Virus record (IMG/VR): IMGVR_UViG_3300005582_000107 | Coordinates: 1 to 23,295 of that record | Length of the DNA: 23,295 nt | Strand: one strand, 5' to 3' | Source: a virus | In this document: piece by piece, positions 1-23,295 of the stretch | Layout: every line of letters begins with the position of its first letter | Position numbering within the stretch: position 1 is the first letter of the stretch | Position numbers and translations under genes: made by a program | Notes under the pieces: generated by a model | Databases searched by the model: none | Seen by the model: the letters and a program-made list of their open reading frames with translations, nothing else | What the model was told of the DNA's origin: nothing

Positions 1-52
1 AAAAAAAAAAGAAAGAAAACACACATGACACTTAATTAAAGCCTCATGTGTG
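1..52 (-). terminator. Intrinsic terminator after the 63-302 gene
   Basis: Positions 20-28 and 44-52 form a perfect 9-bp stem (CACACATGA/TCATGTGTG). An inner 3-bp stem CTT/AAG (31-33, 39-41) closes loop AATTA. In the minus-strand RNA the hairpin is followed by a U-rich run (1-19, interrupted by two Cs). It begins about ten bases past the stop codon of the 63-302 gene. The same hairpin design recurs at 462-495. Confidence 0.85.
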
Positions 53-62
53 GTGTTAATCT

Positions 63-302
63 TTATTCTGATTCACTTTTAAGAAAAAGATCTCCCCTTG
101 TAGCAGGACTTCCTGCTACGTGAAGAAATTGCGTTGCTGCTGACATGGGGAGATAAAAACTCTCCCACCCGCCTTGCTCTTTGTTCTTAACTAACTTGAT
201 ACCCATATCCTGCAGCATTTTAAGTGCTGCCGGGCTGATGTCCACTAAACCTTGGACATATGCAAACTTTTGACCATCTTTCTCTGAAAAATTCATGTGC
301 AC
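63..302 (-). CDS. Small unknown phage protein (79 aa), GTG start
   Basis: I do not recognise this protein. It is a soluble-looking 79-residue product with no membrane segment or signal peptide. The start is GTG at 302, because AGAGGAG sits six bases upstream of it; the in-frame ATG at 296 would have a 12-base spacing. The gene is the last in the window's GC-richer unit, lies between the folded element at 330-448 and a strong terminator at 1-52, and is therefore probably expressed as its own short message or the last gene of that unit. Function unknown. Confidence 0.7.
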   Translation of the reverse strand: MHMNFSEKDGQKFAYVQGLVDISPAALKMLQDMGIKLVKNKEQGGWESFYLPMSAATQFLHVAGSPATRGDLFLKSESE

Positions 303-329
303 AATATTCTCCTCTGTGGTCGACAGGAC

Positions 330-448
330 TTACTAAGAATCGCACTATAACTACGATCTCTGCAGGCATCCGATTTATTTAATCAGATCTACCTAACCAA
401 CTGCAGAGTTTAAACGGTAGGCTGCGTCGATAGTGCAATTCTTAGTAA
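330..448 (-). ncRNA. Long folded intergenic RNA element, rod of three helices
   Basis: No gene occupies this stretch. In minus-strand RNA three nested helices form. P1 is 19 bp (330-348 with 430-448) with one G-U pair. P2 is 8 bp, CTCTGCAG/CTGCAGAG (358-365 with 401-408). P3 is 8 bp (368-375 with 381-388) with one G-U pair and loop AAAUA. A short CUAC/GUAG helix (351-354 with 417-420) is possible between P1 and P2. Both imperfect pairs are C-A mismatches when the plus strand is folded but G-U wobbles on the minus strand, which points to a transcribed minus-strand RNA. It lies between a hairpin at 462-495 and the ribosome site at 309-315. Role unknown: RNase III processing site, mRNA stabiliser or independent small RNA are all possible. 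Confidence 0.55.
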
Positions 449-461
449 CCCCTACTAGAGA

Positions 462-495
462 CACACATGACACCCAATTAAGGGCATCATGTGTG
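462..495 (-). terminator. Hairpin matching the 20-52 terminator, no U-tract
   Basis: CACACATGA (462-470) pairs with TCATGTGTG (487-495). An inner CCC/GGG stem (473-475, 482-484) closes loop AATTAA. It follows the stop codon of the 503-766 gene by seven bases, as its twin does at 63-302. Unlike the twin, the downstream RNA reads UCUCUAGUAGGGG, with no U run, so it may be a 3'-end stabiliser or processing site rather than a full terminator. Confidence 0.5.
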
Positions 496-502
496 GTGTT
501 GA

Positions 503-766
503 TCAGATCAACCCGTACCTCTCAAGATTAGCAGCCTCTGAAGGCCGCTTCATCTTGATTTGCATCAGCCACATTCCAGGTTCCATGTCCTGAAGTGTGT
601 AAATAGAACCAGACTCCGTTTTAACCATACCAGCTTTCGCCGATACAATCCGAGTAGTCTGATACTTAGGTACAACTACACAGGCCCCTTTAAAGGTGCC
701 TACTACACATACTCCACCACCTTGTTGTGGGAGTATGCGGTATTGCGTGATGACGTTGGTCATCAT
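503..766 (-). CDS. Small unknown protein with SGSxYxL motif (87 aa)
   Basis: The 87-residue product has alternating hydrophobic and polar residues suggesting a beta-rich fold. Residues about 40-58 carry a KTESGSIYTLQD pattern that I have seen in other small phage proteins of unknown role. The start is the ATG at 766, placed behind a strong AAAGGAGGG five bases upstream; a second ATG follows directly. The ribosome site is preceded by an 11-base sequence (TCTAGCCCAAA) also found upstream of the 1192-1473 gene at the same distance. A hairpin follows the stop codon closely. No function can be assigned. Confidence 0.75.
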   Translation of the reverse strand: MMTNVITQYRILPQQGGGVCVVGTFKGACVVVPKYQTTRIVSAKAGMVKTESGSIYTLQDMEPGMWLMQIKMKRPSEAANLERYGLI

Positions 767-777
767 ATTTACCCTCC

Positions 778-788
778 TTTGGGCTAGA
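778..788 (-). promoter_or_regulatory. Shared leader motif TCTAGCCCAAA, copy 1
   Basis: Reads TCTAGCCCAAA on the minus strand, ending 11 bases before the ATG at 766. An identical 11-mer ends 11 bases before the ATG at 1473. Its CCC can pair with the GGG of the ribosome site, so a translational role is possible. This is inference from repetition only. Confidence 0.35.
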
Positions 789-852
789 ACAAAAGGGTTG
801 GGCCTTTATTAGGCGTGCCCAGGCCTACTAAGACGGGTACTTTTAAACCCTC

Positions 853-946
853 GATTGTTGTGCGTGACATTCACTCTGCGGGATAGTTGAAGGAGTTTTA
901 TTGTCCTCAACGTCCCTTTTATAAACAGAGCTCCGACACAACAATC
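853..946 (-). ncRNA. Folded intergenic element directly after a stop codon
   Basis: Gap 767-946 has no supported gene. The element has an outer 10-bp helix GATTGTTGTG/CACAACAATC (853-862 with 937-946), an inner CTCTG/CAGAG (874-878 with 926-930), and a terminal arm: GGGA/TCCC (880-883, 913-916), GTTGA/TCAAC (886-890, 907-911) and GGA/TCC (892-894, 904-906) with a 9-base loop. The outer helix abuts the stop codon of the 947-1195 gene. There is no U-tract, so it is not a simple terminator. Like the element at 330-448 it may be a processing or regulatory RNA. Confidence 0.45.
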
Positions 947-1195
947 TTACTCAGATTTTCTTAATAGCAGCTCTATACGCTCATGCGTAGTACCAAGAGC
1001 TGCCATCCGTTTGTTCACGAGGTACTGATATTTCCTGTCCTCGTGAAGGGCTTTTTCTTGAAAGGTCTTATATGCAGATTCAAAATTCGCATGCTCAGAC
1101 CTTTCAAGACGACTGTCCTCAAAAAGAACGACGTATTTGTCGCCCTCTTTAAGGATAATCAGACACTCCTCCCTCAAAGGGGAGAAGGCTCTCAC
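947..1195 (-). CDS. Small unknown protein (82 aa), GTGA-coupled start
   Basis: Unrecognised charged 82-residue protein. The frame is open much further upstream (to 1306), but that extension runs inside the coding region of the previous gene. I chose the GTG at 1195, which overlaps the TGA of the 1192-1473 gene as GTGA, the coupling seen throughout this genome. The central part (LIILKEGDKYVVLFED) looks like a short beta hairpin; the C-terminal half is Lys/Arg/Glu-rich and probably helical. Translation likely depends on the upstream gene, because the ribosome site of its own is weak. The choice of start is uncertain. Confidence 0.55.
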   Translation of the reverse strand: MRAFSPLREECLIILKEGDKYVVLFEDSRLERSEHANFESAYKTFQEKALHEDRKYQYLVNKRMAALGTTHERIELLLRKSE

Positions 1196-1473
1196 AGCCG
1201 TCCCACTAAGTAGTCCAGCTGGTTGAGACCAAAGATTTCTCTTTGGCGGTACGCCTTCGAGACCTCGAAGGTGTAACGGATGTCCTTCCAGGACTCCGAA
1301 ACACAATCTTGAACGAAGGTTCCTTCGGGAGTAATCTCACCGAAGGCGAAGCCATGCTCGTCAGAAACGAACACGGCGAGAGTGTAGCCCGGACGGGCTA
1401 CGTCGTCCCATTCTAGGATGGGAGTGGTGCTCATGCCGTTGAGCGAGATGGTGGCGGAGTTGGCGATAGCCAT
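1192..1473 (-). CDS. Unknown 93-aa protein, first gene of the GC-richer unit
   Basis: Starts at ATG 1473 behind AAAAGGGA, six bases upstream. The frame extends upstream to 1518, but that would place the start inside the promoter and palindrome region. The product begins MAIANSATISLNGMSTTP and looks soluble and beta-rich; no family is recognised. Base composition is strikingly richer than the main array (30 of 60 bases G+C at 1201-1260). It is the first gene behind the promoter at 1514-1542 and shares the leader motif TCTAGCCCAAA with the 503-766 gene. High composition and a strong individual promoter suggest either recent acquisition or high expression. Confidence 0.75.
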   Translation of the reverse strand: MAIANSATISLNGMSTTPILEWDDVARPGYTLAVFVSDEHGFAFGEITPEGTFVQDCVSESWKDIRYTFEVSKAYRQREIFGLNQLDYLVGRL

Positions 1474-1484
1474 ACTAGATCCCT

Positions 1485-1495
1485 TTTGGGCTAGA
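1485..1495 (-). promoter_or_regulatory. Shared leader motif TCTAGCCCAAA, copy 2
   Basis: Identical to 778-788 and at the same 11-base distance from the start codon. It lies between the palindrome at 1495-1518 and the ribosome site of the 1192-1473 gene. Confidence 0.35.
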
Positions 1496-1518
1496 TGATA
1501 ACCCCTATTGGTTATCAT
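1495..1518. promoter_or_regulatory. Perfect 9-bp palindrome over the predicted start point
   Basis: ATGATAACC (1495-1503) and GGTTATCAT (1510-1518) are perfect inverted repeats around CCTATT. The right arm overlaps the -10 hexamer and the loop covers the expected transcription start near 1507. The geometry fits a repressor operator; the transcribed part could also fold in the 5' UTR. No regulator gene is recognised nearby. Confidence 0.5.
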
Positions 1519-1542
1519 ATAAGATACCGTTATTTCCGTAAA
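1514..1542 (-). promoter_or_regulatory. Sigma70-like promoter for the 1473-63 unit
   Basis: On the minus strand TTTACG (1537-1542) and TATGAT (1514-1519) are separated by exactly 17 bases. They match the bacterial -35 at four of six and the -10 at five of six positions. It is placed just after an intrinsic terminator and before the first gene of the GC-richer unit. If real, this unit is read by host polymerase rather than only by the phage enzyme. Confidence 0.5.
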
Positions 1543-1570
1543 ATAAAACCTCCCCTCATAAGAGGAGAGG
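1541..1570 (-). terminator. Intrinsic terminator after the 1579-1773 gene
   Basis: A 9-bp stem (CCTCCCCTC at 1549-1557 with GAGGAGAGG at 1562-1570), with one U-G pair in the minus-strand RNA and tetraloop UUAU, is followed by UUUUAUUU. It begins nine bases past the stop codon and separates the main array from the unit at 1-1520. Confidence 0.85.
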
Positions 1571-1578
1571 AGGATTTC

Positions 1579-1773
1579 TTACTCAAATGATTCTACGATA
1601 TCTGTATAAATTTCCGTTGGCAGCTCGGTCATTCCTAACCCCGGTCTTGCCTGATACTTGTACATTGCTATATGAGCAATGCGAGCCTCTCTACGGGCTT
1701 CTGGTATTCCTCTTGCATTTACTTCTTGCAAGGATACATGATTTGCATCTGCTACTTCAACTAAATATTTCAT
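1579..1773 (-). CDS. Unknown 64-aa protein
   Basis: Unrecognised small soluble protein, last gene before the terminator at 1541-1570. The ATG at 1773 follows TAGGAG by six bases, so the start is well supported. The middle (residues about 20-38) is Arg/Ala-rich and probably helical; the C-terminus is acidic. It follows the tRNA-Arg gene. Confidence 0.7.
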   Translation of the reverse strand: MKYLVEVADANHVSLQEVNARGIPEARREARIAHIAMYKYQARPGLGMTELPTEIYTDIVESFE

Positions 1774-1835
1774 TTTATTCTCCTAGGACAAAATCAAGTT
1801 GATATTTCTAGATAATTTTTCTGTAGATCTAATAA

Positions 1836-1912
1836 TGGCCTGCCCAGATGGATTCGAACCATCGGCCTACAGCTTAGAAGGCTGTTGCTCTATCCTACTG
1901 AGCTATGGGCAG
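1836..1912 (-). tRNA. tRNA-Arg (anticodon UCU)
   Basis: A full cloverleaf is visible: acceptor CTGCCCA/TGGGCAG, anticodon stem ACAGC/GCTGT with loop CTTCTAA (UCU at 34-36), T arm GATGG-TTCGAAT-CCATC, discriminator G and an encoded CCA at 1838-1836. It reads AGA and AGG codons, the Arg codons favoured by AT-rich phage genes. It sits between protein genes and must be cut out of the long minus-strand transcript. Confidence 0.96.
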
Positions 1913-1921
1913 TTGTTAATG

Positions 1922-2221
1922 TTAAGCTTTAAGCCAACTCTGAGACTCTTTGAATATGATCTCTTCTCGGCCATCATACTCGTCAATATAAAACTCAGAG
2001 CCTTCAGGTATCCAAGCAATTGCTAAGTTAAGCTCGCTTGAAATGTAAATACCCTTGTAAAGTTCTTCGCAGTATTTATGAGGACTTTCTCCGTCTTCAA
2101 TCATTTTAACTACGTTTGGGTCAAACAACAACTCTTCAATTCCATGCCAGCTATACCAACCTGCACCGAAATTGAAAGAGAAGATTACAGCAACCTTCCC
2201 ATCTCTGATAACCTTCTTCAC
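1922..2221 (-). CDS. Conserved phage protein of unknown function (99 aa), GTG start
   Basis: The 99-residue product has a pattern I associate with a widespread phage family of unknown function: GAGWYSW near residues 19-25, EELLFDP near 29-35, and a C-terminal IPEGSEFYIDEYDG segment. The family is usually annotated only as hypothetical. The start codon is GTG at 2221, behind AGGAG with correct spacing (TAGGAG-ATACT-GTG). The gene ends ten bases before the tRNA-Arg gene. Family recognition is from memory of the motif order, not a search. Confidence 0.8.
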   Translation of the reverse strand: MKKVIRDGKVAVIFSFNFGAGWYSWHGIEELLFDPNVVKMIEDGESPHKYCEELYKGIYISSELNLAIAWIPEGSEFYIDEYDGREEIIFKESQSWLKA

Positions 2222-2251
2222 AGTATCTCCTATTCAAGTATAATCTTAATG

Positions 2252-2476
2252 TTAGTCTTTTGACGCTTCTTGCGGCTCAAAATATGCGATTTTAACTTTG
2301 CCTTTTTGCAGTTTTGCATAGCTGATTTCAGCAGTTGCATTTCTAATTACAACTTTTGCCAAAGATGAGATATGTTTCGCTGCCTCGTTATTAATCCTAC
2401 CAGCACAAGCACCACGCAATACTGTTCCAACAAGAGAGTAGACTTCCGTAACATTGATAAGTTTTGCTTTAGACAT
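2252..2476 (-). CDS. Unknown basic 74-aa protein
   Basis: I place the start at ATG 2476, nine bases after AAGGAT, giving a 74-residue protein starting MSKAKLINVTEVY. The frame extends further upstream (to 2542), but that region is coding for the preceding zinc-ribbon gene. The start overlaps that gene's stop as ATGTCTAA, an arrangement seen again at 5087. The sequence is Lys/Ala-rich with a net positive charge and could bind nucleic acid, but no domain is recognised. Confidence 0.7.
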   Translation of the reverse strand: MSKAKLINVTEVYSLVGTVLRGACAGRINNEAAKHISSLAKVVIRNATAEISYAKLQKGKVKIAYFEPQEASKD

Positions 2477-3101
2477 TTTCTGAGATCCTTTTAAGTTCAA
2501 TAGTACGACGATATGCTTTTGTGATTTCTTCTGGAATATCACTTGCTTTTAAATTTGGAAATAAATTCGCTACCATTTTATTAACATAAGGCGTTGATAA
2601 AAATAAGGTATTATATAAATTTAATTTTTCTTGATACTCTTTCTTTTTAATACTCTCCCTCTGTGTTTTAGATCGTTTTATTGGATCTTTGTGATAATAT
2701 CTCAAAGCTATTTGTCTATAATGTTCTGGATCCTTTGCATAAGAAGCTCTTCTATAGACATTTTTACATTCCCTACACATTGTCTCTAATCCAGAACGTT
2801 GAGTTCTATTCTTATTAAAAGCTGTATGTTCTTTAATACACTTACAAGTATGACAGAATTTAGTTAATCCAATTTCAAAAGTTTCGGATTCAACTATTTT
2901 TTTAACAGCAAGCCTGCTATTCTCTCGATATTTGATAATTTTTTCTTTTTTATCAACTTTAGTTTCATGATACTTTTTTAACTCTTCTATATTTCGACAA
3001 GCTTTACATTTGCTTTTGTGACGTTTTGTACCTCCCATTCTAGGGAAAAGATGTTCTCTAGTTTCATTACAAGATACACATTTAAATGGTTTTAGTTTCA
3101 T
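2469..3101 (-). CDS. Double zinc-ribbon protein, possibly endonuclease-related
   Basis: The 210-residue protein has two CxxC...CxxC zinc-binding modules: C8, C11, C32, C35, and C83, C86, C109, C112. The second, with the pattern FCHTCKCIKEHTAFNKN...MCRECK followed by a basic helical tail, resembles the zinc module of phage HNH and endonuclease VII-like proteins. I cannot see a complete HNH catalytic motif in the tail, so nuclease activity is not shown. The start could also be TTG at 3131, overlapping the previous stop; ATG 3101 is chosen because no strong ribosome site supports either. Such free-standing genes in phages are often mobile. Confidence 0.7.
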   Translation of the reverse strand: MKLKPFKCVSCNETREHLFPRMGGTKRHKSKCKACRNIEELKKYHETKVDKKEKIIKYRENSRLAVKKIVESETFEIGLTKFCHTCKCIKEHTAFNKNRTQRSGLETMCRECKNVYRRASYAKDPEHYRQIALRYYHKDPIKRSKTQRESIKKKEYQEKLNLYNTLFLSTPYVNKMVANLFPNLKASDIPEEITKAYRRTIELKRISENV

Positions 3102-3117
3102 AATAGACTTAATAAAT

Positions 3118-3426
3118 TTAAGTATGTTCAATAATCTTAATGTTAGTCTTTCTTAATGCTTCCTGACATATTTTACAAGGCTTAGCTAATCCCGGAGTAC
3201 CATCTTCTTTGTATCTGAATATTTCTATTTTATAGGCTAAACTTAAATCTTTGCATCTTGTTATTGCATGAATCTCAGCATGTAAATAAATCTTTTGTGG
3301 TTGGTCCATCTTAGTTGCATACATAGCTTGCAAAGGATGTGTCTTAATATAACTGTTTTGACCAACACTTAAAATTTGATTTCTTCTATCTCTAATAATT
3401 GCTGTTACTTGATGCTTCTTATTCAT
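3118..3426 (-). CDS. Small cytidine/dCMP deaminase-like protein (102 aa)
   Basis: The zinc-dependent deaminase signature is present: H49-A-E51 and P83-C84-x2-C87, the ligands and catalytic Glu of the cytidine deaminase fold. Family members hydrolytically deaminate cytidine, dCMP or nucleic-acid bases. At 102 residues it is shorter than typical phage dCMP deaminases, and I see no allosteric extension, so the substrate is open. The ATG at 3426 overlaps the previous stop as ATGAATAA; the frame also allows TTG at 3438. In a gene set that also encodes a ribonucleotide reductase, a role in dUMP/dTTP supply is the simplest inference. Confidence 0.75.
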   Translation of the reverse strand: MNKKHQVTAIIRDRRNQILSVGQNSYIKTHPLQAMYATKMDQPQKIYLHAEIHAITRCKDLSLAYKIEIFRYKEDGTPGLAKPCKICQEALRKTNIKIIEHT

Positions 3427-3853
3427 GCGTATGATCAAAAAGCTTATAATAAGCTTCTTTTACTCGATTAATAAAACTTGAGAAAGACTCTTTATTTCGC
3501 CAGATAACTGATACAAAATTATTTGAAGATAATTTAAACTCAACGTGACCAGCTTTAACACCATATTCATACTCATCTGCAATCTGAACTATTGCAGTTT
3601 CAAAGTCTAAACTAAGACGTTTTCTTGCATTAGCAGGACTAACAAATGTTAATTCTTCTAACACTTGTTTAGCAGGTGGTTTAGCTACAAGCATATCGAC
3701 AATAGTCAATTCACCTGTATTCATGTCAACTGCAAACTGCCGACCTTTTGTTATAACATCGTGAATGAGACCCGACTGAAACAAGCTTTTAACTGGGGTT
3801 ACTAGCATAAATACACGATCATTTTCGATTACAAAACGATTAAGTTTAGGCAT
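3419..3853 (-). CDS. Unknown 144-aa protein
   Basis: Unrecognised soluble protein. ATG 3853 follows AAAGGA by eight bases. The N-terminal half is rich in short beta-like stretches (FVIENDRVFMLVTP); the C-terminal end (residues about 120-144) is probably an amphipathic helix. It is the first protein gene after the tRNA-Leu and is translationally coupled to the deaminase-like gene. Confidence 0.7.
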   Translation of the reverse strand: MPKLNRFVIENDRVFMLVTPVKSLFQSGLIHDVITKGRQFAVDMNTGELTIVDMLVAKPPAKQVLEELTFVSPANARKRLSLDFETAIVQIADEYEYGVKAGHVEFKLSSNNFVSVIWRNKESFSSFINRVKEAYYKLFDHTHE

Positions 3854-3897
3854 TTCAATAGTCCTTTAAATTATAGAAACAATAGTTACTTTAGTAT

Positions 3898-3934
3898 ATA
3901 AGCTTGTTTTTGGTGCATAATCTTGTTTTGGTGC
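3898..3934 (-). repeat. Tandem duplication of the tRNA-Leu 3' end
   Basis: Two adjacent copies, 3898-3916 (19 nt, ATAAGCTTGTTTTTGGTGC) and 3917-3934 (18 nt, ATAATCTTGTTTTGGTGC), differ by one substitution and one T. The copy at 3917-3934 contains the end of the tRNA-Leu gene, so GCACCA occurs twice in the transcript, the second time downstream of the mature 3' end. Confidence 0.85.
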
Positions 3935-4015
3935 CTAAGACGGGACTCGAACCCGTACGACTGTTACATCGGCAGATTTTAAGTCTGCTGTGTCTACCAA
4001 TTCCACCACTCAGGC
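3929..4015 (-). tRNA. tRNA-Leu (anticodon UAA)
   Basis: Class II tRNA with a long variable arm. Acceptor GCCTGAG/CTTAGGC contains one G-U pair. The anticodon stem GCAGA/TCTGC carries loop CTTAAAA (UAA). The variable arm is CGA-tgtaaca-gTCG and the T arm ACGGG-TTCGAGT-CCCGT. Discriminator A and an encoded CCA (3931-3929) follow. It reads UUA, the commonest Leu codon in AT-rich genes. Confidence 0.96.
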
Positions 4016-4021
4016 TTTTAT

Positions 4022-4177
4022 TTAAAATCCTATATTTTCAATAAAAGAAGGTCGTATTTCTGATTCATAAACTGAACCACCTTCTTCTAATAATCTTAAA
4101 ATAAACTCAGCTTGGCCTCTTGTATGAAACACAGCAAAAATTCTATTGTTAATAAACAATTTATGGCAATTAAACAT
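4022..4177 (-). CDS. Unknown 51-aa protein
   Basis: A 51-residue ORF starting MFNCHKLFINN and ending IENIGF. The ATG at 4177 has AAGGAA about eight bases upstream, and the gene fills the space between the 4202 stop codon and the 5' end of tRNA-Leu, ending six bases before it. Predicted helix in the centre (GQAEFILRLLEEGG). No family recognised; tight packing and the ribosome site are the main support. Confidence 0.65.
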   Translation of the reverse strand: MFNCHKLFINNRIFAVFHTRGQAEFILRLLEEGGSVYESEIRPSFIENIGF

Positions 4178-4201
4178 TAAAATATTCCTTACAAACTGAA
4201 C

Positions 4202-4396
4202 TTATTCTTCTTTAATACTATGAGCACATTGAAGTGCTCCATTAACATATATCCAATTAGCTTTTGCCCATTTATCGCAAATAGCTAAGCAACGTTGTTT
4301 TTCATAATTTACTGCAGCATTCCAAGTTTCTTTTAAAAGTACATTTAACTCTTTACTTAAATTTAATTGTAAAAGATACGAATCGAAATCCATCAT
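4202..4396 (-). CDS. Unknown 64-aa protein
   Basis: Unrecognised small, mostly helical protein with Cys residues in the second half (RCLAICDKWAKANW). Its ATG at 4396 shares one base with the upstream stop codon (TAATG), indicating translational coupling. It is part of a run of small genes between 5328 and 4022. Confidence 0.65.
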   Translation of the reverse strand: MMDFDSYLLQLNLSKELNVLLKETWNAAVNYEKQRCLAICDKWAKANWIYVNGALQCAHSIKEE

Positions 4397-4722
4397 TAAC
4401 CTTTATAGGAATGCCATTTACCGCCATCTCTAAATTCTCTAGGATAGCAAATATCACAATAATGATAATGTTCACAATTACAATTCTTTTCTACCTTTTG
4501 CCATGCTGCATCTTTAGCTTTTTGCCAAGCTAATTTACAACAATATGTCTTTCTTAGCAATGTGTTAATTTCTCTCATTGCTAATATTGATGTTCTATAT
4601 TCAACTTGGTGTTCAGGGTTCCAAGTTTTTTCTTCACTTTGAGAAAACTCTTTAAAAGCTTCATTGTGAAGTTTTAAAGCTTTTAATGCTAGCTGAAGCG
4701 TGTTTATTAGATTATTTTCCAT
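4396..4722 (-). CDS. Unknown Cys/His-rich 108-aa protein
   Basis: The 108-residue product is helical in the first 75 residues. Its C-terminal segment holds clustered Cys and His (CNCEHYHYCDICYP, about residues 82-95) that could coordinate zinc. ATG 4722 lies six bases after AAGG and overlaps the preceding gene by 11 bases. No known family is recognised. Confidence 0.7.
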   Translation of the reverse strand: MENNLINTLQLALKALKLHNEAFKEFSQSEEKTWNPEHQVEYRTSILAMREINTLLRKTYCCKLAWQKAKDAAWQKVEKNCNCEHYHYCDICYPREFRDGGKWHSYKG

Positions 4723-4906
4723 TCCTTTCCTTAAGAAGTCTTATGTACTCTTCTAATAAACATTGATAGTGTGCTGGACCCCAATATTGACAATCAGGGC
4801 CATGATCATTTTGTTTACTAAACCAATGTTGTTCAAAGAAAATACATTTAGTTAGTCTTTCTACTTCTTCTCTTAAGATTTTATTTTCTAACTCTTGCGG
4901 ATTCAT
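4712..4906 (-). CDS. Unknown 64-aa coiled-coil-like protein
   Basis: Begins MNPQELENKILREEVERLTK, a heptad-like stretch that probably forms a short coiled coil, followed by a Cys/His/Trp-containing part. I place the start at ATG 4906, seven bases after GAGG, although the frame is open to 4927; the longer form would run deeper into the zinc-ribbon gene upstream. The first 26 bases overlap that gene. Confidence 0.65.
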   Translation of the reverse strand: MNPQELENKILREEVERLTKCIFFEQHWFSKQNDHGPDCQYWGPAHYQCLLEEYIRLLKERNGK

Positions 4907-5087
4907 TAGCCTTCCTCTTGCTTCCACAGTCTTTACAAAGCCAGCTGTACTTAAGCTTTGTGCCTGTCTCTAGAGGTTTGTCTTTTCTACAATACGGACA
5001 AAATTTTTTATTGCCCATAGCACTAACTAATTTTGCTGTCATTTCTCGACGTGCTTCCGTCGAGGTTACATCATAGTCTTTAGACAT
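4881..5087 (-). CDS. Small zinc-ribbon protein (68 aa)
   Basis: From ATG 5087 the product is 68 residues with one CxxC...CxxC module (FCPYC and LCKDC, about 20 residues apart), followed by a basic tail (GSKRKANESARVRK), consistent with a zinc-stabilised nucleic-acid-binding protein. The start overlaps the previous stop as ATGTCTAA. The frame is open further upstream, but that part would overlap coding sequence. No catalytic motif is seen. Confidence 0.7.
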   Translation of the reverse strand: MSKDYDVTSTEARREMTAKLVSAMGNKKFCPYCRKDKPLETGTKLKYSWLCKDCGSKRKANESARVRK

Positions 5088-5328
5088 TACAAATCTCAAA
5101 GTTTTTATTAAATTCAGAATCTGTATAAATAAAAATTTGGTCTTCAATCCTTATTATCCATTCAGACTCTACAACAAACACATTTTCAATATTTGCCCAA
5201 CCAACTTTATCCCATTTGCCCCAAGAAAATAGAGAATGTCCTAAAGAACTTTTAATAGAATCTAATGAGTCGTATTTAAATTGAATAGCTTTAAATCTAA
5301 CATGTCGCTTAAATTTAACATCTTCCAA
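5080..5328 (-). CDS. Unknown phage protein with GDWI-like architecture (82 aa), TTG start
   Basis: The layout RFKAIQF near the N-terminus, then ENVFVV, then ESEWIIRI and a terminal TDSEFNKNFE recalls a common small phage family in which an AIQF strand is followed by a GDWIi strand and a C-terminal eF...Y helix; its function is unknown. The resemblance is partial. The start is TTG at 5328, supported by a perfect AAGGAG six bases upstream; there is no in-frame ATG near it. Confidence 0.65.
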   Translation of the reverse strand: MEDVKFKRHVRFKAIQFKYDSLDSIKSSLGHSLFSWGKWDKVGWANIENVFVVESEWIIRIEDQIFIYTDSEFNKNFEICNV

Positions 5329-5379
5329 GGGCTTCTCCTTAAGCTTTAGCCTTTGCTCTTAAGATAATTGCAATAGTAG

Positions 5380-5403
5380 AATGGCACTGATAAATTAGTG
5401 CCA
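5380..5403. other. Perfect 8-bp hairpin in the gap 5329-5464
   Basis: ATGGCACT (5380-5387) and AGTGCCAT (5396-5403) are perfect inverted repeats around eight bases. No U-tract follows on either strand. A 22-codon reading frame overlaps it on the minus strand but lacks a ribosome site. The rest of 5329-5464 shows only a weak second hairpin. Confidence 0.4.
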
Positions 5404-5464
5404 TCATATTAGCTAATAACTACTATTTAGCCACTCGTGCTTTTAGTAGATTACTTTGTTAAAG

Positions 5465-5505
5465 TGGTAGGCGGTGCTGGGCTCGAACCAGCGACCAATG
5501 AATTA
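5465..5505 (-). pseudogene. 3' half of a tRNA (anticodon loop to CCA), 5' half missing
   Basis: Immediately after the CCA of the preceding tRNA, the sequence runs exactly like the 3' half of a canonical tRNA. It has loop end TAA, 5-nt anticodon-stem strand TTCAT, 5-nt variable loop TGGTC, T arm GCTGG-TTCGAGC-CCAGC, 7-nt acceptor strand ACCGCCT, discriminator A and CCA. Every segment has the standard length. The matching 5' half would start AGGCGGT and contain ATGAA; neither is found next to it. A deletion fusing the CATAA formed by the upstream CCA end with an anticodon loop is a plausible origin. Confidence 0.85.
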
Positions 5506-5582
5506 TGGTGGGCCTGCTCGGGTTCGAACCGAGACTCAATGTCTTATGAGGACACTGCTTTCACCGATTAAGCTACAGGCCC
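5506..5582 (-). tRNA. tRNA with anticodon CAU, probably Ile2, otherwise Met
   Basis: Acceptor GGGCCTG/CAGGCCC, D arm closed by GCTT/AAGC, anticodon stem GTGTC/GACAT with loop CTCATAA, T arm CTCGG-TTCGAAC-CCGAG, discriminator A and encoded CCA. It is not an initiator: base 1 is paired and the anticodon stem lacks the G-C run. Acceptor pairs C4-G69 and C5-G68 match the recognition features reported for lysidine synthetase TilS, which favours Ile2 reading AUA; elongator Met cannot be excluded. Confidence 0.93.
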
Positions 5583-5583
5583 T

Positions 5584-5647
5584 AAAAAAAATCCCTTTCG
5601 AGTAATGCCAACACATTCTAAAATGTATTAACAAAACTTGAAAGGGA
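5584..5647 (-). terminator. Branched hairpin with U8 tract just before the CAU tRNA
   Basis: TCCCTTTC (5592-5599) pairs with GAAAGGGA (5640-5647). The long loop holds a second 8-bp stem (AATACATT with AATGTGTT, one wobble pair). Eight Us follow (5591-5584), ending one base before the tRNA 5' end. It would terminate the message of the 5826-6377 gene, but then the tRNAs need readthrough or another start. Confidence 0.6.
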
Positions 5648-5650
5648 ATA

Positions 5651-5790
5651 AACGAAATAATTCGTTTTTACTAGCCTTTTAAAGACATGCCAAGGTCTTA
5701 AGATAATGGCCTGCCGTCATAAAAGCTGATGTTGTCAGCAAGGAATCCCGGTCCTCGCTAATAGTGTTAACAGACACTATTAACTACATA
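5651..5790 (-). ncRNA. Chain of hairpins between the repeat protein and the tRNAs
   Basis: Gap 5583-5825 has no gene. Besides the branched terminator it shows, in minus-strand RNA, AACGAA/TTCGTT (5651-5666), AAGAC/GTCTT (about 5681-5699), AGCGAGG/CCTTGCT with one G-U pair, or alternatively GCTGA/TCAGC, and AATAGTGT/ACACTATT (about 5760-5781, 8 bp). The density of stems suggests a structured 3' UTR or small RNA. Confidence 0.4.
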
Positions 5791-5825
5791 CCACCTTTGT
5801 TTTATTAGCAAACCTATCTTATCTA

Positions 5826-6377
5826 TTACGCTGCAGCTTTTTCAGCAGCTTTCTTGGCGCGATAAGCTGCTAGAGCTTCTTGTGCCTTAGGATTAACTTG
5901 ACGCTTCTCTACACCTGCTTCGTAACAAGCTAGAACGGCATCTTTGTTAGCAATAATCCATTTTGCTAGATCTTCATTATCGCTAGCAGCGACCAGACTG
6001 TTACGTGCGGCTGTAGACTTTTCAGCCTCATCCATACGCTTGACACTTGGCCAGCGGAATGATTCTAGAATTGCAGATGCATGTTCTTGCAAGAAAGCAA
6101 TCTTGGTGTTGCCATGAATTTCTTTTAGAGCGTCAAGCGCTTTTGACAGCTTGTTTGATTCTACTTTAGTGACACGACGAATCGTGCCGGTTTCGAACGC
6201 AATTTCTACCGTTTCCTGATTTTCCAATAGCCAAGTTGACAACTCTTTGTTGTTGCCGGTGACTTTGTTCAACGCCTCTTCGATCTTAGGACGACGAAGA
6301 TAGTTAATAGCCTCAGCTTTGGTGTCAAAGGTTTTGCCATCGGGAGTGGTAAATACTTGCTTTAGTTCGAATGACAT
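5826..6377 (-). CDS. Triple-repeat phage protein with DGKxFxTKxEA N-terminus (183 aa)
   Basis: Residues 1-30 (FTTPDGKTFDTKAEAINYLRRP region) match a pattern found in other phage hypotheticals. The rest is built from three repeats of about 45 residues, centred on ELSTWLLENQETVEIAFETG (45-64), IAFLQEHASAILESF (93-107) and DLAKWIIANKDAVLACYEAG (136-155). Each is preceded by an Ala/Leu-rich helix (EALNKV, KALDALKEI, ARNSLVAA). The C-terminus is Ala/Lys-rich. Composition is visibly less AT-rich than its neighbours. ATG 6377 follows AAAGGA. A structured leader precedes the gene and a U8 hairpin follows it, so it looks like an independently controlled, possibly abundant protein. Function unknown. 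Confidence 0.8.
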   Translation of the reverse strand: MSFELKQVFTTPDGKTFDTKAEAINYLRRPKIEEALNKVTGNNKELSTWLLENQETVEIAFETGTIRRVTKVESNKLSKALDALKEIHGNTKIAFLQEHASAILESFRWPSVKRMDEAEKSTAARNSLVAASDNEDLAKWIIANKDAVLACYEAGVEKRQVNPKAQEALAAYRAKKAAEKAAA

Positions 6378-6425
6378 AGTTAATTTCCTTTAATGGTTAG
6401 TAACATATTGTTACCAGATAATATA

Positions 6426-6451
6426 CCACTTTTAACGCAAGTGGCTTGCGT
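6426..6451 (-). promoter_or_regulatory. Mutually exclusive hairpins in the leader of the 5826-6377 gene
   Basis: ACGCAAG/CTTGCGT (6435-6441 with 6445-6451, loop TGG on the plus strand) and CCACTT/AAGTGG (6426-6431 with 6439-6444) share bases and cannot form together. The rest of the 260-base gap 6378-6637 contains further short stems (for example GCAC/GTGC followed by a U5 stretch near 6515-6530), no ORF with a ribosome site and no clear promoter. A switch or attenuator is conceivable but unproven. Confidence 0.35.
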
Positions 6452-6637
6452 GTGTCTTTGATATAAACTTTTAGGGTTAAGTTAACGGGTTCTAACGTCG
6501 GAAGGTCACATGATAGTCCTTTAAAAAGTCGCACAGACGTGCAGAAAGATGCCTAGTTGCCACTGCTAACTTCTAGAGAAGCCCTGATGTCTTGCCGAGC
6601 GGCGAGTGCACCTGGGTCTGTTTTAAAGTGATTATTT

Positions 6638-6886
6638 TTAACTTTTATTTTTTGAAGTATTGTACTTTTCTTCTATGCTTTCACCGATTTCTACAGCAAG
6701 ATCATACCATAGTCTAGGATCAATGATTTGAGCAGGATCACTTTTTGGTGCTTCTTTTGCTGACATAATTTCACAATAATGTCTAATAGCTTCAATTACA
6801 AACACTTGAGCCATTGCACCATGTTTTGAATAATTCATAATCCAATGCACAAAATCATCATTTGTAGTAACTTCTCTAGGTATCAT
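6638..6886 (-). CDS. Conserved-looking small phage protein (82 aa)
   Basis: The sequence pattern NYSKHGAMAQVFVIEAIRHY...IIDPRLWYDLAVEI resembles a small phage family of unknown function that I recall as MxQ-F-hydrophobic-EAI followed by a P-x-x-W motif. It is mostly helical and soluble. ATG 6886 overlaps the upstream stop as ATGA. It is the last gene of the stretch before the 260-base structured leader. Confidence 0.75.
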   Translation of the reverse strand: MIPREVTTNDDFVHWIMNYSKHGAMAQVFVIEAIRHYCEIMSAKEAPKSDPAQIIDPRLWYDLAVEIGESIEEKYNTSKNKS

Positions 6887-7125
6887 ACTTTAGCAATCAA
6901 ATCAAATGGATGAGGATAATTATCTTCAAGAAAGCTGCCATTTTCTGTAAATGTAGTCATTCTTTTCTTTCGATCAATGGCTACAATTGCATGTTTTTCA
7001 AAGTCTTTAATTTGAATTATAGTATATTGATCTCCACCTGAAGTAGCCCATGTTTCACCTACTTGCGGTTTATTTTTAATTTGTGGTTTATCTTTAATTT
7101 GTGCTGTATTTTTAATCTTTTTCAT
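6883..7125 (-). CDS. Unknown 80-aa protein with short N-terminal KPQ repeats
   Basis: Residues 1-22 are a low-complexity basic tail with repeated IKDKPQ/IKNKPQ units. Residues 23-80 look like a small beta barrel of the KOW/SH3 type (VGETWATSGGDQYTIIQI...HAIVAIDRKKR). Fold assignment is a guess from strand pattern. ATG 7125 overlaps the previous stop as ATGA. Confidence 0.65.
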   Translation of the reverse strand: MKKIKNTAQIKDKPQIKNKPQVGETWATSGGDQYTIIQIKDFEKHAIVAIDRKKRMTTFTENGSFLEDNYPHPFDLIAKV

Positions 7126-8093
7126 TCAAAGATCTCATCAATCAATTTTGCAATGTAAGTCGAATCTACTCGACCTTCTTTGTTTTCAAGAGCACGTAAT
7201 AGTTGATACATATATGCTTGATCTACTCCAATTAATTGTTCACGTAATACTTTAGAATCTTCAAGGTCTATATCTTTAATTTGCCAAATAATTTTAAGCA
7301 TTTGACCTGCTGTGATTCGCCAACCTCTTGCAATAAACTTTCGAATACGAAACAAAGAAGCAATTGGATACAGACTACCACGATATAATAGAGCTTTTGA
7401 AAGAATTGATTCTAATGCTTCTGGGTGGTATTGTAAATTATTCTTTCCATAATCATAGAAACACATAGAATGAACAAAGTCATAGTTCTTTAAAATATCT
7501 TCAGGCTCTCCATAAAATCTAATTATTAATTGAACTTTATCTGTTAGTGTAATTGCATTGTCTGATAAAAATACTGGACTGTATTTATTCTTTTTGTTTC
7601 TAGTTTCTTCAAACAATCCCTCAGTAACGTCTACAGCATTTTTTAAAGAAAGTGATTCAATAAAATTACTTGCAGATTCTTCGGTAGCTGATTCAAAGTA
7701 TTCATATTCAGACTGTGTCTCTGAAGCTACTCCTGAACTTTTCATGTAAATGATAATTCTTTTTTCATCTTCATTTTTAATATTTTTAATAGTTTCTTCA
7801 CGAACTACTGGATTACAACTTGAAATTATATTTTTAGTTTTTAATTTGCCTTTATTAATATTAAACTCATTTACATAATATTCTGCAATAGCTTTTGCAG
7901 TTTCATAATTCTTAAAGTAAAGATCGTAATCATTGATTTGCTCGCCTTGAAGCATTGAAGCTATGGCTCCGCCTGACACAATTACGTTTTGCTTTACTTG
8001 ATTTGCTAGAGTTTCATCTTTAATTGTTTCAATCCAGTTATCTAACTTTTTATCTAAAATAAGTTTAATTGTAGAGGCCTTCATTCCAGTCAT
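7122..8093 (-). CDS. Nucleotidyltransferase-fold protein (323 aa)
   Basis: Residues 38-60 contain the signature of the pol-beta nucleotidyltransferase superfamily: IVSGGAIAS, then QINDYDLYF with D55 and D57 as candidate metal ligands (GG-x(12)-DxD). This matches the head of poly(A) polymerase/CCA-adding-type enzymes and a group of phage proteins annotated as nucleotidyltransferases. The remaining 260 residues include a charged region (about 105-165) and a helical C-terminus; I see no second recognisable domain or third Asp with certainty. Substrate unknown: tRNA, other RNA, protein or antibiotic-like small molecule are all possible. The nearby tRNA genes already encode CCA, so simple CCA addition is not required. 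Start ATG 8093; an in-frame ATG three codons later is also possible. Confidence 0.75.
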   Translation of the reverse strand: MTGMKASTIKLILDKKLDNWIETIKDETLANQVKQNVIVSGGAIASMLQGEQINDYDLYFKNYETAKAIAEYYVNEFNINKGKLKTKNIISSCNPVVREETIKNIKNEDEKRIIIYMKSSGVASETQSEYEYFESATEESASNFIESLSLKNAVDVTEGLFEETRNKKNKYSPVFLSDNAITLTDKVQLIIRFYGEPEDILKNYDFVHSMCFYDYGKNNLQYHPEALESILSKALLYRGSLYPIASLFRIRKFIARGWRITAGQMLKIIWQIKDIDLEDSKVLREQLIGVDQAYMYQLLRALENKEGRVDSTYIAKLIDEIFE

Positions 8094-8101
8094 TGTCTAG
8101 C

Positions 8102-8356
8102 CTAGTAAGTAAGTGAAACTTTTGAAGGACAATCTGCATAAATACAAACGTAATGATTTGTTTGGCTTCCGGATAAATTACATACTTTACACTTTGGAAA
8201 GTCAGAGCTATTTTGTAAATTAATTTTCTCTATTGATTCTTCATCAATAGCTTTTCTTAGCCGCTTTAAGTAAAAAGTTGTACTATCTTTATTACTTTCA
8301 TAGGCTCCTTCTAAATGATTGATAAGAGCCCACATTGCAATTTGTACTTTATTCAT
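8102..8356 (-). CDS. Unknown 84-aa protein with C-terminal zinc-ribbon-like Cys
   Basis: The first 55 residues look helical and charged. The C-terminal part carries CKVC, then after about 14 residues CIYADC, a plausible zinc site. The frame also opens with GTG at 8368; ATG 8356 is chosen by default since neither has a clear ribosome site. No family recognised. Confidence 0.65.
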   Translation of the reverse strand: MNKVQIAMWALINHLEGAYESNKDSTTFYLKRLRKAIDEESIEKINLQNSSDFPKCKVCNLSGSQTNHYVCIYADCPSKVSLTY

Positions 8357-8386
8357 AGTGACTCGCACATTTGTAGATTGCCGTTA

Positions 8387-8551
8387 TTACTCTTCATCTT
8401 CATAATCTGCTTCAGGATGTTTTTGTTCTGGTCCAGAGTAGTGTGGATTTCTCTCCCATGTATCATAATCAGATGATATCCATTGTCGATCTTTTTGATC
8501 TTTTCCTACTGTCCAAACCCATTCTCTAACAGCATCTTGCTTGAAACTCAT
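8387..8551 (-). CDS. Unknown acidic 54-aa protein
   Basis: A short ORF starting MSFKQDAVREWVWTVGKD and ending in an acidic tail (ADYEDEE). The N-terminal part is Trp-rich. ATG 8551 overlaps the stop of the upstream gene as ATGA, and the gene fills the space otherwise empty between 8387 and 8548. No family recognised. Confidence 0.65.
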   Translation of the reverse strand: MSFKQDAVREWVWTVGKDQKDRQWISSDYDTWERNPHYSGPEQKHPEADYEDEE

Positions 8552-8739
8552 TTAAAAAATTCCTTTATTTCCAGAGCAATATCAGTCTGTTTGTCTGTTT
8601 TTGTAGCAATATATACACATTCAGCAATAATAAATTTAGCAAACATTTTTAAATTAACATTGTCTATCCAATATGTAACTCCATCTCTTTCAAGATTTAT
8701 GCCTGCTTGCTCAGCAAGTTCTTTAATTCGCTTGTTCAT
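8548..8739 (-). CDS. Small paralogue family member 1 (63 aa)
   Basis: One of four neighbouring proteins sharing the layout MN-x-x-I-x-x-LA-x-Q at the N-terminus, a central (K/E)xFAxxII-x-EC motif (here KMFAKFIIAEC) and a C-terminal amphipathic end (here IKEFFK). ATG 8739 is chosen because it aligns with the MNK starts of its relatives, giving a 17-base overlap with the upstream gene; the frame is open to 8751. The pattern is familiar from phage hypotheticals ending in HFGVE. Function unknown. Confidence 0.75.
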   Translation of the reverse strand: MNKRIKELAEQAGINLERDGVTYWIDNVNLKMFAKFIIAECVYIATKTDKQTDIALEIKEFFK

Positions 8740-8926
8740 CATCAATCCCAAAATGGCTCTTCATTGATTTAACACGAATGCTGTCAGGATGACCACAAAA
8801 TTGAATACATTCCCGAACAATCAACTTGGCGAACTTTTCTTCGTCAAATTGTTCAGTAAAGCCACCATAACCATTATGGTATTCTGTGCGACATTGATCA
8901 GCGAGTTTCTGAATAGTCTTGTTCAT
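8723..8926 (-). CDS. Small paralogue family member 2 (67 aa)
   Basis: Starts MNKTIQKLADQC, has the central EEKFAKLIVREC motif and ends KSHFGIDDEQAN, the same architecture as its neighbours at 8548-8739, 9189-9419 and 9577-9768. The start codon overlaps the previous stop as ATGA. It is separated from members 3 and 4 by unrelated small genes. Confidence 0.8.
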   Translation of the reverse strand: MNKTIQKLADQCRTEYHNGYGGFTEQFDEEKFAKLIVRECIQFCGHPDSIRVKSMKSHFGIDDEQAN

Positions 8927-9189
8927 TCTGACATCCTTTTAACTAACATCTCAGCAATTTCCCTAGCCACCTGTGTAGCATTAGCCTTGATGCTTTCTTT
9001 ATGCCCTTTGACATTGTGGATAAACATCCAATCCTTAGCAGACTTCTCGCACCAGTCAATGAACCATTCCCAACTGAAATTAGGCCCACGGTATTTGGGA
9101 TTAGTGAATGCGGCAAACGATCCAGCCACATTGGCATAGCAGATATTGGCTATCTCAAGGCGTTTCGTTTGGCTAATTCGTTCATTCAT
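8923..9189 (-). CDS. Unknown 88-aa protein inside the paralogue cluster
   Basis: Begins MNERISQTKRLEIANICYAN and is Trp-rich in the middle (FSWEWFIDWCEKSAKDW). It lacks the FAxLIxxEC core of the flanking paralogues, so I do not count it as a member. Coupled at both ends: TAATG at 9189 and ATGA at 8926. Composition is slightly less AT-rich than its neighbours. Function unknown. Confidence 0.7.
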   Translation of the reverse strand: MNERISQTKRLEIANICYANVAGSFAAFTNPKYRGPNFSWEWFIDWCEKSAKDWMFIHNVKGHKESIKANATQVAREIAEMLVKRMSE

Positions 9190-9419
9190 TATTCAACTCC
9201 GAAATACTTTTTGATTTTCTCTTCAATAGTATCTGCTGTAATAGGAATTACTACTTCTTTAACACACATCATACATTCTTTGATAATCAAATCGGCAAAT
9301 TTTTCTAAACTAATTGTTTCTTCCCAATTGTCAGAAATAATGGTATCAGTAGAATCTACCAAGGGATAGTTAATATTAATAACAGCTTGCTTAGCAAGTT
9401 CTTCAATTTGATTATTCAT
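9189..9419 (-). CDS. Small paralogue family member 3 (76 aa)
   Basis: The clearest representative: MNNQIEELAKQA at the start, LEKFADLIIKEC in the middle, and IEEKIKKYFGVE at the end. It has a longer insert (about residues 15-35) before the core than its relatives. ATG 9419 overlaps the upstream stop as ATGA. Two predicted helices flank a variable loop. The family is common in tailed phages, with no known role that I can cite. Confidence 0.8.
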   Translation of the reverse strand: MNNQIEELAKQAVININYPLVDSTDTIISDNWEETISLEKFADLIIKECMMCVKEVVIPITADTIEEKIKKYFGVE

Positions 9420-9562
9420 TTCTTTAATTCCTTGCTATTTTGAATAATACAGATGCTTTTAGACTTTTTAGCAGTGTTAGAATGTTTACAACACCAATCT
9501 GCATATTTAGTATTAAAAGCACCTGTATTATGATATACACAGCTCTTGCAGTGTTTACTCAT
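9416..9562 (-). CDS. Cys-rich 48-aa protein
   Basis: The 48-residue product MSKHCKSCVYHNTG... has CxxC at 5-8, CC at 24-25 followed by KH, and a further Cys at 38. This is a plausible small zinc-binding knuckle with a basic second half. ATG 9562 lies 14 bases after the previous stop and the end overlaps the next start as ATGA, so the packing supports a real gene. No family recognised. Confidence 0.65.
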   Translation of the reverse strand: MSKHCKSCVYHNTGAFNTKYADWCCKHSNTAKKSKSICIIQNSKELKK

Positions 9563-9576
9563 TTCTTTTTAATTTT

Positions 9577-9768
9577 CTATTGAAATGCACGTTTAAATCT
9601 TTCTCGATCAGTTAAAGTAAAACATCGAGTGCTGCATTCCATTACTACTAGCTCAATTAAGTATTCAGAAAATAAATCCATTGTAGAAATTAAATTATTA
9701 GATTTTTTAGCTTCTTCTGTTGCATAATCTTTAGCCTGCTCTACAAGGCTTCTCATTAATGGGTTCAT
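9577..9768 (-). CDS. Small paralogue family member 4, divergent (63 aa)
   Basis: From ATG 9768 the protein begins MNPLMRSLVEQAKDY, has FSEYLIELVVMEC in the position of the family core and ends RFKRAFQ. It is the most divergent of the four. The start is decided by AAGGAG four bases upstream of ATG 9768; the frame itself opens at 9783. The AAGGAG lies within the end of the 9770-9928 gene. Confidence 0.7.
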   Translation of the reverse strand: MNPLMRSLVEQAKDYATEEAKKSNNLISTMDLFSEYLIELVVMECSTRCFTLTDRERFKRAFQ

Positions 9769-9769
9769 A

Positions 9770-9928
9770 TTACTCCTTATCATTTTTAATATTTTCTTTT
9801 GTTATTTCAACCACTATAATATTACCTTTTACTTTAAAAGTACTAATATTCGTGTTTAGAAGTTTTTTAATTTCCTCTGGGTAATTAACTAAAAATTCTT
9901 TAATATCATCTTCATTTTCTTCTAGCAT
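9770..9928 (-). CDS. Acidic 52-aa protein coupled to DNA ligase
   Basis: A 52-residue ORF, MLEENEDDIKEFLVNY... ending ENIKNDKE. Its ATG at 9928 shares one base with the ligase stop codon (TAATG), and it ends two bases before the next start codon, so it fits the coupled gene layout exactly. Glu/Asp/Lys-rich, mixed helix and strand. No family recognised; coupling with the ligase does not prove a functional link. Confidence 0.65.
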   Translation of the reverse strand: MLEENEDDIKEFLVNYPEEIKKLLNTNISTFKVKGNIIVVEITKENIKNDKE

Positions 9929-10821
9929 TACAAGTCCATTAAATCTCTAAAACCAAGTGCTCTTGGAAATCGTGGTTTATCTTTAATTCCATGCAAGAAA
10001 TATCTAAACTTAAGATGCTTGCCAATATACTTATACTTATTTTCTAAAATTTCTTTTCGTTGTGCATGGTTCAAGCTGCCTGGTGCAACATCTAAGATAT
10101 CATTGCCGTACAAGACTTGAAACTTACCTGCAATATCTCCTTCAATTAGTCCTGCTTTACTTGAAGATCTTTTTGCATAACCTAATTCATCTGTTTCAAG
10201 TGTATTGTGATTTTCCATCATAGGTAGAATATTAACTACCATTGCTTCAGAATCTTTAAATCGTTTAAGTTTATAAATAAGACCTTCTTTAAATGTACCT
10301 CGACCTAGCTTATAGTGGCCTACAGGATTCCTCATCATGATGCCTTCAAAACCTTCTACAAGACATTTTTGTTCATATTTAACTAGCTCTTCATGGTTTT
10401 CAATATACTCGTGCTGAACTAATTTAACTTGAATTTGAGTGCCAAGAACTTTTTCTAAATACTCTAATCTTTCATAAAAAGGCTTATGCAAATAATTTGG
10501 ATGTGTATAGTCAAATACATAATATGTAAGATTACCTGGTTTGTTCTCTGACATTACATGACTTTGTGTTCTATTATAAACATCAAAGTCAGTGCAGTTA
10601 CCTTCAATTAACTCACCATCATAATGCTCATAGTCTTTAAATTCTATTTGTGCTTGATATGAAGGCAATATTTTAAAGCTTCTAGACATTGCATATCTAT
10701 TTTTAATGATACAGCGAATACCGTCGTACTTAGGTGAACACAATAAAGGATATTGAAGTTTTTTAAAATAGTCAGGAAATGATAACGGATCTTCACCCGG
10801 CGCTAACATTGGCTTGAACAT
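9928..10821 (-). CDS. ATP-dependent DNA ligase
   Basis: Joins 3'-OH and 5'-phosphate nicks through an enzyme-AMP intermediate, here in phage lagging-strand maturation and repair. The nucleotidyltransferase motifs are in order: K31-Y-D-G with nucleophilic Lys31 (motif I), E70 (DGEL), YYVFDY at 100-105 (III), EGFEGIMMR at 156-164 (IV) and YKLKRFKD at 183-190 (V). A C-terminal OB domain fills residues about 190-297. At 297 residues it is a minimal phage ligase, smaller than T7's (about 359). The gene starts 29 bases inside the preceding small gene; an in-frame ATG at 10809 is an alternative but would trim only four residues. Confidence 0.93.
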   Translation of the reverse strand: MFKPMLAPGEDPLSFPDYFKKLQYPLLCSPKYDGIRCIIKNRYAMSRSFKILPSYQAQIEFKDYEHYDGELIEGNCTDFDVYNRTQSHVMSENKPGNLTYYVFDYTHPNYLHKPFYERLEYLEKVLGTQIQVKLVQHEYIENHEELVKYEQKCLVEGFEGIMMRNPVGHYKLGRGTFKEGLIYKLKRFKDSEAMVVNILPMMENHNTLETDELGYAKRSSSKAGLIEGDIAGKFQVLYGNDILDVAPGSLNHAQRKEILENKYKYIGKHLKFRYFLHGIKDKPRFPRALGFRDLMDL

Positions 10822-10999
10822 AAATTTCTTTCAATTGATTTAAGACAGACTTTCTATTTCCCTGCAAATTAAATTGTTCTTTTATAATAGTATATGCAGA
10901 TCTTCCAGTCTTTTTCATACCTTTTATTTCAAGTTCAAGCGCTGCTATTAATACTCTCATTTGATAGAGTTTAATTGCATCTCCTGTTAATGCTGTCAA
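10793..10999 (-). CDS. Conserved small phage protein (68 aa), TTG start
   Basis: The segment MRVLIAALELEIKGMKKTGRSAYTIIKEQF...GNRKSVLNQLKEI resembles a small helical family found in many phages, with a conserved LxLExxGMK core and a GRSAY/xxKxxF motif; no function is known to me. The start is TTG at 10999, overlapping the previous stop as TTGA with GGAG seven bases upstream; the first ATG (10960) would remove 13 residues. It overlaps the ligase gene by 29 bases. Confidence 0.75.
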   Translation of the reverse strand: MTALTGDAIKLYQMRVLIAALELEIKGMKKTGRSAYTIIKEQFNLQGNRKSVLNQLKEIYVQANVSAG

Positions 11000-11262
11000 A
11001 GCCGTTCTCCATCTCCATAGTCCTCATCTGTGCCCCAACCTGCAGAAGATAACGCTGATGAATGATCTCCATCCATAGATTCAAAAATGTCTTGGTTATT
11101 TGCACCATCATAATGATTAGACAAGTCATTATCATAGTCTCTTAAGAGATGGATAAACCTAACAATATGCTTAGCTACAACATAATCTGGCAAATTAAGT
11201 TTTGCATCAATGCCATGATAATTTACAAAAGTAGTTAAGTCTTTTTCAAAATTATTGTCCAT
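10996..11262 (-). CDS. Unknown acidic 88-aa protein
   Basis: Starts MDNNFEKDLTTFVNYHG. The first 50 residues are helical; the last 35 are acidic and low in complexity (DGDHSSALSS...DEDYGDGERL), likely disordered. ATG 11262 is two bases past the upstream stop; a TTG at 11274 would overlap it. No family recognised. Confidence 0.65.
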   Translation of the reverse strand: MDNNFEKDLTTFVNYHGIDAKLNLPDYVVAKHIVRFIHLLRDYDNDLSNHYDGANNQDIFESMDGDHSSALSSAGWGTDEDYGDGERL

Positions 11263-11264
11263 GA

Positions 11265-11663
11265 TTAAGCCCAAGCAATGTTGTCTTCTAATGCAATCGC
11301 GTATCTCACTAGTCTGTTAAATTTATTTAATTTCCGACTAGCATATGACATCTGATCAGTTATTTCTCCTTCTTTTTTCCACAGTAATTCGTTTTCTATT
11401 CTTTCAAGTTTTTCAAGTAGTTGTGGTAGTTTACTAAATTCAACTATGCCATGATAATAATTATTTGATGATATGCTTTCAATCATATCAAACGTTTTTA
11501 ATAGAAAAAATGCGTTGCTGTTTGAAACGTTTATTGTAGGATACATTGCCTCTTTAACAAAGCGAGGATTAAATAGAGAGTTTTCTGGGTCATACTTATT
11601 AAATTCTTCATTTTTAACAAGTATGTACCTTTCATGTTTATCAAGACTAAATGTGATGCTCAT
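11265..11663 (-). CDS. Unknown 132-aa protein
   Basis: Unrecognised soluble protein: a beta-like N-terminal third (ITFSLDKHERYILVKNEEF) and a helical C-terminal half (LPQLLEKLERIENELLWKKEG, SRKLNKFNRLVRYAIALED). ATG 11663 follows AAGGAT and overlaps the upstream gene by 17 bases. Confidence 0.7.
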   Translation of the reverse strand: MSITFSLDKHERYILVKNEEFNKYDPENSLFNPRFVKEAMYPTINVSNSNAFFLLKTFDMIESISSNNYYHGIVEFSKLPQLLEKLERIENELLWKKEGEITDQMSYASRKLNKFNRLVRYAIALEDNIAWA

Positions 11664-11958
11664 TTAAATCCTTCTTAATTAAATTTATTTTACAGAAATC
11701 ATTGTATTGAGTGAATGTATCACTATAGACTGTCAGTGTTGCAATATCTTTAAGATTGTTTTTAAAATATAATCTCAAAGGAGCTATATTATACTTTCCA
11801 AATATTTCTGTTTTGTATTCAATACTATTTTTTGAATTTAACAAAAGTCTAACAGCTTTTAAAGCTTTTAATAAATCTTCTCTAAAAGTTGGTGTTTTAA
11901 TTTGTTCACATTCAAGTTCATAAATAAAATCTTTAATTTGTTTTTTATAATTGTTCAA
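11647..11958 (-). CDS. Unknown 103-aa protein, TTG start
   Basis: Unrecognised. There is no in-frame Met, so the start must be non-ATG: TTG 11958, behind AGAGAAT and inside the end of the previous gene (14-base overlap). The product is helical at the N-terminus (KKQIKDFIYELECEQIK, LLKALKAVRLLLN) and beta-like later. A short coiled coil is possible. Confidence 0.6.
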   Translation of the reverse strand: MNNYKKQIKDFIYELECEQIKTPTFREDLLKALKAVRLLLNSKNSIEYKTEIFGKYNIAPLRLYFKNNLKDIATLTVYSDTFTQYNDFCKINLIKKDLNEHHI

Positions 11959-12154
11959 TTTTATTCTCTAAGTCATCACGATGTTGTAATTCATTTAAAG
12001 CAAAGACTACAAGATCTGATAATAGCTTAGTCCTGTTTAGTAAAATAGCAGTCATTTTCTTTTCATCGACTGGCCCATAAAGAGGATTTGTAATCTTTTC
12101 TACAAATGCCTTATCTGTATTCACATACTTTTCTATAGCTTCTTTAAAATTCAT
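11945..12154 (-). CDS. Unknown helical 69-aa protein
   Basis: Unrecognised, predicted almost entirely helical, with an amphipathic C-terminus (LQHRDDLENKIEQL). ATG 12154 follows AAAGG. It is the first gene after the terminator that closes the ribonucleotide reductase gene, so it may begin a new message or depend on readthrough. Confidence 0.65.
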   Translation of the reverse strand: MNFKEAIEKYVNTDKAFVEKITNPLYGPVDEKKMTAILLNRTKLLSDLVVFALNELQHRDDLENKIEQL

Positions 12155-12164
12155 AAATACCTTT

Positions 12165-12196
12165 CAATTTAAAAGGGTAGCATCGTGGCTACCCTT
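12165..12196 (-). terminator. Terminator after the ribonucleotide reductase gene
   Basis: AAGGGTAGC (12173-12181) and GCTACCCTT (12188-12196) form a perfect 9-bp stem with a six-base loop. In minus-strand RNA it is followed by UUAAAUU, a modest U tract. It starts 11 bases past the reductase stop codon. Confidence 0.75.
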
Positions 12197-12206
12197 ATAT
12201 TAAGTT

Positions 12207-14111
12207 TTATCGAATTGGACAAGCGCCTGTTGCGCATTCATCATTACTATCAAACTCTGCTGATGCAATTGAAGAAATAACTTTAGTCTTTGAAACAAGT
12301 TCATTGTAAACAGCTTCTGTGATTTCTTCATAAGGTGCCTGAGCGAAACCATGTTCATAATGTAACAAGAAAGATAAGCTCTTATGATTATCTTTATAAT
12401 TTTCTTTTAAGTATTCTTTAATTGCAGGAATCTCTTCTTTCCTGTAATAAATTGTACAAGACACACTATTGTCTGACCAATCTTTTTGGAGTCGTTTAAT
12501 TTCCTTAAGCTGATCAAAAGCTGTCATTTCGGCAGCTAGTTTTGTTCCAACAGGATAACTAAATGGGAATGTTACAACTACTGTATTGTAATCATCTGAT
12601 CCGTCAAAGTTTTTAACGTATTCTACAGGATAACCTGAATTACGACATACATCTACTAAACTATGCCCTGCTGCAATACGAATACGACGATACATAAACT
12701 GAGCATAAGCAGGATGAATACCTGGAGTTACGCCTGGCAACAGAGAAAGTGTACCTGATGGCTTAACAGTTGTTAATTTGATACTTGGATTGAAATCTTT
12801 AAGCTCTGAATATCGGTTATCAAAGTCTCTTAGATATTCATAACCATCGCTCATCCATGAATTTTGTTCAGGAGTTGCTTGTAGAATACCTGTGAGGCCA
12901 ATGCCCATTCTCATATTCTTATGAACAATTCTTTCTGTTTCTGGGTGATGAGATGGTAAAGTTAAAGAGTGTTTATTAATCCTATAAAGTAGCTCTAGAA
13001 TATCTAAAAATTCTTCTTTACTCTCAACATTTGGCAAAAACACTTCTGCAAGACAGCACGTTTCATAAGCAGCAAGTGATTGTTCAGCACACGGATTATA
13101 CCCCATTACTTCTGGATCAGGGTATTCAGTCTCGCCAAGTCTTCCGATTTTTCTTGAAAGTTCAAGATTAATCAATCCATACGGTTCGCCTTTACCTTCA
13201 TAGCCGTCCCAGAAATATTCGTGAAGTGTTGTTATGTCATCACAAGCCACGCTATTGTTAGACATAGCACGCCAAGAAGGAATACTTCCCATATCCCATC
13301 GTTTTGCAAGTAAATACTCAACATCATCAGGATCACCAATTGCAATTTGAGCAGAGCGTCTTACATTACCTGCCACAATAATATGGCCAATAATGTTCAT
13401 AATATCTAATGCATCTAAAGGACGAATCTTTCGACCGCGTCGCTTTTCTAATATTTCTGAAATTTTAGAGATACCCCAACACAAATCTTCTGGGCCTGAA
13501 GCTACACCACCAAAGCCTTTGATTGGTGCGCCCTTACCTCTTATTGCCTGAGTTGAGTAAGTAAATGTACCCTTTTCTTTTCTTTCAGATAAGAATGCAG
13601 CTTTAAGTGTTTTACCTAAAAACTGAACCCAACCTTCTCTTGAATCTGGAATAATATAATCTGCACCACCGTTATCTACTCTTGTAGGTGCTGTAAACCA
13701 ATCACGAACAACTGGTAGTTTGTCAATATTTTTCTTTTGTAAATTATAGCCTACACCTGAACCAAGTGCAAGCATATCCATTGCCCAACAAAATGGACGA
13801 ATAGGACTGTCAATCACTGTAAATGCACAATTTTGTAAAGATGCTAAGCCTAGACGATCTACTGTCTTTGTTCCTAATTGCCACAAGAAACGGCCTGCTA
13901 CAGAACACTTTAACTTTAAAAAGTACTCTTTAAGCCTATCTTCTTCATCTTGTGTAAAACCTACATTTAGTTGGTTGTGACAAGCTTCTAATACTCTTTG
14001 AATTGTATCTTGAAATTCTTCTGTTTTATCTGTGTCTTCTAAAGGTCTTGAATAAGTCCTTTTATATGTTAAATAGCCAACAGTTGACCAGGGTGTTTCA
14101 ATTTCATTCAT
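12207..14111 (-). CDS. nrdJ: Class II (B12-dependent) ribonucleotide reductase, monomeric RTPR type
   Basis: Reduces ribonucleotides to deoxyribonucleotides using adenosylcobalamin to make the active-site thiyl radical, so no small subunit is needed. Active-site residues map one-to-one onto Lactobacillus leichmannii RTPR: C95 (SLQNCAF) and C352 as the disulfide pair, C341 in NPCAE as radical Cys with E343 next in line, and C626/C631 at the C-terminus (ECATGACPIR) as the shuttle pair. The spacings 341 to 352 and 626 to 631 equal those of RTPR 408 to 419 and 731 to 736. At 634 residues it is about 100 shorter than RTPR. ATG 14111 overlaps the upstream stop as ATGA. It supplies dNTPs between the primase-helicase and the terminator; activity depends on cobalamin from the host. 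Confidence 0.93.
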   Translation of the reverse strand: MNEIETPWSTVGYLTYKRTYSRPLEDTDKTEEFQDTIQRVLEACHNQLNVGFTQDEEDRLKEYFLKLKCSVAGRFLWQLGTKTVDRLGLASLQNCAFTVIDSPIRPFCWAMDMLALGSGVGYNLQKKNIDKLPVVRDWFTAPTRVDNGGADYIIPDSREGWVQFLGKTLKAAFLSERKEKGTFTYSTQAIRGKGAPIKGFGGVASGPEDLCWGISKISEILEKRRGRKIRPLDALDIMNIIGHIIVAGNVRRSAQIAIGDPDDVEYLLAKRWDMGSIPSWRAMSNNSVACDDITTLHEYFWDGYEGKGEPYGLINLELSRKIGRLGETEYPDPEVMGYNPCAEQSLAAYETCCLAEVFLPNVESKEEFLDILELLYRINKHSLTLPSHHPETERIVHKNMRMGIGLTGILQATPEQNSWMSDGYEYLRDFDNRYSELKDFNPSIKLTTVKPSGTLSLLPGVTPGIHPAYAQFMYRRIRIAAGHSLVDVCRNSGYPVEYVKNFDGSDDYNTVVVTFPFSYPVGTKLAAEMTAFDQLKEIKRLQKDWSDNSVSCTIYYRKEEIPAIKEYLKENYKDNHKSLSFLLHYEHGFAQAPYEEITEAVYNELVSKTKVISSIASAEFDSNDECATGACPIR

Positions 14112-14305
14112 TCTCTACTTTCAATTATTGCTGCAAATCGTATAATGATAAAGTCTTTTAAAGCAGCTTCATCATTCTCGTAAATTAAACCTTTCAACTT
14201 GCTTTTTGCTTTTTGTAACATAATTGCGTCATCGACAGACATTTGACAAATAACATCTATAGGTGGTTTATTTGAATATTCTTCAACCCACTTAATGTAT
14301 TTCAT
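14108..14305 (-). CDS. Unknown 65-aa protein between helicase and reductase
   Basis: Unrecognised helical protein (IDVICQMSVDDAIMLQKAKSKLKGLIYENDEAALKDF). Both ends overlap neighbours by four bases (ATGA), so it is translated as part of the primase-helicase to reductase chain. No catalytic motif seen. Confidence 0.7.
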   Translation of the reverse strand: MKYIKWVEEYSNKPPIDVICQMSVDDAIMLQKAKSKLKGLIYENDEAALKDFIIIRFAAIIESRE

Positions 14306-15939
14306 AGCGTTACAAACTCCTCAACATCAGCATTAGAGGCTACAAGTCTACCTGTTTCATATTTGTAATGTGCACCTTTTACATTACCTGTAAGACCTGT
14401 ATACCTTGATTTTAAAATTCGCATTTTAATGCTATTTCGTTCAGCTTCACTGTCTGCTGTTAAATTCCTTGCAAAGGAGATAATATCAAATGATATTTGT
14501 TTAATAGAGCCAGAACCTCGAATGTCATCAATAGATGGCAATCTGCCTTCTTCAAAAGAGCCTTTGTTATTTGGTGCTTTTCTTAAATGAGAGACTAAGC
14601 CAATCCAGACAGGATGCCGTTTAACAAGGCGCAATAAGTCATTCATTACCCTGTCTTGCGCTTCATTACCCGTTAAGTTTTCAACACCTTCTGAAACTAA
14701 AATTGTAATATGATCAATAAATAAATATCGACATCCTGTTAAACACATATACTCTAATTGATCTACTATGCTATTATCGTTTATTGAGCCTTGATGATCT
14801 AATAGCACAACACGATTTGATTCAAATACTTTATCAAAACCAATTTTTAATTCTTCAATTGGAATTTCGTCTTTTGCAGGGTTTCTATTTAAAGCCATAC
14901 CTGCTAACTTTCTAGCAGTTTCTGCAGGCGATTCTTCTAAGCTTATTACACCTATTTTATCTTCTGTTGACTCTAATAAGTGCAACATTATTTCTCTTAA
15001 TACTGTTGATTTACCACTACCTGTACCAGAAATAAACAATGCAATTTCACCGCTTCTCATACCTTTAAGTTTAGTATTAATACCATCTAAACATTTAGGG
15101 TAAGGTACTGATGCTGTACTATTATAGTTTTGTAGCGCTTCCCAAAGCTCTTCTTTACCAATAATACCAGCTGGTACATAAGGTGCAGCATCAAACAAAC
15201 ACTGCATTAATCTTGCGCTGTCAAACTTTAATAAAACTTCATTTGCATCTTTTAATGGAAGTTTTACAATTTTTACTTTATCAATTCCAATTAATCTAAT
15301 TGATTCTTCAGTTGCCTTTTTGCCTGCTTCATCATTATCTAAACACAAAATAACTTCTTGAAATGATCTAATCCAATCTCTATTTTCTAAAATTGATTTA
15401 GTCATTACTGATGAGGACAATGCAACTACTGGATAAATCTTTTTATATTTATCATAGCTAGCTTGTGCTACACTTAAGGCATCTATTTCACCTTCTGTGA
15501 TAATTAATCTTTTTCCAGAATTGTTAAATTTAGTCTGGCCAAACAAGCCTTTTGACTTACCAACCCAAGAAAATTGTTTTGGTAATTCTCTTACTTTATA
15601 TGCTTTATTATCATCATATGGATAATAATGTGTATCTATTTCACCATCTTCTCCATAAGAGACTCTTACATCAAAGAATTCAGCAACTGTTTTAGTAATG
15701 CCTCTTTCTTTAAAGCCTCTAACCGGGTACTTTTCAATTTCTTCAATTGTAGACATCTTCTTTTTAAAGAAATTTGGTGTTTTAACAGTTTCTATTTCAA
15801 ACTCCTCAGATTCTTGTTTAGGAAAGAAGCTTCTGCAAGAGAAACAGAATGATGTTAGATCTTCGTATAGTTGTCTAGCATCTGAAGAGTTACAAGCTTT
15901 ACTCAGACATGCTAGATTCTTTTTTGTTACTATTCCCAT
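14302..15939 (-). CDS. Primase-helicase (T7 gp4-like)
   Basis: Bifunctional replisome protein: the N-terminal primase makes RNA primers and the C-terminal RecA-like ring unwinds the fork. Visible in order: a zinc-binding module (C11, C16, C32, C35, with NSSDARQLY and FCFSC as in T7 gp4), a TOPRIM primase domain (TEGEIDAL at 148-155 and D201-N-D203), a linker near 260-290, Walker A GTGSGKST at 305-312, catalytic Glu in SLEES (333-337), Walker B LFIDH at 406-410 and HLRK at 451-454. Length 545 against 566 in T7. The first Cys pair is CxxxxC instead of CxxC. ATG 15939 is needed to keep the zinc module and lies 41 bases inside the upstream membrane-protein gene. Confidence 0.95.
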   Translation of the reverse strand: MGIVTKKNLACLSKACNSSDARQLYEDLTSFCFSCRSFFPKQESEEFEIETVKTPNFFKKKMSTIEEIEKYPVRGFKERGITKTVAEFFDVRVSYGEDGEIDTHYYPYDDNKAYKVRELPKQFSWVGKSKGLFGQTKFNNSGKRLIITEGEIDALSVAQASYDKYKKIYPVVALSSSVMTKSILENRDWIRSFQEVILCLDNDEAGKKATEESIRLIGIDKVKIVKLPLKDANEVLLKFDSARLMQCLFDAAPYVPAGIIGKEELWEALQNYNSTASVPYPKCLDGINTKLKGMRSGEIALFISGTGSGKSTVLREIMLHLLESTEDKIGVISLEESPAETARKLAGMALNRNPAKDEIPIEELKIGFDKVFESNRVVLLDHQGSINDNSIVDQLEYMCLTGCRYLFIDHITILVSEGVENLTGNEAQDRVMNDLLRLVKRHPVWIGLVSHLRKAPNNKGSFEEGRLPSIDDIRGSGSIKQISFDIISFARNLTADSEAERNSIKMRILKSRYTGLTGNVKGAHYKYETGRLVASNADVEEFVTL

Positions 15940-16105
15940 TGTTTATCTGATTAAAAATAGTACCAATTAATAGAAGTGCAATTGAGATTGACAATGCACC
16001 AGCGCTTGTGATTTCTTTTTCAGAAAGCCCTAATAGTACTGAATAAATAGAAAAACAAATTCCTACTAGTATTAACAGCTGCCCTAATATTTTTATATAC
16101 CACAT
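15899..16105 (-). CDS. Small membrane protein with two TM helices (68 aa)
   Basis: Two hydrophobic segments, residues about 6-27 (ILGQLLILVGICFSIYSVLL) and 36-54 (GALSISIALLLIGTIFNQI), are separated by a short charged loop (SEKEIT) and followed by a polar tail (NNGNSNKKESSMSE). ATG 16105 follows AAGGA. The small size and hairpin topology are shared by class II holins, but its position among replication genes makes a holin role doubtful; it could anchor replication at the membrane. Not recognised as a known family. The last 41 bases overlap the primase-helicase gene. Confidence 0.7.
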   Translation of the reverse strand: MWYIKILGQLLILVGICFSIYSVLLGLSEKEITSAGALSISIALLLIGTIFNQINNGNSNKKESSMSE

Positions 16106-16106
16106 A

Positions 16107-16583
16107 TTATTCCTTAAAATTATGCCAGTCCATTACTAACTTTAGTCTTTTCTTATGCCTGTCTGTAATTGGCTCTTTTACAGGCCAAGCTACCTTTTCT
16201 ATTAAAGTATTATACCATTCTTTTTTAGTAGGAGCTTCTACTAAACAAAGAGACCAAGTCTCTGAGTAAGACAGTGTACCTTTTGTCTTGTATTGCTCTA
16301 AGCAAACAAAATCAAATTCGTCTTTAGGTCTTTGCTTTAACAGCTCATTTAATACTTTAGAAGATGATGTATATTTCTTCCAATTAGACTCTTTGCCTTT
16401 ATTTTGAACACCTGTTCCATAAAATAGTTTTTTACCTAAATAAAATCTTTCAAGCGTATTGTCTCTAATCACATAAATAAAACCTACACCTATACCCATT
16501 TTCTCTTCAAAGTGCCAATGCCCATTTTCTCTTACAAATAAAGTATTATTTAAGGCTATAGGTATTTCTCCTGAAAATTTCAT
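16107..16583 (-). CDS. SegE-like GIY-YIG protein (158 aa)
   Basis: The pattern FIY at 35-37, YLGKK at 48-52 (the degenerate GIY-YIG pair), KESNWKKYTSSSK at 64-76 and SETW at 107-110 matches the SegE-type GIY-YIG family of phage proteins. Members of the superfamily cut DNA with a Tyr/Arg/Glu site; SegE of T4 is a free-standing homing endonuclease. Here the gene sits between the exonuclease and a membrane-protein gene. It could be a homing enzyme or a domesticated nuclease; no T7 endonuclease I is seen in this window, so a structural role in branch resolution is possible but unproven. ATG 16583 follows AGAGGTG. Confidence 0.75.
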   Translation of the reverse strand: MKFSGEIPIALNNTLFVRENGHWHFEEKMGIGVGFIYVIRDNTLERFYLGKKLFYGTGVQNKGKESNWKKYTSSSKVLNELLKQRPKDEFDFVCLEQYKTKGTLSYSETWSLCLVEAPTKKEWYNTLIEKVAWPVKEPITDRHKKRLKLVMDWHNFKE

Positions 16584-16592
16584 TATACACCT

Positions 16593-17414
16593 CTAACTTA
16601 ATTCTTTTACAATTGGCCATAGCTCAAAGTTAAAGTAGTCATCTTTATGTTTTTGGAGATGAATCATTTTACCATTAGAAAGCAAATAATCTTTCCATTC
16701 TAATTCACCATATGCAATTAAGTATTGTTCAACTACTTGTTCTTGAAATTCTTCTTCTGTATTAAATGGAGCTAAAATCTTTTCAGCTTTTACCTCACCA
16801 ACACGTGGCACTCCAGGTATATTATCTGTTGGATCTCCTTTTAATAGTTGTTGATAATAATGTCGTTTAGCTTCATCTTCAGAGATATCTAAAAAAGCTT
16901 TTTTATGCATTAGCCAATGCTTACCTGGGATGCATTTTAAATCTTTATCTATAGAGCATATAATATATTCTTGACCAATTGCTCTACATTCTTCTGCCCA
17001 AATACGCATTAAATCATCAGCTTCTCTGCCATTAGACTCTACTGCAAGATTTTCAGCTACAGCTAATTTTCTAAGTACTGGTACAAAATGGTTTTGTTTA
17101 TTTGGATCAGCATGCCTATTTAACTTATATTCAGGATAGAGCATATTTCTAAAATTATCAGGACCTTTTACAGCCATTAAAAATTCAGTACAGTAAAGCG
17201 TATCTAGCAGTGTCTGTAAGTCTTTCTTTAAATTTTCCCAAGACTCTTCTAAATAATATCTGTCTTCTTCTTTAGTCCATTCTAAAGACACTCTTTTGCC
17301 ATCGTCATCTAACGATACAAATGAGACGCCATCCTCGACTCTAGCTTTCTTTTCCCATCTAGATTTGCAGGCTTGATAACATAAAACATCTCCATCAATT
17401 ATTGCTATTGTCAT
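16593..17414 (-). CDS. 5'-3' exonuclease, FEN family (T7 gp6-like)
   Basis: Removes RNA primers and degrades DNA 5' to 3'. The metal-binding acidic residues of the FEN/5'-nuclease family are all present: D7 and D9 (IIDGD), E131, D133 and D134 (READDL), D156 and D158 (SIDKDL), D194 and D197 (KGDPTDN), then the helix-hairpin-helix IPGVPRVGEVKAEKIL at 199-214. Length 273, close to T7 gp6 (about 300). In T7 the enzyme also degrades host DNA and processes ends for recombination; the same is likely here. ATG 17414 follows the previous stop by one base. Confidence 0.93.
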   Translation of the reverse strand: MTIAIIDGDVLCYQACKSRWEKKARVEDGVSFVSLDDDGKRVSLEWTKEEDRYYLEESWENLKKDLQTLLDTLYCTEFLMAVKGPDNFRNMLYPEYKLNRHADPNKQNHFVPVLRKLAVAENLAVESNGREADDLMRIWAEECRAIGQEYIICSIDKDLKCIPGKHWLMHKKAFLDISEDEAKRHYYQQLLKGDPTDNIPGVPRVGEVKAEKILAPFNTEEEFQEQVVEQYLIAYGELEWKDYLLSNGKMIHLQKHKDDYFNFELWPIVKELS

Positions 17415-17415
17415 A

Positions 17416-17691
17416 TTACCATTTCACCTTATTTGCCCAATACGCCGCTGACATAGTTCCTTTTTCAATATTTTCTGAATGTCTTGCTTTAAAGGCTAAG
17501 CGTCTTGATTTAGCAGCTTCTGATTCTCCTTCTTTTGCTGGAGAGCCTGACACACCTTGAGCACCAAACCGAATTAGTCTAATCTTTTCACCTTCTTTAA
17601 CTAACACTGCATGGCTTTTGTTAGGATGCGAAGGCGTCTCCTTAGGCTCATTGTAGCCTTCAAAATTTTCACCACGATACTTTATCGTCAT
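17416..17691 (-). CDS. Conserved phage protein, probable DUF5872 type (91 aa)
   Basis: The C-terminal half, SRRLAFKARHSENIEKGTMSAAYWANKVKW, is a highly recognisable phage motif (KARHxxNIxKGxMSAAYWAxKVKW) of unknown function; I believe Pfam calls it DUF5872, from memory. The N-terminal half is variable, with HAVLVKEGEKIRLIRFGAQGV like other members. Strongly basic, so nucleic-acid binding is possible. In related phages it often neighbours replication genes, as here (directly upstream of the exonuclease). ATG 17691 follows AGGAG. Confidence 0.85.
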   Translation of the reverse strand: MTIKYRGENFEGYNEPKETPSHPNKSHAVLVKEGEKIRLIRFGAQGVSGSPAKEGESEAAKSRRLAFKARHSENIEKGTMSAAYWANKVKW

Positions 17692-17699
17692 TTTAGCTC

Positions 17700-17987
17700 C
17701 TAATTGCTAACACCTAACTTCTTTGAAATTTCATAATACTTTTCAGTTCTAATCAATTTAGCATTGACTTGTTCATTATCTGAGTGTATATGAACATTCT
17801 GTTCTTTTAAAGCTTCGAGTAGTCCAACAACATCAGACCATTCAATTAGTAATCTGTCAAAATTTGTAGTAGTTTCATTTGATGGCTTATGATCTAATCC
17901 GAATCTAAGACATTTGTGAATTTCTTTTTGAACTTCGCCAAGTTCTTCTGCTAAACAAATTAACAAATATTCGGTTTTATCTAACAT
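17700..17987 (-). CDS. MazG-like NTP pyrophosphohydrolase (95 aa)
   Basis: The all-alpha NTP pyrophosphatase signature is present: E14-E15-x2-E18 (EELGE) and E49-x2-D52 (EWSD), the four-helix metal site of MazG/dUTPase-like enzymes that cleave NTPs to NMP and pyrophosphate. The substrate is not deducible: dUTP, dCTP or (p)ppGpp-related activities are reported for family members. Here it lies next to the conserved protein at 18212-18655 and the replication core, consistent with dNTP-pool cleaning. Single-domain and short, as usual for phage versions. Confidence 0.82.
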   Translation of the reverse strand: MLDKTEYLLICLAEELGEVQKEIHKCLRFGLDHKPSNETTTNFDRLLIEWSDVVGLLEALKEQNVHIHSDNEQVNAKLIRTEKYYEISKKLGVSN

Positions 17988-17990
17988 AAT

Positions 17991-18215
17991 TTATTTCTTT
18001 ACAATTTGAGTGATTGATTTATACATAATACCATCTTTAAATTTATAACCTTTTTCACAGCCTGTCACTTTACCTACAGAGTAAAACTCATTGGTAGGCA
18101 CTACAACAACACTAGAAAGATCTATAAATTCTTTTGACTTATATGTATGAGATTTAGACCAATAGCCTCTTTCAAGGAAAACTACATGCACTGCATAAAT
18201 ATCTAGATCAGTCAT
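17991..18215 (-). CDS. Unknown 74-aa protein
   Basis: Unrecognised, probably beta-rich (YAVHVVFLERGYWS...VVVVPTNEFYSVGKVTGCEKGYKF). The start is set at ATG 18215, which overlaps the previous stop as ATGA; the frame extends to 18227 but that would run into the upstream gene. No motif. Confidence 0.7.
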   Translation of the reverse strand: MTDLDIYAVHVVFLERGYWSKSHTYKSKEFIDLSSVVVVPTNEFYSVGKVTGCEKGYKFKDGIMYKSITQIVKK

Positions 18216-18655
18216 AATGTCCACCAATCTGGTTGAGACCTACGTGTCCATTTTGCAAATGAAGCCTTTGACTTATAGTATGCTCTATAAGAATCTACGG
18301 CAAGATTTTGTTTATATTGATCTGGCATACATAAAACAAAAGGTGAACACCCTTCTGGAATATCTACAAGAGGCTCTTCTAAAGAATAAATAATATCTTC
18401 ACATTTATGTTGTTTATTATATCGATATTTATACTCGTTACAAATAGCAATTCCATGATCGACAAGCCAATTGTAATTACCTATAAATTCATTTGCCCAC
18501 TTTACACAAGGATGCTTTTCATGCGTAGGTTTGTAAGGGCCTCCATTAATTGTAGATAATATTTGAGCAGTTTCAAGTGCCATTTTTACAATATGCTTGT
18601 CAAATTGCATTTCTGCTGCTCTATAGGGATTTGAGTCTAATATAAAAATATTCAT
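18212..18655 (-). CDS. Conserved phage protein, possible DNA-glycosylase-like family (147 aa)
   Basis: The sequence follows a widespread phage family: DKHIVKMALETAQILS at 19-34, HEKHPCVKWANEF then NYNWLVDHGIAICNEYKYRY at about 60-79, MPDQYK near 110 and SYRAYY...KASFAKWTRR near the end. Some databases place this family near the pyrimidine-dimer DNA glycosylases, but I cannot see T4 endonuclease V's N-terminal catalytic Thr arrangement, so I leave the function open. The ATG shares a base with the DNA polymerase stop (TAATG), suggesting work alongside replication or repair. Confidence 0.7.
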   Translation of the reverse strand: MNIFILDSNPYRAAEMQFDKHIVKMALETAQILSTINGGPYKPTHEKHPCVKWANEFIGNYNWLVDHGIAICNEYKYRYNKQHKCEDIIYSLEEPLVDIPEGCSPFVLCMPDQYKQNLAVDSYRAYYKSKASFAKWTRRSQPDWWTL

Positions 18656-20517
18656 TAGTGCACATCGTACCAGTTATTGCCAATCTTAGCTCCACCATCC
18701 ATAATAGTAACTCCGAATAGTTTAGGGCCTTCAGCAAACGATTGTTTACCGATTTGAGCAGCTCGCTCAGCATATTCTTCAGGAACCATGAAATCAATCT
18801 CATCATGATAGAAAATACACGGTTTATATGGAATTTTTTCTTTTTCTAAATTTGCAACAGTTAGCATTAAAGCCGATGCACAGGTAATCTTTTCAGCAGA
18901 CTGTAACAGATACACAAGCAACTTATGAAAGGAATCCACATAAATACGGTTACCAGCAAGGCTAGGAATGTAACCATCACCGAATTGGGATGTTTTGCCA
19001 TAGATACTTTCTAACTTTTCTAGTAAGGCTTTAAATCCAGGTACGGCTTTAAGAAAACCAGCTTTTAATTTCTTGCCTTGCTTCTCTTCTAAATTACCAA
19101 AGATATAGCTCCAAAGTTTAGCTCCTGAAGCCCCAAACAAGAAAGCATACAATACTCGTTTAGCATTTGATCTTTTGACTTCATGTACTATACCCATGTC
19201 AGCTAAGACTTTGGTTAACACATCTGCATTATACTGATGTATATCCCCGTTAAGAAGAGTATCAATAAACTGAGCGTCGCCAAGATAATGAGCAAGACCT
19301 CTAGCTTGGTTACCTGCTGAATCGCATCCGACCAATTTCCATCCTGGTAAACACGTAAAGAGCTGACGCATGTCTTTACCCCATGGAGAGTCCGCAGAAG
19401 GTACATTGACAATAATAGAATGACGACTGCGCATACTAGGAGTACCGATGACCATGCAATCTCCATGTAAATTTCCTTTCTCGTCTGTATTTTCAATCCA
19501 TGTTTTTAAAATCCCAAATCTTGATTTTGTTGTTAAAAATTCGAGATACAACTTACCATCTCCACCTAAGAACTCTAAGCTATCTTCTGAAATTTTAGGT
19601 GAAGTTTTTACTTTCTTACCTGTCTCATCTGCTTTAAAATTCCATTCAGTAGGCTCCCATCCGTTTCGATATAAAAACATCTTAACATCGGCAACTGAAT
19701 CTAAACTTAATTTTTCAAACTCAACTCTGGAATACGGCCCTACAACAAGTCTTTCCTCTCCTTCATAACCAGACCAGGGATCAATATTAAACCAATTTGA
19801 AGTATGCAAATCATAACAACCTTGTTTAGTCCATTTAGGTTGCTTATATTCTACAATACCTTTTTTCTTATCAACAGCAATACACTTCATACCTAGCTTA
19901 GCTGATAAGGCTAAATAAGCTTTATCCATTTCTTGTGTAAGTTTTGTGTGTAATTGTTGTGCTGCATTAATATCAAACGGCCACCCATGAAGACTAGCTT
20001 CTGTGGCCCATTTAGCTGTTGCATGTTCAGCTCTTAAATAGTATTTTAAAGTAGGAGCTTTTTCTAGAAGTGTTTTATATTCATCTATAAGAATTTCATA
20101 AACTCTTGCTGTTAGTAACGTATCTTGTACACAATAATCAATCATTTCTTGAGTTAACTTAGACCAATCATTAAAGTCACCTTTTGGAAATTCAAGATAT
20201 TCACCCCAACGACCTAAACTATGCCCACCTGTCCCAAATCTCTTATAGTCTAAAACTTGAGAAAAAATTAGAGTATCTTGCAAATCACAACTTTTTGGAA
20301 ACTCATATCCAAATAACTTCTTTAATACAAAGACATCATATCCTAATATATTATGACCTATTGCTTTCTTTGCTTTATTAAAAAGCTCTTTCCAGCCAAG
20401 GTCACCTTCTTTAAATATGTGCATCTTTTTAGTGTCAAGATCATAAGCTGTTAGTACCCACATTCTTGTACACTGATTTAAAAGATTATCACATTCTATA
20501 TCAAAGATTAATCTCAT
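18655..20517 (-). CDS. Family A DNA polymerase with 3'-5' exonuclease (T7 gp5-like)
   Basis: Replicative polymerase. Exonuclease residues: D6 and E8 (FDIEC), D61 (GHNILGYD) and D132 in YCVQD. Polymerase motif A is DSAGNQAR at 399-406, motif B RSNAK...LY with K453 and Y457, motif C HDE at 571-573. Tyr457 is the residue that makes T7-type enzymes accept dideoxynucleotides. In motif A the usual Glu (T7 E480, the sugar-contact gate) is Gln404. At 620 residues it is about 80 shorter than T7 gp5 (704); the missing length suggests that the thioredoxin-binding insert is absent, so processivity must come from another factor. ATG 20517 follows AGGA. An out-of-frame ORF with its own ribosome site lies inside the gene (19215-19466). 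Confidence 0.95.
   Translation of the reverse strand: MRLIFDIECDNLLNQCTRMWVLTAYDLDTKKMHIFKEGDLGWKELFNKAKKAIGHNILGYDVFVLKKLFGYEFPKSCDLQDTLIFSQVLDYKRFGTGGHSLGRWGEYLEFPKGDFNDWSKLTQEMIDYCVQDTLLTARVYEILIDEYKTLLEKAPTLKYYLRAEHATAKWATEASLHGWPFDINAAQQLHTKLTQEMDKAYLALSAKLGMKCIAVDKKKGIVEYKQPKWTKQGCYDLHTSNWFNIDPWSGYEGEERLVVGPYSRVEFEKLSLDSVADVKMFLYRNGWEPTEWNFKADETGKKVKTSPKISEDSLEFLGGDGKLYLEFLTTKSRFGILKTWIENTDEKGNLHGDCMVIGTPSMRSRHSIIVNVPSADSPWGKDMRQLFTCLPGWKLVGCDSAGNQARGLAHYLGDAQFIDTLLNGDIHQYNADVLTKVLADMGIVHEVKRSNAKRVLYAFLFGASGAKLWSYIFGNLEEKQGKKLKAGFLKAVPGFKALLEKLESIYGKTSQFGDGYIPSLAGNRIYVDSFHKLLVYLLQSAEKITCASALMLTVANLEKEKIPYKPCIFYHDEIDFMVPEEYAERAAQIGKQSFAEGPKLFGVTIMDGGAKIGNNWYDVH
19215..19466 (-). CDS. Possible overlapping two-TM protein inside the DNA polymerase gene (83 aa)
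   Basis: A same-strand ORF in another frame starts at ATG 19466, seven bases after AAAGGA, which is as good as the sites used by real genes here. The product has two hydrophobic segments, residues about 6-27 and 55-80, separated by a polar loop, a holin-like layout. AT-rich genes often produce hydrophobic shadow frames, and the SD lies in a conserved polymerase stretch (EKGNLHGD), so it may be chance. Listed as a candidate only. Confidence 0.2.
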   Translation of the reverse strand: MEIAWSSVLLVCAVVILLLSMYLLRTLHGVKTCVSSLRVYQDGNWSDAIQQVTKLEVLLIILATLSLLILFLTGIYISIMQMC

Positions 20518-20528
20518 TAATAATCCTA

Positions 20529-21089
20529 TTACTTCAATGATGCATGCACATCTTCTGCAGATACAGGTTTGTTTCCATTCTCAATGTATTTGATTTGATA
20601 CTGAAGATAAAATAAAGCTTTCTTTAATTCTTGTAGATCAGCGTCTTTTTGGCCTTTACGATCTAAATATTTTCGTATTTGTAATTCTAAAGCACCTTTA
20701 AATATAGCAGGCTCTCTAAAACTAGGAATTCTAGACATTGCATCAAGCCATTGATAATCATCAATATAATTTTTATAATGACGCGGATTTACTTGAGATT
20801 CAATACTTTGAGTTTTAAATGTAGTAAAAGGTACATCTGATTCCACTTTTTTATCCTTTAAATATTCAGGTTTCCAAGCAGAGGCTCTTTCAAGAACAAC
20901 ACGCCATTCTTCTAAATCAATTACAGTTTTTAAATCATGACTATGCTTAGGTAACCTTGTATCAAATACGGATACATAATTAGGATGTGTTACATACTCT
21001 TCTTTAATATCGTCAATATTAATAGTTGTTCTCGAGATATGCATAGTATCATCTTCTCTAAGCTCAAAACAATTATAAATAAAACGCAT
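20529..21089 (-). CDS. DUF3310 / T7 gp1.7-like protein (186 aa)
   Basis: Residues 99-169 fit the DUF3310 pattern: QVNPRHYKN, then a helical stretch with FKGALELQIRKYLDRKG and DLQELKKALFYLQ. T7 gp1.7, of similar length (196), carries this domain and is reported as a nucleotide kinase acting on dGMP and dTMP. The first 95 residues are specific to this phage and unrecognised. No P-loop is visible, in line with gp1.7 being an atypical kinase. It lies between the ssDNA-binding protein terminator and the DNA polymerase, so a role in the dNTP pool is plausible. ATG 21089 follows AAGGA. Confidence 0.75.
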   Translation of the reverse strand: MRFIYNCFELREDDTMHISRTTINIDDIKEEYVTHPNYVSVFDTRLPKHSHDLKTVIDLEEWRVVLERASAWKPEYLKDKKVESDVPFTTFKTQSIESQVNPRHYKNYIDDYQWLDAMSRIPSFREPAIFKGALELQIRKYLDRKGQKDADLQELKKALFYLQYQIKYIENGNKPVSAEDVHASLK

Positions 21090-21099
21090 AACAATCCTT

Positions 21100-21138
21100 A
21101 AATTTTAAAGGGACTACCCTTTCTTCAAGAGTAGTCCC
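21100..21138 (-). terminator. Strong terminator after the ssDNA-binding protein gene
   Basis: GGGACTACCCTT (21110-21121) pairs with AAGAGTAGTCCC (21127-21138) over 12 bp; the one imperfect pair is G-U in minus-strand RNA. Loop of five, then UUUAAAAUUUA. It lies 11 bases past the stop codon of the 21150-21650 gene and just before the ribosome site of the next gene. Confidence 0.8.
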
Positions 21139-21149
21139 AATCTAATTAA

Positions 21150-21650
21150 TTAAAAGTCATCTGTTGCAGTCGCTTCATCTTCATCACTAATCACTTCTGT
21201 TTCTGTTTCACCAAACTCATCACTCCGTGGTTTAGCTTTATATACTAAATGTTTAGTCAACTGAATTCCCATTAAAACAGAAGCAATACCTTTGCTTCCA
21301 TCTTTCTTTGGATACTCATATTGAAAGATACGAACATTGCCGACTGACCCGTTGCCAATAGTATTAGGATCAATATCTTCTAGCTTGCCATTAATTACTT
21401 TAATTGGACCAGCTTTTTCGCTATCTTCTTTGATACTCTTCTTTCGTAGATTTACTCGAAAGTAAGGAGCGCCTTCATCAGGCACGATAGCTTTAACAGC
21501 TAGCTGCATTTCTTCCCAAGCTTTTTTAACAGCTTTGTCTGTAGTCCTAATCTGACATTCCCATGTAGGATTTGTTTTATTAAACTTGTTGTTAGGACGA
21601 GCAGGGTCTAGCTTACAAAACCAAAGTTCAGAGTCTTTAATAATCGGCAT
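21150..21650 (-). CDS. ssb: Single-stranded DNA-binding protein (T7 gp2.5-like in tail)
   Basis: The 166-residue protein has an OB-fold-like beta body (ELWFCKLDPARPN...WECQIRTTDKAVKKAW, PYFRVNLRKKS, GNVRIFQYEYPK). It ends in an acidic tail, DEFGETETEVISDEDEATATDDF, with a terminal Phe, like T7 gp2.5, whose acidic tail and last Phe bind the polymerase and helicase. Location at the head of the replication genes fits. Shorter than T7 gp2.5 (232). The own terminator at 21100-21138 suggests that it is made in larger amounts than its neighbours. The family call rests on tail, size and context rather than a confirmed domain. Confidence 0.75.
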   Translation of the reverse strand: MPIIKDSELWFCKLDPARPNNKFNKTNPTWECQIRTTDKAVKKAWEEMQLAVKAIVPDEGAPYFRVNLRKKSIKEDSEKAGPIKVINGKLEDIDPNTIGNGSVGNVRIFQYEYPKKDGSKGIASVLMGIQLTKHLVYKAKPRSDEFGETETEVISDEDEATATDDF

Positions 21651-21672
21651 ATAGTTCCTTGAAGAAAGTTAA

Positions 21673-21718
21673 GTCCCTCTGAGAGGGTTAAATCAACGGG
21701 CTTAGCAATACTAAACGT
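21673..21718 (-). terminator. Weak double hairpin between 21719 and the ssDNA-binding protein gene
   Basis: CCCTC/GAGGG (21675-21679 with 21683-21687) and GCTTAG/CTAAAC (about 21700-21716, one wobble) form two short stems. Downstream RNA is ACUUAACUUUCUU, only partly U-rich. Possible weak terminator or processing site; no promoter is recognisable in this 68-base gap. Confidence 0.35.
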
Positions 21719-22015
21719 TTAACTTTCTTCTGTATTTGCTTTTTCACGCTCGATTAGAACTGGAACTGGAGCAATAGATGTCTCCTGCACAATATGTAAA
21801 TCAAGATAATTTTTTGCTACATAAGTGTATTTTCTGACACCATCCCAACTTACAACTCGTTCTACTGATTCAGCTTTTGAAAAGAGTTCAATAAGCTCTA
21901 TTGTTAATGGAAGTACAATACAATTATCAGTTCGACTACCACCAAGAGATACGATAAGTTTCATTTCGTTTTTCTTGGGAAGTTGTGAATTAGCATCTAC
22001 AGTAATAGTTGTCAT
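21719..22015 (-). CDS. Unknown 98-aa protein
   Basis: Unrecognised, beta-rich in the centre (MKLIVSLGGSRTDNCIVLPLTIELIELF) with a polar, Glu-rich C-terminus. GAGG lies about eight bases before ATG 22015, which follows the upstream stop immediately. It precedes the ssDNA-binding protein gene. Confidence 0.7.
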   Translation of the reverse strand: MTTITVDANSQLPKKNEMKLIVSLGGSRTDNCIVLPLTIELIELFSKAESVERVVSWDGVRKYTYVAKNYLDLHIVQETSIAPVPVLIEREKANTEES

Positions 22016-22225
22016 TTAGTTTTCCTCTTCATCTTTAAAAGTTTCATCCCATTCTTCTTCTGAGATGCCAGTTAGAATAAATTCACGTTCACTTGGCTGT
22101 AGATCCGGCATTGCTTGTTGAATCAACATACCTTTAACAGCCCAATTATCATATTGTTCTTTAGTAACAGCTAAATCTTTTGTTCTCTCAATCCCACTTA
22201 GAATAGACTTCATTGTAATAAGCAT
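22016..22225 (-). CDS. Conserved-looking small phage protein (69 aa)
   Basis: The C-terminal pattern PSEREFILTGISEEEWDETFKDEEEN is reminiscent of many small phage proteins with a (R)EF(L/I)xTGxxxEEWDxxF motif, often of unknown function. The first 35 residues are helical and variable. ATG 22225 follows GAGG; ATG 22213 is an in-frame alternative. The acidic tail hints at protein-protein contact. Confidence 0.7.
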   Translation of the reverse strand: MLITMKSILSGIERTKDLAVTKEQYDNWAVKGMLIQQAMPDLQPSEREFILTGISEEEWDETFKDEEEN

Positions 22226-22232
22226 AATAACC

Positions 22233-22724
22233 TCAAAAAGAATTATATGAAATATGTTTTTCTACATTGCCTTCTTTCCACAAAGATCTATGAATATAAT
22301 ACAAAGGTCCGCCTGCGTTACTTGTACAAAATAAAAATACAGCCCAATTTGTATTAATATCTCGATTTACATAACCACAATCATCAAATGCTAAATCTAA
22401 ATCTACAGTAATATTCGGCATTAAATTCTCGTTATCCGCTTCCCAAGATAAATGAGAACTCTTTACTTCTAACAAATCTTCTGGATGTTCACATAAATGA
22501 ATAAGCCCGCCTAAACTGTCTTCAAAAGAATAATCAGAATCTTTGAGAGATTTACGAATATCAATAATTTCTCGTAACAGTAGACTCTCAGGTGTTTTGA
22601 AGCTTTCAATTGGCAAATCACAAACATAAATTAAAGATTTTGCAGTCTCTTCTAATACACACAAAGGAACTAGCCCTCTTTCATAATCTTGAAACATCTC
22701 TTCAAAATTATTATACACAACCAT
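22233..22724 (-). CDS. Unknown 163-aa protein after RNA polymerase
   Basis: Unrecognised soluble acidic protein, first gene downstream of the RNA polymerase. The N-terminal part is helical (NNFEEMFQDYERGLVPLCVLEETAKSL); the C-terminal part is Trp/Tyr-rich (WAVFLFCTSNAGGPLYYIHRSLW). ATG 22724 follows TAGGAG. In T7 this region holds host-takeover and kinase genes, but no similarity is visible. Confidence 0.7.
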   Translation of the reverse strand: MVVYNNFEEMFQDYERGLVPLCVLEETAKSLIYVCDLPIESFKTPESLLLREIIDIRKSLKDSDYSFEDSLGGLIHLCEHPEDLLEVKSSHLSWEADNENLMPNITVDLDLAFDDCGYVNRDINTNWAVFLFCTSNAGGPLYYIHRSLWKEGNVEKHISYNSF

Positions 22725-22733
22725 TTTAGTCTC

Positions 22734-23295
22734 CTAGCAAAAACAATATTCACTATCAAGAATAAGTGTAAGATCCAAAGTGCCTAATTTAACTTCTTTT
22801 GAGTTACCTCCAATGTCTTTCATAATTAATGTTAAAGGGTCTGTCTGATATAACTCTAAGAAGGTTTTTCTAAGCAAGGTAAACAGCTCAGGCATATTTC
22901 CTAATAAACAACCAAAAGAATCATGAATAGTTGTAATTGGAAATGGTGCTTGACTAACTGTCATCGACAAGTGTGCTGCATCTAGACTGTGAATAATATT
23001 AGGACTAGCGCCTTGTGACTGTTTACCTTTGGAAGGCTTTACATCTTCAATAAAACAAATATTAAGTTGAAGTGTATTTTCATAATACCCTGTTGTACTT
23101 CTTTCTTCTTGCGGTGGACCATACTGAACCCATATCTTTCTAACATTACCTTCAGTATAGTTTTGAACTACTGGAAAGTTAGTAATAGGAACTTTCCAAG
23201 ATAAAAATCTATCTTCTTTTTCAGCCTTCTTACCTGCGTCTTCAAAGACCTTTAGCAACTGCATTGGTCTTTCTAACGATACTCTACAATCATTA
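22734..23295 (-). CDS. T7-type single-subunit RNA polymerase, C-terminal part (truncated by window edge)
   Basis: The reading frame is open to the window edge (NDCRVSLERP precedes the first Met at 23264), so the real start lies outside. About 186 residues of roughly 850-900 are present. Diagnostic features: FPVVQNY (T7 FPVWQEY), SPNIIHSLDAAHLSMTV (T7 APNFVHSQDGSHLR), TIHDSFG holding the catalytic Asp (T7 Asp812) and a C-terminal ILDSEYCFC matching T7 ILESDFAFA, whose last residues reach the active site. It transcribes phage genes from phage promoters. It is the most upstream gene seen, and its transcripts would continue into all genes of the window. Confidence 0.96.
   Translation of the reverse strand, partial: NDCRVSLERPMQLLKVFEDAGKKAEKEDRFLSWKVPITNFPVVQNYTEGNVRKIWVQYGPPQEERSTTGYYENTLQLNICFIEDVKPSKGKQSQGASPNIIHSLDAAHLSMTVSQAPFPITTIHDSFGCLLGNMPELFTLLRKTFLELYQTDPLTLIMKDIGGNSKEVKLGTLDLTLILDSEYCFC

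What the first reader, a model, noticed from the sequence alone, without database searches (positions are those of the whole stretch)
5465..5505. Precisely cut 3' half of a tRNA directly behind an intact tRNA
From the anticodon-loop end to the encoded CCA every segment has standard length and pairing in the T arm, but the 5' half is absent. The join is exactly at the CCA of tRNA-CAU, where CCATAA resembles an anticodon loop CATAA. It may be a deletion scar between two neighbouring CAU tRNAs. The surviving intact T arm and CCA also raise the possibility of a functional tRNA-half RNA (decoy for a processing or nuclease enzyme).
Basis: partly seen in the sequence, partly recalled or inferred. Interest (0 to 1): 0.6.

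Follow-up and report, generated by a model that had tools for sequence, protein, structure and literature searches.

The report
Scar of a replaced phage tRNA
A virus of bacteria carries a complete tRNA gene with the back half of a second, broken tRNA gene of the same kind right behind it; comparison with many other viruses suggests this is the leftover of a selfish DNA-cutting gene that breaks a resident tRNA in its anticodon loop and brings a spare tRNA as replacement.

Summary
In detail: minus-strand 5505-5465 is an exact tRNA 3' half (TAA loop end, TTCAT, TGGTC, perfect 5-bp T arm, 7-nt acceptor strand, A, CCA), starting at the CCA of an intact tRNA-CAU (5582-5506). The contig is from a phage whose DNA polymerase is nearest marine phage DSS3_VP1 (39%). 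No 5' half, integrase or host match was found.

The arrangement is common: at least 119 IMG/VR stretches, about 82 distinct orphan halves after sorting. Half (A) and intact tRNA (B) share identity (discriminator 76/82, permuted mean 56; best match has B's anticodon 34/80, expected 3). Many scars have an HNH, GIY-YIG or endonuclease-I-like gene directly before B, with the 5' piece of A before that: [5' A]-[HEG]-[B]-[3' A]. A relative of this phage (L004) has this full order at tRNA-Leu. In Acinetobacter phage AM101 such a gene splits tRNA-CAU within the anticodon; sister phages have it intact.

Best explanation: residue of a resident tRNA-CAU displaced by a second tRNA-CAU, probably through a homing endonuclease carrying a replacement tRNA. 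In the window the endonuclease and 5' half are gone, so that step is inferred. Functional decoy is unsupported.

The parts
5506..5582 (-). Intact tRNA, anticodon CAU (tRNA B, the replacement); elongator Met or lysidine-type Ile2
   Evidence: ARAGORN, Rfam RF00005 69.8 bits
5465..5505 (-). Orphan 3' half of a second CAU tRNA (tRNA A, the displaced resident): from inside the anticodon to the encoded CCA
   Evidence: sequence; best matches are CAU tRNAs, CATAATTCATTGGTC identical in L131/L132
5476..5492 (-). T arm of the half, GCTGG-TTCGAGC-CCAGC, all five pairs intact
   Evidence: sequence, fold
5469..5475 (-). Acceptor 3' strand ACCGCCT without a 5' partner
5498..5505 (-). Anticodon-loop end (TAA) and 3' anticodon-stem strand (TTCAT); break point inside the CAU anticodon
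   Evidence: same 3-nt interval is broken by the endonuclease gene in phage AM101
5584..5647 (-). Terminator-like hairpin of the upstream gene with a T run, ending next to tRNA B; equivalent hairpin in relatives L002 and L003
   Evidence: sequence
5826..6377 (-). Upstream gene of unknown function, conserved in six related viral contigs; in L003 and L004 it also precedes the tRNA region

Best explanation
The 41 nt are the left-over 3' part of the phage's former tRNA-CAU gene (A). A second, divergent tRNA of the same identity (B, the intact tRNA-CAU) was inserted into A at the anticodon, so B works and A's 3' part is stranded behind B's CCA. The likely agent is a homing endonuclease gene (HEG): it cuts the resident tRNA gene in its anticodon region during co-infection, and recombination copies in a cassette of HEG plus replacement tRNA, which keeps that tRNA specificity alive while A is destroyed ('home and rescue'). 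Shown: the half and its exact join; that A looks like a CAU tRNA; that A and B share identity across many phages; that HEG plus 5' remnants flank many such scars, one of them in a relative of this phage; that a HEG splits tRNA-CAU within the anticodon in isolates whose sisters have it intact. Inferred: that a HEG did it in this window (HEG and 5' half are gone), that B resists the HEG, and that the half is now neutral.
For: Shared identity: discriminator agrees in 76/82 (permuted mean 56.4, max 66 of 10,000; neighbouring tRNAs 52%); best-matching other tRNA has B's anticodon in 34/80, expected 3.2. B as the mobile part: near-identical B with different halves, e.g. L035/L111 B 1.00, half 0.76; L074/L094 B 0.97, half 0.59. 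HEG: an ORF of at least 90 aa abuts B in 40/77 scars, while 149 distinct such ORFs were found for 1129 other tRNAs; these ORFs match HNH, endonuclease/resolvase-like and GIY-YIG families more often than controls. 5' remnants: 21 of 52 with a 7/7 acceptor match just before the ORF, control mean 3.5, max 10 of 1000. Full order in L105, L018, L031, L040, L111, and in L004, a relative of the window phage: 5' Leu remnant 9255, HNH_3 ORF 9291-9812, intact tRNA-Leu 9818-9902, Leu-like half. CAU: in phage AM101 an endonuclease-I-like gene splits tRNA-CAU within the anticodon, and the joined tRNA is present uninterrupted at 100% in sister phages; related genes stand directly before CAU scars in L037, L068, L076.
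Against: The window itself has no HEG next to B and no convincing 5' remnant, and no second copy of this exact scar was found. Half of A's 20 best matches are not CAU. Only about half of the scars have an ORF abutting B. AM101 carries the HEG without a replacement tRNA, so rescue is not obligatory. No cleavage was tested. The survey pattern favours intact T arms and CCA ends.
Confidence: 0.7

Rival explanations
1. Plain deletion scar: two neighbouring CAU tRNAs, with a deletion running from the CCA of the first into the anticodon loop of the second, perhaps helped by the shared CA(T).
For: Two-base microhomology at the join; both tRNAs CAU-like; tandem tRNAs are common in these phages, e.g. 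Leu-CAU in L003.
Against: Does not explain endonuclease genes and 5' remnants around similar scars, nor the same B in front of unrelated halves.
Confidence: 0.2
2. A functional RNA: the half is processed to a stable tRNA-half or minihelix that acts as decoy or regulator.
For: T arm perfectly paired in the window; the half folds a little better than shuffles (z -1.8); 66 of 82 halves keep the outer T-stem pairs.
Against: The survey pattern selects intact T arms; 16 of 82 have broken outer pairs; halves vary freely behind near-identical tRNAs; the acceptor strand has no partner; the 5' parts are degraded.
Confidence: 0.05
3. Attachment site (attP) of a temperate phage carrying the 3' half of a host tRNA.
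For: Cut at the anticodon loop is typical of integrase sites (general knowledge).
Against: No exact host match in genome contigs; no integrase among the ten tRNA-region proteins scanned; it sits behind an intact phage tRNA of the same kind.
Confidence: 0.02
4. Trans-split or permuted tRNA whose 5' half lies elsewhere.
For: The contig is only 23 kb and probably partial; 5' parts do exist near other scars.
Against: No 5' half with D arm and complementary acceptor in the window; where 5' parts exist they stand before an endonuclease gene and are often truncated.
Confidence: 0.03

Closest known systems
Free-standing homing endonucleases of phage tRNA regions (T4/T6 SegB)
   Same: A HEG sits among phage tRNA genes and cuts tRNA sequences, so that its own tRNA region is inherited or amplified (PMC13096335; PMC2988022).
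   Different: In the passages read, SegB lies between tRNAs; no replacement tRNA inside a broken tRNA of the same identity is described.
Group I introns in tRNA anticodon loops with HEG
   Same: Same insertion place; the HNH family of L105 also sits in a group I intron inside a tRNA-Leu in L134.
   Different: The cassettes L105, L128, L131, L111, L018 and AM101 have no group I intron hit; function is kept, if at all, by a second tRNA rather than by splicing.
Allomyces mitochondrial atp6 element (endonuclease plus replacement gene end; from memory)
   Same: An endonuclease ORF arrives with a replacement for the part of the gene it displaces, and the displaced part remains behind.
   Different: Protein gene end in a mitochondrion; here a whole tRNA in phages.
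Home-and-rescue gene drives (engineered; from memory)
   Same: Cutter plus recoded rescue copy of the target.
   Different: Natural, and resistance of the rescue copy is not shown here.

Membership tests
Homing-endonuclease insertion in a tRNA gene | Endonuclease gene present at the site | tested here: not met
   No HEG next to tRNA B in the window; present in L004, L105, L111, AM101 and others. The window is at most a remnant.
Homing-endonuclease insertion in a tRNA gene | Target gene broken at a specific site, intact in sister genomes | tested here: inconclusive
   Break inside the CAU anticodon in the window; no sister genome of the window with an intact A at this locus. Met for AM101 versus AbTZA1, AB-Navy1, DLP1.
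Homing-endonuclease insertion in a tRNA gene | Replacement tRNA of same identity between the two parts of the target | tested here: inconclusive
   Window: B and A both CAU-like but the 5' part of A is missing. Met in L105, L111, L004.
Homing-endonuclease insertion in a tRNA gene | Sequence-specific cleavage and super-Mendelian inheritance | not testable with these tools
   needs biochemistry and co-infection
Group I intron in tRNA | Intron core between 5' and 3' halves | tested here: not met
   Rfam finds only the three tRNAs in the window
Integrase attP | Identity to a host tRNA 3' end, with integrase gene | tested here: not met
   (only ten proteins scanned against PHROGs)
Trans-split or permuted tRNA | Matching 5' half in the genome | tested here: not met
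   Not in the 23-kb contig; rest of genome unavailable

The most novel reading that the evidence does not exclude
Phages carry a widespread natural home-and-rescue system: endonucleases of at least three folds that destroy tRNA genes at the anticodon loop of rivals and bring a divergent, cut-resistant tRNA of the same identity, leaving tRNA 3' halves behind intact tRNAs as fossils; the window is one such fossil.
Probability: 0.55. Interest if true: 0.75.

Novelty: new variant of a known kind. Interest (0 to 1): 0.58.

Why it matters
It gives a testable reason why phage tRNA clusters are so full of endonuclease genes, divergent tRNAs and tRNA fragments: tRNAs can be cargo and target of homing elements, not only codon supply or defence against tRNA-cutting nucleases. 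It offers a natural counterpart to home-and-rescue gene drives, and a recognisable scar by which past invasions can be counted in sequence data.

Tried and rejected
Exact searches for the half in bacterial genomes and viral contigs: nothing, so attP not supported and no second copy. Relatives through the 323-aa neighbour gene: none. 5' remnant at 5796-5790: lies in the untranslated region before the terminator, no D arm, rejected. Trans-splicing through nested mini-tRNAs was considered after L012, L009, L023, but those are a separate class. Duplication of B's own 3' half: the window half is 63% identical to B but 77% to another CAU tRNA, and for most scars other tRNAs match better than B. Permuted tmRNA: explains the 32-34 nt spacer hits, left out. 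Relatives of the AM101 endonuclease in viral contigs: none confirmed. First BLAST of halves against tRNAs returned no hits for any query and was replaced by pairwise alignment. Structure prediction was not needed.

Full report
OBSERVATION. On the minus strand the window reads GGGCCTG...CAGGCCCACCA (tRNA-CAU, 5582-5506) followed without a gap by TAATTCATTGGTCGCTGGTTCGAGCCCAGCACCGCCTACCA (5505-5465). The second piece is a tRNA 3' half with every segment at standard length and a perfect T stem. The window is the whole virus record (23,295 bases). Its DNA polymerase is nearest to marine phage DSS3_VP1 (39%), and it has a phage-type RNA polymerase C-terminus; I take it for an N4-like phage, which is inference.

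WHAT KIND OF tRNA IS BROKEN. With the CA of the preceding CCA, the half begins CATAATTCATTGGTC, identical to intact CAU tRNAs in viral contigs L131/L132. Ten of its twenty best matches among 1087 viral tRNAs are CAU tRNAs (they are about 8% of the 1046 counted), and it is closer to these (77%) than to the tRNA in front of it (63%). So it is most likely the end of a different CAU tRNA.

IT RECURS. After removing permuted tmRNAs and nested cases, 82 distinct orphan halves remain. The distance from CCA to the second T arm peaks at 13-17 nt, as expected for cuts at the anticodon loop or stem. The half shares the discriminator base of the intact tRNA in 76/82 (permuted mean 56.4, maximum 66 in 10,000; neighbouring tRNAs agree in 52%). 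The best-matching other tRNA has the same anticodon as the intact one in 34/80, against 3.2 expected. So the intact tRNA replaces a broken one of the same identity.

WHAT MOVES. In the Phe group and the CAU group, near-identical intact tRNAs stand before different halves (L035/L111: tRNA 1.00, half 0.76; L035/L118: 0.96, 0.62; L074/L094: 0.97, 0.59). The intact tRNA is therefore the travelling part and the half belongs to the local target.

THE ENGINE. 40 of 77 scars have an ORF of at least 90 aa directly against the 5' end of the intact tRNA; for 1129 other tRNAs in the same loci 149 distinct such ORFs were found (the two counts are not deduplicated alike). By PHROGs and Pfam the scar ORFs are largely HNH endonucleases, endonuclease-I/resolvase-like endonucleases and SegE-like GIY-YIG proteins; control ORFs match these families less often. 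Just upstream of the ORF, 21 of 52 scars have a 7-mer fully complementary to the acceptor strand of the downstream half (control with swapped halves: mean 3.5, maximum 10 of 1000). Most of these continue into a recognisable D arm, for example L018, L031, L040, L043, L105, L111; at least L104 and L120 look like chance by eye. The order is [A 5' part]-[endonuclease]-[B]-[A 3' part].

LINK TO INTRONS. Relatives of the L105 HNH protein sit between a tRNA-Leu 5' part and an intact tRNA-Leu(UAA) in L128-L132 and L135. In L134 and L136 they sit in an insert inside a tRNA-Leu; for L134 this is a group I intron by Rfam (67.4 bits), while L136 is intron-like by eye only and did not reach the Rfam threshold. 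The cassettes L105, L128, L131, L111, L018 and the AM101 locus give no group I intron hit. One endonuclease family thus appears at the same tRNA site with either a self-splicing intron or a replacement tRNA.

NEAREST TO THE WINDOW. L004 is a related contig (its homologue of the upstream gene is 71% identical). It has GCGGGGTTGGTGGAATTGGTAGACG... (9255, a tRNA-Leu 5' part, 7/7 with the half below), an HNH_3 ORF (9291-9812, Pfam E 4e-11), intact tRNA-Leu(UAA) (9818-9902) and a half ending ACCCCGC-A-CCA. L004 also has a tRNA-Thr followed by a half, with no HNH seen upstream. For the CAU target, Acinetobacter phage AM101 has an endonuclease-I-like gene inside tRNA-CAU: GGGCCTATAGCTCAGTTGGTTAGAGCAGTGGACTCAT^...^AATCCATTGGTCACAGGTTCGAGTCCTGTTGGGCCCACCA. 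The joined tRNA is found uninterrupted at 100% in AbTZA1, Maestro, AB-Navy1, DLP1 and others, while AM101, AB-Navy97, Apostate, DLP2 and AC4 are occupied. This break lies in the same three bases as in the window. No intact CAU tRNA was seen among the AM101 tRNAs listed, so a replacement is not always present. Related genes stand directly before CAU scars in L037, L068 and L076.

WHAT THE WINDOW LACKS. There is no endonuclease gene beside the intact tRNA: immediately upstream are the terminator and untranslated region of a gene conserved in relatives, and no acceptable 5' remnant was found. In the window the homing step is therefore inference by comparison; displacement of one CAU tRNA by another is well supported, and a plain deletion between tandem CAU tRNAs remains the main rival.

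FUNCTION OF THE HALF. Nothing suggests selection: 16 of 82 halves have lost outer T-stem pairs although the survey pattern favours intact ones, halves vary freely behind the same tRNA, and the acceptor strand has no partner.

LITERATURE. SegB-type endonucleases are known to cut tRNA sequences and to sit near phage tRNAs (PMC13096335; PMC2988022). Group I introns in tRNA genes are known in bacteria; a 2014 review stated that all phage introns then known were in protein-coding genes (PMC3984707). In eight searches of open-licence papers I found no description of endonuclease plus replacement-tRNA cassettes or of their 3'-half scars; subscription journals were not covered. The resemblance to the Allomyces atp6 element and to home-and-rescue drives is from memory.

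Noticed in passing
L012:~3730-3860 (-), L009:4218-4340, L023:10696-10790, L082:6921-7065; also L146, L148, L150: Mini-tRNAs (7-bp acceptor stem plus T arm plus CCA; the shortest have no D or anticodon arm) nested inside the anticodon loop of an otherwise complete tRNA; in L012, L023 and L082 the joined loop is a normal 7-nt loop (Lys, Gln, Pro), split between nt 35 and 36. Could be a processed spacer or a decayed replacement tRNA.
   Followed up: partly
L063:7335-7465; L057:1266-1400: A complete (L063) or tRNA-like (L057) sequence nested inside the anticodon loop of another tRNA.
   Followed up: partly
L134:2400-3140; L136:2430-3200: Inserts inside phage tRNA-Leu genes holding an HNH ORF; L134 is a group I intron by Rfam. 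A 2014 review knew phage introns only in protein genes.
   Followed up: partly
L142 (Acinetobacter phage AM101 76652-78865): Insertion polymorphism of an endonuclease-I-like gene in tRNA-CAU among related isolates; occupied phages carry a broken tRNA-CAU.
   Followed up: yes
scar loci, e.g. L031, L032, L037, L068: The endonuclease ORF runs about 12 nt into the intact tRNA, so that the tRNA's own T8-A9-G10 (TAG) may serve as its stop codon; in L105 it reads through the whole tRNA and half.
   Followed up: no
L010, L024, L027, L030, L039, L067, L079: Permuted-tmRNA-like genes directly behind tRNAs in viral contigs.
   Followed up: no
L097:~7240-7320 (-), L025:~420-500 (-): Stand-alone minihelix (acceptor pair AGCCGGT/ACCGGCT plus T arm plus CCA) directly behind tRNA-Arg(CCU), followed by a similar GC-rich stretch in both.
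   Followed up: no
window 2469-3131 and 4881-5147 (-): Two small proteins matching endonuclease VII / HNH families near the window's tRNAs (PHROGs E 3e-9 and 7.5e-4), not adjacent to the scar.
   Followed up: no
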